A stretch of DNA of 64,000 nucleotides from Phreatobacter sp. (GTDB taxonomy: Bacteria > Pseudomonadota > Alphaproteobacteria > Rhizobiales > Phreatobacteraceae): positions 62,001-126,000 of the forward strand of contig NZ_JALHMP010000008.1 of assembly GCF_022843985.1 (NCBI RefSeq), read 5' to 3'. A program made the position numbers and the translations under genes. Below are positions 1-64,000 of this stretch, in pieces; positions within the stretch are counted from its first letter, which is position 1; each line of letters starts with the position of its first letter. The notes beneath the pieces were generated by a model that saw only the letters and a program-made list of their open reading frames with translations, ran no database searches and was not told the origin of the DNA.

Positions 1-2
1 GC

Positions 3-542
3 TTTCTCGACGGCAAGGGCGTCACGTCCGGGTCGACCGTCGGCCTTTCGAACCTGCTCGCCGAAGCCGATCGCAGCCGGCTGTTGCGCGGCGAGGCCGT
101 GCGGCGCGAACTGGCCTGGCCCGGGATCGGCAACGAGGCCGTCTGGCTGGAGGCCATCTTCTCCGTCCTCAACGACATCGAGGGCCGGCCGGAGCGCATC
201 CTGATGTGTGCCGTCGACATCACGAACCGTCGCCGCGCCATGGAACAGACGAACCAGGCCCTGGCCGAGGTCCTCCATTCGGCCGATCAGATCGGCGCCA
301 TCACCAGCGCTATCGAGACCATCGCCAAACAGACCAACCTGCTGGCGCTCAACGCGACCATCGAGGCGGCGCGCGCGGGCGAGGCTGGCAAAGGCTTCGC
401 CGTCGTCGCCCAGGAGGTCAAGATGCTCGCCTCGCGCTCGTCGTCCTCGTCGTCCGAGATCTCCGCCTTGCTGGAGACCAGCCGCAACCGGATCGGGGTG
501 CTGGCCGAGACCCTCGAGAGCCTGAACGTCCAGGCGGCCTGA
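3..542 (+). CDS. PAS-type sensor / methyl-accepting chemotaxis protein, C-terminal part (5' end outside window)
   Basis: Frame is open from the window edge; contains the MCP hairpin motif [41 protein letters not shown] preceded by a PAS/PAC-like tail ([11 protein letters not shown]). Confidence 0.85.
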
Positions 543-814
543 CCTAAAGTCCGGCGAAATGCGGACGCATCCCGCCGGCGCGAACCTCGCGCGCCGGCTG
601 TGGCGCCGGTGCGGGTGGAAAGCGCCCGGCGCCGATCCCGGTAGCGGCATAAGCGGGGGACGAAAGCCCCTATCCGGGGGTGACGAACAGTTCAAACACC
701 CCGCGCCACATTCATCAGCGCGGGGCCGCGCCTCGCCATGGCGAAGCGGTGCTGGCGGAGGCGGGTGACGGCCGGCCAGCTGAGCGGCACCGGCCCGCCA
801 ATGCGTCACTCCTG

Positions 815-2092
815 TCAGCGGAAGACGAGCGTCGGCAGAGCCAGTGAGATCCAGGGCACGTAGGACAGCACCATCAGGCAGGCAAAGATCACGCCGATGA
901 AGACCGGCAGGTACCGCATCATCTTGTCGATACTGGTGCCTGCCACCTGCGCGGCAGCAAAGAGGTTCACGCCGAACGGCGGCGTAATCATCCCCATGGC
1001 CAGGTTCACCACCATGACCGTGCCGAAGTGGACGCTGTCGATGCCCAGCCGCTGCGCCGCCTCCGCCAGGATCGGCGCCAGCACGATGATGGAGGCCGAG
1101 GTCTCCACGAACATGCCGATCACGAACAGGAACAGGTTCACGGCCATCAGATAGGAGTTCGCATCGTCGAAGGTCTTGACCAGCCATTCGGCTGCCATGT
1201 CCGGCACGCCCTGGCGGTTGAGCAGCCAGGAGAACAGCGTCGCGGCTGCGATGATGAACATGATGACCGCCGAGCTGATCACCGACTTCTTGAAGATCGG
1301 GTAGAGGTTGGGCAGCCGGATCTCACGGTGGATGAAGACGCCAACGATGATCGCGTAGACCACTGCGACCACCGAGGCTTCGGTTGGCGTGGTGATCCCG
1401 CCATAGATGCCACCCAACACCACCACCGGCATCAACAGCGCCCAGCCGGCCTGCTTCGTTGCCACCAGGAAGGGCAGCCGACCTTCGCCATCGTTCTTGC
1501 CCCAGCCCTTGATGCGGCACCAGATCAATACGGTCGCGACCAGCGCGCTGGAGATGAGGAGCCCAGGTCCGAAGCCCGCGATGAACAGCTCCGGGATGCT
1601 CGTCTGCGTGCTGACGCCGTAGAGGATCAACGGGATGGAGGGCGGTATGATCACGCCGAGTTCAGCGGCGGTTGCCTGCAGAGCCGCGGCGAAGGCCACG
1701 GGGTACCCTGCGCGGACCAGTGCCGGGATCATGATCGCGCCGATGGCGAAGGTGGTCGCGACCGACGAACCGCTGATGGCAGCGAAGATCATGCAGGTCA
1801 GGACGCAGGTCGCGGGAAGCCCGCCCTGGATGCCGCCCACGATCGACTTCGCGAAATCCACCAGCCGGCGGGAGATGCCGCCGACATCCATCAGGTTGCC
1901 GGCCAGGATGAAGAAGGGGATCGCCGCCAGCGGAAAGCGGTCGAGCCCGATGAAAAGCTGCTGCGCCGCCACGATCAGCGGGAAATTGGTGTAGCCGGTG
2001 AGCCCGACCACGGCGGCCAGGCCGATCGCCACCGCAACAGGGACGCTGGTTGCAAACAGCACCAGCATCACGGTGAGCATCATGCCGCTCAT
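815..2092 (-). CDS. TRAP transporter large permease, DctM-like
   Basis: Starts MSGMMLTVMLVLFATSVPVAVAIGLAA; multi-TM with PFFILAGNLMDVGGISRRLV and TPPFGVNLF motifs. The ORF-track start at 2716 is an artefactual upstream extension. Confidence 0.93.
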   Translation of the reverse strand: MSGMMLTVMLVLFATSVPVAVAIGLAAVVGLTGYTNFPLIVAAQQLFIGLDRFPLAAIPFFILAGNLMDVGGISRRLVDFAKSIVGGIQGGLPATCVLTCMIFAAISGSSVATTFAIGAIMIPALVRAGYPVAFAAALQATAAELGVIIPPSIPLILYGVSTQTSIPELFIAGFGPGLLISSALVATVLIWCRIKGWGKNDGEGRLPFLVATKQAGWALLMPVVVLGGIYGGITTPTEASVVAVVYAIIVGVFIHREIRLPNLYPIFKKSVISSAVIMFIIAAATLFSWLLNRQGVPDMAAEWLVKTFDDANSYLMAVNLFLFVIGMFVETSASIIVLAPILAEAAQRLGIDSVHFGTVMVVNLAMGMITPPFGVNLFAAAQVAGTSIDKMMRYLPVFIGVIFACLMVLSYVPWISLALPTLVFR

Positions 2093-2697
2093 GACGCGTT
2101 CTCCAGTTCTTCCGACCGGCGGTCGAGGAAATGCGCCATCGCGCCCACCATGGCCAGCAGCGCACCCAGCGGAATGGCGGCATAGGCATAGGCCATCGAG
2201 AACTCGAGGCCGGCGATGGTCTGAAACTGGACGCGTTCGGTCATGGCCCAGCCGAACCAGAACATCACGCCGAGGAAGGAGAGCACGCAGGCAAGAGACA
2301 TCGCCTCGATCGTCCGCTGCAAGGCGCCGCTCGTGAAGCGTTGCGCGACATCGATCGAGACCAGCGCTCCTGCGCGAAGCGCGACCGCCACGCCGAGATA
2401 GGCCATCCAGATCAGCGCGACCCGCACCAGCGCTTCCGACCAGGAGGACGGTGTCTCGGTCGCGAAGCGGGCGACCACCTGCCAGGCACCGGCGGCCACG
2501 GCGATCGCCATGGCGAGGCAGGCGACCATGGCCGCGAGCTCGGTCGTGACGCGATCGAGGGTCAGAACGGCGCGGCGCGCCAGGGCGCGGGCGCCGCTGG
2601 CCTGGCCGCCACGGTGGCCCGCCCACAGGGCGAAGCCCACGGCAGCGACCGTTGCAACGGCGGTCACTTGCAGGGGCATGACATTGATCGCGTTCAT
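2089..2697 (-). CDS. TRAP transporter small permease, DctQ-like
   Basis: 202 aa, four hydrophobic segments, overlaps the DctM start by 4 bp (ATGA). Confidence 0.85.
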   Translation of the reverse strand: MNAINVMPLQVTAVATVAAVGFALWAGHRGGQASGARALARRAVLTLDRVTTELAAMVACLAMAIAVAAGAWQVVARFATETPSSWSEALVRVALIWMAYLGVAVALRAGALVSIDVAQRFTSGALQRTIEAMSLACVLSFLGVMFWFGWAMTERVQFQTIAGLEFSMAYAYAAIPLGALLAMVGAMAHFLDRRSEELENAS

Positions 2698-2773
2698 CTG
2701 TTCTCCAGCGCGGCAAGGAAAGGGGGCGCAGGGTTCGAGCCCTGCGCCCCCGGTCAGGCCAGTACAGCCAGGC

Positions 2774-3760
2774 TCACGAGCCGGGGCGCCAATCCCGGAT
2801 GCGGCGGAGCAGAGCGCTGTCGAGGCCCTGCTCGATCTGCGTGGCCCCGGAGGCGAGCGCGGCCTGGAAGGCGGCGCTGTCCACCTGCGTCACCACAGTC
2901 ATGCCGCGGCGGCGCAGTTCGTCGACGCCGGTCTGTTCGTCGGAGGTGACGCGCGCGCGGTTCGCCGCGGCCGCATCGCGGCCGGCCTGCACAAGCGCGG
3001 CGCGATCCTGCGCGTTCAACCGGCTCACGAAGGCCGGGTTGCAGAGCAGCAGCGCCGGCGAATAGACGTGGCCGGTCAGCGTCAGGAAGCGTTGTACCTG
3101 GTTCAGGTTGTTGTTCAGGATCACCGGGATCGGGTTTTCCTGCCCGTCCACCGTCCCCTGCTGCAGCGCCGGCACCAGTTCGCTGAACGCCATCGGCGTC
3201 GGCAGTGCGCCGAGCGTCTGGAAGGCGCGCATGTGCACGGGGTTTTCCATGGTGCGCACCTTCAGGCCACGCACATCGGCGGGTGAGTTCACCTCGCGCC
3301 GGCTGTTGGTCATGTGGCGGAAGCCGTTCTCGAGCCAGGCCACCGCATAGATGCCACGCGCGGGGAAACGCTGAAGAAGTTCCTGGCCAATCGGGCTGTC
3401 CAGCAGGCCGCGGGCATGGGCGGTGTCACGGAACAGGAAGGGCACGTCGAGGTTGCGGGTTTCCGGGACAAAATTGCCGACCGGGCCTGTCGAGGTGATG
3501 GTGCACTCAATGGTGCCGATCTGTACGGCCTCGATCGTCTCGCGCTCGTTGTCGTTGCGCTGATAGACCACGCGGAAGCGGTTGTTGGTCAGCCGCTCGA
3601 AGGTTTCCTTGAAAGCGGTCGTGCCGGCGCCGTAGTGGCTGTTGATCCCGATCGGATGCTGGAAGGTCACCTGGGTCTGGGCCAGGGCCGGGGCGGCGCC
3701 GAGCGCCAGCGTGGCGCCAATCGCCAAGGTCTTGAGGCCCGTTCGGCGGGTCATCGTCAT
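2774..3760 (-). CDS. TRAP transporter substrate-binding protein, DctP family
   Basis: Signal peptide then VTFQHPIGINSHYGAGTTAFKETFERLTNNRF and GLKVRTMENPVHMRAFQTLGALPTPMAFSELVPALQQGTVDGQENP. Confidence 0.95.
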   Translation of the reverse strand: MTMTRRTGLKTLAIGATLALGAAPALAQTQVTFQHPIGINSHYGAGTTAFKETFERLTNNRFRVVYQRNDNERETIEAVQIGTIECTITSTGPVGNFVPETRNLDVPFLFRDTAHARGLLDSPIGQELLQRFPARGIYAVAWLENGFRHMTNSRREVNSPADVRGLKVRTMENPVHMRAFQTLGALPTPMAFSELVPALQQGTVDGQENPIPVILNNNLNQVQRFLTLTGHVYSPALLLCNPAFVSRLNAQDRAALVQAGRDAAAANRARVTSDEQTGVDELRRRGMTVVTQVDSAAFQAALASGATQIEQGLDSALLRRIRDWRPGS

Positions 3761-4200
3761 GGTTCGCGTCTCCCTATGCCGAAGAGTCTCAAATGGCCTC
3801 CGGCTTCCCGTGTTCTATAGCCAGTGTATCGCGGCCTCTACAAGCCCATGCGCGCTCGGAGAGCCTTCCGTGGATAATTCCGGCGAACTTACATGTTGAT
3901 GCGCTCCCGCACACCGCTTGTCACCCAACCGCGTCGCTCGCCGGCGAAAAAACGGGATGGCGCCCTCGGCCGGGGTGGCAATCAAGAACAGCCGGCCACA
4001 TCGCCGGGCCATAGAGCGGGCCAGCGCCCCCTGGCGTGCGATGGCTCAGGGCGAATGGCCTATCGGGGGCAAAGGCATCGACCCGGGAGGCGATCCTCGG
4101 CAGTTCGCCCGGCGGCGTAGAGTGCTTGCAGACGCGATTGATGGACCGGCCGCGCGATCCGAAAGTACCGTTTAGGCTATTGGAATAACGAAGAAAATTT

Positions 4201-4274
4201 TGGCTGGGGGACCTGGATTCGAACCAAGATTCTCGGAGTCAGAGTCCGATGTTCTACCGTTGAACTATCCCCCA
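4201..4274 (-). tRNA. tRNA-Gln (anticodon CTG), CCA encoded
   Basis: Reverse complement TGGGGGATAGTTCAACGGTAGAACATCGGACTCTGACTCCGAGAATCTTGGTTCGAATCCAAGTCCCCCAGCCA folds as a cloverleaf; anticodon loop CTCTGAC; TTCGAAT T-loop. Confidence 0.95.
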
Positions 4275-4487
4275 GCAACGCCTCAAAGGAGGCGCGCTGT
4301 CGATGCGAGGCGCGGTGATAGTCGATTGCGCCGGGCTGTTCAAGCCCCGGCCGACAGCCTTTTTGGCTGTGACCGCCAGACGGCTTGCAGCCGGCCCCCG
4401 CCCTGATACACTCCAGATCAACTGAACAGAACAGCCGTTCGTCCGTCGAGCGCTCCTGCGTTCCGGTCACCGGCGGGAAAGGTCGCC

Positions 4488-5618
4488 ATGACCCACGAGC
4501 CGCCCCGCGGTTCGCCGGGAAATTTCGGCGTGCGTCCGGTCGCAGAGGGTCATGCGGGCGAGTCCCGCGGCCATCAGCCGCATCGGCCGCGCAGGCTCTA
4601 TGCCGCGCTGGATCTCGGAACCAACAATTGCCGCCTGCTGGTGGCCAAGCCCGAGGGCGCGAGCTTTCGCGTCGTCGACGCATTTTCCCGCATCGTGCGG
4701 CTGGGCGAAGGCCTGGCGCAGACCGGCCGCCTGAGCGAAGCGGCGATGGACCGCGCCGTCGAGGCGCTGAAGGTCTGCCGCATCAAATTGCGCGACCGCC
4801 AGGTGGCCCGCGCCCGGCTCATCGCCACGGAGGCCTGCCGCCAGGCTTTAAACGGCGCCGATTTCATCGCCCGCGTCACGGCCGAGACTGGGCTGGCACT
4901 GGAGGTGGTCGACCGCGGCACCGAGGCGCAACTGGCGGCGCAGGGCTGTGTGCCGCTGGCCGATCCGCGGGCGCGCGGCGTCATTCTCTTCGACATCGGC
5001 GGTGGCTCCTCTGAGATCGTCTGGCTGCTGCCGCGCGGCCCTGGCCGGCAGGGCGGCCCGCCGACGGCCGAGATCCTCGGCTGGACCTCGCTGCCGGTCG
5101 GCGTCGTCACGCTCGCCGAACGGCACGACGGCAAGCACGTCACACGCGAGAGCTTCGGGCGCATGGTCGACGAGGTCGCCGCCATGGTCGAGCCCTTCGC
5201 CCATCGGAAGGCGATCCAGGCGCAGATCGAGCACCTGCACATGCTGGGGACATCGGGCACGGTGACGACGCTCGCCGGCGTCCATCTCGGCCTGCCGAAA
5301 TATGATCGGCGCCGTGTTGACGGAGCCTGGCTCGCGGCCGGCGAGGTCGACATCATCCTCGATCAGCTGCTCGCCATGACCTACGACGACCGCATCGCCC
5401 ATCCCTGTATCGGGGCCGAGCGGGCCGACCTCGTTCTCGCCGGCTGCGCCATTCTGGAAGGCATGCGCCGGCATTTCCCCTGCCAGCGGCTGCGTGTCGC
5501 CGACCGGGGCCTGCGCGAGGGCATCCTCGTCAGCCTGATGCGTCAGGACGGCGTGTGGCGGCGGCCTTTCCACCACCGCGAGCAGGATCGGCCCGCCGGA
5601 TCGGGAGGTGCCAGATGA
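4488..5618 (+). CDS. Ppx/GppA family phosphatase (exopolyphosphatase-like)
   Basis: YAALDLGTNNCRLLVA, FSRIVRLGEGL, GVILFDIGGGSSEIVW motifs; overlaps rlmE start by 4 bp. Confidence 0.92.
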   Translation: MTHEPPRGSPGNFGVRPVAEGHAGESRGHQPHRPRRLYAALDLGTNNCRLLVAKPEGASFRVVDAFSRIVRLGEGLAQTGRLSEAAMDRAVEALKVCRIKLRDRQVARARLIATEACRQALNGADFIARVTAETGLALEVVDRGTEAQLAAQGCVPLADPRARGVILFDIGGGSSEIVWLLPRGPGRQGGPPTAEILGWTSLPVGVVTLAERHDGKHVTRESFGRMVDEVAAMVEPFAHRKAIQAQIEHLHMLGTSGTVTTLAGVHLGLPKYDRRRVDGAWLAAGEVDIILDQLLAMTYDDRIAHPCIGAERADLVLAGCAILEGMRRHFPCQRLRVADRGLREGILVSLMRQDGVWRRPFHHREQDRPAGSGGAR

Positions 5619-6355
5619 CGACCAAGTCCGGCGGCGGCCGTGAGCTCGCGGTGCGGCTCAAGACCGCCAAGAAGCGCACCACCAGCCAGCAGAAATGGCT
5701 CGAGCGCCAGCTCAACGACCCCTACGTCGCCCGCGCCAAGCGCGAGGGCTGGCGCTCGCGCGCCGCATTCAAATTGATCGAGATCGATGACCGGGCAAAG
5801 CTCCTGAAGCCAGGCCAGCGCATCGTCGACCTCGGGGCTGCACCGGGCGGCTGGCTTCAGGTGGCGGCCAAGCGCATCGGCCTCGACCAGGGCCGCGGCA
5901 AGATCGTCGGCATCGACCTCCTCGACGTCGACCCCGTCCCCGGCGTCGCCTTCATGAAAGGCGACTTCACCACCGACGAGGCGCCGCTGCGGCTGAAGGA
6001 GATGCTCGGCGGCGAGGCCGACGTGGTGCTCTCCGACATGGCGGCCAATGCGACGGGCCATCGCAAGACCGATCAGATCAAGATCATCTATCTCGCCGAA
6101 CTCGCCATCCATTTCGCCCGCGAGGTGCTGGCTCCCGGCGGCCACTTTCTCTGTAAGGTGCTGCAGGGCGGCACGGAGGGAGACCTGCTGGGCGACCTGA
6201 AGCGCGACTTCGCCACGGTGAAGCATATCAAGCCGCAAGCGAGCCGGGCCGATTCCAAGGAGCTCTACGTGCTCGCCATGGGGTTTCGGGGCCGCGGCGC
6301 GGTCCCGCCCGGCGGGACTCAGGACGCCGCATCGCCGGAGGACGACAGGGTCTGA
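5615..6355 (+). CDS. rlmE: 23S rRNA (uridine(2552)-2'-O)-methyltransferase RlmE/FtsJ family
   Basis: DPYVARAKREGWRSRAAFKLIEID...IVDLGAAPGGWLQVA...VVLSDMAANATGH. Confidence 0.95.
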   Translation: MTTKSGGGRELAVRLKTAKKRTTSQQKWLERQLNDPYVARAKREGWRSRAAFKLIEIDDRAKLLKPGQRIVDLGAAPGGWLQVAAKRIGLDQGRGKIVGIDLLDVDPVPGVAFMKGDFTTDEAPLRLKEMLGGEADVVLSDMAANATGHRKTDQIKIIYLAELAIHFAREVLAPGGHFLCKVLQGGTEGDLLGDLKRDFATVKHIKPQASRADSKELYVLAMGFRGRGAVPPGGTQDAASPEDDRV

Positions 6356-6564
6356 GCGGGAAGGCCGAGGTTCTCCAGCGCCGTCGCGACGCAGGTGTCG
6401 AAATCGAGCCCGTCGCCTGCCCGATGGGCCATGACGATGACGAGCTTCGCGAGGAACAGTGACTGATGCGCTTCCCCGGCCTCGTCGATCGCCGCGGCGA
6501 GTTGGTCGTAAACGCGCTCCAGCGCCTCGAAGGCAAGTGACGCAGGTGGCGACGTGGCGGTCAT
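6319..6564 (-). CDS. small protein, DUF2783-like
   Basis: 81 aa, overlaps the downstream monooxygenase start by 4 bp; resembles small DUF2783 partners of FAD monooxygenases (from memory, not searched). Confidence 0.6.
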   Translation of the reverse strand: MTATSPPASLAFEALERVYDQLAAAIDEAGEAHQSLFLAKLVIVMAHRAGDGLDFDTCVATALENLGLPAQTLSSSGDAAS

Positions 6565-8246
6565 AACGATCTCCCGAGGCCGGCGTCGAGGGTGGCGAGG
6601 ATCTCGGCCGGGACCGCCCGCCGCCAGCGGCCGGCGACATGGAGGTCAGGCCTGACGAGATAGACCGTGCCGGGAAGCGCGTCATAGGCGCTGGCGAGGT
6701 GACCGCCGGAATCGGCGAGCGGAACCGCGCAGGAATGGTCGAGCGTGCCGCCGACGATCAGGGCGCGCAGGCGCGGCTCGCGCGTCGCCAGCGCCGCGAC
6801 CAGCGCCGCAGTCTCGCCGGGCACTGCCCCGTCGGCGAAAACCAGTGCCGTGAAGCCGTCGCCGAGATGATCGGAAAGGAAGCCGTCGGCAAGGCGGACG
6901 TTGGCCAGCGCGGCGCCCGAGACCGGACCCGCATCAAACTCCGCATCGCGGCCGGCGAAGGGCGTCAGCGGGCTCGCGCCATAGGTATAGGGCTGCATCT
7001 GGCGTGGATTGGCGAAGGCCTTGGCGAAGTCCTCGGTCAGGGCGAGCGACAGCACCGCCTCGCGCACCAGCCGGTGGCCTGATGTCGGCGGCGTCATGAA
7101 GCGCGTGCTCTTGGTGGCATTGGCAAAGACGTCGAGCGTGGCGCCGCGCCTTTCGGGCGAGTAGCTGTCGAGGAGACGCGCATCGGCGGCGCCGTTCAGC
7201 ACATAGGCGAGCTTCCAGCCGATATTGTGGGCATCGGCGAGGCCGTTGTTGAGGCCGCGCACGCCGAAAATCGGCACGATGTGGGCGCTGTCGCCGATGA
7301 AGATCACGCGGCCATGGCGGTAGTCGTCGAGGGCGAGGGTGTTGGCGGTGTAGATCGACCACCATTCGAGTTCCCAGGGCCCGTCATGGCCGAGATCGGC
7401 GAGGATGGCGCCGACGCGGGCGCGGATCGTCGCCTCGCGCACCGCCTCTTCCGGGCTCTCGCCGTCACGCAGCTGGTAGTCGACGCGCCAGATGGCGTCC
7501 GGCTGCTTGTGCATCAGAACTGTGCCGCCTGGATTGGAGGCCGGGTCGAACAGGGCGCGCCTCTCGGTCGGGTGATCAAAGGCCATCTTCACATCGGCGA
7601 TGACGTAGCGTCCCTCGTAATTGTCGCCCTTCAGCCGCAGGCCGAGCTGCCCCCGCATGGCGCTGCGGGCGCCGTCGGCGGCGAGCACCCAGGTGGCGGC
7701 GAGCGGATAGGCCCCGTGCGGGCTCGCGACCGTCAGGGTCACGCCGCCGGGTCGGTTATCGGTGGCCGTTACCTCACTCTGCCAGCGGAAGGTGACACGC
7801 CCACTCGCGAGGCAGGCGTCGTAGAGGAACTGCTCGGTAAATTGCTGCTGCAAATTGTACATGGGCCGGAACTTTTCGTCGTCGGAGTCCGGCATAGTGA
7901 GGCGGTAGATCTCGCGGCCGCGATAGGAGCTGCGACCGGTCGTCCAGCCAAGGGCTTTGGCGAGAAAGGCTTCGACCGCGCCGATCCGCTCGAAGATGTG
8001 GAAGCTCGACCGCGCGATGCAGGTGGCCCGGCTGCCATCGTTGAAGGTCGGCTTGGCGTCGAGCACCAGGGACTCTACGCCGTAGCGCGCCAATGTCAGG
8101 GCGGCGGTCATGCCGATGGGCCCGGCGCCGACGATAACGACGGGGTGGACCGGACGGTTGCCGTCGAGTTCGGCTGCGCGCTCGGCCACAAAATGCGGAT
8201 AGGAAAAGTAGAGGGAGTCCAGCGGCCCCCTGCCCTCGGGTCTCAC
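6561..8246 (-). CDS. FAD-dependent aromatic monooxygenase (PheA/TfdB/MhpA-like)
   Basis: VVIVGAGPIGMTAALTLARYGVESLVLDA, VLAADGARSAMRGQLG, FIGDSAHIVPIFGVRGLNNGLADAHNIGWKLA. Confidence 0.93.
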   Translation of the reverse strand: MRPEGRGPLDSLYFSYPHFVAERAAELDGNRPVHPVVIVGAGPIGMTAALTLARYGVESLVLDAKPTFNDGSRATCIARSSFHIFERIGAVEAFLAKALGWTTGRSSYRGREIYRLTMPDSDDEKFRPMYNLQQQFTEQFLYDACLASGRVTFRWQSEVTATDNRPGGVTLTVASPHGAYPLAATWVLAADGARSAMRGQLGLRLKGDNYEGRYVIADVKMAFDHPTERRALFDPASNPGGTVLMHKQPDAIWRVDYQLRDGESPEEAVREATIRARVGAILADLGHDGPWELEWWSIYTANTLALDDYRHGRVIFIGDSAHIVPIFGVRGLNNGLADAHNIGWKLAYVLNGAADARLLDSYSPERRGATLDVFANATKSTRFMTPPTSGHRLVREAVLSLALTEDFAKAFANPRQMQPYTYGASPLTPFAGRDAEFDAGPVSGAALANVRLADGFLSDHLGDGFTALVFADGAVPGETAALVAALATREPRLRALIVGGTLDHSCAVPLADSGGHLASAYDALPGTVYLVRPDLHVAGRWRRAVPAEILATLDAGLGRSL

Positions 8247-8372
8247 GGCTGCGTTTCCTTCCCGTCGCGTCTTGCCCGCGACCTTGCCAGGTCAAGGGGA
8301 GCGGGCCGCGTCCCAGGTGTCAAGGACCCGGCCGACTTGAACCCGACGCTCCAATGGCTCAGGTTCGCAGCC

Positions 8373-9059
8373 ATGGAACAACGCTCGAACCCTGCCGGCC
8401 CGGCCGCGGCCTGGCTCGACCGCATCGGCACCTTTGCCGGGCTGGACGCCGCATCGCGCCAGGAGATCGCCCGGCGGGCGCGGATCCTCCACTTGCCCAA
8501 GGACGGCCGTCCCTTCGCATCCGGGGCGCCCTGCGAGGCCTATCTCATTGTGCTCGATGGCTGCGTGCGCGTGCAGATTGTCGCCGAATCCGGCCGCGAG
8601 ATTGTGCTCTACCGGGTCTCGGCCGGCGAGAGCTGCGTCCTGACGACGTCCTGCCTGCTCAAGCACGAGCCTTACGCGGCCGAGGCTCTCTGCGAGAGCG
8701 CCGTCACCGCCGTCGCGATCCCCGCACCGCTGTTCCGCGACCTCCTCGGCTCCTCGCCGGCCTTCCGCAATGCCGTGCTGGAGAGCTATGCGACGCGGGT
8801 CGCCGACCTGATCATGACCTTCGAAGAGCTTGCCTTCCGCCGCCTCGACCGCCGGCTGGCGGAAACGCTGGTCGAGCGGGCCGTGGACGGGGCCGTCACC
8901 GCGACCCATCACGACCTCGCCGTCGAACTGGGGTCGGCGCGTGAGGTGGTCAGCCGGGCGCTGAAGGCCCTGGAGCAGGAGGGCGTGGTGGCGCTCGGCC
9001 GCGGCGTGATCCGAATCACCGCACCGGACAAGCTCGCCAGACTCGCCCGCGCCGTGTGA
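8373..9059 (+). CDS. Crp/Fnr family transcriptional regulator
   Basis: cNMP-binding-like fold plus winged helix (THHDLAVELGSAREVVSRALKALEQEGVVALGRGVIRI). Confidence 0.9.
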   Translation: MEQRSNPAGPAAAWLDRIGTFAGLDAASRQEIARRARILHLPKDGRPFASGAPCEAYLIVLDGCVRVQIVAESGREIVLYRVSAGESCVLTTSCLLKHEPYAAEALCESAVTAVAIPAPLFRDLLGSSPAFRNAVLESYATRVADLIMTFEELAFRRLDRRLAETLVERAVDGAVTATHHDLAVELGSAREVVSRALKALEQEGVVALGRGVIRITAPDKLARLARAV

Positions 9060-9145
9060 CCAGGTCACCGACAGGAACGGGGAAAGAGCGTTTCATGCGG
9101 TCACAGGCTACGGCTCTTCCGCCGGCGCCCCTGACGGAGGCTCCC

Positions 9146-9361
9146 ATGTTCAGCACCAATATCGGTGGTATCGACCGCGTCCTGCGCATCGTCGCCGGCA
9201 TCGCCCTGCTGCTCTTTGCCATCACCGGCATTCCGGCGACCGGCTACAACTGGCTCGGCTGGATCGGCATCGTGCCGCTCGCCACGGCGGCGCTCGGCTG
9301 GTGCCCGGCCTATACGCTGCTCGGCATGAACACCTGCCCGGCATCGACCCGCCAGGGCTGA
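9146..9361 (+). CDS. DUF2892-like inner membrane protein
   Basis: MFSTNIGGIDRVLRIVAGIALL...GWCPAYTLLGMNTC. Confidence 0.85.
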   Translation: MFSTNIGGIDRVLRIVAGIALLLFAITGIPATGYNWLGWIGIVPLATAALGWCPAYTLLGMNTCPASTRQG

Positions 9362-10387
9362 TCAGGCGACGGCCTCGAACCCGCCCAGAACGGCCGTGAG
9401 ATTGGGACCGAGCTGGTCGGAGAGATAGCCGCCCTCCTGGACGAAGAGCGTCGGCAGGCCCATCCGCGCGATGGCCTCGCCGGCGCGGCGGAACCCGGCC
9501 GCGGTCACCTTGGCGCCGCCGAAAGGATCGTCGGCGGAGGCATCGAGACCGAGGGCGATCACCAGCATGCCCGGCGTGAAGGCGGCGATCGTCTTCGCCG
9601 CGGCTTCCACCGCCGCGACATAGGCATCATCGCTCGCCCCGACCGGGATCGGAAGGTTGAGATTCGCACCCTCGCCGGCCCCGGTTCCACGCTCATGCGC
9701 ATAGCCCCAGAAGAAGGGGTAGAAGCGCGACGGATCGGCATGGACCGAGACGGTCAGGACGTCGGCACGGTCGTAGAAAATGTCCTGCGTGCCGTTGCCG
9801 TGGTGGATGTCGATGTCGAGGATCGCCACCCGGTCATGGACCGCGCGCAGATATTGCGCGGCGATGGCGGTGTTGTTGAGGAAGCAATGGCCGCCGGCGG
9901 CGTCGCGATAGGCGTGGTGGCCTGGCGGCCGGCACAGCGCATAGGCGGCGCGTTCGCCCTCGATGACGAGTTCGGCGGCGGTCACCGCGACATCGGTGGC
10001 CGAGGAGGCCGCGAGCCAGGTGTCCGGACCGATGCCGCAGGCCATGTCCTGCATGTACCAGCCGGCGCGGCCGGTGATGGATTGGGGCATGGTGCCGCCG
10101 CGGCGGACAGGGTGGACGTTGCCCAGCACCTCGTCGGAGGCATCGGCGAGCGTTTGCCACTCGGCGGCGGCCTCCTCCAGAAAGCGCAGGTAATCGACGG
10201 AATGGACGCCGAGCCGCGGTCCCTGGCCAAAGGGCTCGCTCGGCACTGTTGGGTGGTTTCCCGCCTTCAGGCCTGCCATGAGTCGCTCGGCGCGCTCCGG
10301 GCGCTCTTCCCCCTGAGCAAACTTGCCGCGCAGGATGAAACGCTTGGGGTCATGGCCTGTGTGCAGGTCGGTGAAGACGGCTTTCAT
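9362..10387 (-). CDS. histone deacetylase family protein (acetoin utilisation/acetylpolyamine amidohydrolase-like)
   Basis: RPPGHHAYRDAAGGHCFLNNTAIAAQYL, ILDIDIHHGNGTQDIFY; start MKAVFTDLHTGHDP at 10387. Confidence 0.92.
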   Translation of the reverse strand: MKAVFTDLHTGHDPKRFILRGKFAQGEERPERAERLMAGLKAGNHPTVPSEPFGQGPRLGVHSVDYLRFLEEAAAEWQTLADASDEVLGNVHPVRRGGTMPQSITGRAGWYMQDMACGIGPDTWLAASSATDVAVTAAELVIEGERAAYALCRPPGHHAYRDAAGGHCFLNNTAIAAQYLRAVHDRVAILDIDIHHGNGTQDIFYDRADVLTVSVHADPSRFYPFFWGYAHERGTGAGEGANLNLPIPVGASDDAYVAAVEAAAKTIAAFTPGMLVIALGLDASADDPFGGAKVTAAGFRRAGEAIARMGLPTLFVQEGGYLSDQLGPNLTAVLGGFEAVA

Positions 10388-10659
10388 GACGGGATTCGAC
10401 CGGGCTGGAGAAGATGGCGCCATGTTCCCCGGATGGCGGGCCGAGGCAAGGGCGGCGTGTGGCGACGTGGTTTGCGCGAGCGCATCACGATGAACGGGAA
10501 ACTGGGCATCTGCGACGTACGTCCTTCGCAACAAGCTGCCTGATTCAGCCCGACGGCGCCCCGCTGCGCGATACGCCGCCGGGCGCGCAGCACGGCTGCG
10601 CCGGCGATGGTTGCTCGGCCGCCGCGCGCGGCTAGGCTCGCCCTCGCTCCGGAGCTGCC

Positions 10660-11949
10660 ATGCCTCTCGATCCCACCCTTGCCGACCAAATCGTCACTGC
10701 CGTCGATGCCGGATTCGACCGCCAGATGGCGCTGACGGCCGATCTCGTCCGCTTTCCCTCGACGCGCGGCCGCGAGCACGCCTGCCAGGACTTCGTGCTC
10801 GCCGCGATGAAGCGCCGCGGCTGGGCCACCGAGCGCTTCGCCATGGAGCCGGCGGCCCTCGCCCGCCATCCCGGCGGCTCGCAGGTAACGGCGGACCATT
10901 CCGACGCGCCGATCGTCGTCGGCATCCACCGCCCGCGGGCCGAGACCGGCCGCACGCTGATCCTGCAAAGCCATGTCGACGTCGTGCCGCCGGGACCGCG
11001 GGACCTGTGGTCGCGCGATCCCTTCGAACCGCATCGCGAAGGCGACTGGTTCTATGGCCGCGGCGGCGCCGACATGAAGGCCGGCCACGCCGCCATGTTC
11101 GCGGTCTTCGATGCGCTGGCCAGCATCGGGCTGCAGCCGGCGGCGACCGTCACGGTCCAATCCGTGGTCGAAGAGGAATCCACCGGCAACGGCGCGCTCC
11201 AGTGCCACCTGCGCGGCTACAGAGCCGATGCGGTGCTGATTCCCGAACCGGAGGACGAGAAGCTCATCCGCGCCAATACCGGAGTCGTCTGGTTCCGCGT
11301 CGCAGTGGCCGGCCTGCCCGTCCATGTCAGCCAGGCGGGGACCGGGCAGAACGCCATCGAGGCGACGCAGGGCGTCATCCGCGCACTGCGTGACCTCGAG
11401 GCGCGCTGGAATGCCAGGAAGAACGAGTTCCGCCACTTCGAAGAGGTCGACCACCCGATCAACCTGAACATCGGCATGATCGAGGGTGGAGACTGGGCTT
11501 CCTCAGTGCCGGCCTGGTGCGTCATCGACTGTCGGATCGCGATCTATCCGGGCGAATCCGCCGAAACGATGATGCGCGCCATCGAGGAGGCGGTGATGGG
11601 CGCAGCGCGGGGCGACAGGTTCCTCGCCAACAATCCGCCACGCGTTACGTTCACCGGCTTCACCACCGAAGGCTATGTGCTGCAGCCGGGGTCGGAGGCG
11701 GAAGCGGTGCTCGCGCGTGCGCACGAGACGGCAACCGGCAGCACGCTGCAGGATCTCGTCACGCCGGGCTATCTCGATACCCGGGTCTATGCCCTCTACG
11801 ATAAGATTCCGGCGCTCTGCTACGGCCCGATCTCGGAGAATATCCATGGCTTCGACGAGCGTTTCTCGATCAGCAGCATGCGCCGCGTGACCCGGACGAT
11901 GGCGCTCTTCGTCGCCGAATGGTGCGGCACCGAGCCGATCGCGTCCTGA
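10660..11949 (+). CDS. M20 family metallopeptidase (ArgE/DapE-like), copy 1
   Basis: LQSHVDVVPPGP, GRGGADMKAGHAAM, VVEEESTGNGALQC. Confidence 0.92.
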   Translation: MPLDPTLADQIVTAVDAGFDRQMALTADLVRFPSTRGREHACQDFVLAAMKRRGWATERFAMEPAALARHPGGSQVTADHSDAPIVVGIHRPRAETGRTLILQSHVDVVPPGPRDLWSRDPFEPHREGDWFYGRGGADMKAGHAAMFAVFDALASIGLQPAATVTVQSVVEEESTGNGALQCHLRGYRADAVLIPEPEDEKLIRANTGVVWFRVAVAGLPVHVSQAGTGQNAIEATQGVIRALRDLEARWNARKNEFRHFEEVDHPINLNIGMIEGGDWASSVPAWCVIDCRIAIYPGESAETMMRAIEEAVMGAARGDRFLANNPPRVTFTGFTTEGYVLQPGSEAEAVLARAHETATGSTLQDLVTPGYLDTRVYALYDKIPALCYGPISENIHGFDERFSISSMRRVTRTMALFVAEWCGTEPIAS

Positions 11950-11986
11950 CCCTCACCTTCATCGACCTCTGCCCGGAGCAAAGCCC

Positions 11987-13270
11987 ATGGCCCTCGATCC
12001 CGCCCTCGCCGACCGTATCGTCAAGGCCGTCGATGACGGGTTCGATGCCCAGCTCGACTATCTGAAGACGCTGGTGCGCTATCCCTCCCAGCGCGGCGAC
12101 GAGCATGCGGTGCAGGACTTCGTGTTCCAGGAATTGCGCAAGCGCGGCTTCGCCATGGAGCGCTTCGCCATGGACGAGGAGGCGATCAAACGCCATCCCG
12201 GCGGGTCGCCCTTTTCCGACACCCACTCGACCGCGCCGATCGTCGTCGGCATCCACCGTCCGAAGGCGGAGACCGGCCGCAGCCTGATCATGCAGGGCCA
12301 TATCGACATCGTGCCGTCCGGGCCGCTGGAGATGTGGACCTCGCCGCCCTACGAGCCGCGCATCGACGGCGACTGGTTCTACGGCCGCGGCGCTGGCGAC
12401 ATGAAGGCCGGCCACGGGGCCATGGTCGCCGTCTTTGACGCCCTGAGGCGGACGGGCCTGCAGCCGGCAGCAACCGTCTATGTGCAATCCGTGGTCGAGG
12501 AGGAATCGACCGGCAACGGGGCGCTGCAGTGCCACCTGCGTGGCTACAAGGCCGAGGCGGCACTGATCCCCGAGCCGAGCCAGGGCAAGATCACCCGCGG
12601 CAATGTCGGCGTCGTCTGGTTCCAGTTCACCGTGCAGGGCCATCCGGTCCATGTGCGCGAGGCGGGCGCAGGCCAGAACGCCATCGAGGCGGCCTTCGGC
12701 ATCATCGGCAAGCTGCGCGAACTTGAGGCGTTCTGGAACACCAAGACGCCGAACCACCCGCTCTTCAAGGACGAGCCACACCCGATCAATCTCAATATCG
12801 GCAAGATCAAGGGCGGCGACTGGGCCTCCTCCGTGCCGGCATGGTGCACGGTCGACTGCCGCATCTCGATCTTTCCCGGCGAGACACCGCAGGAGATGAT
12901 GCGCGCCATCGAGGACACGATCTCCAAGGCGGCGCGCGCGGACCGCTTTCTCGCCAACAACCCGCCGAAGATCGCCTGGAACGGCTTCACCACCGAGGGC
13001 TATATCCTCGCGCCCGGCTCCGAGGCCGAGGCTGTGCTGGCGCGGGCCCACCAGCGCGCCTGGGGCGAGCCGCTCAAGGAGAGCGTCACGCCCGCCTATC
13101 TCGACGGGCGGGTCTATGCGCTCTTCGACAAGATCCCGACGCTCAATTACGGCCCCTCGGCGGAGCGCGTTCACGGCTTCGACGAGCGCTTCTCCATCGA
13201 GAGCCTGCGCAAGGCGACGAAGTCGATGGCGCTGTTCGTCGCCGAATGGTGCGGCACCGAACCGGTTTGA
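11987..13270 (+). CDS. M20 family metallopeptidase (ArgE/DapE-like), copy 2
   Basis: MQGHIDIVPSGP, GRGAGDMKAGHGAM, VVEEESTGNGALQC; collinear paralog of the preceding gene. Confidence 0.92.
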   Translation: MALDPALADRIVKAVDDGFDAQLDYLKTLVRYPSQRGDEHAVQDFVFQELRKRGFAMERFAMDEEAIKRHPGGSPFSDTHSTAPIVVGIHRPKAETGRSLIMQGHIDIVPSGPLEMWTSPPYEPRIDGDWFYGRGAGDMKAGHGAMVAVFDALRRTGLQPAATVYVQSVVEEESTGNGALQCHLRGYKAEAALIPEPSQGKITRGNVGVVWFQFTVQGHPVHVREAGAGQNAIEAAFGIIGKLRELEAFWNTKTPNHPLFKDEPHPINLNIGKIKGGDWASSVPAWCTVDCRISIFPGETPQEMMRAIEDTISKAARADRFLANNPPKIAWNGFTTEGYILAPGSEAEAVLARAHQRAWGEPLKESVTPAYLDGRVYALFDKIPTLNYGPSAERVHGFDERFSIESLRKATKSMALFVAEWCGTEPV

Positions 13271-13359
13271 GCGGGACGCCCGCCGGCACACCCGGGCCTT
13301 GACCGGAACCATTGCCATTGCCGACAGTCCCCATCCCGAACCCGCCTGGAGTGCCGTCT

Positions 13360-14661
13360 ATGCCTACCTCCGTCCGCGATGCACTCGAAGCCTCGCTCGC
13401 CCGCATCGATGACCCCTCATCCGACGGCCGGGTCACCTACACCAAGGTCTATGCAGAGCGGGCGCGGGCCGAGGCGGACGCCGCCGATGCGCGCGCCAGG
13501 GCCGGCGTGAAACTGTCGCCGCTCGATGGCTGGGTCATCTCGGTCAAGGACCTGTTCGACGTTGCCGGCGAGGTGACCACGGCGGGCTCCACCATCCTGC
13601 GCTCGCAGCCGGCGGCGAGTGCCGATGCACCGACGGTAGCGCGCCTGCGCCAGGCCGGCGTGGTCATCGTCGGCAAGACCAACATGAGCGAATTCGCCTT
13701 CTCGGGCATCGGCATCAATCCGCATTTCGGCACGCCCGGCAATGCCGCCGACAAGAGCCGTGTTCCCGGCGGATCGTCGTCGGGCGCCGGCGTCTCGGCC
13801 GCCGAGGGCACCGCCCGCATGGGCCTCGGCTCGGATACCGGCGGGTCGATCCGCATTCCCGCGGCGCTGAACGGCTGCGTCGGGTTCAAGCCGACCTATG
13901 GCCGGATTCCCCTGGAGGGTGCCTTCCCCCTCTCCTACGCGCTCGACACGATCGGACCGCTGGCAAAGACCGTCGCCGACTGCGCCGCCACCGACGCGGT
14001 CCTCGCCGGCGAGCAGCCCTGGACGCTGACGCCCGCTCCCCTGGCAGGGCTCAGGCTGGCGATCCCGCGCGGTCGCCTGTTCAGTCAGATGGAGCCGGAG
14101 GTCGAACAGGCCTTCGAGGCCTCCACCGCCCGCCTCACCAGGGCCGGCGTCCGCATCTCCGACATCTCGATCGAGGACCTCCTGCAGGAACTCGCCGACG
14201 CCATGGCGAAAGCCCCCTTTGTCGCCATGGAGGCGGCCGCCGTGCATGCGGAATGGATGGAGGAAAGGGCGCGGGACTTCGACCCGCGCGTGCTCGCGCG
14301 GGTGCGGATCGGTGCCAAGGCTGCCGCCCCGGACTATATCCGCCTCGTCAACAAGCGGGCGGAACTGGTCGCCCGGATGCGCGACAGGCTCGCCGATATC
14401 GATGCCCTCATCCTGCCGACGACGCCGATCCGGGCACCGAAGATCTCCGACCTGATCGCTTCCGACGACCAGTTCTGGACCGCCAACGGGCTCGTGCTGC
14501 GCAACACCACCGTCGGCAACATCTTCACCTTCACCGGGATCTCGCTCCCCTGCCCGCAGGTGAAGGGCCTTCCGGTCGGCTTCATGCTGACGTCGCTGGC
14601 CGGGCAGGACCGCCGGCTGCTGCGCATGGCCGCGGCGGTGGAGAAGGCCTTCGCCGGCTGA
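13360..14661 (+). CDS. amidase signature family protein
   Basis: GWVISVKDLFDVAGEVTTAGS, KTNMSEFAFSGIGINPHFGTP, GGSSSGAGVSAAEGTARMGLGSDTGGSIRIPAALNGCVGFKPTYGRIP. Confidence 0.95.
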   Translation: MPTSVRDALEASLARIDDPSSDGRVTYTKVYAERARAEADAADARARAGVKLSPLDGWVISVKDLFDVAGEVTTAGSTILRSQPAASADAPTVARLRQAGVVIVGKTNMSEFAFSGIGINPHFGTPGNAADKSRVPGGSSSGAGVSAAEGTARMGLGSDTGGSIRIPAALNGCVGFKPTYGRIPLEGAFPLSYALDTIGPLAKTVADCAATDAVLAGEQPWTLTPAPLAGLRLAIPRGRLFSQMEPEVEQAFEASTARLTRAGVRISDISIEDLLQELADAMAKAPFVAMEAAAVHAEWMEERARDFDPRVLARVRIGAKAAAPDYIRLVNKRAELVARMRDRLADIDALILPTTPIRAPKISDLIASDDQFWTANGLVLRNTTVGNIFTFTGISLPCPQVKGLPVGFMLTSLAGQDRRLLRMAAAVEKAFAG

Positions 14662-14676
14662 GGCGGCTCTAAACGA

Positions 14677-14703
14677 CGATGGCCGGGCATTGCCCGGCCA
14701 TCG
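14677..14703. terminator. bidirectional hairpin between convergent genes
   Basis: CGATGGCCGGGCAtTGCCCGGCCATCG, 13-bp perfect arms, between amidase (+) and MCP (-). Confidence 0.65.
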
Positions 14704-14731
14704 CTGCAAGATTTGCTGGGAGGGCCAGGGC

Positions 14732-16435
14732 TCAGGCCGCCTTGACCTCCTTGAGGAAGGCGCCGACCGCCTGGCGAAGACCGGCAATGTCGCCCTCGAG
14801 ACCCTTGGCGACATCGTTGAGCGCACCGACGGCGGAACCGGTCGCCTTCAGGCGCTCCGACACGCTGGCGATGGACCGGCCGGCCGTCTGCGCGACCGAG
14901 GCGGTGCCCTCGACGCTGATGCCGATCTCCTGGGTCGCCTGGGCCTGCTGGTCGATGGCGGTGGAGATCGCCTCGCTCGCCCGGCGCATGCGCACCACCG
15001 TCTCGGTGATGCCGCCCATCGAGGCGACGCTGCGGCCGGTCGCCTGCTGGATGGAGGCGACCTGGGCGGCGATATCCTCGGTGGCACGGGCGGTCTGGGA
15101 GGCGAGTTGCTTCACCTCAGAGGCGACCACGGCGAAGCCGCGGCCGGCCTCGCCGGCGCGGGCCGCTTCGATGGTGGCGTTGAGGGCCAGCAGGTTGGTC
15201 TGCTCGGCGATGGCGCGGATCAGCTCGACCACGGCGCCGATCTTCTCGCCCATGGCGGCGAGACCGGAGACGTCGCTGGAGGCCGATTCCACCGCCTGCG
15301 TCGCCTCGGAGGACACTTTCATCGCCTCTTCGGTCTGGCGGCGGATCTCGACGATGGCCGCGTTGAGTTCCTCCGTCGCACCGGCGATGCCGGTGACGCG
15401 GTGCAGGGTCTCCTCCGTCGCCTGGACCGTCTCGCGGACGCCGGCATCGGCGGCTTCGCCCGCCGCATAGACCGTTCCGGTGGCGCCGGTCACGGAGACG
15501 GCGCGCGAGGCGACGCGGTCCATGACGGAACCGATGGCCTGGTCGAAATGGCTGACGGCCGTTTCCATCGTCGCGCGGCGGGCCAGTTCGGCGGCACTGC
15601 GCTGGTCCTCGGCGCTGCGCATCTGCGCACGCTCGGCGAGGCTCTGGGCTAGACCGCCGACAGCGCGGGCAATGAGGCCGATCTCGTCCTGACGGGCGGC
15701 GTGGCGCGACATGTCGACCGTGCGATCCTCGGCCAGACCGATGATCGCTGCGGCAGCCTCGCGCACCGGCTTGAGGAAGTAGGTCAGCAGGAAGAACACG
15801 CCGACCGCGGCGACGATCGCCAGCAGGGCCATGGCGATGATCACGCCTTCCCGCATGCTGGCGGCGGAGGCGTCGGCGTTGGCCTTGCTGACTCCGGCGC
15901 CGAGCGCGCCGAGGATGCGGTTGTCGGGCGTGACGATCGGCACATAGCGGGCGATGCGCGGGATGTTGCCCACGACGATGTGGTCGGTCAGCACCTCGCC
16001 TCGGCCGATCGCCTGCGCGATGGGCGAGGAGGCCGGGATGCGCGAGCCCATGACGCGGTTGCCCTGCTGGTCGCGCACGGACGACGAGAAGCGGATCAGG
16101 TCACCCGTTGCCGGGTCGCGGCGGAACAGGGACGCTCCGTCGGCGGCGTGATCGACGATGCGGTGATCGCCCTCGGCCGGCAGGGCGCTGGCGCGGATGC
16201 GCACGACCGGACCCGTCGCGCTGGCGCGATCCATCTTGCCTTCGGGAAGCGCGAGTTCTGCTGCACGGCTCATCTGGAGGCTGCGGTCGGTGACCTGGCC
16301 TTCGACGATTTCGGCCATGCGGGCGTCGATCTGCGACACGGCATAAAAGCCGGATCCGAGGCCGACGGCGGCAATGACGAGGGCCGCAAGGGCGGCAACC
16401 CGCGCCGCGAGAGGGAGTCGAGACAATAAGTGCAT
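14732..16435 (-). CDS. methyl-accepting chemotaxis protein with periplasmic Cache-like sensor
   Basis: TM-periplasmic-TM N-terminus; signalling tip [53 protein letters not shown]. Confidence 0.93.
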
Positions 16436-16567
16436 GATAGCCCCAGGAGAATGAATTTCACTCAGACCATCGGGGGTTGCAGTTAACAAAACGGTACGAT
16501 TCGACCATCGCAGCTGAAGAATTGCAACTGATGGGTGCAACTGCATGCCAAACCGGCGGTTATCCGA

Positions 16568-18487
16568 TCAAAGCGGCGCCGTCATGCGTTTCAACCAGGC
16601 GCGGTCGGCACCGGTCAGGCGCCCTTCCAGCAGGCTCCGGGTCCGTGCGTGATAGGCATCAAGCCATTGCCGCTCGGCCGCGGTGAGCAGCCCCGCCACG
16701 ATGGCGCGGCGGTCGAAGGGGCAGAAGGTGATCGTCTCGAATTCCAGGAAGCCCGGCTTAGTGCTTTCGGTGACCACGATCAGATTTTCGAGGCGGATGC
16801 CATGCGACCCGGTCTCGTAGAAGCCAGGCTCGTTGGACAGGATCATGCCGGGCTCGAGCGGAACCTGCGACAGGGGCGAGATCCGAGCCGGCCCCTCATG
16901 CACGCCGAGATAAACGCCGACACCGTGGCCGGTGCCGTGGTCGAAGTCGAGACCGGCCTGCCAGAGCGCTCGGCGGGCGAAACCGTCGATGGCGATGCCG
17001 CCCGTGCCCTTGGGAAAGCGGGCGGTGGCGACCGCGATGTGACCCTTGAGGACCAGGGTGTAGTGCTCCTTGAGACGCTTCGGCACACCGCCCACGGCGA
17101 TGGTGCGGGTGATGTCGGTGGTGCCGTCCAGATATTGGGCACCGGAATCGACGAGCAGGAACGTCCCCTTCTCGACCTTTCGTTCGGTCGCCGGCGAGGA
17201 CCGGTAATGAACGATGGCGCCGTTCGAGCCGGCGCCGGCGATGGTGGTGAAGCTGGCGCCGCGGTGCAGGGCATCGGCGCCGCGGATCTCCTCCAGCTTC
17301 GCCATGACGGCGAGTTCGCCCTGGCCGACCGCCTCACGGTCGACCCAGTGGAGGAAGCGCGCCATGGCCGCGCCGTCGCGGATATGCGCCCTGCGGGTGC
17401 CGGCAAGTTCCACCCGGTTCTTGCGTGCCTTGGGCAGGACCGACGGATCCTGGCCATGAATCAGTGTGGCGCCGGCCGCGGTCAGCCGGTCGGCAATCCA
17501 GGCGGTCGCGGTCTCCGGTTCGATGGTCACCGCCTGTCCGGACCATTCCTGCAGCCCCTCGGCGAAAGCCTCGAGGGGGCGCACGGTCACGCCGTTGCCG
17601 AGATGGGCGGCAAGGCCCGGCGTGAACTTCGCCTGGTCGACGAACCAGGTCGCGTGGCCGTCGGCGGCGAGGATCAGGAAGCTCTGGACCAGCGGCGTCG
17701 CCGGGGTGTCGCCGCCGCGCACGTTGAGCAGCCAGGCGATGGAATCCAACTGGTTGAGCACGGCCGCCTGGGCGCCGCGCGCGGCAATCTCCTGGCCGAT
17801 GCGCGCGCGCTTGTCGCCACTTGCCTCACCGGCGAATTTCAGCGGCTGGGCATGGATGGCGGAATAGGGATCGCCGGGCTGGCCGGACCAGATTGCATCG
17901 ATGGGATTGATGTCGAGCGCCACAAGCGCAGCACCCGCCTTGCCGAGCGCCTCGCGCCAGCGCTCGGCCTCCCGGACCGGTGTGATGCGCGGATCGAAGC
18001 CGATGCGATCGCCGGTCTTGACCCTGGCCGCGAGCCACTCGATGGCGGGGGGCTTCTTGAAGTGGCGGCAGGTGACGACGGAGGCGTCCGTCTCGGCCGG
18101 CGCCTGCAGGGTATAGCGACCGTCGACGAAGAGCGCAGCCTCCTTCGGCAGGATGATGGCAAAGCCTGCCGATCCGGTGAAACCGGTGAGCCATTGCAAC
18201 CTCTCGGCGCGGGCCACGAGATATTCGCCCTGATGCTCGTCGGCCCGCGGCACGAGGAAGGCTGCAAGCTTGTCCTTCTTCAGGATCTTCTGCAGCGCCG
18301 GAATGCGGCTGGCGTCACGGCTGAAGGCGGGCTTCGGCAGTTCAGCCAGCGCGGCGGCGATTACCTGCCTGTCGGCAGCGCTCGCGCCGGGACAGGCCGC
18401 CGCCATCCAGCCGTCGGCGGTCTTGCCCGGCGGGGTGGCGCGGACGCGGGCAAGGAGCGGCTTCAGGGCCTTGAGGTCGACAGGCAT
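16568..18487 (-). CDS. M24 family aminopeptidase P / Xaa-Pro peptidase-like
   Basis: LLVDSGAQYLDGTTDITRTIAVG, DHGTGHGVGVYLGVHEGPARI, GMILSNEPGFYETGSHGIRLENL. Confidence 0.95.
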   Translation of the reverse strand: MPVDLKALKPLLARVRATPPGKTADGWMAAACPGASAADRQVIAAALAELPKPAFSRDASRIPALQKILKKDKLAAFLVPRADEHQGEYLVARAERLQWLTGFTGSAGFAIILPKEAALFVDGRYTLQAPAETDASVVTCRHFKKPPAIEWLAARVKTGDRIGFDPRITPVREAERWREALGKAGAALVALDINPIDAIWSGQPGDPYSAIHAQPLKFAGEASGDKRARIGQEIAARGAQAAVLNQLDSIAWLLNVRGGDTPATPLVQSFLILAADGHATWFVDQAKFTPGLAAHLGNGVTVRPLEAFAEGLQEWSGQAVTIEPETATAWIADRLTAAGATLIHGQDPSVLPKARKNRVELAGTRRAHIRDGAAMARFLHWVDREAVGQGELAVMAKLEEIRGADALHRGASFTTIAGAGSNGAIVHYRSSPATERKVEKGTFLLVDSGAQYLDGTTDITRTIAVGGVPKRLKEHYTLVLKGHIAVATARFPKGTGGIAIDGFARRALWQAGLDFDHGTGHGVGVYLGVHEGPARISPLSQVPLEPGMILSNEPGFYETGSHGIRLENLIVVTESTKPGFLEFETITFCPFDRRAIVAGLLTAAERQWLDAYHARTRSLLEGRLTGADRAWLKRMTAPL

Positions 18488-18495
18488 GGGGGCTC

Positions 18496-19899
18496 TCAGG
18501 GTTCGGCGCTGACGAGGAGGGCCGCCTCACGACCAGCGATGCGTCCCAGCACCACGGCCGTCAGGAGTCCGTTGCCGGAAAGATAGCCGGAGGCGTCCGG
18601 TCCCGACACCCCTACCGCAGCGCCTCCTGCCGCGAAAAGATTGGGGAGCGGCGCGCCACCGGTCCGCAGCACCCGCGCAGTGCCGTCCACGGCGAGGCCG
18701 CCCTGGGTGTGGAACAGGGCTCCGGTGACCTTCACGGCGCAGTAGGGCGGCACCAGGTCGGGCAGGCCCGACCAGTCGCGGCCGAAGCCGTCCGTTCCTC
18801 GACGGCGCTTGAGATCGGCGACGGATTCGAGAGTCGCGCGAATCACTTGGGGCGGAATACTCAGACGCGCCGCCAGTTCATCCATCGATTCCGCTTGAAG
18901 AACGGCGCCCGCCGCCTCGGCCCGGCGGAAGTCCTCGAACTGGCGGGCGATGCCGGCGATGCGCGCGTCGAAAAGGTCCCAGGCAATGCCGCCGGGCTGG
19001 CCGAGCACGGCAAGCGCCGCCTCCGAATAGCCGGAGGCCTCGTTCCAGAACCTCTCCCCTGCCGTGTTGACCTGACAGCCGCCCTCCATGATCACCGCCC
19101 AGGAGACAAGGATGCCGTGGGGATGGGCGACGGAGCCATGGCCCTGATGCCCGCTCATGTGGCGTAGCCCCGCCCCCAGCGCCTCCCCCCAGAGAACCGC
19201 GTCCCCCTGGTTGCCGGGATGGCCGAAATAGAGCGCGTCCTTGAGAGCGGGGATGTGCTCGGCGACGAGATCCTTGTTGCCGCCATAGCCGTTGCAGGCG
19301 AGGACGAGCGCCGCACAGCCGATGCGCTCCCGCGACCCGTCCGGTCGCGTGGCGACGAGGCCGCGGACACGACCTTCCGGCGTCGCGACGAGGGCCTCAA
19401 CTCGCGCCCCGGTGACGATGTCGATTCCAGCGGATTCGACGGCGGCGCGCAGCCGGTCGATCAGTTCGGATCCGGCGCGCGAGGCGAGGCCGTGCATGCG
19501 CCGCGCGGAGTGGCCGGGATAGGAGAAATCGGCGATCACCGTGAAGGCGAGGCCATGGCGCTCGGTGAGCCAGTCAATGGCCGGGCCGGCGCCCGCCGTC
19601 ACCACCTCCAGCACGGCGGGGTCGGCCGCGCCATGGGCCTTGGCCTGGATGTCGTGGGCGAAGGACGCGGCGCTGTCCGCTATGCCGGCCGCCCGCTGCG
19701 CTGCGGTGCCGGCGGCCGGGATGAGCCCCGCCGAGAGGGCCGTCGAGCCCTGGGGTAGCGCATCACGCTCGAAGACTACTGGGTCGATGCCCGCCTCCCG
19801 GGCGGCCAGCGCCGCACAGAGTCCAGCCGCCCCGCCGCCGACGATGGCGACCGGCACGGTCAGGTCGAAGGGGAGGTCATCGCTCAGGATGCGGGGCAT
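18496..19899 (-). CDS. FAD-dependent oxidoreductase, fumarate reductase/TcuA/ketosteroid dehydrogenase-like
   Basis: VAIVGGGAAGLCAALAAREAGIDPVVFERDALPQGSTALSAGLIPAAG; C-terminal GGLAVDGTARVLRTGGAPLPNLFAAGGAAVGVSG. Confidence 0.88.
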   Translation of the reverse strand: MPRILSDDLPFDLTVPVAIVGGGAAGLCAALAAREAGIDPVVFERDALPQGSTALSAGLIPAAGTAAQRAAGIADSAASFAHDIQAKAHGAADPAVLEVVTAGAGPAIDWLTERHGLAFTVIADFSYPGHSARRMHGLASRAGSELIDRLRAAVESAGIDIVTGARVEALVATPEGRVRGLVATRPDGSRERIGCAALVLACNGYGGNKDLVAEHIPALKDALYFGHPGNQGDAVLWGEALGAGLRHMSGHQGHGSVAHPHGILVSWAVIMEGGCQVNTAGERFWNEASGYSEAALAVLGQPGGIAWDLFDARIAGIARQFEDFRRAEAAGAVLQAESMDELAARLSIPPQVIRATLESVADLKRRRGTDGFGRDWSGLPDLVPPYCAVKVTGALFHTQGGLAVDGTARVLRTGGAPLPNLFAAGGAAVGVSGPDASGYLSGNGLLTAVVLGRIAGREAALLVSAEP

Positions 19900-19906
19900 G
19901 GGGCCC

Positions 19907-20503
19907 TCACCCGCCGATCTCCGCCATCAGCGCGGCGACCGAGGCGATCCGCGCCACCGGCTTCAGCCCGGCAATGGCCTCGTCATGCACCTGCGGCGAG
20001 AAGGCCGCGCAGCCATCGGCGATGACGGTCACGTGGAAGTCGCGGACATGGGCGTCGCGCACCGTCGAGGCGACACCGCCATTGGTGACGATGCCGCAGG
20101 CGAGGAGCGTGTCGATGCCTGCCTTCTTCAGCACCCATTCAAGCCGCGACATGTAGAAGGCGGAATAGGCGACCTTCTCCACCTTGATGTCGACCGGCTG
20201 CAGGGCGTCCACCGTGTCGTGGCCCCAGGAGCCGGGCACGAAATCGCCGCTTCCGAGGAAGGGACGCAACTGCTTCAGATGGTCGGAGATGAAGGGCTCG
20301 CCGCCCTTGCCCGGGACGAGGGTGAAATGGGTGGAGACGATCCAGCCTCCCCTCGCCCGGATCAGGTCGGCCAGCGGCTTCAGGCGTTCCGGCAGCGCGG
20401 CGATCTCGGGCGCGGACTGCCGCGCCCGGCCATAGGCGCCGTCGGGGTGGAGGAAGTCGTTCTGCAGGTCGCAGACGAGCAGCGCGGTGCGGGCGAGATC
20501 CAT
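19907..20503 (-). CDS. isochorismatase-fold cysteine-hydrolase family protein (Cys position is Gly)
   Basis: TALLVCDLQNDFLHPDGAYG, VEKVAYSAF, ACGIVTNGGVASTVRDAHVRDFHVTVIADGCAAFS. Confidence 0.85.
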   Translation of the reverse strand: MDLARTALLVCDLQNDFLHPDGAYGRARQSAPEIAALPERLKPLADLIRARGGWIVSTHFTLVPGKGGEPFISDHLKQLRPFLGSGDFVPGSWGHDTVDALQPVDIKVEKVAYSAFYMSRLEWVLKKAGIDTLLACGIVTNGGVASTVRDAHVRDFHVTVIADGCAAFSPQVHDEAIAGLKPVARIASVAALMAEIGG

Positions 20504-22548
20504 CAGGCGCCTTCCAGGACGAGGTTGCCGAAGCGGTCGACGCGCGCCCGCTGCCCGGGCGGCACGAGGATCGTGGCGTCCGGCTGTTCGAGCACGGCCG
20601 GGCCCTCCACCACCGCATCGACCGGCAGGTCAAGGCGGGAGAAGACCGCCGCCTCGCGCCAGCCGCCGAACCAGACGGGACGGCTGCCGGTGCGCGCCTT
20701 GGCCAAGGACGCGGAGGCCTCCGGCGCCAGCGCGGCGAGGTCGATGGCCGGGCGGCGGCCGATGGCCGTGGTGCGCAGGTTGACGATGCGGATGCCGAGG
20801 CCGGGAAGCAGGCGGGAAAAGGCCCGCGAATAGGCGGCCTCGAAGGCCTTCCCGACGATAGCGGCGGTGATGCCGGTGCGGCCCCCGGTCAGCGTCACCG
20901 GCAACGGCACGGCGACGGTGTGGGTCTGCCCGAGATAATGCATGTCGAGTTCGTAGGTGACGTCGATCCGCCCGACGGTGAGGCCGGCGCCGGCGACGAC
21001 GGCGTGGGCGGCCGCGCCCTCCTCCGCCATACGGCGATCGAGGGCCTCGGCATCGAGGCTGCCGAGCACGAGGTTCAGCGTCTGCACCTGGTCGTGGCGG
21101 ATATCGGCCATGACGCAGCCCATGGCCGAGGTGACACCGGGAAAGCGCGGCACCAGCGCCGCCTTGAGGCCGATATCGGCGATCAGGGCGCCGGCATGCA
21201 AAGCGCCGCCACCACCGAAGGGCACGAAGGCGAAAGTCCCGGGATCGTGGCCGCGCTCCACCGAGACGAGGCGGATGGCGCCGGCCATGCGCGCATCGGC
21301 GATGCGCACGACCGCCTCGGCCGCCTCCTCCGGCGTGAGGCCGAGCGGTTCCCCGACATGGCGGGCGAGCGCCCGCCGCGCCGCCTCGACGTCGAGCCGC
21401 TGGAGCTTGCCGCCGATGGGTCGGTCGGCATTGATGCGACCGAGCACGATGTTGGCGTCGGTGAGCGTCGGGCGGTCGTTGCCCTGCCCATAGGCCACGG
21501 GGCCGGGGCGCGAGCCCGCGCTTTCGGGACCGACCTCGAGAAAGCCGCCGCGGTCGACGCGGGCAATAGAGCCGCCGCCTGCCCCGATCGTGGTGATCTC
21601 GATCATCGGCGAGCGGATGACGAGGCCGAAATCGATGGTGGTCTGGGAGGCCAGAGCCGCCTCGCCGCCGGCGATCAGCGACACGTCGAAGGAGGTGCCG
21701 CCGAGGTCGCCGGTGATGATGTCAGGAAAGCCGGCGGCGGTGGCGATGGCCGCCGCGGCGATGACGCCGGCGGCGGGGCCCGACAGGGCCGTGCGCACCG
21801 GCAGGCGGCGGGCGGTCGCCGTCGACATGACGCCGCCATTGGACTGGACGATGTGGAAGGCGCCGGCAAAGGCCTCGCCCGCCAGTGCCGCTTCCAGCTT
21901 GGCGAGATAGGAGCCGACGACGGGTTGCAGGTAGGCGTTGAGCGCGGTGGTCGAGGCCCGCTCGAACTCGCGGATCTCCGGCAGGATCTCGGAGGAGACC
22001 GAAACGTGCTCGTTCGGCCAGACAGCGCGGGCGGCCGCGGCCGCGGCCCTCTCGTTGGTGGGATTGGCATAGGCGTTGACGAAGACGACGGCGAGCGCCG
22101 TCGCGCCCGCGGCGACCAGGGCCCGCGCCGCGGCGGCCACCTCCACCGGGTCCACCGCCTGACGCACCGTGCCGTCGGCGAGGGTCCGCTCGGCGACCTC
22201 GACGCGCAGGTCGCGGTCGGCGATGGGGGTGAAGTCGCCCCACAGGCCCCAGGTGTTGCGGCGGTCGCGGCGGCGCATCTCCAGCACGTCGCGGAATCCC
22301 GTGGTGGTGATGACGCCGATACGCGCGCCCTTGCGCTCCAGCAGCGCATTGGTACCGACCGTCGTGCCGTGGACGATGGAGCCGAGGTCCGACAGGGCGC
22401 CGAAAGTCTTCAGCCCCTCAAGGAAGCCAACGGCCTCATCACCGCGGTTGGACGGGACCTTGGCGGTGCGGAACGTGCCGGTCGCCTCGTCCAGGAAGAA
22501 CAGATCGGTGAAGGTGCCACCGACATCGACGCCGACGAGGGTGGTCAT
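20503..22548 (-). CDS. hydantoinase/oxoprolinase subunit A (HyuA family)
   Basis: MTTLVGVDVGGTFTDLFFLDE start at 22548; GTTVGTNALLERKGARIGVITTTGFRDVLEM. ORF-track start at 22911 is an artefactual extension. Confidence 0.93.
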   Translation of the reverse strand: MTTLVGVDVGGTFTDLFFLDEATGTFRTAKVPSNRGDEAVGFLEGLKTFGALSDLGSIVHGTTVGTNALLERKGARIGVITTTGFRDVLEMRRRDRRNTWGLWGDFTPIADRDLRVEVAERTLADGTVRQAVDPVEVAAAARALVAAGATALAVVFVNAYANPTNERAAAAAARAVWPNEHVSVSSEILPEIREFERASTTALNAYLQPVVGSYLAKLEAALAGEAFAGAFHIVQSNGGVMSTATARRLPVRTALSGPAAGVIAAAAIATAAGFPDIITGDLGGTSFDVSLIAGGEAALASQTTIDFGLVIRSPMIEITTIGAGGGSIARVDRGGFLEVGPESAGSRPGPVAYGQGNDRPTLTDANIVLGRINADRPIGGKLQRLDVEAARRALARHVGEPLGLTPEEAAEAVVRIADARMAGAIRLVSVERGHDPGTFAFVPFGGGGALHAGALIADIGLKAALVPRFPGVTSAMGCVMADIRHDQVQTLNLVLGSLDAEALDRRMAEEGAAAHAVVAGAGLTVGRIDVTYELDMHYLGQTHTVAVPLPVTLTGGRTGITAAIVGKAFEAAYSRAFSRLLPGLGIRIVNLRTTAIGRRPAIDLAALAPEASASLAKARTGSRPVWFGGWREAAVFSRLDLPVDAVVEGPAVLEQPDATILVPPGQRARVDRFGNLVLEGA

Positions 22549-24197
22549 GCCTTCGCTCCGGTCACATAGCCGAGCCGCTGATCGCGCGCGGTCGCCGCCG
22601 GATCGCGCCCGGCGGGATCGCCGAAGCCGCCGCCGCCCGGTGTCTCCAGCCTGACACGGCCGCCCAGGCCAAGCTTCACCCCGGTGACCTTGGAGGCCAT
22701 GGGCGGGGTCCCGGTGACGCCGCCATCGGTCCAGGTGAAACGGTTGAGAGCCCCCTCCCCGCCGCCATTGACGCCGAAGGGCGCGAAGCGGCCGCGTTCG
22801 CCGAGCAGGAAGACGTCGGCCCCGCGCGGGTCCAGCACCTCGATCTCGTAGATGGCGCCGAGGCCGCCGCGATGGGCGCCCAGGCCGGCGGAATCGGGCC
22901 GTAGCGCCCATTGCGTGAACAGGATGGGATAGGCTGCCTCGAGGATCTCCACCGGCGGCATGGTGGCGGTCGAGATCGGATTGTTGGCGTGGTTGAGCCC
23001 GTCACTCTCGGGATTGCCGCCGAGACCGCCGCCGAAGAAGTTGAACATCACCCAGCGGCTGCCATCGGCGCGATGACCGGCCATGGAGAGGGCGTTGATC
23101 GTGCCGAAGGGGCCGGCGGTGGCGCGATCGGGCACCGCCTTCGCCAGGGCGCCGAAGACGACCCCGATGAGGCGCAGGATCGTCTCGGTATAGCCAGCCA
23201 TGGGCTTGGGCGCCCCGGCGCCCAGCAGGGTCGTCCCCGGCACGATGAAGGTGATCGGCTTGAGGCACCCGGCATTGGCCGGCACATCGGTGAAGACATG
23301 CTTGAGCGCGACATAGCAGGCAGCGATCGTCGTCGGCACGGAGATGTTGATCGGGCCGGCGCAGGGCGGCGAGGAGCGCGAGAAGTCGAGCACCATGGTC
23401 TCGCCCGCGATGGTGAGGTCGAGCGCCACCGTCAGCCGCGCGTCGACGATGCCGTCATTGTCGAGATAGTCCTCAAAGGCATAGGTGCCGTCCGGGAGCG
23501 CGGCGATCGCCTCGCGCATAAGCGCCTCGGCGCGGCTGGAAAAGGCGACGAAGGCCCGGTCGATGGTGGCGGCGCCATACTGGTCGAGCAGGGCCTTGAG
23601 CCTGATCTCGCCGAGATCGAGCGCGTTGAGCTGGCCGTTGAGGTCGCCCCAGTTCGAATTCGGCAGGCGGGAATTGGCGGTGAGGATGTCGAGGATGTCC
23701 TGCCGGGTCTCGCCGGCCGCGACCAGCTTCACCACCGGGATCAGCACGCCTTCCTGGAAGCTCTCGGTCGCCACCGGATTGTAGCCGCCAGGGACATTGC
23801 CGCCGATGTCGAGCCAATGGCCGGCCGAGGCGAGCCAGCAGAACAGGGCGCCGTCACGGAAGACCGGCCGGACCAGCCGGAAATCATTGAGATGGGTGCC
23901 GCCGGCATAGGGGTCGTTGAAGATGAAGGTGTCGCCCGGGGCAAGCCCGCCCTGGGCCTTCACCTTGTCGATCACCGCCTTGACGGCGAAGGCCATGGCA
24001 CCAACGAAGATCGGCAGGCCCTTGGTGCCCTGGACCAGCGTGTCTCCGGTATCGCGGTGGTAGAGGCCGTGGCAGGCATCGCGCGCCTCGGCGATGATCG
24101 GGTTGAAGGCGGAGCGATAGAGCGTCGCGTCCATCTCGTCGGCGATCTGTTCCAGCCGCCCCTTGAGGACCGCGAGGGTGACGGGATCGAGCGTCAT
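22545..24197 (-). CDS. hydantoinase subunit B (HyuB family)
   Basis: MTLDPVTLAVLKGRLEQIADEMDATLYRSAFNPIIAEARDACHGLYH...FNDPYAGGTHLNDF. Confidence 0.93.
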   Translation of the reverse strand: MTLDPVTLAVLKGRLEQIADEMDATLYRSAFNPIIAEARDACHGLYHRDTGDTLVQGTKGLPIFVGAMAFAVKAVIDKVKAQGGLAPGDTFIFNDPYAGGTHLNDFRLVRPVFRDGALFCWLASAGHWLDIGGNVPGGYNPVATESFQEGVLIPVVKLVAAGETRQDILDILTANSRLPNSNWGDLNGQLNALDLGEIRLKALLDQYGAATIDRAFVAFSSRAEALMREAIAALPDGTYAFEDYLDNDGIVDARLTVALDLTIAGETMVLDFSRSSPPCAGPINISVPTTIAACYVALKHVFTDVPANAGCLKPITFIVPGTTLLGAGAPKPMAGYTETILRLIGVVFGALAKAVPDRATAGPFGTINALSMAGHRADGSRWVMFNFFGGGLGGNPESDGLNHANNPISTATMPPVEILEAAYPILFTQWALRPDSAGLGAHRGGLGAIYEIEVLDPRGADVFLLGERGRFAPFGVNGGGEGALNRFTWTDGGVTGTPPMASKVTGVKLGLGGRVRLETPGGGGFGDPAGRDPAATARDQRLGYVTGAKA

Positions 24198-25078
24198 GCC
24201 CCGCCCCCAGCCGGGTCATAGCGTTTGCCCGCCTCCAGCAGCGCGGTGGTGCCGACGATGTCGGCGAGTTCGTCGAAGGAATACATCTCCTCGCGCACCG
24301 CATCGGAAGTGCCGTCGGCCCGGAGCGTGTCATAGAACCGGCGGGCTGACTTTGCCATGGACCGGACCACACCGGCTGAAAAGACCACGAGGCTGTAGCC
24401 CATGGCCTCCAGGTCACTGACCGGCGTCATCGGCGTGCGGCCCCCCTCGACCATGTTGGCCATCAGCGGCCGGATCCGGCCGAGCCGCGCCGGGACGGCT
24501 GAGAGTTCGTCGCGGGTGCGCGGGGCCTCGACGAAAATGATGTCGGCCCCCGCCTCGGCATAACGCTCGGCCCGTTCAAAGGCCCGCTCGAAGCCCTCGA
24601 CGGCGCCGGCATCGGTGCGGCCGATGACGAGCATGCCGTTGGCGCGGGCATCCACCGCTGCCTTGATCTTGCCGACCATGTCCTCCGTCGGCATCACGTC
24701 CTTGCCGCGCAGATGGCCGCAGCGCTTGGGGAAGGTCTGGTCCTCGATCTGGATGGCTGCGGCCCCGGCCCGTTCGAAGACACGGACGGTGCGCTGGACC
24801 GAGATGGCATTGCCGAAGCCGGTATCGCCGTCGACGATCAGCGGCACGCTCACCTTGTCGGCGATGCGGGCGATGACGTTGCTCACCTCGGTCATGGTGG
24901 TGAGCCCGATATCGGGCATGCCGAGCTGCGTATAGGCGATGCCGGCACCAGTCAGGTAAAGCGCCTCGAAGCCGGCATCGACGGCGATCTGGGCGGTGAG
25001 CGGATCGACAACGCCGGGCGCGACCAGCACGGGGCGCCGGTCGAGCCGGGCGCGCAGAATCTCGGCAGGGCTGGTCAT
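24194..25078 (-). CDS. isocitrate lyase/PEP mutase superfamily C-C lyase
   Basis: VPLIVDGDTGFGN, IQIEDQTFPKRCGHLRGKDVMP (KRCGH lyase motif). Confidence 0.92.
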   Translation of the reverse strand: MTSPAEILRARLDRRPVLVAPGVVDPLTAQIAVDAGFEALYLTGAGIAYTQLGMPDIGLTTMTEVSNVIARIADKVSVPLIVDGDTGFGNAISVQRTVRVFERAGAAAIQIEDQTFPKRCGHLRGKDVMPTEDMVGKIKAAVDARANGMLVIGRTDAGAVEGFERAFERAERYAEAGADIIFVEAPRTRDELSAVPARLGRIRPLMANMVEGGRTPMTPVSDLEAMGYSLVVFSAGVVRSMAKSARRFYDTLRADGTSDAVREEMYSFDELADIVGTTALLEAGKRYDPAGGGA

Positions 25079-25139
25079 CGGCAGTCTCCGGCAAGGCGCT
25101 TGGTCATGAAAGACTTGGAAGGACAATGACGGGCCACTG

Positions 25140-25853
25140 TTACAGGCCCAGATAGGCGCGGCGCAGATCGTCGCTCGCAGCGAGGTCCGCTGCTGTCCCG
25201 GACAGCGCGAAGATGCCGTTTTCCAGAATGAAGGCACGGGAGGCAACCTCCAGCGACTGGACGACGTTCTGCTCTACGAGCAGGATAGAGAGCCCTTCGG
25301 CATGGATCTGCCGCACCAGGGTGAACATTTCCTCCACCAGCAGCGGCGAGAGGCCGAGCGAAGGCTCGTCGAGAATCAGCAGCTTCGGCTCGGCCATCAT
25401 GCCGCGGCCGATGGCGAGCATCTGCTGCTCGCCGCCCGAAAGGGTTCCCGCCAGTTGACCGCTGCGCTCGCGCAGGCGGGGAAAGGTGGAGAATACCCGC
25501 TCGAGATTGCCGGCGCGCACCGCCTTGCCGCGCCGGTAGGAGCCCAGCACGAGATTCTCGCGCACCGTCATGTTGGGGAAGATCTTGCGCCCCTCCGGGA
25601 CGTGGATCAGGCCGCGCGCGACGATCTCGCCGGGCGACGCGCGGGTGATGTTCTCGCCGAGGAAGTGGACCGTGCCAGCGCTGGAGCGCAGGATCCCCGA
25701 CAGGACCATGTTCAGCGTCGTCTTGCCAACGCCGTTGGAGCCGAGGACGGCGACGATCTCGCCGGGGGCGACGCTCATCGACAGGCCACGCAGGATTTCC
25801 GTCGCGCCATAGCCGGCGACGAGGCCGTCCACGGACAGGATCGGCTCAGCCAT
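25140..25853 (-). CDS. branched-chain amino acid-type ABC transporter ATP-binding protein, LivF-like
   Basis: Walker A GSNGVGKTT, LSGGEQQMLAIGRGMMAEPKLLILDEPSLGLSP. Confidence 0.92.
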   Translation of the reverse strand: MAEPILSVDGLVAGYGATEILRGLSMSVAPGEIVAVLGSNGVGKTTLNMVLSGILRSSAGTVHFLGENITRASPGEIVARGLIHVPEGRKIFPNMTVRENLVLGSYRRGKAVRAGNLERVFSTFPRLRERSGQLAGTLSGGEQQMLAIGRGMMAEPKLLILDEPSLGLSPLLVEEMFTLVRQIHAEGLSILLVEQNVVQSLEVASRAFILENGIFALSGTAADLAASDDLRRAYLGL

Positions 25854-26586
25854 GGGCCGCCCCCTTCTGCAGGCGTCCCGCCGCGCCGTGACCGAGATAG
25901 GCCTCGACGACCGCCGGATTGCCCACCACCTCAGCCGGCGTGCCGGCGGCGATAAGGCGACCGTTGGCGAGGACATGGACATGTTCGCACAGGCTCATCA
26001 CCGCCTGCATGACATGTTCGATCATCAGGATCGTCACCCCGGCGTCCCGGATCGCCCGGATCACCGGGATGATGTCGCGGATCTCGGAGGGGTTGAGGCC
26101 GGCTAGCACTTCGTCGAGTAAGACGAGGCGCGGACCGGTCGCCAGCGCCCGGGCGAGCTCCAGCCGCTTGCGTCCGGCCACTGTCAGCGAGGCGGCCGGG
26201 CGGCCGAGATCGGTGAGACCGACCCTCTCCGCCACCGCCCCGGCATGGGCCATGGCGTCGGCCCGGTGGGGGAAGCGCAGATAGGCGCCAACCGCGATAT
26301 TCTCCAGCACGGACAGGCCGGCAAAGGGCTGGACGATCTGGAAGGTGCGAGCGATACCGAGGACCGCGAGCCTCTCCGGCGTGCGCCCGGTGATGTCTTC
26401 GCCGCAGAAGAGCACACGACCGGCGCTCGGGGTCTGGAAGCCGGAGACCAGCGTGAAGAGCGTGGTCTTGCCGGCGCCATTCGGGCCGATGAGCCCGGTG
26501 ATCGAGCCCTCGGGCACGGTGAGGCTGACGTCGCTGACCGCGACGAGGCCGCCAAAGCGCTTGGTGAGGCTGTGGACCTCCAGCAT
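25846..26586 (-). CDS. ABC transporter ATP-binding protein, LivG-like
   Basis: LIGPNGAGKTTLFTLVSGF, GIARTFQIVQPFAGLSVLENI, LVLLDEVLAGLNPSE. Confidence 0.92.
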   Translation of the reverse strand: MLEVHSLTKRFGGLVAVSDVSLTVPEGSITGLIGPNGAGKTTLFTLVSGFQTPSAGRVLFCGEDITGRTPERLAVLGIARTFQIVQPFAGLSVLENIAVGAYLRFPHRADAMAHAGAVAERVGLTDLGRPAASLTVAGRKRLELARALATGPRLVLLDEVLAGLNPSEIRDIIPVIRAIRDAGVTILMIEHVMQAVMSLCEHVHVLANGRLIAAGTPAEVVGNPAVVEAYLGHGAAGRLQKGAAHG

Positions 26587-27587
26587 CAGCGCCCTCCCCC
26601 GGCCCTGAGGAGGCCGATGAGGCCACGCGGCGCAAAGGCGATGACGACGATCAGCAACAGGCCGTAAACGACGAGGTCGACGCCCGGAACGGCGGAGCCG
26701 AAGGCGGAGTGGATCAAGGTCTTCGCCGCCTCGCCGAGCCCGATCAGCGCGACGGCGCCGATGAGCGGGCCGAAAACCGTGCCGATGCCACCGACGATGG
26801 GGGCGAGAAGCGCCTCCACAGAGATCCAGGCCCCATAGGCGATGTTGGCGTCGACATAGAGGAACTTCTGGGTGTAGAGCGCGCCGGCCACGGCGGTGAC
26901 GGCTGCCGAGAGCGTGATCGCCTTGAGCTTGACCGTGAGCGTGTCAACGCCGAGGGCGCGGGCGGCGTCCTCGTTTTCCCTGACGGCCACGAGCCAGGCG
27001 CCGAAGCGCGAGCGCTCCAGCAGGCGGTTGAGGAGGAGAACGACGGCGACGAAACCGAGCGCGAGGTAGAAGAAGGCGGCCGGCGCCTCGAACTGCATCT
27101 GGCCAAAGCCGATGCGCAGCGGCACCAGCGTGCCGGCGGCGCCGCCGGTGATCGGGGTGGCGTTGGCGAGGATACGGAAGACCTCGGCGAAGGCGAGCGT
27201 GACCAGCGCGAAATAGGAGCCACGCAGGCGGGCGCGGAAGGCGAGCAGGCCGATCACCGCGCCGACCAGGCCGCCCAACGCCATGGCCACCGGCAGCGCC
27301 GCCCAGGCATTGACGCCGTAGCGGGTCTGCAGCACCGCCTGGGCATAGGCGCCCGTGCCGAAGAAGGCGGCGTGGCCGAAGGAGAACTGGCCGCCATAGC
27401 CGCCGGCGATGTTCCAGCCCTGTGCCGCCAGAGTGATAATCAGGATGAAGATCATCAGGTTGTAGAAGGTGTTGGCACCGGCGAAGAGGCCGGCGCTAAC
27501 GAGCATGGGCACGGCCAGCGGCAGGGCCGCAAGGGCTGCGATGGCGATGAGGATCGGGCGATAGGCGGCGAAGGTTCCGGAACTCAT
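26586..27587 (-). CDS. ABC transporter permease, LivM-like
   Basis: AGGYGGQFSFGHAAFFGTGAYAQAVL; hydrophobic; adjacent to LivG/LivH. Confidence 0.92.
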   Translation of the reverse strand: MSSGTFAAYRPILIAIAALAALPLAVPMLVSAGLFAGANTFYNLMIFILIITLAAQGWNIAGGYGGQFSFGHAAFFGTGAYAQAVLQTRYGVNAWAALPVAMALGGLVGAVIGLLAFRARLRGSYFALVTLAFAEVFRILANATPITGGAAGTLVPLRIGFGQMQFEAPAAFFYLALGFVAVVLLLNRLLERSRFGAWLVAVRENEDAARALGVDTLTVKLKAITLSAAVTAVAGALYTQKFLYVDANIAYGAWISVEALLAPIVGGIGTVFGPLIGAVALIGLGEAAKTLIHSAFGSAVPGVDLVVYGLLLIVVIAFAPRGLIGLLRAGGGR

Positions 27588-28465
27588 GCCTTCGCCCCGA
27601 ACAGGCCGGTCGGGCGAAACAGCAGGACCAGGATGAAGATGAGGAAGATGCCGATCTGGCCAAGGCTTTCGCCGAGATAGAGGCCCGACAGGCTCTCGAC
27701 GACGCCGATGACGAGGCCACCGACCAGGGCGCCTGCGATCGACCCCATGCCGCCGAGCACCACAACGGTGAAGGCGACGAGGACAAAGGCATTGCCGACC
27801 CGCGGATTGACGTAGAACGACGGCATGAGCAGGCAGGCGGCCACTGCCAGCGTCGCCGCGCCGAGGCCGAAGGTGACGGCATAGATGTGGTTGACGTCGA
27901 TGCCGACGAGGGAGGCGCCGAGCTTCTCCTTCGCCACAGCCCGGATCGCCTTGCCGGTATCGGTCAGGGCAAGGATGGCCCAGAGCGCGGCGGCGACGAC
28001 CAGCGCGACGCCGAAGCCGATGACGCGCGGCAGCGACAGCAGCGCGAAGCCGAGATCGACCACGGAGAAGGAATAGTCGAGGGTCAGCGACCGCGTGTCG
28101 GAGCGGAAGATGGCGAGGAGGAGGTTCTCGATGACGATCGACAGGCCGAGTGTCACCAGGAGGATAGCGCCGTCATCGTTGCGGCTCGCCGGCGAGATGA
28201 CAAAGCGCTGCAGGCCGTAGCCGAAGGCGAAGAACAGCGGCGTCAGCGGCAGGATGGCAAGGTAGGGATCGATGCCGAAGCCGAGATGGGCCACGAGGAC
28301 GGCGAACATGGCCAGCGTCAGCATGGCGCCATGGGCGAAGTTGATGATGTGAAGAACGCCATAGACCAGCGTCAGGCCGAGCGCCACGAGGGCATAGACG
28401 GCGCCGGTGAGCAGGCCGTTGAGCACGGCCTCAAGCACGATCTGCGGCGGATAGGACCTGAACAC
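27584..28465 (-). CDS. ABC transporter permease, LivH-like
   Basis: LTLVYGVLHIINFAHGAMLTLAMF; IRAVAKEKLGASLVGID. Confidence 0.92.
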   Translation of the reverse strand: MFRSYPPQIVLEAVLNGLLTGAVYALVALGLTLVYGVLHIINFAHGAMLTLAMFAVLVAHLGFGIDPYLAILPLTPLFFAFGYGLQRFVISPASRNDDGAILLVTLGLSIVIENLLLAIFRSDTRSLTLDYSFSVVDLGFALLSLPRVIGFGVALVVAAALWAILALTDTGKAIRAVAKEKLGASLVGIDVNHIYAVTFGLGAATLAVAACLLMPSFYVNPRVGNAFVLVAFTVVVLGGMGSIAGALVGGLVIGVVESLSGLYLGESLGQIGIFLIFILVLLFRPTGLFGAKA

Positions 28466-28541
28466 GGGAGAAGAACCTCACCGGCATGACGACCCCGCGG
28501 CGGGCGAACCGGCCGCGGGGCGGGGGAGCGGGGCGGCAGCG

Positions 28542-29759
28542 TCAGCCGGTGACCGGGAAGACCGGTTTGGCGTCGGCAAAGGTGTCAGGGAAGATCACCT
28601 TGATGTCGCCATTCTGGACCTGGGTGTTGACCGGAGCGGCGGCGGTGTTCTGGCCGTTCTCGAACTTCGTCGGACCATAGGGCATGATGTGGTCGGTGAA
28701 GGTGGAGGTCGCCATGGCCTCGATGATCTTGATGCGATCGCGCGAACCGGAGCGCTCGATGGCATCGGCAACCAGCCGCACCGAGGAATAGTTCAGCGGC
28801 ACGTTGTAGAGCCAGAAGCGGCCCGTGGCCTCGACCTGTCGGCGCAGCTCGGCTGTCTTCGGCTTGCGCGGATCGGCCCAGTGGTTGCAATCCATGACAT
28901 TGTTGGCGGCGTCGGGGAATTCACGGACAAAGCGGAAGTTCGAGGCCGCACCGTTGAGCACCGCATAGATGCCCTTGGGACGGATCCGCTGCTGCTGCAT
29001 CGTCCGGGCGAGCAGCACGAACTCGCCGTAATAACTCGACGGGATGACGAGGTCGGGGTTGAGCGCCCGGATGCGCAGGGCGACATTGGACATGTCGCGG
29101 GCCGGCGTCGGATGCGGGATGGTCTCGAGGATCTGGAAGCCGAGGGCTGACAGGCGATCGTTCATCAGCTTGGCGAGGCCCGAGCCGAAGAGGCCGTCCT
29201 CATGGACCAGCACCACGGTCTTGGCCGGCTTGCCGGCGGCATCGTTGAGCTTGACCAGGTTGTCGATGGCGGCGCGGGTCACGGCGCCGAAGCCGGGGCC
29301 GAAGCGGAAGGTGTTCTTCAGCCCACGCGAGACGATCTGGTCGGAGACGCCGACATCGACCGCATAGGCGATGTCGTAGCGCGAGGCGGCCTGCGAGGCG
29401 GCGAGGCAGATCGGCGAGGCGAAGCCGCCGACGATGGCGGAGACGCCCTCGGCATGCATCTTCTCCACCTCCTGGGAGCCCGCCTCCGGACTCGAGCGGG
29501 CGTCGCCGAAGACCATTTCGATCCTGGCGCCGCCGAGCGACTTGATGCCGCCGGCCTTGTTGATCTCGTCGATGGCAAGCTGGGCGCCGAGGCGGCCATA
29601 TTCGCCGTCCTGGGCGAGCGCCCCGGTCACCGGCTGGAGGATGCCGAGTTTCACGGGGGCGGCTTGCGCCCGCAGGAGGCCCGGGGCCGAGAGGATGGCG
29701 GCACCCGCGGCGCCGGACTTCAGAAGGCTGCGTCGCGTCGTTTCATTCCAGGCGGTCAT
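28542..29759 (-). CDS. ABC transporter substrate-binding protein, LivK-like
   Basis: Tat-like N-terminus (TRRSLLKSGAAGAAILSAPGLLRAQ) then VKLGILQPVTGALAQDGEYGRLGAQLAIDEINKAGG. Confidence 0.92.
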   Translation of the reverse strand: MTAWNETTRRSLLKSGAAGAAILSAPGLLRAQAAPVKLGILQPVTGALAQDGEYGRLGAQLAIDEINKAGGIKSLGGARIEMVFGDARSSPEAGSQEVEKMHAEGVSAIVGGFASPICLAASQAASRYDIAYAVDVGVSDQIVSRGLKNTFRFGPGFGAVTRAAIDNLVKLNDAAGKPAKTVVLVHEDGLFGSGLAKLMNDRLSALGFQILETIPHPTPARDMSNVALRIRALNPDLVIPSSYYGEFVLLARTMQQQRIRPKGIYAVLNGAASNFRFVREFPDAANNVMDCNHWADPRKPKTAELRRQVEATGRFWLYNVPLNYSSVRLVADAIERSGSRDRIKIIEAMATSTFTDHIMPYGPTKFENGQNTAAAPVNTQVQNGDIKVIFPDTFADAKPVFPVTG

Positions 29760-29860
29760 GGTCGCTCTTCTCCGTCTGTTACACTCTGAAAGACGACCGG
29801 CTTCGGCCGGTTCTTGTCATTCTGTCGAAGCCGCCAGCCGCGAGGCCGGTGGGAATCCTG

Positions 29861-30667
29861 TCAGTCGTTGGCGCCGGCCCCGTTCAGGCCGACGCCCATG
29901 CGCAGGCGCTCGACCGGGGACCACAGCCTGTCTCCGCCGGAATCGATGCGGACCAGATCCATCTGGAAGGAATAGCGGTCCGGCCGGTAAAAGGCCGCGA
30001 GATGCTCGATGCCGCGCCGCTTCACGTCGAAGACCACGCGGTTCAGCGACAACAGCGGCGCACCGATGTCGACGCCGAGCGCCTCGGCGATGTCCGGACC
30101 TGCGAGGGCGGCGGAGATCGTCTGGGTGGCACGATCGACCTTGACGCCGGAGCGCTCGATGAGGGTCAGAAGCGGCTGCACACCCAGTTCCGCCTCGGTA
30201 AAGGTCATGCCGATGCGTTGAGGCACATGGGTGACGAGATAGGAGAAGGGCTCGCCGTCGATGATGCGCACGCGCACCGAACGCTGCACCCGCTCGCCGG
30301 CGTCGAGCCTCAGCGCCTCGGCGACATCGGGATTGGCGTCCACATAGCCGAACTGCAGGAGCCGGACGTCGGTGGACCGCCCCATCTCGACCAGATGGGC
30401 GAGCGCGTTCGACAGGTCCGCGACGATCGGCCGCTTGATCATCCGCGCCGTGATGAAGGTTCCGGCACCCGGCCGGCGTGAGATCAGACCCTCGCGCTCG
30501 AGTTCCGCCAGCGCCCGGCGAATCGTCACGCGTGAGACGTCGTGCAGATCGGCGAGGTCCGGCTCCGACGGCAGGCGGGTGCCCGGCGTCAGTTCCCCCG
30601 ACGAGATTCGGTCGCGCAAGGTGAGATAGACCCGGCGCGTCTTGGATGTTTCGATGGCTTCAGCCAT
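29861..30667 (-). CDS. GntR family transcriptional regulator, HutC/UTRA type
   Basis: RVYLTLRDRISSGELTPGTRLPSEPDLADLHDVSRVTIRRALAELEREGLISRRPGAGTFI; C-terminal UTRA-like domain. Confidence 0.93.
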   Translation of the reverse strand: MAEAIETSKTRRVYLTLRDRISSGELTPGTRLPSEPDLADLHDVSRVTIRRALAELEREGLISRRPGAGTFITARMIKRPIVADLSNALAHLVEMGRSTDVRLLQFGYVDANPDVAEALRLDAGERVQRSVRVRIIDGEPFSYLVTHVPQRIGMTFTEAELGVQPLLTLIERSGVKVDRATQTISAALAGPDIAEALGVDIGAPLLSLNRVVFDVKRRGIEHLAAFYRPDRYSFQMDLVRIDSGGDRLWSPVERLRMGVGLNGAGAND

Positions 30668-30770
30668 GGGCTCGCTCCCTCGCAGTCCGGTTGTCACACC
30701 GGGGCGCATTGGCGCGGACCCCTTGCTAGGCAGTGCGACGGTTTGCATTTGTCTGCCGGCCTGTTCGATG

Positions 30771-30804
30771 GATAGAGATAAAGATATTTCTAGCTTTGTC
30801 TATC
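30771..30804. promoter_or_regulatory. imperfect AT-rich inverted repeat in divergent GntR/leuC intergenic region (candidate operator)
   Basis: GATAGAGATAAAG-atatttctag-CTTTGTCTATC; AT-rich patch in a GC-rich context. Confidence 0.4.
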
Positions 30805-30849
30805 CTATGATACAATGTTGGCTCGTCAAGCGTCGCCTTGGAGTCGAGA

Positions 30850-32247
30850 GTGCAGTTGCCCGCCACCCTGTTCGACAGGCTCTGGGATCGCCACGTGGTC
30901 AGCAGCCGCGCCGATGGCCTGTCGCTGCTGTGGATCGACCGCCATTTCGTCCATGAAGGCTCGCATCACGCCTTCGGCCAGATTGCGGCCCGGGGCGTGC
31001 CGGTGGCGCGGCCGGACCTCACTTTCGGGGTGGCCGATCACTATGTTCCGACCCGCGGCCGTGACGGCCCGGTGCCCGATCCCTCCATCGCCCGCATGGT
31101 CGCCCAGCTTGGCGCCAATACCGCCGCCCATCACATCACGCTGTTCGGGCTCGATGACAGGCGACAGGGCATCGTCCATGTGACGGGTACCGAACAGGGC
31201 CTCACCCTGCCGGGCCTCACCGTCGTCTGCGGCGACAGCCACACCTCCACCCATGGGGCCTTCGGCGCCTATGCCTTCGGGATCGGCGCCTCCGAGGTCG
31301 CCCATGTGCTGGCGACCCAGACGCTCTGGCAAAAGAAGCCAAAGCGGATGCGGGTCAGCGTCGAGGGACAGACCGCGCCCGGCATCACCGCCAAGGACAT
31401 CATGCTCACCGTCATCGCCGCCATCGGCGCCGACGGAGCAGCTGGCCACGCCATCGAATATGCGGGCTCGGCGATCCGGGCGCTGTCGATGGAGGGGCGG
31501 ATGACTCTCTGCAACATGTCCATCGAGGCCGGCGGGCGCTGCGGCATGGTGGCGCCCGACGCCACCAGCATCGCCTATCTCAAGGGCCGGCCCTTCGCCC
31601 CTGAGGGGGCGCTGTGGGACCTGGCCTTGGCGGACTGGGCCGACCTCGCCAGCGACGCCGACGCCGTCTTCGACCGCGAGGTGAGTTTCGCCGCGGCCGC
31701 TATCGCTCCGACCGTCACCTGGGGTATCAGCCCGGAACAGGCCCTGCCGATCGATGCCCACGTGCCCGATCCCGACCGCATCAGCGACCCGATCAAGGCG
31801 GCAGCGGCGCGCGATGCGCTCGACTACATGGGGCTCTCGCCGGGACAGGCGCTGCAATCGGTCGCCATCGACCGGGTTTTCATCGGCTCGTGCACCAATG
31901 CGCGCATTGAGGACCTGCGCGCCGCGGCGCAGATCCTTGCCGGCCGCAAGGCGGTGGTGCCGGGCCTGGTCTCGCCGGGCTCCTCGCTGGTCAAGCGCCA
32001 GGCCGAGGAGGAGGGCCTCGCCCGCATCTTCACCGAGGCCGGGCTGGACTGGGTGGAATCGGGCTGTTCCATGTGTGTCGGCATGAACGGCGACATGGTT
32101 CCCGCGGGCGAGCGCTGCGCCTCGACAACCAACCGCAATTTCAAGGGCCGCCAGGGGCCGGGCGCGCGTACCCACCTGATGTCCCCGGCCATGGCGGCGG
32201 CGGCGGCCGTCAACGGCCGGCTCACCGATGTCAGGCGATTCGGATGA
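30850..32247 (+). CDS. leuC: 3-isopropylmalate dehydratase large-subunit family (LeuC-like hydro-lyase)
   Basis: VTGTEQGLTLPGLTVVCGDSHTSTHGAFGAYAFGIGASEVAHVLATQTL, FIGSCTNARIEDLRAAA, CSMCVGMNGD. Start uncertain (TTG 30838 or GTG 30850). Confidence 0.92.
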   Translation: MQLPATLFDRLWDRHVVSSRADGLSLLWIDRHFVHEGSHHAFGQIAARGVPVARPDLTFGVADHYVPTRGRDGPVPDPSIARMVAQLGANTAAHHITLFGLDDRRQGIVHVTGTEQGLTLPGLTVVCGDSHTSTHGAFGAYAFGIGASEVAHVLATQTLWQKKPKRMRVSVEGQTAPGITAKDIMLTVIAAIGADGAAGHAIEYAGSAIRALSMEGRMTLCNMSIEAGGRCGMVAPDATSIAYLKGRPFAPEGALWDLALADWADLASDADAVFDREVSFAAAAIAPTVTWGISPEQALPIDAHVPDPDRISDPIKAAAARDALDYMGLSPGQALQSVAIDRVFIGSCTNARIEDLRAAAQILAGRKAVVPGLVSPGSSLVKRQAEEEGLARIFTEAGLDWVESGCSMCVGMNGDMVPAGERCASTTNRNFKGRQGPGARTHLMSPAMAAAAAVNGRLTDVRRFG

Positions 32248-32825
32248 AACCCTTCACCTGTGACACGGCCGCAATGCTGAAGCTGCCGGTGGCCAATATC
32301 GACACCGACCAGCTTATCCCGGCGCGCTTCATGAAGGAGCCGCGCCAGCCGGAGGGCTATGGCCGCTTTCTCCTGCACGACCTTGCCGCCGAGGGCACCG
32401 CCCCTGCCCCCCGCGCCGGCCAGACCATCCTGGTGGCACGGCGCAATTTCGGCTGCGGCTCGTCGCGCGAGGCAGCGGTCTATGCGCTGGCGGATTTCGG
32501 TTTCCGCGCCGTCATCGCCCCCACCTTCGGCGACATCTTCGCGTCCAATTGCGTCAAGAACGGCGTGGTGCCGGCCATGGTGAGCGAGGAGGACGCGGAA
32601 AGGCTGCTCGACACCGCGGACCTGCCGGTCACCGTCGACCTCGCGGCGCAGACCATCGCCTGCGGCAATGTCGTGGTACCCTTCGCTATCGATCCGGTGT
32701 GGCAGACGCAATTGCTGAACGGCTGGGACGACATCGACCTGACGCTGGCCGAAGGCGATGCCATCGCCGCCTTCACGGCGCGCGATGCCGGAGCAAGGCC
32801 CTGGGCGGCGCCGCGGCGGCGTTGA
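32244..32825 (+). CDS. leuD: 3-isopropylmalate dehydratase small-subunit family (LeuD-like)
   Basis: LPVANIDTDQLIPARFMK, NFGCGSSREAAVYALADFGFRAVIAPTFGDIFASNCVKNGVVP; ATGA overlap with leuC. Confidence 0.92.
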   Translation: MKPFTCDTAAMLKLPVANIDTDQLIPARFMKEPRQPEGYGRFLLHDLAAEGTAPAPRAGQTILVARRNFGCGSSREAAVYALADFGFRAVIAPTFGDIFASNCVKNGVVPAMVSEEDAERLLDTADLPVTVDLAAQTIACGNVVVPFAIDPVWQTQLLNGWDDIDLTLAEGDAIAAFTARDAGARPWAAPRRR

Positions 32826-32831
32826 GATTGC

Positions 32832-32847
32832 GTACGTTTTGACGTAC
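32832..32847. promoter_or_regulatory. candidate YefM-type autoregulatory operator
   Basis: Perfect inverted repeat GTACGT-tttg-ACGTAC, 10 bp before the antitoxin ATG. Confidence 0.5.
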
Positions 32848-32856
32848 ACTCTTTCC

Positions 32857-33111
32857 ATGCGTGTCAAGACCTCGACCGAACTTCGCAAGACCCTCGCCGC
32901 CACTCTTGATCAGGTGACGGCCGACCATGCACCGGTGCTGATCACCCGTGAGGGCGGCAAGCCGCCCGCGGTGCTGATCTCGCTGGAGGATTACACGTCG
33001 ATGGAGGAGACGACCTATCTCCTCAAGAGCCCGCGCAATCGCGAGGAACTCTTGGCATCGATCGCCGAACTCGATGCCGGGCTGGGGGTCGTCAGGAAAC
33101 TGGAGGAATGA
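32857..33111 (+). CDS. yefM: type II antitoxin, Phd/YefM family
   Basis: MRVKTSTELRKTLAATLDQVTADHAPVLITREGGKPPAVLISLEDYTSMEETTYLLKSPRN. Confidence 0.95.
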   Translation: MRVKTSTELRKTLAATLDQVTADHAPVLITREGGKPPAVLISLEDYTSMEETTYLLKSPRNREELLASIAELDAGLGVVRKLEE

Positions 33112-33362
33112 TCATCGCCTTCTCGCCACGCGGCTGGGCGCACTACCGATACTGGCAGGACACGGATCGGCAACTCCTGAAAAGACTCAACAACCTCATC
33201 GACGAGTGCACCCGAACGCCCTTCACCGGCACCGGCAAGCCCGAGCCCTTGAAAAACGAACTCCAGGGCTGGTGGTCGCGGCGTATCGACCAGGAGCACC
33301 GCCTCGTCTACCGCGTGCGCGGCGAGGTACTCGAGATCGCCCAGTGCCGCTACCGCTACTGA
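33108..33362 (+). CDS. yoeB: type II toxin, YoeB family mRNA interferase
   Basis: YWQDTDRQLLKRLNNLIDECTRTPFTGTGKPEPLKNELQGWWSRRIDQEHRLVYRV...CRYRY; ATGA overlap with antitoxin. Confidence 0.95.
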   Translation: MIIAFSPRGWAHYRYWQDTDRQLLKRLNNLIDECTRTPFTGTGKPEPLKNELQGWWSRRIDQEHRLVYRVRGEVLEIAQCRYRY

Positions 33363-33365
33363 GGT

Positions 33366-33983
33366 TCACTCCCCTGCCAGTGCCGCCTTGACGGCCGGGC
33401 GCTCGCCCATGCGGGCGAGGTGGTCGGCGACGCGCGGGAACTGCGCCATGTCGACGCCGTCGCCCTCCAGCCAGCGCGTTACTGTGAAGAGATAGGCGTC
33501 CGCCACCGAATAGGCTTCGCCCATGACCCAGGGGCCGCGGAAGAAGTCGTTCTCGATGAGGCGGAAGCTCGCCGCCATGGTCTCCGGCACCTTGCGGCGC
33601 ATGTCGAGAAAGGAACTCTCCTCGGTCGCCCAGCGGGCGCCGCGGTGCTTGTGGGCGTGGTTCACATGCACCGTGGAGGCGAGGTAGCTGTTGAAGGCCT
33701 GCATCTGCGCGAAGGCGAAGGGGTCGTCGAGCGGCGCCAGGGCCTTGTCCGGATGGCTCTGGGCGACGAAGGCGAGGATCGCGACGTTCTCCGTCAGCAC
33801 GCCACGTTCGGTGACCAGGGCCGGGACGCGACCCTTGGGATTGACGGCGAGAAAGGCCGGCTTGGTCTGCTCGCCCGAGGCGAAGTCGACCCGGACGGGT
33901 TCATAGGCCGCGCCGGCCTCTTCCAGCGCGATGCGCGAGGCCAGCGCGCAGGTCTTCGGGCCGTAGAAGAACTTCATCGTCAT
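33366..33983 (-). CDS. glutathione S-transferase family protein
   Basis: MKFFYGPKTCALASRIALEEAGAAYEPVRVDF...PKGRVPALVTERGVLTENVAILAFVA. Confidence 0.92.
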   Translation of the reverse strand: MTMKFFYGPKTCALASRIALEEAGAAYEPVRVDFASGEQTKPAFLAVNPKGRVPALVTERGVLTENVAILAFVAQSHPDKALAPLDDPFAFAQMQAFNSYLASTVHVNHAHKHRGARWATEESSFLDMRRKVPETMAASFRLIENDFFRGPWVMGEAYSVADAYLFTVTRWLEGDGVDMAQFPRVADHLARMGERPAVKAALAGE

Positions 33984-33987
33984 GGTC

Positions 33988-35241
33988 TCACCCTGCCTTC
34001 ACCAGCACATGTTTCTTGCGGCCGAAGGACAGCTTGGCGACGCCGTCCCTCAGGGCCTTTTCGGTCACCACCGCCTGAGCGTCGGTCACCGTCTCGTCGT
34101 TGAGTTTCAGACCACCGCCCTGGACCTGGCGACGGGCCTCGCCGTTGGAGGCGACAAGGCCGGCGCGGACGAACAGGCTGAGGACGCCGATACCGGAGGC
34201 GAGTTCGGCGGCCGGGACGGTGACCACCGGCAGGTCGTCGCCGAGCGCGCCCTGTTCAAAGGTCTTCTTCGCCGTCGCGGCGGCGGCCTCGGCGACGTCG
34301 CGACCGCGCACCAGCGCGGTGGCTTCCGTCGCCAGCACCTTCTTCGCCTCGTTGATCTCGGCGCCCTGGAGAGCGGCGAGGCGGTCGATCTCGGCCATCG
34401 GCAACAACGTGAACAGCTTGAGGAAGCGGGCGACGTCACCGTCCTCGGTGTTCCGCCAGAACTGCCAGTAATCGTAGTTGGACAGCATGTCGGCGTTGAG
34501 CCAGACGGCGCCCGCCGCCGTCTTGCCCATCTTGGCACCGGACGACGTGGTCAGCAGCGGGCAGGTCAGGGCATAGAGCTGGTGGGTGCCCATGCGGCGG
34601 CCGAGATCGACGCCGGTGACGATATTGCCCCACTGGTCGGATCCGCCCATCTGCAGGTTGGTGCCGTAGCGGCGGGCCAGTTCGACGAAATCGTAGGACT
34701 GGAGGATCATGTAGTTAAATTCGATGAAGGAGAGTTCCTGCTCGCGCTCCAGCCGCATGCGCACGGAGTCCATCGTCATCATGCGGTTCACCGAAAAATG
34801 CCGGCCGATATCGCGCAGCATCTCGATGTAGTTGAGCCTCGTCAGCCACTCCGCATTGTCAGGCATGATGGCGTCAGTCTTGCCCTCGCCGAAGGTCAGC
34901 AGCTTCGCGAACACGCCCTTCAGCGCGTCCTTGTTGGCGTTGATGTCGTCGATGGAGAGGATCTTGCGCGTCTCGTCGCGGCCGGAGGGGTCGCCGACGC
35001 GGGTCGTGCCGCCCCCCATGAGCGTGATCGGCTTGCCGGCGCCGGTGGCCTGCATCCAGTGCAGCATCATGATCGACAGCAGATGCCCGACATGGAGCGA
35101 GGGCGCCGTGCAGTCATAGCCCACATAGGCGACGACACCCCCCTTGGCCGCCAGGGCGTCGAGACCCTGCATGTCGGAACACTGGTGGATGAACCCGCGC
35201 TCGGTGAGGATGCGCAGGAAGTCGGAGCTGGGGGCGGTCAT
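33988..35241 (-). CDS. tyrS: tyrosyl-tRNA synthetase
   Basis: [43 protein letters not shown]-terminal S4-like domain. Confidence 0.97.
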
Positions 35242-35339
35242 GATCTTTCCAACGAGAGCTGAGGCCGGGACTTAACCCCGGAGGAGGCGCGGTGTAGCAG
35301 AGGCGGGGATCAATTTCACCCTTCGAATCGGCGGGACTC

Positions 35340-36431
35340 ATGCGCGCCATCGGCCTGATGTCGGGAACCTCCATGGACGGCGTCGACGTGGCGCTGGTCG
35401 AGACCGACGGCGAGACCATCGGCGGCTTCGGCCCGACCGGCTACCGCGCCTATAGCGAGGACGAACGCGCTATCCTGCGCGCCGCCCTGAAGGAGGGCGC
35501 GCAGATCACCGATCGCACGACCCGTACACCCCTCCTCGCCCGGGCCGAGGCCCTCGTCACCCGCGCCCATGCCGAAGCGGTCGAACTGTTCCTGGAGACG
35601 AACGGACTCGCGCGCGGAGACATCGGCGTGGTCGGTTTTCACGGCCAGACCGTGCTGCACCGCCCGGCGATCGGGCTGACCGTGCAGATCGGCGACGGGG
35701 TGGCGCTGCGCCAGCGACTCGGCATTCCCGTCGTCTACGATCTCCGCCAGGCCGACGTCGCGGCCGGCGGCCAGGGCGCACCGCTCGTGCCGGTCTTCCA
35801 CCGGGCTCTCGCCGCACAGGCCGCCCTCCCCCGCCCGCTGGCGGTGGTCAATATCGGCGGCGTCGCCAATGTCACACTGATTGCTGCGGACGAGGCGCTG
35901 CTCGCCTTCGATACCGGGCCGGGCAATGCGCTGGTCGACGACTGGATGGGCGAGCGGACCGGCGCGCGCATGGATGCCGGCGGCGGCGCTGCGGCGCGCG
36001 GGCGGGCCGACGAGGCCCTGCTCGCCTGGCTCCTGGTCCATCCCTTCTTCGCGAAGCCGCCACCGAAGTCCCTCGACCGCAACGCATTCTCCTTCTCGAT
36101 TGTCGGCAATGTCGCGACCGAGGACGGGGCGGCGTCGCTGACCGCCTTCACTGCGCGTTCGATCGCCCGCGCCGCCGATTTCGTGCCCGATCCGCCGGTG
36201 CTGTGGGTCGTCTGCGGCGGCGGCGCCAGGAACCCGGAGCTGCTGCGGCTTCTCGCCCATGCCACCGGCGCGGAAGTGCGCACCGGCGAGGATGTCGGCT
36301 GGTCGTCGGATTTCCTCGAGGCACAGGCCTTCGCCTTCCTCGCAGTGCGGTCGATGATGGGCTTGCCGCTGACCTATCCCTCGACCACGGGGGTCACGGC
36401 GCCCGTCACTGGCGGGATCGTCCTCGCCTAG
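35340..36431 (+). CDS. anmK: anhydro-N-acetylmuramic acid kinase
   Basis: MRAIGLMSGTSMDGVDVALVETDG; VGFHGQTVLHRP; FDTGPGNALVDDWM; VCGGGARNPELL. Confidence 0.96.
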   Translation: MRAIGLMSGTSMDGVDVALVETDGETIGGFGPTGYRAYSEDERAILRAALKEGAQITDRTTRTPLLARAEALVTRAHAEAVELFLETNGLARGDIGVVGFHGQTVLHRPAIGLTVQIGDGVALRQRLGIPVVYDLRQADVAAGGQGAPLVPVFHRALAAQAALPRPLAVVNIGGVANVTLIAADEALLAFDTGPGNALVDDWMGERTGARMDAGGGAAARGRADEALLAWLLVHPFFAKPPPKSLDRNAFSFSIVGNVATEDGAASLTAFTARSIARAADFVPDPPVLWVVCGGGARNPELLRLLAHATGAEVRTGEDVGWSSDFLEAQAFAFLAVRSMMGLPLTYPSTTGVTAPVTGGIVLA

Positions 36432-36473
36432 GCCATACTGAGATCCCCTGACTCACCCGAGCCGAGACCTGCC

Positions 36474-36791
36474 ATGCCTGTCCAAGATCTCTCCACCGAC
36501 GACGTCGCCCGCGGACTCTCCGCCGATTCGATCCTGCTGATTGACGTGCGCGAGCCGCACGAATTCCAGATGGCGCATATTCCGGGGTCGCTGAACCTGC
36601 CGCTCTCCAGCTTCGATCCGCGCGCCATTCCCAACCCGGACGGCAAGCGCGTCGTGTTCATGTGTGCGGCCGGCATGCGCTCGCTCCAGGCGTCGGAGAT
36701 CGCGCAGACTTCCGGCAAGCCTTACGACGCGCATCTGGCCGGCGGCATCAAGGGCTGGGTGATGGACGGGCAGGATATCGTGCGCGGCTGA
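36474..36791 (+). CDS. rhodanese-like domain protein
   Basis: LLIDVREPHEFQMAHIPGSLNLPL...VFMCAAGMRSLQASEIA...LAGGIKGWV. Confidence 0.93.
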   Translation: MPVQDLSTDDVARGLSADSILLIDVREPHEFQMAHIPGSLNLPLSSFDPRAIPNPDGKRVVFMCAAGMRSLQASEIAQTSGKPYDAHLAGGIKGWVMDGQDIVRG

Positions 36792-36823
36792 TCTGGCGCC
36801 CTGCCTCCCGGGTGCCCGGCCCG

Positions 36824-39800
36824 TCAGCGCTGGGCGGCGTCGCCCGGCATGGGCGGAGGGGTGGACGAGGCGCCGCGGAATTCGAACATCTTGCGCAGGA
36901 AGCCCGGCGTCACCGCCGACAGGGGATTGATGGTCAGGCGCGGCGCGCTGACCGCGCCGGCGATCTGGTAGGTGATGCCGAAAACGCCCTCGTCGGGCGC
37001 CCCACCGAGGAAGAAGCCGAGCACGGGGATGCGCGCGAAGATATTGTTCAGCGCATAGGCCGGCACATAGGTTCCGCGCAGCATCAGGCGGTCCCGGCCC
37101 GGATCGAACTCGCCCTCGACCGTAGCACCGATCGCCGCGCCCCAGAGCAGGCCGTCGGACACGGTCACCTTGCTGGCCGCGCGGGCGAAATTGGCGCGCA
37201 GGCGCGAGAAGGCGAAGGCGTCGTTCTGCTGCTGGCGCGGCGCATTGGGCCCGGTGCCGGCGGCCGCCACCATGCCGGAAATGGCCTGGTCGCCGCGGAT
37301 TCGGAAGTCGGTGATCTCGACACTTCCCTCGCGGATGGTCCCGTTGGGCTGCGGCGGGGTCATGATCAGCGCCAGGGTGCCGCCCTGGAGCGCGCGGTAG
37401 ATGTCGAGGAACCGCAGCAATGCGCCGGCATCGCCGGAACTGACTGCCAGCCGCTGCGCGTTGCCCTGGCCGCGCTGCTCGATGGCAAAGGGCGCATCGC
37501 GGCCGACGCGCCCCGATGCGCTGAGCGAGCGGATCGTCTGGCCCTGGCGGACCATGCGCATCTCAAACTGCCGGATCACCTCGCCGTTGCCGCCGACCAC
37601 GGCATTGGCCTTGAAGTCGATATCGACTTCGGTGGCCGCGGTGGCGGGCGCCAGGGCACCGGGACGCGCCGGCTCGGACAGGGACTTGATCAGGTGGCGG
37701 GCATCGATCATCTCGCCGCGACCGATGACGCGGTGGCCGCTGCCGGCGCGCTCGATGCGGATGTTGACCCTGTCGCCGTCTGACAGGTTATAGGCCGGGA
37801 ACACCCCGGCGATGAGGCCGCCCTTGTCGTCGAAGGTGGCGGAGCCGCGCACGAGCACGCCGCGGCTCTCCACGACGAGGTCCTCCAGCTTCCAGCCGTC
37901 GTCGCCCTCGACCGCGACGAAGCGCGCCTTGGCCGGCTGCCCCCGCGGCTTGCTCCAGCCGGGGAGAAGGTCGGCGAGGGTCGCGGGGCCGAGGTCGACC
38001 TCGACATTGTAGCGGCCGGAATCCTCGCCCACCGTCATCACCCTGACCGGGGTGGGGCCGACGATCCGCGGTCCGATATTGAGCCCGAGGCGTGAGCGGC
38101 CGCGATCATCCAGCGTCGCCGTCAGCCGGATCTCGGGCTTTGCATCGGGGCGGGGCTTGCGGTATTCGAAGTTGGCCTGGGCACCGCCAAGAACGCCCTG
38201 TCCGCGCATGGTGAGGCTGCGCGGAGTCGTCTGGACCTTGAAGGCGGCCCGCTCGACACGCATCTCGCCGAACGCATTATCGGCCGAAAAGCCGGTGAAA
38301 TCGGCATCGACGGCATAGTCGATCAGGTTAGCCTGGAAAGTGTCGGTCAGAGGAACGTTGACCGTGACCTGCGCCGTCACCATACCCTCCACCTTGCCGG
38401 TGGGGAGCGTCGGGCCAGTGGCTGCGCCCTTGAAGGCCTGCTCACCGAGCAGCGCGAAGGCGGCGGAAGCCGAGCCCTGGAGGCGGAACTTGGTCACCGA
38501 TTGCAGTGGCTGTATCCGGTGGTCGAGAATCTCGAACGTCCCCTGGGTGAGGATCAGCCTCTGGCCCACCGCGGGCTCGACGCTGCCGCGCTCCACGGTG
38601 AGGCTCGCCATCTGGCCGTCGACATCGAGATCGAGATCGGCATCCTTCAGCGGCGACATGCCTGGCATGACCCGCAGGGACGTCCCACGCAGTTTGGAGC
38701 GCACCGACAGCGCATCCTTTTCCAGCACCCAGTGCTTGCTCGCCAGCAGCCCGGCCGGAATCGCCATGCGGATGGCGGTGTCATCGGTGGTGCCGCCGCG
38801 CATGTTGTCGGCGACCCAGTCTCGGGCATGGGGGTTGGAGGCGCGCGGCCAGAGCGACAGGGCGGTTGCCAGCGGCATCCGCCCGGCGGTCACGTCGAGT
38901 TCGACGGCGGGCGATCCTTCGGCGAAGGTCAGCTTGCCGGCAATGCGCGCCAGCGTCTCGGCGCCCTGGTCGACCGTCATGCCGCCGAGAGCGAGCGTGC
39001 GGGTCGCCGGTTCGAAGACGAAACGGGCCCCGCTGACATTGATCGGCACCGGCGGCTCATGCGGATTGAGCACGGAGGTGACAGCCCGAAGGGCCTTCAG
39101 CTCGACGACGAAAGGCTCACCGCTGCGGGCCGGCGGGATCACCACACCATTGAGGGAGGCCCTGTTGTCGCCGGCGACGACCTCGACCCGATCGACGACG
39201 AGCCCCGGCGCAAGGGTGTCCCAGTGAACGTCGGCGGCGACGCTGTCGATGGCGACGCGCAGGGCTTCGTCGTTGACGTCGCCGACCTTGCCGGCGCCCA
39301 TGGTGACGCGGCCGTTAAAGGCGACGGGGTCGCCGTCGTCGCCGACCGTCGCCCGCAGGGTGCCGGAAATCGGCGTATCGGCGAAGACGACCTGGGGCCC
39401 CTGCAGGGCCAGCGACAGGTCGCGCGGAGCCATGTCGCGCATCGACAGGTCGATGACCCGGCGACCCGCGGCGTCACGCGGCGTGACGATGGCGGTGGAG
39501 GTCCAGCGGGCGCCCGAGCCCGACGCGTCAAGTTCGATCGACAGGCCGCCGGTGGTCGGGACGGTGAGGTCGAGATCGATGCCGGCGAAGACGAAACGCT
39601 TGCCGGACCGCACGTCGTCGACGATGACCGTGCCATTGCGCAGGCCGAAGCCGGCGAGGCGATGGCCGTCGAGCCCGGACTTCTCGATCAGGTCGAGCCA
39701 GATTCCGAGGCGCCGGAACGGCGACATTTCCGGCTCGGGCAAGGTCGAGTTCACTTCGGCGGCGGGGGGCGTTCCGCTGGCAGGCGGTTCGGTGACGCGG

Positions 39801-40402
39801 CCCTCTTCGGGAATCGGGGTGCGGAATCGCCCGGCGGCGAGAGCGATCTGGCCGTCCTCGCCGACCTTGAGGGCCACGGAGGCGCCGACGAGATCGATCC
39901 GGCGGATGGAGGGGCGACCGAGGATCGGTAGCGAATCGAGCCCGAGCGCGACACGCGGCATGGATGCGACGCGCCGGCCATCGCCGTCATGGACGACGAC
40001 GTCGCGGGCCTCGATCTCGACATTGCCGCTGCCGTCGCGGACGATCACCGCGGCGCCGATGGTCACCGTTCGGCCGTCCCCGAGCTGGTCGGACAGCGAC
40101 CGCGCGATCCACGGCGTCACCATGTCGAGGCCCATGCCGCCGCGCTGGATCTGCCAGGCAAGGAAGAGCAGGGGACAGATGATCAAGAGGAAAAGGCCGG
40201 CGATCGCCCCCGTGCAAACCCGGCGGCGGGTCGACCAACAGGACGGCGCACCACCGAAAACGCGCTTCAGGAAGGCCGGCACGCGCCGGTTGGCCCACCA
40301 GCCGGCAAATGCCCGCGCCGACCCGCGGCCCCATCCGCGCGCGCGGGGGGCGATCAAGGTCGTGTCGCACGGAGCCCGGCCCTGGTCGGGGCGCCAATCC
40401 AT
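36824..40402 (-). CDS. large AsmA-like / DUF3971-containing envelope protein
   Basis: 1192 aa, N-terminal TM then long beta-rich repeats; C-terminal GVFGITYQIAGAVSAPRLTINPLSAVTPGFLRKMF. Confidence 0.85.
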   Translation of the reverse strand: MDWRPDQGRAPCDTTLIAPRARGWGRGSARAFAGWWANRRVPAFLKRVFGGAPSCWSTRRRVCTGAIAGLFLLIICPLLFLAWQIQRGGMGLDMVTPWIARSLSDQLGDGRTVTIGAAVIVRDGSGNVEIEARDVVVHDGDGRRVASMPRVALGLDSLPILGRPSIRRIDLVGASVALKVGEDGQIALAAGRFRTPIPEEGRVTEPPASGTPPAAEVNSTLPEPEMSPFRRLGIWLDLIEKSGLDGHRLAGFGLRNGTVIVDDVRSGKRFVFAGIDLDLTVPTTGGLSIELDASGSGARWTSTAIVTPRDAAGRRVIDLSMRDMAPRDLSLALQGPQVVFADTPISGTLRATVGDDGDPVAFNGRVTMGAGKVGDVNDEALRVAIDSVAADVHWDTLAPGLVVDRVEVVAGDNRASLNGVVIPPARSGEPFVVELKALRAVTSVLNPHEPPVPINVSGARFVFEPATRTLALGGMTVDQGAETLARIAGKLTFAEGSPAVELDVTAGRMPLATALSLWPRASNPHARDWVADNMRGGTTDDTAIRMAIPAGLLASKHWVLEKDALSVRSKLRGTSLRVMPGMSPLKDADLDLDVDGQMASLTVERGSVEPAVGQRLILTQGTFEILDHRIQPLQSVTKFRLQGSASAAFALLGEQAFKGAATGPTLPTGKVEGMVTAQVTVNVPLTDTFQANLIDYAVDADFTGFSADNAFGEMRVERAAFKVQTTPRSLTMRGQGVLGGAQANFEYRKPRPDAKPEIRLTATLDDRGRSRLGLNIGPRIVGPTPVRVMTVGEDSGRYNVEVDLGPATLADLLPGWSKPRGQPAKARFVAVEGDDGWKLEDLVVESRGVLVRGSATFDDKGGLIAGVFPAYNLSDGDRVNIRIERAGSGHRVIGRGEMIDARHLIKSLSEPARPGALAPATAATEVDIDFKANAVVGGNGEVIRQFEMRMVRQGQTIRSLSASGRVGRDAPFAIEQRGQGNAQRLAVSSGDAGALLRFLDIYRALQGGTLALIMTPPQPNGTIREGSVEITDFRIRGDQAISGMVAAAGTGPNAPRQQQNDAFAFSRLRANFARAASKVTVSDGLLWGAAIGATVEGEFDPGRDRLMLRGTYVPAYALNNIFARIPVLGFFLGGAPDEGVFGITYQIAGAVSAPRLTINPLSAVTPGFLRKMFEFRGASSTPPPMPGDAAQR

Positions 40403-40639
40403 TCCGTCTCCATCTCTCGCCCGGGCCTCGTCGGCCCGGGGCCATCATGCGACACGGCGCATTCGGACACTTTTGCCTGATCCGGCTTAACCGAATGTTA
40501 GGCACGGTTCCATGGGGGCGGCGGTGCCATCCACGCCCCGTTCGAACATCGCCGCAGCGGGGCCGAGCGAAAATCCAATGATCTTGCGCAAGCGTAGACA
40601 CAAACCCCTAATGGGCAAAACCGACGAAAGGATGGCGCG

Positions 40640-41104
40640 ATGGGGCTGAATGTGGGGGACAAGGCACCGAACTTCTCGGTGGCGGGGGACCGGGGCGGCA
40701 TCGTCGATCTCGCTGCCCTGAAGGGTCGCAAGGTGGTGCTGTACTTCTATCCGAAGGCCGACACGCCAGGCTGCACGCAGGAGGCGAAGGACTTCACCGC
40801 GCTGAGGGCGGCGTTTGAGGCGGCCGGCACGACCGTCATCGGCATGTCCCGCGACCCGGCCAAGGCACTCGACAAGTTCCAGGCCAAACACGGCCTCGGC
40901 GTGGCACTCGGCTCCGACGAGGACGGGCAGGTCGTGGAAGCCTATGGCGTTTGGGTCGAGAAGAGCATGTACGGCAAATCCTATATGGGCATCGAGCGCG
41001 CCACTTTCCTGATCGATGCGGAGGGCAAGATCGCCCGCATCTGGCCGAAGGTGAAGGTGAAGGACCACGCGGCGGAGGTACTGGCGGCGGCGCAGGCGCT
41101 CTGA
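40640..41104 (+). CDS. bcp: peroxiredoxin, BCP family thiol peroxidase
   Basis: GLNVGDKAPNFSVAGDRGG...VLYFYPKADTPGCTQEAKDF. Confidence 0.93.
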   Translation: MGLNVGDKAPNFSVAGDRGGIVDLAALKGRKVVLYFYPKADTPGCTQEAKDFTALRAAFEAAGTTVIGMSRDPAKALDKFQAKHGLGVALGSDEDGQVVEAYGVWVEKSMYGKSYMGIERATFLIDAEGKIARIWPKVKVKDHAAEVLAAAQAL

Positions 41105-41234
41105 GCGGCGGCGCAGGCGCTCTTAGCGGCAGCTCAGGCCCCTCACCTTACGGAAAGAACCGCTTACAGGGCACGGTTCGTTAACCTTAATGCGCGGTAA
41201 TGCGGCGTCTCGTTCGCGTAGGGATGGACGCCGG

Positions 41235-42590
41235 ATGCCGCAGCAGCCCAGCCAGCGATACAATCGCGCCCAGCTCGCCCAGGAAGCCAATCTGAGGGCT
41301 CAGGTTCCCACCGGAGCCCTCACACTCGCCTGGCGCGGCCGCGCCGGGACCCGCACCCTGTCGCTATCCTTCGCGCTGAGCGGGATCCTGCTCGTGGTGG
41401 CCCTCGCTCTCTGTTTGTGGGGCGTGGCGGTCACCAGCTATCTCGCCTTCAAGGATGACATCATCGGCGGCATGATGAGCCGGCAGGCGGCCCTGCAGCA
41501 CGCCTATGAGGACCGGATCCGCGACTTGCGCGCCCAGGTCGACCGATTGACGAGCCGCCAGATGGTCGACCAGACCGAACTCGAGCGGCGCGTCGATCAG
41601 GTCGCACGCCGTCAGGCCCTGCTTGAGACGCGGCAGGCCATCGTCACATCGCTGAAGGAATCGGTCGGCGCGCCGCTCCCGCCGAACCGGATGGGCGCAG
41701 TCCTGCCGGGCCGCAGTGCGGCGGCATCGCCCACCCCGCGGCCAGCAGTCGCCGCCGATACGGTACGCCTGACCCCGCCGGCGGAGCGCCAGTCGCGGCT
41801 CGAATCACGCGCCGTGGTCGCCGCCTTGCCCGACACCCCTGTCAGCTTCGCCGGGGAACCCTCTCATCACGACGTGGTCGCCCGGGTCGAGCGCTCGCTG
41901 GACCTCGTCGAGCAGAGCCAGCACGGGCTGCTCCAGGGCCTTGAGACACGCACCGAGCGGCGTGCCAAGCGCATTCGCGCCATGCTCGCCGAACTCGGGC
42001 TTGCCGAAACGCGCCTCGCGCCGGTCGCCCGCGGCGGTTCGACGGCGGGCACGGGCGGCCCGCTCATTCCCCTGCCCGCGCCGACGCCGGATGCATCGCC
42101 CTTCGAGAAGCAGGTGTTCCGGCTGCAGACGGTCATCCGCGACCACGACAGGCTGAACCGTCTGGTCGCCAGCATCCCGATCGCCCGTCCCCATTCCGGC
42201 GAACTCGAACTGTCGTCGGGCTTCGGTGCGCGGCTCGATCCGTTCCTGCGGACCTGGGCCATGCATTCGGGGATCGACTTTCGCGGCGCCACCGGCGAGC
42301 CCGTCTTCGCCTCCGGCAGCGGCCGGGTGAGCCATGCCGCCGCCCTCGGCGGCTATGGCCTGCTCGTCGAGATCGACCACGGCAACGGCATCACCACCCG
42401 CTACGCCCATCTGTCCCGCATCGAGGTGAAGGAAGGCGACCTGGTCGGCGTCGGCCAGCGTGTCGGGCGCATCGGCTCGACCGGCCGGTCGACGGGCCCG
42501 CACCTGCATTACGAGACCCGGGTCAACGGCGAGGCCGTCGACCCCATGCGCTTCGTGCGCGCCGGCTTGAGGCTCGCCTCCGCCGACTGA
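41235..42590 (+). CDS. M23 family peptidase (LytM/DipM-like) with N-terminal TM and coiled coil
   Basis: SGFGARLDPFLRTWAMHSGIDFRGATGEPVFASGSGRVSHAAALGGYGLLVEIDHGNGITTRYAHL...GSTGRSTGPHLHYE. Confidence 0.93.
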   Translation: MPQQPSQRYNRAQLAQEANLRAQVPTGALTLAWRGRAGTRTLSLSFALSGILLVVALALCLWGVAVTSYLAFKDDIIGGMMSRQAALQHAYEDRIRDLRAQVDRLTSRQMVDQTELERRVDQVARRQALLETRQAIVTSLKESVGAPLPPNRMGAVLPGRSAAASPTPRPAVAADTVRLTPPAERQSRLESRAVVAALPDTPVSFAGEPSHHDVVARVERSLDLVEQSQHGLLQGLETRTERRAKRIRAMLAELGLAETRLAPVARGGSTAGTGGPLIPLPAPTPDASPFEKQVFRLQTVIRDHDRLNRLVASIPIARPHSGELELSSGFGARLDPFLRTWAMHSGIDFRGATGEPVFASGSGRVSHAAALGGYGLLVEIDHGNGITTRYAHLSRIEVKEGDLVGVGQRVGRIGSTGRSTGPHLHYETRVNGEAVDPMRFVRAGLRLASAD

Positions 42591-42660
42591 CCTGGCCCGG
42601 CGCGGCCTGGACGTGCATGCCATCGTCGTTCCCCGCGCGGGACAATTCGGGAGAGGATCC

Positions 42661-44622
42661 GTGACGGACCTGTTTCTGGCCTATCGGCGATCGGACAAAA
42701 GCCACGTCGACATCGTCCGGCAGGCGCTGGCCGAACTCGGAATCACCCTCCAGCCGGACATGGAGCCCAAGGGCCGAGGTGCGGCCAAGGCCCTGCGCGA
42801 GGCGGCGGCCGGTGCGCGCGCCCTTCTTGCCCTCTGGCCGGCCGAAATCCTCGACCCCACGGAGAATCATGCCGGCCTCTATAGCCTCGCCCGTACGGCC
42901 CACGAGGGCGGACGGCTCGCGGTGGCGCGGCTCAGTCCGCTGGCGACGGAGAGGCTGGAACCGCCGTTCGACTCCCTCCCGACGCCGGACCTGTCGGGCT
43001 GGCTCGCCGCCTCCGAGGCCAGGGATCCCGCCTGGCAGTCGCTGCTGGTGGCGCTGGGCGAAAAACTCGGGCGGCCGGGGCTTTCCGACCTCGCCCTGGC
43101 GATCGCCGCAGACCGCGAGGCCGACGGCGAGCCGGCCCAGATGGCCTTCGCCCGCCGCCATCCGAACGACCCGGCGACGCCAGCGATCTGGGCCCGTTTC
43201 GAGGGCACCGAGCGCGCGCGTTTCGCTGTCGCGTTCCGCAAGGTCCATAGCGTCCTGCAGGAACGCAACACGGTGGCACAGGACCGGCTGAAGGCACAGT
43301 TGGAGGCCTTCGCCGCCTATCTCAGGGCAGTGCGCACGGATCCGCAGGCGATTCCGCCCGACCCGCGCGAGGCGATGGTGGACGGCGTCGCGGCGCTGCG
43401 CGACAGCGTCGCGCGCCTGTCCGGAGAGAACGAGCGCTTGCGGACCGCGCTCGACCGAGCCGCGGCCGCACCGCCGCCTGTACCGGCCAATGGCAATCTC
43501 CCGCTCAGGTGGATCGGCATTTCTGCCGCCGCCTTTCTCGTCGGCAGCATGGCGGCGGTCGGCGTGACCGAATTCGCCGGCCCCCTGCGCGGCGATGCCC
43601 ATCCGCGGATCGCGGCCCTCGCGAAGGCTGCAGGCGAGAAGGCGCAGGTCGCCTCGAGTGCCGCTGCGGAACTCGCCCGGCTGCGCGAGCAGTCACGAAC
43701 GGCAGCCCGCCGCGCCGAAACGGCGGAAGCCAACCTGCGCATCGCCCGCACCCAGCTTGCCCACAGCCAGACGGAGTTGATCCAGCGGCAGACCCAGGCG
43801 GCCGAGGCGACGGGACAGGCACGGCGCAGCCAGACCGACCTGCAGGCCGCCCAGGCTGCCATCACCGTCGCCGAAAGGAAGGCGCAGGAGGCCACCGCCC
43901 GCGTCGCCAGCCTGGAGACCGAGGTGCAGTCGCTGCGCCAGATCGCGACCGCTGCAGCCGACAATGCCGTCACCACCGGCTCGGTCCGGCCGCGGCCGGC
44001 ACCCGAGGCCGCGACACCAGCCCCGGCTGCCGAGACCCAGGCTGCGCCACAGGTCGCGCCGATGCCGCAGCCGCGCCCCGAAGGCGATGTCACCGGCTCG
44101 GTTCCGCAAGACCCGCCGGCCGGGGTCGACGGGCCCTACCGTCACCGGCGGGACCGCTGGTCCTTCGCCATTCCCAAGGACTTCCGGCTCGACAGCGACA
44201 ACGACCTGCCGGGACCAATCAATTCGGTGCTGGTCCACGAGCATAACCGCGATGCCGTGGTTGTGGTCAGTGCCAACCACGCGCGCGGCGCCTGCACGGC
44301 ACAGGCCTGGTACTGGGACACGATCATCGAAGGCGCGCGTCCCCGCCGCGGTGAGGTGATGAGCGATGCTGGCCTGCCGCCAGGCGACGGCGGCTTCCGC
44401 GGGTTCTCGGTCCGCGGGCGCGGCGTGCTGCAGGGCGACCGCTTCCGCACCGATCTCGACTATTACGACCTGGTGGCGCAGAAGCGAAACGAGCCCGGCG
44501 TCGTCTATCTGGTCCAGGCCCGCTTCCCGCGCGCCATGGCGAGCGAGATGATCCGCGCAGTCAACACCATGTGGCGGGATTTCGAAGTGACCGGGCCGCG
44601 GGCCTATCCGACGCGTTGCTGA
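42661..44622 (+). CDS. TIR-like N-terminal domain, TM helix, coiled coil, uncharacterised C-terminal domain
   Basis: GTG start: MTDLFLAYRRSDKSHVDIVRQALAELGITLQPDMEPKGRGAAKALREAAAGARALLALWPAEIL; TM IGISAAAFLVGSMAAVGV; long coiled coil; C-terminal WSFAIPKDFRLDSD. Confidence 0.7.
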   Translation: MTDLFLAYRRSDKSHVDIVRQALAELGITLQPDMEPKGRGAAKALREAAAGARALLALWPAEILDPTENHAGLYSLARTAHEGGRLAVARLSPLATERLEPPFDSLPTPDLSGWLAASEARDPAWQSLLVALGEKLGRPGLSDLALAIAADREADGEPAQMAFARRHPNDPATPAIWARFEGTERARFAVAFRKVHSVLQERNTVAQDRLKAQLEAFAAYLRAVRTDPQAIPPDPREAMVDGVAALRDSVARLSGENERLRTALDRAAAAPPPVPANGNLPLRWIGISAAAFLVGSMAAVGVTEFAGPLRGDAHPRIAALAKAAGEKAQVASSAAAELARLREQSRTAARRAETAEANLRIARTQLAHSQTELIQRQTQAAEATGQARRSQTDLQAAQAAITVAERKAQEATARVASLETEVQSLRQIATAAADNAVTTGSVRPRPAPEAATPAPAAETQAAPQVAPMPQPRPEGDVTGSVPQDPPAGVDGPYRHRRDRWSFAIPKDFRLDSDNDLPGPINSVLVHEHNRDAVVVVSANHARGACTAQAWYWDTIIEGARPRRGEVMSDAGLPPGDGGFRGFSVRGRGVLQGDRFRTDLDYYDLVAQKRNEPGVVYLVQARFPRAMASEMIRAVNTMWRDFEVTGPRAYPTRC

Positions 44623-44646
44623 GGCGGCCCAGATAGCGGGACAACA

Positions 44647-44671
44647 AAAGGCCGCCCCGAGGGCGGCCTTT
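44647..44671. terminator. rho-independent-like hairpin
   Basis: AAAGGCCGCCC-cga-GGGCGGCCTTT between convergent genes. Confidence 0.75.
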
Positions 44672-44753
44672 CCGTTGCGCGGCGAAAGGAGAAGCCGCGA
44701 TCCATACCGCCTTCTCGCGAGATCTACTCCGGACGCTGCCCGGGATCACGGGG

Positions 44754-45650
44754 TCAGGGCGCCGTCTGGAATACTCTGCGCGCCAGGAAGCCGATGAAGG
44801 CGTCGGCCGCCGAGTTGCGCTCGCGGCCGGGGACCTCGATTGCCCAGGCTGCCAATTCGCGCGTCCTGTAGCCGCGCAGCAGCGGCACCAGCCGCCCGGC
44901 TTTCAGGTCGTCCTCGACGACGAAGCGCGGCTGCTGGATGATTCCGAGGCCGGCGAGGGCCGCCGCGAGAAGCGCATCGCCATTGTTGCTGGTGAGTCGC
45001 CCGGTGACGCGAACCCGCTGCTCGGCGCCGCCCGGTCCCCGGAACACCCAGCCGCGCCCCGGACTGGCATAGGCATAGAGCAGGCAATCATGGGTCATGA
45101 GATCGGTCGGCCGCTTCGGCGCGCCGTGGCGGTCGATATAGGCTGGCGTGGCACAGAGCACGGTCTCGATGAGCCCCAGCCGGGTCGCGGCGAACTCCGC
45201 AGCCGGCTGGTCACCGATCCTGACGGCGATGTCGAAGCCCTCATCGATCAGGTGCACCTGCCGGTCGAGGAGGACGACATCGACGCGCAGCCGTTGATGG
45301 GTCGCCATCAGTTCCGGCAGCCGCGGGACGATCTGGCGCCATCCGAAGGAGACGGGAACGCTCACCCGCAGCGTGCCGGCGACCTCTCGGGTGTCGTCGC
45401 CCGGCCGGACAAGGAGGTCGCGATAATGGTCGAGCACGGCGCGGGCGGTGTCCCGTACCCTCGCGCCGGCTTCGGTGAGGATCTGGCTGCGCGTGGTTCG
45501 GATCAGCAGCGGTTCGCCGATCCGTTCCTCCAGAGCGCGGATCAGGCGGCTGACCGCCATCCGGCTCAGGCCCAGTGAGGTTGCGGCCGCGGCCTGGCTG
45601 CCCAGTTCGATGGTGGCTGCGAAAGCCTCCAGTTCGGCGAAGCGGTCCAT
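44754..45650 (-). CDS. LysR family transcriptional regulator
   Basis: MDRFAELEAFAATIELGSQAAAATSLGLSRMAVSRLIRALEERIGEPLLIRTTRSQILTEAG. Confidence 0.95.
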   Translation of the reverse strand: MDRFAELEAFAATIELGSQAAAATSLGLSRMAVSRLIRALEERIGEPLLIRTTRSQILTEAGARVRDTARAVLDHYRDLLVRPGDDTREVAGTLRVSVPVSFGWRQIVPRLPELMATHQRLRVDVVLLDRQVHLIDEGFDIAVRIGDQPAAEFAATRLGLIETVLCATPAYIDRHGAPKRPTDLMTHDCLLYAYASPGRGWVFRGPGGAEQRVRVTGRLTSNNGDALLAAALAGLGIIQQPRFVVEDDLKAGRLVPLLRGYRTRELAAWAIEVPGRERNSAADAFIGFLARRVFQTAP

Positions 45651-45751
45651 GGGTTATTGTAACTACAATGATATAATTTGCTCAAGATTTAGTTTATTGT
45701 AACGAATTCCGATCATTGCGATAGATGGAGCCTCACCAAAGGCACGACGCC

Positions 45752-45870
45752 ATGACTACTCAGACCCCCTTTCCGTCACCGATCGCCGCCGGGCTCTGAC
45801 CGGTTTGCTGGCGACCCCGCTGCTGATGACAACGGCCGGCGTGAAGGGCGTCTACCTCGTTCAGCCCTGA
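45752..45870 (+). pseudogene. remnant of a Tat-signal-peptide gene (frameshifted and truncated)
   Basis: ATG frame MTTQTP then shifted frame LSVTDRRRALTGLLATPLLMTTAGVKGVYLVQP*; twin-arginine-like signal with no mature domain. Confidence 0.45.
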
Positions 45871-45943
45871 TCGCCGCTGCTGATGCTGCGGCAGTTCGAG
45901 CGCGGCGGCGGCCCGCCATTTCCCTCACACTCCAAGGTGTCAC

Positions 45944-46978
45944 ATGCGCCTGTTCAAACTGCCCAGCAGTGCTTTTCGCGCAGAACCTGTCTCGCCGTCG
46001 CGGCGAAGCTTCCTGGCCACGGCCTGTGCCTGCTGCGCGGTCTGGGCTCTGGACCCGTCCCCGGCCCTGGCGCAGTCGCCGGAGGTCCAGCGCCATATTG
46101 CCGCTGCGCGCGAGGCAGCCGGCACCGACCTTCTGTCCTATTTCGGCCTCAGCCAAATTGCCGCGCCGACACCCGGACTGCGGCAGGTATCCCCGGACGA
46201 ACTGATGCGCATGCCGACACCGCCTCCGGGCCGGGCCTTCGACAATCTGTTTTTCGTCGGCAATCGCTGGGTCAGCGCCTGGGCGCTCGTGACGTCGGAC
46301 GGCATCATCCTGATCGATGCCATGGACAATGACGACGAGGCCGAACACATCATCGATGCCGGCATGCGCAAGCTCGGCCTCGACCCCAGAGCGATCAAGA
46401 TGGTTGTCGTCACCCATGGCCACGGCGACCATTATGGCGGCGTCGGCTATCTCAAGCGGCAGTACAATCCCCGGATCATCGCCAGCACGCTCGACTGGAC
46501 GATGATGGAGACCGCGCTGGAATTCGACCGGCCGGACTGGGGACGCCCGCCGCAACGGGATGTCGCGGTCGACGACGGTGCCGTGCTGCGCCTCGGCGAC
46601 ACCACCGTCGATGTGCTGCTGACGCCTGGCCATACGATGGGAACGATCTCGCTGCTGTTCAACGCCAGAAGCGGCGGGACAACCCATCGGGTCATGCTCT
46701 GGGGTGGCACGGCGTTCAATTTCGGCCGCCGGAGCGATCGCCTGACCCGGATCAATGCCTATATCGACGGAACAGAGCGGGCGCGGGAGATCGCGGTGCG
46801 CCAGAATGTCGACGTTTTCATCTCCAACCACAATATCTACGACCGGGCGGTCGAGAAGCTGGAGACCATGGGCCGTGGCGGCCCGAATCCTTTCGTCCTC
46901 GGCTCGGCCACCACCGTCCGCGCCCTGACGGTCATGAACGAATGCGCCAAGGCGACCCGCGTGGTCTGGTCGAGCTGA
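45944..46978 (+). CDS. secreted metallo-beta-lactamase-fold hydrolase (B3-like) with Tat signal
   Basis: SRRSFLATACACCAVWALDPSPALAQ; VVVTHGHGDHYGGVGYL; LLTPGHTMGTISLLF. Confidence 0.92.
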   Translation: MRLFKLPSSAFRAEPVSPSRRSFLATACACCAVWALDPSPALAQSPEVQRHIAAAREAAGTDLLSYFGLSQIAAPTPGLRQVSPDELMRMPTPPPGRAFDNLFFVGNRWVSAWALVTSDGIILIDAMDNDDEAEHIIDAGMRKLGLDPRAIKMVVVTHGHGDHYGGVGYLKRQYNPRIIASTLDWTMMETALEFDRPDWGRPPQRDVAVDDGAVLRLGDTTVDVLLTPGHTMGTISLLFNARSGGTTHRVMLWGGTAFNFGRRSDRLTRINAYIDGTERAREIAVRQNVDVFISNHNIYDRAVEKLETMGRGGPNPFVLGSATTVRALTVMNECAKATRVVWSS

Positions 46979-47177
46979 CGGCGATCCCGGCGTCCGGCTG
47001 CCAGTCGGACGCCCCTGACAGAACGGCCGATCGGGACGGTGATCCGGCGATGCCGGACCCGGCGGGCGGCCTGCTCGCTCTGCCCATTCCCCAATCGGTT
47101 TTCCGGCCATCGCTTTCAGGCGCGCCTGCCGCCGTCAAGGCTGTGCAGCCTGTGCACGTCCCCGCCCGCGATCGTCC

Positions 47178-47206
47178 TTGACAGCCTTTTGTAAAAATAA
47201 TATTAC
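47178..47206 (+). promoter_or_regulatory. candidate sigma70 promoter of puc operon
   Basis: TTGACA (47178-47183) - 17 bp - TATTAC (47201-47206). Confidence 0.55.
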
Positions 47207-47207
47207 G
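47190..47207. promoter_or_regulatory. PpsR/CrtJ-like box 1 (degenerate)
   Basis: TGT-AAAAATAATATT-ACG = TGTN12ACG, one mismatch to TGTN12ACA. Confidence 0.55.
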
Positions 47208-47215
47208 CTACTAAA

Positions 47216-47233
47216 TGTCACATTAAATTGACA
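47216..47233. promoter_or_regulatory. PpsR/CrtJ-like box 2 (perfect)
   Basis: TGT-CACATTAAATTG-ACA = TGTN12ACA, 8 bp after box 1. Confidence 0.7.
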
Positions 47234-47460
47234 ATCGGCCCCCAATGGGGAGCTCGGCGAAGAGCCTGCCGGTGCTGTCAACCGCATTCTCTCCAATCGA
47301 CCGGCCACGCCGTTCCGGTGGGTCGCCCGCTCGAAGGATCGACATTCGGTGCATTTGCACCGGCAGGGACTGCGCGCTGGCTGACTGCGGCGCGCAGGAG
47401 GCACGTGGATATGCGGGTCTCACAACGGGAGCGGTCTTGTCTCACTGAGGGAGAAAGCAA

Positions 47461-47622
47461 GTGGACAGTTTAGACGATCCAAACAGGGTCTGGCCAACGG
47501 GTCTGACCATCAAGGAGTCGGAGGCGCTGCACAGGCACGTCATCGACGGGGCGCGCGTCTTCTTTGCGATTTCGCTTTTCGCGCACATTCTTGTCTATAT
47601 CTACTCCCCCTGGCTCAAGTGA
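47461..47622 (+). CDS. pucB: light-harvesting 2 (LH2) beta subunit
   Basis: GTG start with GGGAG upstream; MDSLDDPNRVWPTGLTIKESEALHRHVIDGARVFFAISLFAHILVYIYSPWLK: EALH, DGxRVF, AH and SPWL antenna motifs. Absent from the ORF track (53 aa). Confidence 0.95.
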   Translation: MDSLDDPNRVWPTGLTIKESEALHRHVIDGARVFFAISLFAHILVYIYSPWLK

Positions 47623-47634
47623 CGGGGACCTCCG

Positions 47635-48036
47635 ATGAACAACGGTAGAATATGGTGCGTGGTCAATCCCACTGTCGGATTGCCGCTCTTCCTCGGCAGC
47701 GTCGCGCTGATTTCCTTCACGGTGCACTTCGCCGTGCTGAACAACACGACCTGGGTGGCCGACTTCTTCAAGGGCAAGTCGCGGACGACGGCACGCGCCG
47801 ACACCGCGCCGATTGTTCCGGTCGCCTTGCGTGCCGACGGCAACACCACGGTCGTCCTCAACATCGCTCCGACCGGCAACAGCGATGCCACCCGGCAGGT
47901 CATTGTGACGGTGACGCCGCAAGGGACGGCCAGCGTGGTGGACAGCCCGCCACGCGCAACCGCCAGCGCGACGGAAGGCTCGACCCGTGTGGTGGACAGT
48001 CCACCTGGGCGAATAGCCTTCGCCACACGAGAATGA
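47635..48036 (+). CDS. pucA: light-harvesting 2 (LH2) alpha subunit with long C-terminal extension
   Basis: [48 protein letters not shown] aligns without gaps to classical PucA; His31 conserved; 133 aa total. Confidence 0.95.
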
Positions 48037-48289
48037 TGGCGCGCTCTGCCTTGAATGGGCGGTGACGAACAAGGCAGTCGTATGGTCCCGATCCGGACCT
48101 TGGATCCGGCTCTGGGGTCATGCGACTGCTCCCGCCAGACTTCGCGGCGCGGCCGGATCTGGTTGCGCCGGTCTCCTGTCAGGCCCTGCCTTGCCTCGCA
48201 AAGGCGCCCGGCCACCGTGCGATGCGGAACCGAAGGCAGGGCGTTTCGACGGTCCAAGCGGTTCACGACGCGATGAGCGGTGCGAGGCG

Positions 48290-49687
48290 ATGAATTCGAT
48301 CAGCCAGAGAGCGATGAGGGCTTGGGTCGGGCTCGGGCCGCGCTTCCTGCCCTTTGCGGATGCCGCCTCTGCCGGGGTGCCGCTGTCGCGCCTGCTGCGC
48401 CTGTCGCTGGTTCAGGTCTCCGTCGGCATGTCGCTGGTGCTGATGGTCGGCACACTGAACCGCGTCATGATCGTCGAGCTCGGCATCTCAGCCGCCCTTG
48501 TCGCAACCATGATCGCGCTGCCTGTGCTGTTCGCGCCGTTCCGGGTCTTGATCGGCCAGAGTTCAGACACCCATGTGTCGGTGCTCGGCTGGAAGCGGGT
48601 ACCCTTCCTGTTCAACGGCACGATGGTGCAGTTCGGCGGGCTGGCCCTCATGCCCTTCGCGCTGCTCGTGCTGTCGGGCGGCGGTGCGGCCAAGGACTAT
48701 CCGGTCTGGATCGGGCAGGCCGCCGCGGCCCTGTCGTTCCTGCTGGTCGGAGCCGGTGTCCATACCACGCAGACTGTGGCTCTGGCGCTTGCCACCGACC
48801 TGACCCGCGATGACCGCCGGCCAAAGGTGGTCGGGCTCATGTATGTGATGCTGCTGGTCGGAACCATCGCCAGCGCGCTCACCTTCGGCTATTTGCTAGA
48901 GGAGTTCACGCCGGGCCGGCTGATCCAGGTGATCCAGGGCACTGCCGTGGTGACGATCGTGCTGAATGGCATCGCGCTGTGGAAGCAGGAGGGCCTGAAG
49001 CGCATGACGGCCGCCGAACTGGCCGCTCCGCAACCGCGCTTCCGCCACTCGTTTGGACGCTACATGCAGGGCAAGGCGGCGCGACGCCGGCTGGTTGCCG
49101 TCGGCCTGGGCACGATGGCCTTCGGCATGCAGGACGTGCTGCTCGAGCCCTATGGCGGCGAGATTCTCGGGCTCTCGGTCGCCGACACCACCAAGCTGAC
49201 CGCCGCCTTGGCGGGGGGCGGGCTGATCGGCTTCGCCGCGGCCTCGCATGTGCTGAGCCGCGGCGCCGACGCCTTCGCGATTGCGGGGCTCGGCACGCTC
49301 GTCGGCATCCTCGGCTTTGCCGGGGTGATCGCCGCGGCCCCGGCAGGCTCCCCCATGCTCTTTGCCGCGGGCGTCATCGTCATCGGTGCCGGCGGCGGCC
49401 TGTTCGGGCATGGCACTCTGACCGCCGCGATGAACCATGCGCCGGAGGGCCAGGCCGGGCTGGCGCTCGGCGCCTGGGGCGCCATCCAGGCCACCGCGGC
49501 CGGGCTTGGCATCGCCCTCGGTGGCATTCTGCGCGACGTGGCCATGTCGATGGGAGCGCTGGAAGGCCTTGGCGCGGCACGGGGCTATATGATCGTCTAT
49601 GCAACGGAAATCGTTCTGCTCCTCGCAACCTTCGCAGCGATGTCCTCGCTGTTTCGGCGCGCCGGGAACCAGAGCAGCAGAGGCTAG
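48290..49687 (+). CDS. pucC: PucC/LhaA family antenna assembly MFS-type protein
   Basis: LSRLLRLSLVQVSVGMSLVLMVGTLNRVMIVELGISAALVATMIALPVLFAPFRVLIG...LGWKRVPFLFNGTMVQFGGLALMPFALLVL. ATG at 48290; the ORF-track start at 48062 is an extension. Confidence 0.95.
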   Translation: MNSISQRAMRAWVGLGPRFLPFADAASAGVPLSRLLRLSLVQVSVGMSLVLMVGTLNRVMIVELGISAALVATMIALPVLFAPFRVLIGQSSDTHVSVLGWKRVPFLFNGTMVQFGGLALMPFALLVLSGGGAAKDYPVWIGQAAAALSFLLVGAGVHTTQTVALALATDLTRDDRRPKVVGLMYVMLLVGTIASALTFGYLLEEFTPGRLIQVIQGTAVVTIVLNGIALWKQEGLKRMTAAELAAPQPRFRHSFGRYMQGKAARRRLVAVGLGTMAFGMQDVLLEPYGGEILGLSVADTTKLTAALAGGGLIGFAAASHVLSRGADAFAIAGLGTLVGILGFAGVIAAAPAGSPMLFAAGVIVIGAGGGLFGHGTLTAAMNHAPEGQAGLALGAWGAIQATAAGLGIALGGILRDVAMSMGALEGLGAARGYMIVYATEIVLLLATFAAMSSLFRRAGNQSSRG

Positions 49688-49723
49688 CGGCGCGCAGCGG
49701 CCGTGGAACCGGGACATCGGGAC

Positions 49724-50320
49724 ATGACACAGACAATCTGCAAACTTTTCGGCACGCCGAGCCAGGCGACAGAGGCTGCGGACAGGCTCCGAGCCACCGG
49801 CTATCGCCAAGTTTTCGTGTTTCTCGGTGCTCCATCCGGATCCGACGAGACAGAACCCGCAGCCGATCCGGGCGCCGTCAAGGCGATGATGGACGCCTAT
49901 ATCTACAAGCCCCACGCGGAGATCTATGCCCGTCACCTCGCCAAGGGCGCCAGCCTGGTAATGGTCCACGCCTATTGGGGCACCGCGCAGAAGGCGATCC
50001 GTCTGCTCAAGAGCTTCGATCCCCTGCCCGACGCCATCCCGAAACCGCCGATCCCAAGCCGCCTCATCTACAACCCGCGCACGCCGTTCTCGAGCACGTT
50101 CGAACTGCCGCTACTCACCGAGAAGGTGAGATATCCAGCCGAGACCATCTTTGGAACCCCTTCCCTGACCAGACGGCCGCGTCTGGTCACCTCCCGCCTG
50201 TTTCCGATCCTGTCGGGTGGCGCGTCACCGTTCTCCGGCCTGTTCAACCTGCCGCTCCTGACCAAGTCCAAGACCCCGTTTTCGTCGCTGTTCCGGCTGC
50301 CGTTGCTGAAGCGCCGGTAG
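49724..50320 (+). CDS. uncharacterised protein: N-terminal GSP17M/YflT-like domain plus three C-terminal PFSxxFxLPLL repeats
   Basis: ICKLFGTPSQATEAADRLRATGYRQVFVF...GASLVMVHAYWGTAQKAIRLLKSFDP; repeats TPFSSTFELPLLT, SPFSGLFNLPLLT, TPFSSLFRLPLLK. Confidence 0.75.
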   Translation: MTQTICKLFGTPSQATEAADRLRATGYRQVFVFLGAPSGSDETEPAADPGAVKAMMDAYIYKPHAEIYARHLAKGASLVMVHAYWGTAQKAIRLLKSFDPLPDAIPKPPIPSRLIYNPRTPFSSTFELPLLTEKVRYPAETIFGTPSLTRRPRLVTSRLFPILSGGASPFSGLFNLPLLTKSKTPFSSLFRLPLLKRR

Positions 50321-50403
50321 GAAAAGGCGAGCGCGTTGCAGATCCGCCGGTCGCGGCCGGCGGCCATCTCCATTCTTCGGGACCGTGGTCAGGCGCGCCA
50401 GTG

Positions 50404-51535
50404 TCAGTCCACGTCGTCCGTGTCGCCTGCCTTGGTGCCATAGGCGCGCATGGCGAGGGTTGCCTCCATGAAGCCGTCGAGGTCACCGTCGAGAACCTCA
50501 GACGGCACGCCCGAGGTCTTTCCGGTGCGGAGATCCTTCACGAGCTGGTAGGGCTGCAGCACGTAAGAACGGATCTGATGGCCCCAGCCGATATCGGTCT
50601 TGGCGGCGAATTCAGCGGCGGCGGCCTCCTCGCGAATCTTCAGCTCGCGCTCGTAGAGCTTGGCGCGCAGCATCTGCCAGGCCACCGCCCGGTTGGCGTG
50701 CTGAGAGCGTGAGCCTTCCGACACGACCATGACGCCGGTCGGATTGTGGACCAGGCGCACGGCCGATTCGGTCTTGTTGACGTGCTGGCCACCGGCACCG
50801 CCCGAGCGCATCGTGTCGACGCGCACGTCGCTCTCATTGATCTGGATGTCGATCTTGTCGTCCACCACCGGATAGACCGTCGCGGAAGCGAAGGACGTAT
50901 GGCGTCGGGCATTGGAATCGAAGGGCGAGATGCGCACCAGCCGGTGCACGCCAGCTTCCGTCTTCAGCCAGCCATAGGCATTGTGCCCCTTGATCAGCAG
51001 CGTCGTCGATTTGATGCCGGCCTCTTCGCCGGCACTCTCCTCGACCACCTCGACCTTGAAGCCGCGGCGCTCGGCCCAGCGCGTGTACATGCGCATGAGC
51101 ATCAAGGCCCAGTCCTGGCTCTCGGTGCCGCCGGCCCCGGCATGGACCTCCAGATAGGTGTCGTTGCTGTCGGCCTCGCCGGAGAGCAGCGCCTCGAGCT
51201 GCAGGCGCTCGGCGCGCTTGCGAGCCTCGACAAGCGCCCTGGCGGCCTCGTCCAGCGTCGCCGTGTCCCCCTCGTCCTCGGCCATCTCGGCGAGTTCGAG
51301 ATTGTCGGAGAGCTCGCGGCTGATCTCGGTCAGCGCATTCATGCGGCTGTCGAGCGCATTGCGCTCCTGCATGACCTTCTGCGCCTTCTCCGGATCGTTC
51401 CAGAGGTCGTTGGTTTCGGCGAGGGCGTTCAGTTCGGCGAGACGTTTGACCGAGACATCCCAGTCAAAGATGCCTCCTCAGGAGCCCGACAGACTCCTTG
51501 ATGGCCTCGGCGGTGGCGACGATGTCGGCACGCAT
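50404..51535 (-). CDS. prfB: peptide chain release factor 2, with +1 programmed frameshift
   Basis: Upstream frame MRADIVATAEAIKESVGLLRRHL-TGA; shifted frame DWDVSVKRLAELNALAETNDLWNDPEKAQKVMQERN...; GGQHVNK motif. SD AGGAGG at 51473-51478 and CTTTGAC at 51463-51469 (minus strand). Confidence 0.96.
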
Positions 51536-52003
51536 GGGGCACTTCCCTTCAGGGTGGACGAAAAAGAGGGCGCACCCTAGTCACGTGCGCCCCGGTGTCA
51601 ATCGTCGCCGGCCGCGGCAAGGAGCCCGGCGCGCCGATCGGTGCCAGATCGTGAGGTCGAGGCAGAACGGGCAAGGGCGGACCTTGATCGGATTGCGCGG
51701 AGAGGCGACGACGACGGACCCGCAACGCGCTTCACCTATTGCATGGCGGGCGGCAAGGGACGAGTTCTGGCGAGACGGCGCGCCCTCCGCCCTGCCCTGC
51801 CAGTCCTGCATTTTCGGTGGATGACGCCCCACCCTCGCTGTAGCCGGCACCCGTTCGATCTTAGGCTCGATGCCGTCGGCCTTGCAGCCATGCGCGGCGG
51901 CCAAGAGTGTGGCATTCGCAGGTCCCAACGGCACGCCAGGTGTCCCTGCCATGCTGCATGGCCTAGAGTGAGGCGCAACCGTCAGGATGCAGGAGGGACC
52001 GTC

Positions 52004-52678
52004 ATGTCGCGCTACCAGCCGGTGCCACTGACCGACCACGTGGAATGGCCGGCAGACGAGATGCAGGCGCGCGCCGAGACCTTCCTCGCCGACATCCGCC
52101 GGCGGCATACGGTGCGCGACTTCTCCAGCCGTCCCGTCCCGCGCCTCCTTATCGAAACCTGCATCCGCGCTGCCGGCACGGCCCCGAACGGCGCCAACCA
52201 CCAGCCCTGGCATTTCTGCGTCATCGGCGACCCCGCAGTGAAGCGGCGCATCCGCGAGGCCGCCGAGACCGAGGAGCGGGAGTTCTATGCCGGCAAGGCG
52301 GGCGAGGAATGGCTGAAGGCGCTGGGTCCCCTCGGCACCGATCCCGACAAGCCGTTTCTCGAAACGGCGCCCTGGCTCATCGGCGTCTTCGGGGCGCGCC
52401 GCTCGGTCAGCGCCGACGGGGTGCTGCGGAAGAACTATTACGTGCCCGAATCGGTCTCCATCGCGGTCGGCTTCCTCATCGTCGCGCTGCACCAGGCAGG
52501 TCTCGTCAGCCTGACCCATACGCCCGCGCCGATGGGCTTCCTCAACGAGATCTGCGGCCGGCCGGACGAGGAGAAGCCCTACATCCTGATGGTCGTGGGC
52601 TACCCGGCACCGGGCGCCACGATCCCCGCCCATGCGCTGGAGAAGAAGCCGCTGGAGGCGATCGCCAGCTTCCTGTGA
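52004..52678 (+). CDS. nitroreductase family protein
   Basis: [43 protein letters not shown]. Confidence 0.93.
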
Positions 52679-52750
52679 GGCAGCAGCGGCGGCAGGCATT
52701 GCACCGCCCCGCGCCCGCGCCAAAGGGGCGAGCGACCGTCCCGACAAAAG

Positions 52751-52772
52751 AAGGCGGCCCATGGGCCGCCTT
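52751..52772. terminator. bidirectional terminator hairpin
   Basis: Perfect 22-bp palindrome AAGGCGGCCCATGGGCCGCCTT between convergent genes. Confidence 0.7.
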
Positions 52773-52801
52773 CCGGTGCTCGCCCTGATGGCCGGCAGCC
52801 G

Positions 52802-55258
52802 TCAGTACAGCCCGCCTGTGCCTGTGCCGATGGCGCGGTTGCTCTCGTTGGAAGGGCCGCGCCGCGGTCCGCCTGCGGCGGCCGAATCGAAGGGGTTGAT
52901 CAGCTGGTAGCTGTCCGGCGGGGCGGTGCCGGGCTTGAACGCCTCGAGGATGGCGCCGCCCGAGCCCGCGCCAGCCCGCAGGCCGGTGCGCGGGTCGATG
53001 CGGATCAGCTTGATGCCGGTTGGCACGCGGAAAGGTACGGCCGGACGGTCGGCCAGAGCCACGCGCATGAACTCCTGGAAAATCGGCACGGCGAGCGCAC
53101 CGCCGGTAGCATTGCTGCCAAGGGTCCGAGGCGTGTCATAGCCAACATAGACGCCGACCGCGAGATCAGGCGAGAAGCCGACGAACCAGGCGTCCTTGGC
53201 CTCGTTGGTGGTGCCGGTCTTGCCGGCGATCGGTTTGCCGAGGGCCCGCAGGGAGGTGGCGGTGCCGCGCAGCACGGCCCCCTCCATCATCGAGGTCATC
53301 TGATAGGCGGTCATCGGATCGAGGACCTGCTCGCGCCGGTCGACGAGGATCGGCTCGTCCTGGTTCTGCCAGCGCGGCGCCGTGCAGCCCTGACACTGGC
53401 GGTCGTCGTGTCGGAAGATGGTCGACCCGGTGCGGTCCTGGATGCGGTCGATGAGCGTCGGACGGATGCGGCGGCCGCCATTGGCGAACATGGAATAGGC
53501 GGCAGTCATGCGCATGACCGTCGTCTCGCCGGCGCCCAGCGAATAGGACAGGAACGAAGGCATGTCATCATAGACGCCGAAGCGCTTGGCATATTCAGCG
53601 ATGAGCGGCATGCCGACATCGTTGGCGAGGCGCACGGTCATGACGTTGCGCGAGCGCTCGATGCCGAAGCGCAGGGTCTGCGGACCATAGAACTGGCCGG
53701 AATAGTTTTCCGGTCGCCAGACCTCGCCACCATTGCCGGTGGCGAGTTCGAAAGGCGCATCCATCACCACGGTCGAGGGCGTGTAGCCGTTGTCGAGGGC
53801 GGCGGCATAGACGAAGGGCTTGAAGGCAGAGCCCGGCTGGCGGCGCGCCTGGGTGGCGCGGTTGAACTGGCTCTGGTCGAAGGAGAAGCCGCCGACCATG
53901 GCAAGGACGCGGCCCGTGTAGGGGTCCATGGCGACGAGGCCGCCTGAAACCTCCGGCACCTGGCGGAGGCGGAACTGGCCCTCGCGGCCGGCCAGCGGCT
54001 CGACATAGACGACGTCCCCGGCATTGAGGGTGCGGCCGACGGGACGGCGGGTCCAGCGGGCGCCCTCGGCGGTGATCAGGCCGAGATCGCGTGCCGGGCT
54101 GACCTGGCCCGAGGTCTCGCGGCCTGGATGCAGGCCGATACGCGCCGTCTCGCCCTGGGAGTCGATGACGACGGCGAGGCGCCAGCCGATATCGTTGAAA
54201 TTGCGGATCTCGGCGAGCTTGGTCCCCCAGTCGCCGCGCATGTCCTCGATGCGCGTCACCGGGCCCCGCCAGCCGCGCTGTTCGTCGAAGCGGATCAGTC
54301 CGGCCGTCAGTGCCTGGCGGGCGGCCATCTGCAGCTTGGGATCGAGAGTCGTGCGGATCGACAGGCCACCTTCGAGCAGCTTCTTGTCGCCGAACCGGTC
54401 GATCATCTCCCGGCGGACCTCCTCGGCGAAGAAGTCTGCAGCGAATTGCTGCTGCCGCGGCGAGCGCGGATTGACGGTCAGGGGCGTGCGGCGGGCCGCC
54501 TCGCCCTGCTCGGCGGTGATGTGGCCATCCTCGACCATGCGGCTGATGACGTAGTTGCGGCGCTCGACGGCACGGTCGCGGTTGCGGAAGGGGTGGAGCT
54601 GGGTCGGGCTTTTCGGCAGGGCGGCGAGATAGGCCGCCTCCGGCACGGTGAGTTCGTGGACCGACTTGTCAAAATAGACCAGGGCGGCGGCGGCGACGCC
54701 ATAGGCGCCGAAGCCGGGAATGACGAAGCCGAGATAGATCTCGTTGAGGTAGAGTTCGAGGATCTGGTCCTTGGTGAAGGCCGATTCCATGCGCATGGCG
54801 ATCAGCGCCTCGCGCACCTTGCGGTCCACCGTCTGCTCGCCCGACAGCAGGAAGTTCTTCGCCACCTGCTGGGTGATGGTCGAGGCGCCCTGGGGGCGGC
54901 GGTTGGTGCCGCGGTTCTGGAAATTGGTCAGGGCGGCGCGGGCAATGCCCGTCAAGTCGATGCCGTTATGCGAGTAGAAATTCTTGTCCTCAGCCGAGAG
55001 GAAGGCCTGGATGACCATTTTCGGCACGGCCTGAATGGGCAGGTAGAGCCGGCGCTCACGGGCATATTCGGCCATGAGCTGGCCGTCGGCCGCATGGACG
55101 CGGCTCATGATCGGCGGCTCGTAATTGCGCAGCGTGTTGTAGTCGGGAAGCTCCTTCGTCACCTGTGCGACATAGACGGCCACGCCGGCGGCGCCGAGCA
55201 GGAACACGATCGTCCCCAGCCCGAAAGCCCAGCCGAAGAATCGGAGAACCAGCCTCAT
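52802..55258 (-). CDS. mrcA: penicillin-binding protein 1A family
   Basis: Transglycosylase AFLSAEDKNFYSHNGIDLTGIARAAL, QGASTITQQVAKNFLL; transpeptidase RQPGSAFKPFVYAAAL, AGKTGTTNEAKDAWFVGFSPD. Confidence 0.96.
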   Translation of the reverse strand: MRLVLRFFGWAFGLGTIVFLLGAAGVAVYVAQVTKELPDYNTLRNYEPPIMSRVHAADGQLMAEYARERRLYLPIQAVPKMVIQAFLSAEDKNFYSHNGIDLTGIARAALTNFQNRGTNRRPQGASTITQQVAKNFLLSGEQTVDRKVREALIAMRMESAFTKDQILELYLNEIYLGFVIPGFGAYGVAAAALVYFDKSVHELTVPEAAYLAALPKSPTQLHPFRNRDRAVERRNYVISRMVEDGHITAEQGEAARRTPLTVNPRSPRQQQFAADFFAEEVRREMIDRFGDKKLLEGGLSIRTTLDPKLQMAARQALTAGLIRFDEQRGWRGPVTRIEDMRGDWGTKLAEIRNFNDIGWRLAVVIDSQGETARIGLHPGRETSGQVSPARDLGLITAEGARWTRRPVGRTLNAGDVVYVEPLAGREGQFRLRQVPEVSGGLVAMDPYTGRVLAMVGGFSFDQSQFNRATQARRQPGSAFKPFVYAAALDNGYTPSTVVMDAPFELATGNGGEVWRPENYSGQFYGPQTLRFGIERSRNVMTVRLANDVGMPLIAEYAKRFGVYDDMPSFLSYSLGAGETTVMRMTAAYSMFANGGRRIRPTLIDRIQDRTGSTIFRHDDRQCQGCTAPRWQNQDEPILVDRREQVLDPMTAYQMTSMMEGAVLRGTATSLRALGKPIAGKTGTTNEAKDAWFVGFSPDLAVGVYVGYDTPRTLGSNATGGALAVPIFQEFMRVALADRPAVPFRVPTGIKLIRIDPRTGLRAGAGSGGAILEAFKPGTAPPDSYQLINPFDSAAAGGPRRGPSNESNRAIGTGTGGLY

Positions 55259-55492
55259 CCGCTCAAATCGCGCCCTGCGGGCTGCGCCTCTCATCGTCCC
55301 CGAAAAGCCAAAGGTCGCCGGCTGGGGATGCCTTGTTCACACGTGACGCCATTCTAGCACGAAGACTGCGTCCAGCCCATCCGCACGGCCCGGCGCTGAA
55401 CCCCATTCTGGCAGCGGGAAACGCAGGAAAAAGACGGTTGCCCTGCGACTGTGGCGCAGATGTGACCCGCCGATGGCGCGGGGCGGGTCGCC

Positions 55493-56797
55493 TCACCGAC
55501 GTGCCGCCGGGGCCACGGGCGGCCCGTTGCGGGTGGCAAAAAACTGGTCGATGGCCCTGGCCACGGAATCCGCCGTGCGGTCTCGCCAGATCGCCGAGGT
55601 CAGCATCTCCACATCGCGGCGGCTGGTGACGAAGCCGAGTTCGACCAGCACCGAGGGGATGTCATGCGCCCGCAGCACCTGGAAACCGGCGGAGCGCAGC
55701 GGCAGGCGGTGCATGCGGGTCACCTGACGCATCTCGCCGGCGAGCGTGCGGGCGAAATTGGCGGAGTAGATGCGCGTCTCGCGGCGCGTCAGGTCGATGA
55801 GGATGTCGGCGACCTCTGAGGGTTCATCGGAGAGGTCGAGGCCGGCAATGGCGTCGGCCTTGTTCTCGCGCTCGGCGAGACGCTCGGAATCGGCATCGGA
55901 GGCCCGGTCTGAGAGGGTGTAGACGGTGACGCCGCGGGCATTCTCGTTGGCACCGCCGATGGAATCGGCATGGATGGAGATGAAGAGCTGGGCCCGCGCG
56001 TCGCGGGCGAGACGCACCCGCTCGCCCAGGGGAACGAAGATGTCGCGGTCCCGCGTCATCACCACGCGGTAGCGGCCGCCGGCAGCAAGCTTGTCGCGCA
56101 GCACCTTGGCAAAATCGAGGACGATCATCTTCTCCTCGTCGCCGGTGGAGGGGGCGATCGCGCCGGGATCGATACCGCCATGGCCGGGATCGATGACGAC
56201 GACCGGCGGGCCATTCTCCTCCTCGACGCGCGGCGACAGGCGTGGCCCCAGCGTCTCGCGATCGCCACGGCGGGCAATGTTGCTGACAGCACGGTCGGTC
56301 AGCGCGCGGCGGAAGCCATCGGCATCGGTGCGTACGAGGTCGAGATGCAGGCGTGGCGGCCGCCCGTCCTGACCCTCGATGGTGAGCGCCCGCTCGATCG
56401 CGGCAGGGCCTGTCAGCTCGATGACGATGCGCGACTTGCCCGGCGCGAAAAGGCCGAAGCGGAAGGTCTTGACCAGGCCACGACGGTCACCGGTCGGCGG
56501 CGCGATATGGAAATGGACCTCGTCGAGGTCGATGATGACGCGATAGGGATCGGCGAGGGCGAAGGCACGCATCTCGACCGGGCGGGTCAGGTCGAAGGTC
56601 AGGCGGGTGCGCGGGCCGTCGACGGACAGATGGGCCGCCGCGACCACGGCGGGCAGCGCGGTGCGGGCACCGTCGGCTGAAGCGGGAACGGCGCGCCCCG
56701 CGTACGACACGGCCCCCGTCGTCTGGGCATGGACGGAAGGCGCCGCGGCGAGGATCATCGCGGCCAGAACAACCATGATGACGAGGCGAACGACCAT
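55493..56797 (-). CDS. N-acetylmuramoyl-L-alanine amidase (AmiC-like, AMIN + Amidase_3)
   Basis: VVIDPGHGGIDPGAIAPSTGDEEKMIVLDFAKVLRDKL; LFISIHADSI; VLVELGFVTSRRDVEML. Confidence 0.95.
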   Translation of the reverse strand: MVVRLVIMVVLAAMILAAAPSVHAQTTGAVSYAGRAVPASADGARTALPAVVAAAHLSVDGPRTRLTFDLTRPVEMRAFALADPYRVIIDLDEVHFHIAPPTGDRRGLVKTFRFGLFAPGKSRIVIELTGPAAIERALTIEGQDGRPPRLHLDLVRTDADGFRRALTDRAVSNIARRGDRETLGPRLSPRVEEENGPPVVVIDPGHGGIDPGAIAPSTGDEEKMIVLDFAKVLRDKLAAGGRYRVVMTRDRDIFVPLGERVRLARDARAQLFISIHADSIGGANENARGVTVYTLSDRASDADSERLAERENKADAIAGLDLSDEPSEVADILIDLTRRETRIYSANFARTLAGEMRQVTRMHRLPLRSAGFQVLRAHDIPSVLVELGFVTSRRDVEMLTSAIWRDRTADSVARAIDQFFATRNGPPVAPAARR

Positions 56798-56930
56798 GAT
56801 CCCCCGAGAATCGCGGCATGACGGCGAAAGGACCGCCAGCATCGATAGCTGATAGGGCCGGCCCGGTTAACTCCCCGTTAAGCATCGCGGCGGATTCGTC
56901 GGGGCGCCGTTGCGCCCCGGCAACGGCGGC

Positions 56931-57413
56931 TCAGGTGTCGCGGGCGCGGGTCTTCTCGACGAGATCGCGATAGGCTGGCGTGCCGATACCGACCTGGCCC
57001 CAGATCGGCCGCCGGCGTCCGCCGGGCGCGATGAGGTCATATTGCTCGTCGGCGGCCCAGAGGGCCACGATCTGCCGCGGGAACAGATGCCCCTCGGGAT
57101 CGAAAGCGGGAGCGCCGCCGCCCTCCGCAGCCGCGATGGCCCGGAAAAGATCGGCCGCCGGCGTGTCGGCACAGTCGAGGCCGGCCAGCGTCACGCGGTG
57201 GATCTCGGGCAGCGGGGCGACGCCGATGAAGCGGACGCGGCCGCCGGAATCATAGTCAACCTGCACCGATTCTTCGGCAAAGGCGTCCGATTCGGCATGG
57301 GTCGGCCCGGCGGCCAGGCCGGTCGCCGCCGCGGCCGCCCGCAGGGCCTGGCGCGTCGCGCCGAGCTTGAGCGGCCCCAATCCATCGTGGGGCACGAATT
57401 GCAGCCTGATCAT
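56931..57413 (-). CDS. hypothetical protein
   Basis: 160 aa with a coherent codon frame; MIRLQFVPHDGLGPLKLGATRQALRAAAAATGL. Confidence 0.65.
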   Translation of the reverse strand: MIRLQFVPHDGLGPLKLGATRQALRAAAAATGLAAGPTHAESDAFAEESVQVDYDSGGRVRFIGVAPLPEIHRVTLAGLDCADTPAADLFRAIAAAEGGGAPAFDPEGHLFPRQIVALWAADEQYDLIAPGGRRRPIWGQVGIGTPAYRDLVEKTRARDT

Positions 57414-57660
57414 ATCGGACCCCGTCGATGGTTCGCGCGCCCCGCTGACGCGGCCCTGCGGCAGCGCTGTGACCTTCCCCTTAGCGGCATGGCCGTCCCG
57501 GGGATCACGACCCGCAGCAAGTGTGGGAATTGGGCAACAGACAAGACCTGTCGGAGCGCCAAATCCAGTGTTTCCATGGCTTTGTGATTGCGGCTTTTTC
57601 GCGAACAGGTCACCTCTAGTCCCCGTGTTTAACCACGATTCACCGCAGGGCAACGCCGAA

Positions 57661-58326
57661 ATGCAGAACGTCCCCCAGAGTGCCGCGTCCCCCTCTTCCG
57701 CGACCAACGGCGAGACGCAGCTGCTGTCGCGCCGCTTCTTCGTGCTGGCGGCTCCCGCGATCCTGACCACGGCCTGCACCACCGTCGGCACCGGCTCCTA
57801 CGGGACCATCACCGAGGGGCGCGTGACGCTGCCGGCCATGGACACGTCGGGCGTCAACCCGCGCTGGCTGCGCCAGACGGTGGCCTATAGCGGCGGCGAG
57901 GCTGTCGGAACCGTGGTCGTGCGGCCGTCGGAGCGCCATCTCTATCTGATCACCGGGCGCGGCACGGCGATCCGCTATGGCGTCGGCGTTGGCCGCCAGG
58001 GCGCGCTGTGGCACGGCCGGGCGGTGATCGGGCGCAAGGGCTCCTGGCCGAACTGGACCCCGACCGCCAACATGATCCGTTACGACCCCCGCAATGCCCG
58101 CTATGCCGGCGGCATGCCCGGCGGCATCAACAATCCGCTCGGGGCCCGCGCGCTCTATCTCTATCGCGGCAACCGGGACACGATGTACCGCCTGCACGGG
58201 ACCAATGTGCCCTCCTCGATCGGCACAGCGGTGTCTTCGGGCTGCATCCGGCTGTTCAACCACGACATCATCGACCTGCATGACCGTGTGCGGATCGGCA
58301 CCCCCGTGGTGGTGCTCGCCGGCTGA
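57661..58326 (+). CDS. L,D-transpeptidase (YkuD family)
   Basis: HLYLITGRGTAIRYGVGVGRQGALWHG...YRLHGTNVPSSIGTAVSSGCIRLFNHDIIDLHDRV. Confidence 0.94.
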   Translation: MQNVPQSAASPSSATNGETQLLSRRFFVLAAPAILTTACTTVGTGSYGTITEGRVTLPAMDTSGVNPRWLRQTVAYSGGEAVGTVVVRPSERHLYLITGRGTAIRYGVGVGRQGALWHGRAVIGRKGSWPNWTPTANMIRYDPRNARYAGGMPGGINNPLGARALYLYRGNRDTMYRLHGTNVPSSIGTAVSSGCIRLFNHDIIDLHDRVRIGTPVVVLAG

Positions 58327-58808
58327 CGGCGCGCGCCCAGGTGACGAGAGGGGTCGCGTGGCCCCTCCTCCCTTATCCGGCTTGCCAATCCGCCCTTTGC
58401 GCCGCTACAACCCCTGCAGCATGGTTCGCGAGCCCGAGGGCGGCGAGTCGCGTTTGCCGCCGGTGACTTGGGATCCGGCTCCGCGGCTTCCCGTCCGACT
58501 GACGCTCCGTTCTGGTTTCTTGCCGAGATCAAGACGACCGTGCCCCTTCGCCGCATCTCGCGGCGCGTCACGTTCACGGGTGTGCGGCATGCCGGCATCG
58601 ACGGTTTTCGGGTCAGGACGAACGAGCGGCTCCACCGCTTTCGCTCGCCGCCCCGCCGTCAGCCTTCCGTCCGGCCCTACCCCCTTCCTTTCCGCAGCAT
58701 TGACGGCCGTGCGCCGGCGCCCTGTCGGCGCCGCCCCGGCATTTCTCGCCGAGCGGGGCCCTGTCGGGCCGGCGCCAGCGGCCGTCCCAACACACAAGAG
58801 TTCATCCG

Positions 58809-61688
58809 ATGGCCAACAAGATGCTCATCGATGCCGCCCACCCGGAAGAAACCCGGGTCGTGGTGGTCCGTGGTAATCGCGTCGAGGAATTCGATTTCGA
58901 GAGCCAGTCCCGCAAACAGCTGCGTGGCAATATCTATCTCGCCAAGGTCACACGGGTCGAACCGTCCCTGCAGGCCGCCTTCATTGAATATGGCGGCAAC
59001 CGCCACGGCTTCCTCGCCTTCTCGGAAATCCACCCGGACTATTACCAGATCCCGGTCGCCGACCGGGAAGCACTGCTCGCCGACGAGGCGCGCCAGCACC
59101 GCGAGGAAGATGACGAGGACAATGGCCGCAGCCGGCGTTCCGAACGTCCGGCCAAGGGCGGAAACGGACGACGCCGCCGCCGCAACGAACGGCGCCCGCG
59201 CAACGAGGCGGCTGATGCCAAGACCTCGGAAGCGGTGACGGGCGAAGCTGTACTCGACGGCGATCAGGAAGGCGATCGCGAAGCGATCATCGGGGCCACC
59301 GAGGCGGGAATGGCCGACGAGCAGCCGGCGACTCTCGAAGGCAGGGCGCTGGAAGTCGCCCCTCCGGAGGATCGCGCCTATGCTGTAGAATCCGACGGTG
59401 GCCCGTCCGAGGATGATGACGAGGACGGTGACGACGAGGAAAACGGCGACTCGGAAAACGGTGAGGGCCCCCGCGAGGAGGATCAGGTCGAATCCGTCGG
59501 CGCGGGTGATGCCTATGAGGACATGCCGGACCGCACCTTCCGTCCGCGCAAGCAGTACAAGATCCAGGAAGTGATCAAGCGCCGGCAGGTGATGCTGGTG
59601 CAGGTCGTCAAGGAAGAGCGCGGCAACAAGGGCGCGGCACTGACCACCTATCTGTCGCTCGCCGGCCGCTACTCCGTGCTGATGCCCAACACCGCCCGTG
59701 GCGGCGGCATTTCCCGCAAGATCACCAATGCGGTGGACCGCAAGCGATTGAAGGCCATCGCCGGGGACCTCGAGGTTCCGGACGGTATGGGCGTGATCCT
59801 GCGCACGGCAGGTGCAAACCGCACCAAGACCGAGGTCAAGCGCGACTTCGAATATCTCCTGCGCATGTGGGAGACGGTGCGAGAGACGACGCTGAAGTCT
59901 CACGCCCCGACTCTGACCTACGAAGAGGGATCGCTGATCAAGCGTTCCATCCGCGACCTCTATAACAAGGATATCGATGAGGTCCTGGTCGCCGGCGAGG
60001 AGGGTTACAAGGAGGCCAAGGACTTCATGCGCATGCTCATGCCGAGCCATGCGAAGAACGTGAAGCCCTATCGCGAGCCGCAGCCGCTTTTCGCCCGCTC
60101 GGGCGTCGAGGCGCAGCTCGATGCGATGTTCTCCAACACCGTCCAGCTCAAGTCGGGCGGCTATATCGTCATCAATCCGACAGAAGCGCTGGTCGCCATC
60201 GACGTGAATTCCGGGCGTTCGACCCGCGAGCACAATATCGAGGACACGGCGCTCCGGACCAATCTCGAGGCGGCCGACGAGGTTGCCCGCCAGTTGCGCC
60301 TGCGCGATCTCGCCGGCCTCATCGTCGTCGATTTCATCGACATGGACGAGGGCCGCAACAACCGCGCCGTCGAAAAGCGGATGAAGGATGCGCTGAAGAA
60401 CGACCGGGCGCGGATTCAGGTCGGTCGCATCTCGCATTTCGGCCTGCTGGAGATGAGCCGCCAGCGCATCCGCACCGGCGTGCTGGAGAGCTCGACCGAG
60501 ACATGCCCGACCTGCGGCGGCCTCGGCCATGTCCGCTCGGTCTCCTCGGTAGCGCTGCATCTGCTGCGCTCGGTCGAGGAGCAGTTGCTGCGGGCGGCGA
60601 CGCATGACGTCATCGTGCGCACGCGCACGGCCGTGGCGCTCTACGTCCTCAACAACAAGCGCGCCCATCTCCATGAACTGGAGACGCGCTTCCGGGTCAG
60701 TGTCGACATCAGCGCCGACGAGACCATGGCCGGCCAGCAGATGTTTGCCATCGACAAGGGCGCCCAGGTGCACACGGCGGAAACCGCCTACAAGCCGCCG
60801 GCCATCCTGCCCCTGCCCGTCGAGCCCGACGACCTCGTCGAAGAGGACTTCGAGGAGGACGAGGAGACCACCGAGGCTGAAGCGGAGAGCGGCGAAGGTC
60901 GCGCGCGCACCAAGCCCCGCGACCAGGGCGAGGCCGAGAGCGAGGAGAGCAGCGAGCGCCGGCGCAAGCGACGCCGTCGCCGCCGGCGCGGCCGCAACGG
61001 CGAGCGCGAGGACGGCGCCGAGGGTGCGGAGCGCGGTGGCCAGTTCGCCGACGATGACGGCTCGCCGGCCCGCGACGACGAGGGTGATGAAGAGGACGAA
61101 GCCGTCACGGCGACCGACGGCGAGCCAGGCGAAGCGGGCGGAGACGATGCCAGCGAGGCCGAGCGCCGGCGCCGGCGCCGCGGCCGGCGCGGCGGACGTC
61201 GTTCGCGCCGCGAGGACGAGGCCGTTGGCGTGGTCAGCGGTGCTGCCGATGATGTCGCAGCTGACGCCGAACAGCCTTCAGGGGAGGACCCCTTCCCGGT
61301 GCCGGCCGATCCGGAGGCGGAGGTCGCCGCCGAGACCGAGACGGTTGGGCGCGGTCCGCGCCATGCCGGCCGGCGCGGGCGCACGCCGCGCGCCGTCACC
61401 ATCACCGAGGACGGTGTCGCGCCGAGCGTGGCGGAGGCGGCCCCCGTACCGGCAGAGCGGCCGGCACGTCGCCGCCGGACGCCGCCCGCCGAACCGATCC
61501 CGGCGGCAGAACCCGTCGCGATCGCCGCGCCGCTTCCCGTCGCGGCCACGACATTGGCTCCCGAAGCGCCTGTAGCCGAACCGGTCAAGCGGCGCCGGAC
61601 CCCCGATCCCGAACCGGTGGACACGGTTCAGCCGGCGGCCGTGACCGCCAGGCGGGCCGGTTGGTGGAACCGCAAGGGCGCCGAATAG
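58809..61688 (+). CDS. rne: ribonuclease E (Rne/Rng family)
   Basis: MANKMLIDAAHPEETRVVVVRGNRVEEFDFES; VAIDVNSGRSTREHNIEDTALRTNLEAADEVARQLRLRDLAGLIVVDFIDM; TCPTCGGLGH Zn-link; charged C-terminal tail. Confidence 0.97.
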   Translation: MANKMLIDAAHPEETRVVVVRGNRVEEFDFESQSRKQLRGNIYLAKVTRVEPSLQAAFIEYGGNRHGFLAFSEIHPDYYQIPVADREALLADEARQHREEDDEDNGRSRRSERPAKGGNGRRRRRNERRPRNEAADAKTSEAVTGEAVLDGDQEGDREAIIGATEAGMADEQPATLEGRALEVAPPEDRAYAVESDGGPSEDDDEDGDDEENGDSENGEGPREEDQVESVGAGDAYEDMPDRTFRPRKQYKIQEVIKRRQVMLVQVVKEERGNKGAALTTYLSLAGRYSVLMPNTARGGGISRKITNAVDRKRLKAIAGDLEVPDGMGVILRTAGANRTKTEVKRDFEYLLRMWETVRETTLKSHAPTLTYEEGSLIKRSIRDLYNKDIDEVLVAGEEGYKEAKDFMRMLMPSHAKNVKPYREPQPLFARSGVEAQLDAMFSNTVQLKSGGYIVINPTEALVAIDVNSGRSTREHNIEDTALRTNLEAADEVARQLRLRDLAGLIVVDFIDMDEGRNNRAVEKRMKDALKNDRARIQVGRISHFGLLEMSRQRIRTGVLESSTETCPTCGGLGHVRSVSSVALHLLRSVEEQLLRAATHDVIVRTRTAVALYVLNNKRAHLHELETRFRVSVDISADETMAGQQMFAIDKGAQVHTAETAYKPPAILPLPVEPDDLVEEDFEEDEETTEAEAESGEGRARTKPRDQGEAESEESSERRRKRRRRRRRGRNGEREDGAEGAERGGQFADDDGSPARDDEGDEEDEAVTATDGEPGEAGGDDASEAERRRRRRGRRGGRRSRREDEAVGVVSGAADDVAADAEQPSGEDPFPVPADPEAEVAAETETVGRGPRHAGRRGRTPRAVTITEDGVAPSVAEAAPVPAERPARRRRTPPAEPIPAAEPVAIAAPLPVAATTLAPEAPVAEPVKRRRTPDPEPVDTVQPAAVTARRAGWWNRKGAE

Positions 61689-61717
61689 GACTTGACCGTA
61701 AGCGGTCGAATAGGGAT

Positions 61718-61744
61718 GCGGCCGGGAAAACCCGGCCGTTTCCG
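61718..61744 (+). terminator. rho-independent-like terminator after rne
   Basis: CGGCCGGG-aaaa-CCCGGCCG followed by TTTCCGTTT. Confidence 0.7.
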
Positions 61745-62056
61745 TTTGGTCGCGACGATTCGGTGACATGGCCGATTCGGCTGCGATTCGAGGTACCTAG
61801 AGACCGCAATCGCCGTCCGGCGCACGCGGCGGCGCCGCCCCGGCGTGAACGAAGCCGAAACGGCGCCCCCATCGCTGTCACGATTTTGCCACATCCGGAC
61901 ATGGCGCCCTGGGGATGATCGGCGAACTTATCCCTTGCGGAAACGGGAATCGCCGAGGGGCGCCGCGCCGGCTCAGAATCCGCTTGCCGAATCTCCCCGC
62001 GATTTCCGAGACTTGGAACAGCCAAGCGGCATTTCCCTGGAAAATCGAACGCATCC

Positions 62057-62072
62057 ACACCATATTTAGGGG
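62057..62072. promoter_or_regulatory. NrdR-box-like site 1
   Basis: ACACCATATTTAGGGG versus approximate consensus acaCwAtATaTwGwgt. Confidence 0.5.
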
Positions 62073-62087
62073 CTCGTTTACCCGGGC

Positions 62088-62103
62088 CCACTATATCTTG
62101 ACG
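62088..62103. promoter_or_regulatory. NrdR-box-like site 2, overlapping a candidate -35
   Basis: CCACTATATCTTGACG; core CTATATCTTG is 31 bp from the core of site 1; TTGACG-N18-TAGGTT follows. Confidence 0.55.
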
Positions 62104-62472
62104 TCGTCAGTGCCTGAAGCCTAGGTTGCGGCCAGTTCGGCGGATCGTTTCAAGTCCCTGCCGGGCCTTCCCCAGACGGTTTTGAAGGCTGCTGACGCCC
62201 TGGCGCGTCGGCGCTGGAAAAGTGTCTCCGCACCCGATGGACGGTGTCCGCTTCAGCGGATCACGCCCGCGGCGGACGGAGCGACGCCAGGGGCCGTGCG
62301 ACAGGGCGCGGAGAGCATATCAACGAGCCGGCCCCCCCCTCTCCTGTGGAGAGCGGGAACAAGCCGGCCGCGGCGACAAACGGGGCCCGGATAACCGGGC
62401 GGGGCAGGTCTGGCTCGCTGGACCCAATGATGGCGTGGGAGCACACTCCCGGCCTGAGACGAGGATCGACAG

Positions 62473-64000
62473 ATGCGCATCGACAGGCGTTACACCAAGG
62501 CCGGACAGTCTCCCTATGCGGAGATCGCGTTCCGCAAGGCGACGTCGGAGATCCGCAATCCCGATGGCTCGATCGTCTTCCGTCTGGAGGGCATCGAAGT
62601 CCCGGAGGCGTGGAGCCAGGTGGCGGCCGATATCCTGGCGCAGAAATATTTCCGCAAGGCCGGCGTTCCCGCGCGCCTGAAGCGCGTCGAGGAGAATGCC
62701 GTGCCGTCGTGGCTGTGGCGCTCGGCGCCCGACGACAAGGCGATGAAGGAACTGCCGGAGGCCGAGCGCTGGGTCGGTGAGACGACGTCGCAGCAGGTTT
62801 TCGACCGCCTCGCCGGCACCTGGACCTATTGGGGCTGGAAGGGCGGCTATTTCGACCAGGAGGCCGATGCGCAGGCCTTCTTCGACGAGTTGCGCTTCAT
62901 GCTGGCCCGCCAGATGGTGGCGCCGAACTCGCCGCAATGGTTCAACACCGGCCTGCACTGGGCCTATGGCATCGACGGCCCCGGCCAGGGCCATTACTAC
63001 GTCGATTTCGAGACCGGCAAGCTGACCAAGTCGAAGTCGGCCTATGAGCATCCGCAGCCCCACGCCTGCTTCATCCAGTCGGTCGCCGACGACCTCGTCA
63101 ACGAGGGCGGCATCATGGACCTGTGGGTGCGCGAGGCGCGCCTGTTCAAATATGGTTCGGGCACCGGCTCCAACTTCTCCTATCTGCGCGGCGAGGGCGA
63201 GAAACTCGCCGGTGGCGGCCGCTCCTCCGGCCTGATGAGCTTCCTGAAGATCGGCGACCGGGCAGCCGGCGCCATCAAGTCGGGCGGAACCACGCGGCGG
63301 GCCGCCAAGATGGTGGTGGTCGATGCCGACCATCCGGACATCGAGGCCTATATCGACTGGAAAGTGCTGGAGGAGCAGAAGGTCGCCTCGCTGGTGACCG
63401 GCTCGAAGATCGTCGCCAAGCACCTCAAGGCCATCATGAAGGCCTGCATCAATTGCGAGGGTGCAAATGGCGAGAAGCTGGACGCCTGTTTCGACCCGAA
63501 CCAGAACCCGGCGCTGAAGCGCGAGGTGAAGGCGGCGCGCAAGTCCATGGTGCCCGACAACTATATCAAGCGGGTCATCCAGTTCGCCAAGCAGGGCTAC
63601 AAGGACATCGACTTCCCGACCTATGACACCGACTGGGATTCCGATGCCTATCTGACGGTGGCCGGCCAGAATTCCAACAATTCCGTCTCGCTGAAGGATG
63701 ACTTCCTGCAGGCGGTGGAAAAGGACGGCGACTGGAACCTGACGGCGCGCATCTCCGGCAAGGTGATGAAGACGCTGAAGGCGCGCGACCTCTGGGAGAA
63801 GATCGGCCACGCCGCCTGGGCTTCCGCCGATCCGGGCCTGCATTTCAACACGACGATGAACGACTGGCACACCTGCCCGGCGGCCGGCCCGATCCGCGCC
63901 TCGAACCCGTGCTCGGAATACATGTTCCTCGACGACACGGCCTGCAATCTGGCCTCCGCCAACCTGCTGCAGTTCTACGATCCCAAGGCCAAGCAGTTCG
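62473..64000 (+). CDS. nrdJ: vitamin B12-dependent (class II) ribonucleotide reductase, 3' truncated by window
   Basis: MRIDRRYTKAGQSPYAEIAFRKATSEIRNPDGSIVF; MVAPNSPQWFNTGLHWAYGI; KYGSGTGSNFSYLRG; ASNPCSEYMFLDDTACNLASANLLQF. Open to window end. Confidence 0.95.
   Translation, partial: MRIDRRYTKAGQSPYAEIAFRKATSEIRNPDGSIVFRLEGIEVPEAWSQVAADILAQKYFRKAGVPARLKRVEENAVPSWLWRSAPDDKAMKELPEAERWVGETTSQQVFDRLAGTWTYWGWKGGYFDQEADAQAFFDELRFMLARQMVAPNSPQWFNTGLHWAYGIDGPGQGHYYVDFETGKLTKSKSAYEHPQPHACFIQSVADDLVNEGGIMDLWVREARLFKYGSGTGSNFSYLRGEGEKLAGGGRSSGLMSFLKIGDRAAGAIKSGGTTRRAAKMVVVDADHPDIEAYIDWKVLEEQKVASLVTGSKIVAKHLKAIMKACINCEGANGEKLDACFDPNQNPALKREVKAARKSMVPDNYIKRVIQFAKQGYKDIDFPTYDTDWDSDAYLTVAGQNSNNSVSLKDDFLQAVEKDGDWNLTARISGKVMKTLKARDLWEKIGHAAWASADPGLHFNTTMNDWHTCPAAGPIRASNPCSEYMFLDDTACNLASANLLQFYDPKAKQF

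Follow-up and report, generated by a model that had tools for sequence, protein, structure and literature searches.

LH2 is the textbook minimal membrane ring, built from two peptides of 50 residues. Puc2A of Rhodobacter sphaeroides is an LH2 alpha chain with a very long C-terminal extension. When it was His-tagged at the C-terminus, Puc2A yielded an LH2-2 complex, as described in a passage of PMC10101016, and this complex sets a precedent for a retained C-terminus; Puc2A is said to be absent from wild-type LH2 (part of the discussion in PMC9618040). Pro/Ala extensions that run past the alpha core on the periplasmic side are found in Rubrivivax gelatinosus and in the PucA b/c chains of Rps. 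palustris. An assembly role has been proposed for the R. gelatinosus extension (as stated in PMC5069747), and work on R. gelatinosus is cited in PMC5783997 and PMC4949548. Rps. palustris LH2 further carries a gamma chain on its cytoplasmic side, made of six repeats of 15 residues with serine-ligated BChl; according to the section of PMC9618040 that deals with it, BLASTp detected gamma only in Rhodopseudomonas.

The DNA analysed here is a window of 64,000 nucleotides (G000:C8:62001-126000) from a Phreatobacter genome of 4.33 Mb. It contains a puc operon whose alpha chain, PucA, also extends past the core, by LH2 topology on the periplasmic side. The Rps. palustris extension is much shorter and of low complexity, whereas that of Phreatobacter has 85 residues and a conserved two-strand module. 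Puc2A, which is likened to it by description, is a second copy beside a normal Puc1A, whereas the tailed chain is the sole LH2 alpha found in a scan of the whole Phreatobacter genome. LH2 alpha extensions as such are already known. The two-strand module and its spread are apparently new and not described in the open-access literature: a full-text search of that literature, which leaves subscription papers mostly uncovered, gave no recognisable account of an LH2 alpha hairpin tail or of the repeat protein encoded beside it.

If many alphaproteobacterial LH2 rings carry the module and nearly all sampled puc operons encode the repeat protein, then the two-peptide model covers only part of natural LH2. 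Through the tail one could probe what determines the size, stability and packing of the ring, and through the repeat protein how widely extra pigment ribbons like gamma occur. Since a tail of 85 residues must cross the membrane behind a single helix, it also bears on LH2 insertion, which may involve Sec rather than YidC alone.

The puc operon and the alpha core

The operon reads pucB, pucA, pucC and then an unannotated gene for a 198-aa protein, all on the forward strand (Table 1). Homologues of pucB occur in all the puc regions compared. The start of pucC was set at the ATG at 48290; the Pfam search gave the gene from 48293. Upstream of pucB lies a TGT-N12-ACA palindrome, a candidate operator of the PpsR/CrtJ type; seven such palindromes occur in the window against 3.1 expected. 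Within 44000-52000 no Rfam families were found. Besides the LH2 pair of the window, the LHC-family genes of the genome comprise one further pair on contig C20, presumably LH1. A protein with a metallo-beta-lactamase fold is encoded upstream of puc (45944-46978, forward strand); it is related to subclass B3 models but scores far under their cut-offs (best 138 of 500 bits), and a gene of this fold also lies upstream of puc in two other Phreatobacter (L019 and L020).

Table 1. Positions of the puc features within the window
Feature	Position	Strand	Remarks
PpsR/CrtJ-type operator candidate, TGT-N12-ACA palindrome	47216-47233	.	228 bp upstream of pucB start
pucB, LH2 beta chain, 53 aa, GTG start	47461-47622	+	Pfam LHC 36.4 bits against cut-off 23
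pucA, LH2 alpha chain, 133 aa, stop included	47635-48036	+	ORF, structure matches, Pfam
Alpha core, residues 1-48	47635-47778	+	Transmembrane helix, His31 ligand position, Trp40, Phe44/Phe45
Tail linker, residues 49-67	47779-47835	+	Poorly alignable beyond genus
Strand-loop-strand module, residues 68-99	47836-47931	+	
Strand motif VVLNIAP, residues 73-79	47851-47871	+	
Strand motif VIVTVTP, residues 89-95	47899-47919	+	
Lineage-specific Pro/Ser-rich end, residues 100-133	47932-48033	+	VVDSPP at 47935 and 47989
RNA hairpin between pucA and pucC (predicted)	48073-48130	+	MFE of folded stretch -54.7 kcal/mol, z -3.2
pucC, LH2 assembly protein	48290-49687	+	Pfam PUCC 471.8 bits
Unannotated puc-linked protein, 198 aa	49724-50320	+	N-terminal domain (residues 1-105) and 16-residue repeats

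Judged by its sequence, the pucA product is a genuine LH2 alpha chain, and it is predicted to assemble into a ring. Its residues 1-48/51 match LH2 alphas of known structure (best match 7ze3_A, E 1.2e-18, residues 1-51), and the Pfam family LHC (PF00556) covers residues 4-41 with 42.3 bits against a cut-off of 23. Both H31, the histidine ligand of B850, and W40, the Trp after the helix, are invariant in the alignments, and the gene is flanked by pucB immediately upstream and by pucC downstream. A preliminary description of this DNA had placed the end of the core near residue 48, in a frame that stays open to residue 133. The open reading frame bears this out and reproduces the sequence given there: residue 48 maps to 47776, about 85 residues follow the usual alpha end, and the full-length chain has a calculated mass of about 13.9 kDa. 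Solved LH2 alphas cover residues 1-47 up to 1-64 of PucA, and the tail beyond is matched by none of them.

Phe44-Phe45 (47764-47769) stand where Tyr/Trp hydrogen-bond donors to B850 are usual. A blue-shifted LH2 is therefore predicted, LH3-like and absorbing at about 820-840 nm, on the basis of mutant and LH3 data quoted in part of PMC8775250. Tyr-Trp is kept at alpha positions 44-45 in Phreatobacter G005 and in the Elioraea/Acetobacteraceae loci L023, L025 and L026.

Constraint, composition and proposed role of the tail

Only the unusual length of PucA speaks for an artefact, in which a frameshift or a lost stop joined a short alpha chain to unrelated sequence, and the preliminary description had named a sequencing error that removes a stop as one finding that would overturn its reading. 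An LH2 alpha match was obtained in five of 12 Phreatobacter genomes (the source genome and 11 others), and all five have the full tail; the four other PucA chains are 76-86% identical to that of the window and their tails are complete. Across the five, pN/pS from summed Nei-Gojobori counts is 0.12 for the core and 0.32 for the whole tail; within the tail it rises from 0.15 in the linker to 0.31 in the strand module and 0.40 in the end. When the tail DNA of two genome pairs was read in the two shifted frames, pN was close to or above pS and stops were present. These codon counts show that the tail is under purifying selection, and in the pucA frame only. With five open frames, this constraint and homologous tails elsewhere (see below), an artefact is so improbable that it can be set aside.

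The RNA hairpin predicted after pucA starts 37 bases past the stop. Its main stem recurs after the pucA stop in all three other Phreatobacter loci that were folded (z -1.7, -3.8 and -4.2), and base changes in the genus fall on both sides of the stem, while three Elioraea/Acetobacteraceae stretches after pucA fold differently (z -2.4, -3.5 and -1.0). With a conserved hairpin just past the stop, the end of the long frame seems in Phreatobacter also to be the end of the mRNA segment. The hairpin is probably an intercistronic element for mRNA processing or stabilization that sets the 3' end or the stability of the pucBA mRNA.

When aligned with its relatives, the tail resolves into three parts: first a linker, then the two-strand module, and last a Pro-rich end that varies. 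It is not a short extension of the Pro/Ala type, given its length and its two conserved amphipathic strand motifs. The preliminary description had presented the end as an 18-aa repeat in which VVDSPP recurs with a 54-bp period. The period is correct and a duplication does exist; however, it consists of one full and one partial copy, with identity at nine of 15 residues and at 29 of 48 bases. Compared with 300 shuffles of the window tail it stands out (p about 0.003), and it was not reported by Tandem Repeats Finder at a score of 30. The first copy is degenerate in two of the five Phreatobacter alphas and the second is kept in all five, as VVDSPP in four and as VVDSPQ in G005. Within these alignments the duplication is a minor, lineage-specific feature and the least general part of the tail; because it is lineage-specific, it was ruled out as the functional core.

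The more widely conserved repeat is that of the two strand motifs, with hydrophobic residues at alternate positions and Pro at the strand end (phi-x-phi-t-phi-x-P). In the corresponding places Elioraea has YTVNVMP and FVVTISP, G613 has FVVSVTP twice, and G573 has FTVTVAP and FVVKIGP; nine alphas, taken from Phreatobacter, Elioraea and an Acetobacteraceae bacterium, all share P79, V91, T92 and P95. Ten of 15 tails contain the motif, with 17 occurrences in all, whereas 2000 shuffles gave 0.52 on average and never more than 4; the contrast is to be read with the pattern having been written after inspection of the sequences. The 15 tails, chosen without near-duplicates, take in two of five from Phreatobacter, three of five from Elioraea/Acetobacteraceae, two of four from the f22 genomes and one of G487/G452, and do not include G575. 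An AlphaFold model of PucA has DSSP strands at residues 72-79 and 88-96, which at a mean pLDDT of 40, with no residue above 70, are a hint only; a Foldseek search with this tail model found nothing at E <= 0.001, which at such a pLDDT says little.

On which side of the membrane the tail lies follows from LH2 topology. The alpha C-terminus is periplasmic in solved LH2 (as described in a section of PMC7880592), in agreement with the periplasmic location that had been suggested for the tail, and by the established N-in/C-out insertion it would be left hanging in the periplasm. We tentatively propose, at rather less than even probability, that the tail is retained there as a beta-hairpin and staples adjacent subunits of the LH2 ring together. 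The two strands would form a hairpin that lies against those of the adjacent alphas, either paired or packed; the apolar side of an amphipathic hairpin has to be covered by something, and the nearest candidates would be the identical hairpins within the ring. Paired tails would staple the ring on its periplasmic face and so aid assembly or stability of the complex, and the VVDSPP end would probably serve as a flexible spacer. Geometrically, 18 strands at a tilt of 36-45 degrees give a diameter of 31-36 A, which was counted for the staple since it is near the 35.7 A of the alpha-helix ring of nonameric LH2 (a value given in a passage of PMC9618040).

The tail might instead be a pro-sequence, needed in insertion or ring assembly and then cut by a periplasmic protease to leave a mature chain of about 50-60 residues. 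The Arg/Ala-rich linker SRTTARAD after the core looks as though it could be accessible to a protease, the Pro-rich end varies freely, and a faint lower band suggested partial processing of the longest Rps. palustris alpha (reported in part of PMC9618040). Conservation, however, resides in the strand module, away from the putative cleavage site, and the linker aligns poorly outside the genus. A cleaved tail is considered rather unlikely.

Distribution and descent of the tail

The preliminary description had held that a few species have shorter extensions, and had suggested a search for homologous tails in other PucA sequences. Such tails were found in Phreatobacter, in other families of the order and in Elioraea/Acetobacteraceae. 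In the order sample, an LH2 alpha match was present in 23 of 397 genomes, and 18 of these 23 encode one or more alphas that reach at least 78 aa, so that long tails are not as confined as had been thought; the strand-motif tail type is present in 12 of the 23. One row (G575 L076) was dropped from these counts for an incomplete locus, and further alpha matches of G526 and G464 were left out. The class sample gave an LH2 alpha match in 12 of 385 genomes, with tails of more than 60 residues only in the window genome and in G155. In the phylum sample there were matches in eight of 339 genomes, and the alphas of five genomes of family f72 are 98-120 aa long. This sample and that of the class overlap (at least in G000 and G088) and are not independent. 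A collection of named genomes had the strand-motif tail in all eight loci (three Phreatobacter, four Elioraea and one Acetobacteraceae bacterium), a count biased towards tails since the scan was partly seeded with tail peptides. No relatives were found on plasmids or viral contigs.

Profiles of the tails alone, with the cores removed, were compared by HHalign. Phreatobacter against Elioraea gave a probability of 34%, Phreatobacter against G613/G573 72% and Elioraea against G613/G573 95%; with 20 column shuffles per comparison, the highest control values were 1.5 to 3.9. These values support common ancestry of the tails in the three groups, as far as profile comparison can tell. The Elioraea group comprised four of the five Elioraea/Acetobacteraceae alphas (L024, near-identical to L023, was left out), and the tails of G012, G059, G487/G452 and G575 stood outside all groups. 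The tails of G459, G522, G592 and G687, which have a single strand, gave 40% to G613/G573 and 3-8% to the other two groups.

A second class of tails, the PDG class, was found in other alphaproteobacterial LH2 alphas (G034, G155, G644, G059 and family f72). They have about 40-75 residues and a strand-like motif such as MTVILPDGRTARLVIEDP; the [LM]PDG motif is present in four of the five f72 genomes (L139-L143). Like the window tail they are alpha extensions with a strand-like motif, but they fall in a separate PucC clade (four are in the tree). At 0.2-0.4% in HHalign, which is the level of the shuffles, they were rejected as homologues of the window tail at this sensitivity.

The same comparisons bear on whether the tail is an unstructured spacer, that is, a longer form of the R. 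gelatinosus and Rps. palustris Pro/Ala extensions that acts on assembly or packing by bulk only. The tail is rich in Pro, Ser, Thr and Ala, and the confidence of its model is low. In addition, the C-terminal extension of R. gelatinosus appears to have a role in LH2 assembly (from a passage of PMC5069747), and 17 untraced residues of the Rps. palustris PucB alpha were modelled as unstructured (from a passage of PMC9618040). However, different families have kept both the strand motif and its spacing, and their tails can be aligned as profiles, neither of which a pure spacer needs, and we consider this reading unlikely.

In a PucC tree of 28 rows (L092 was left out, being from the same genome as L021), three groups match the tail type: six operons have PDG-type or short tails, five are tailless and 17 have the strand-motif tail. 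The strand-motif type is thus found in 17 of 17 members of one clade, and a tail in none of the five of its sister clade, in which G207 has alphas of 59 and 47 aa. The first group splits off with a support of 100/98, and the 17-member clade has 96/92; forks further inside are less well supported, and the branch of G644 is long. Only one strand motif is present in the tails of G459, G522, G592 and G687, and one by the strict pattern in G012. On this tree, the ancestor of one puc-operon clade probably had the strand module already, and the module was then kept in that clade. The puc operon of Elioraea/Acetobacteraceae (L022-L026) nests in a PucC clade that otherwise comes from the order of the window. 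Because these operons lie inside the 17 and away from their own order, the puc operon, tail included, was probably moved between orders by horizontal transfer.

Several of these observations count against a hairpin that staples the ring. Clade members with a single strand would be ill-suited to a closed crown of two strands per subunit. LH2 alphas that lack a tail, those of the sister clade and of solved structures, assemble all the same, and the module, with a pN/pS of 0.31, is less constrained than the core at 0.12. For the genus Elioraea a single phenotype was found, that of E. tepida, whose PucA is outside the compared set; a passage of PMC8781829 describes no clear LH2 absorption in its cells despite a pucBAC operon.

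The 198-aa puc-linked repeat protein

With a profile built from 15 members (A3), a homologue of the 198-aa protein was found in all 29 puc regions examined, 14 of which had not been used in building the profile; the 29 regions come from 28 genomes, since L021 and L092 are the same genome. In the class sample the family is present in 11 of 12 LH2 genomes and in five of 373 others, those five having the N-terminal part only. The sole LH2 genome of that sample without the family is G187, where its absence was confirmed by a further search. The match in G155 spans model positions 2-104 and belongs to an open frame with one clear repeat unit. Four f30 genomes, with LH2-like alphas starting MADTDGQ or MAYTDGQ, have partial matches to the N-terminal domain only. 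In the phylum sample the family is present in seven of eight LH2 genomes against eight of 331 others, these eight matches being confined to about the first 135 model positions. The f72 genomes (L139-L143) have divergent members of the family near their tailed alphas.

The C-terminal part has a period of exactly 16 residues. At lag 16 the identity reaches 0.192, compared with 0.081 in shuffled sequences (z 20.5), and lag 32 gives a z of 16.4 (26 of the 29 proteins). The unit, called 89 times in 21 of the 29 proteins after near-duplicates had been left out, is N-P-x-P-[LF]-S-S-x-[LF]-G-[LM]-P-x-L-S-K, with Ser6 in 70, Gly10 in 68 and Leu14 in 82 of the 89; 47 of the 68 gaps between called units are of 16 residues. 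In an AlphaFold model, residues 1-105 are well folded (block means mostly 75-91) and the repeats are extended, at low confidence. The N-terminal domain resembles ferredoxin folds of the CutA/PII type with a best Z of 7.9, below the level of trust advised for the tool, and plain Foldseek with the model found nothing at E <= 0.001. YflT (PF11181) matched the N-terminal part weakly in two of the 15 members (best E 0.0014) and did not match the member in the window; no Pfam or NCBIfam name for the family was convincing.

Like the Rps. palustris gamma chain, with its period of 15 and one Ser ligand per repeat, the 198-aa protein has short tandem repeats, of period 16, with a conserved Ser. Unlike gamma, it has an extra folded N-terminal domain, is encoded beside the puc genes and is widespread. 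A search of the 15-member profile against PDB sequences found no gamma chain at E <= 10, and no chain of any kind was matched with a meaningful E-value, although homology can be hidden by short repeats. The likeness would be one of design, with no homology detected. The protein is a candidate LH2 subunit or assembly factor, and its gene may matter more than the tail.

The tail could also be a docking site for a periplasmic or membrane partner, such as a cytochrome or a neighbouring complex, rather than for neighbouring alphas. Amphipathic strands that end in Pro would suit beta-augmentation with another protein, and the tail types follow distinct operon lineages. Yet among homologues of six window genes in the 29 puc regions, none emerged as a partner gene confined to the tailed clade. 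The 198-aa protein, which has no evident export signal on reading of its sequence, was rejected as a tail-specific partner because it occurs both with and without tails. Docking of this kind is regarded as improbable.

If the stapling hairpin is combined with the repeat protein, LH2 of this lineage might be decorated on both faces, by a periplasmic beta-crown of nine hairpins and by a cytoplasmic ribbon of the repeat protein, extended round the ring. Each repeat would contact one alpha-beta unit and would perhaps bind extra bacteriochlorophyll through the conserved serine, like the unrelated-looking gamma chain of Rhodopseudomonas; this composite picture is speculative and improbable as a whole.

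PucE of R. capsulatus is a 14-kDa protein. The pucDE genes of R. capsulatus, which are named in a passage of PMC4634722, could be related to the 198-aa protein. The place of the 198-aa gene in the operon varies between the three groups of the PucC tree: it follows pucC in the 17, lies between pucA and pucC in the five, and in the six is mostly found upstream on the opposite strand, with G034 having it after pucC.
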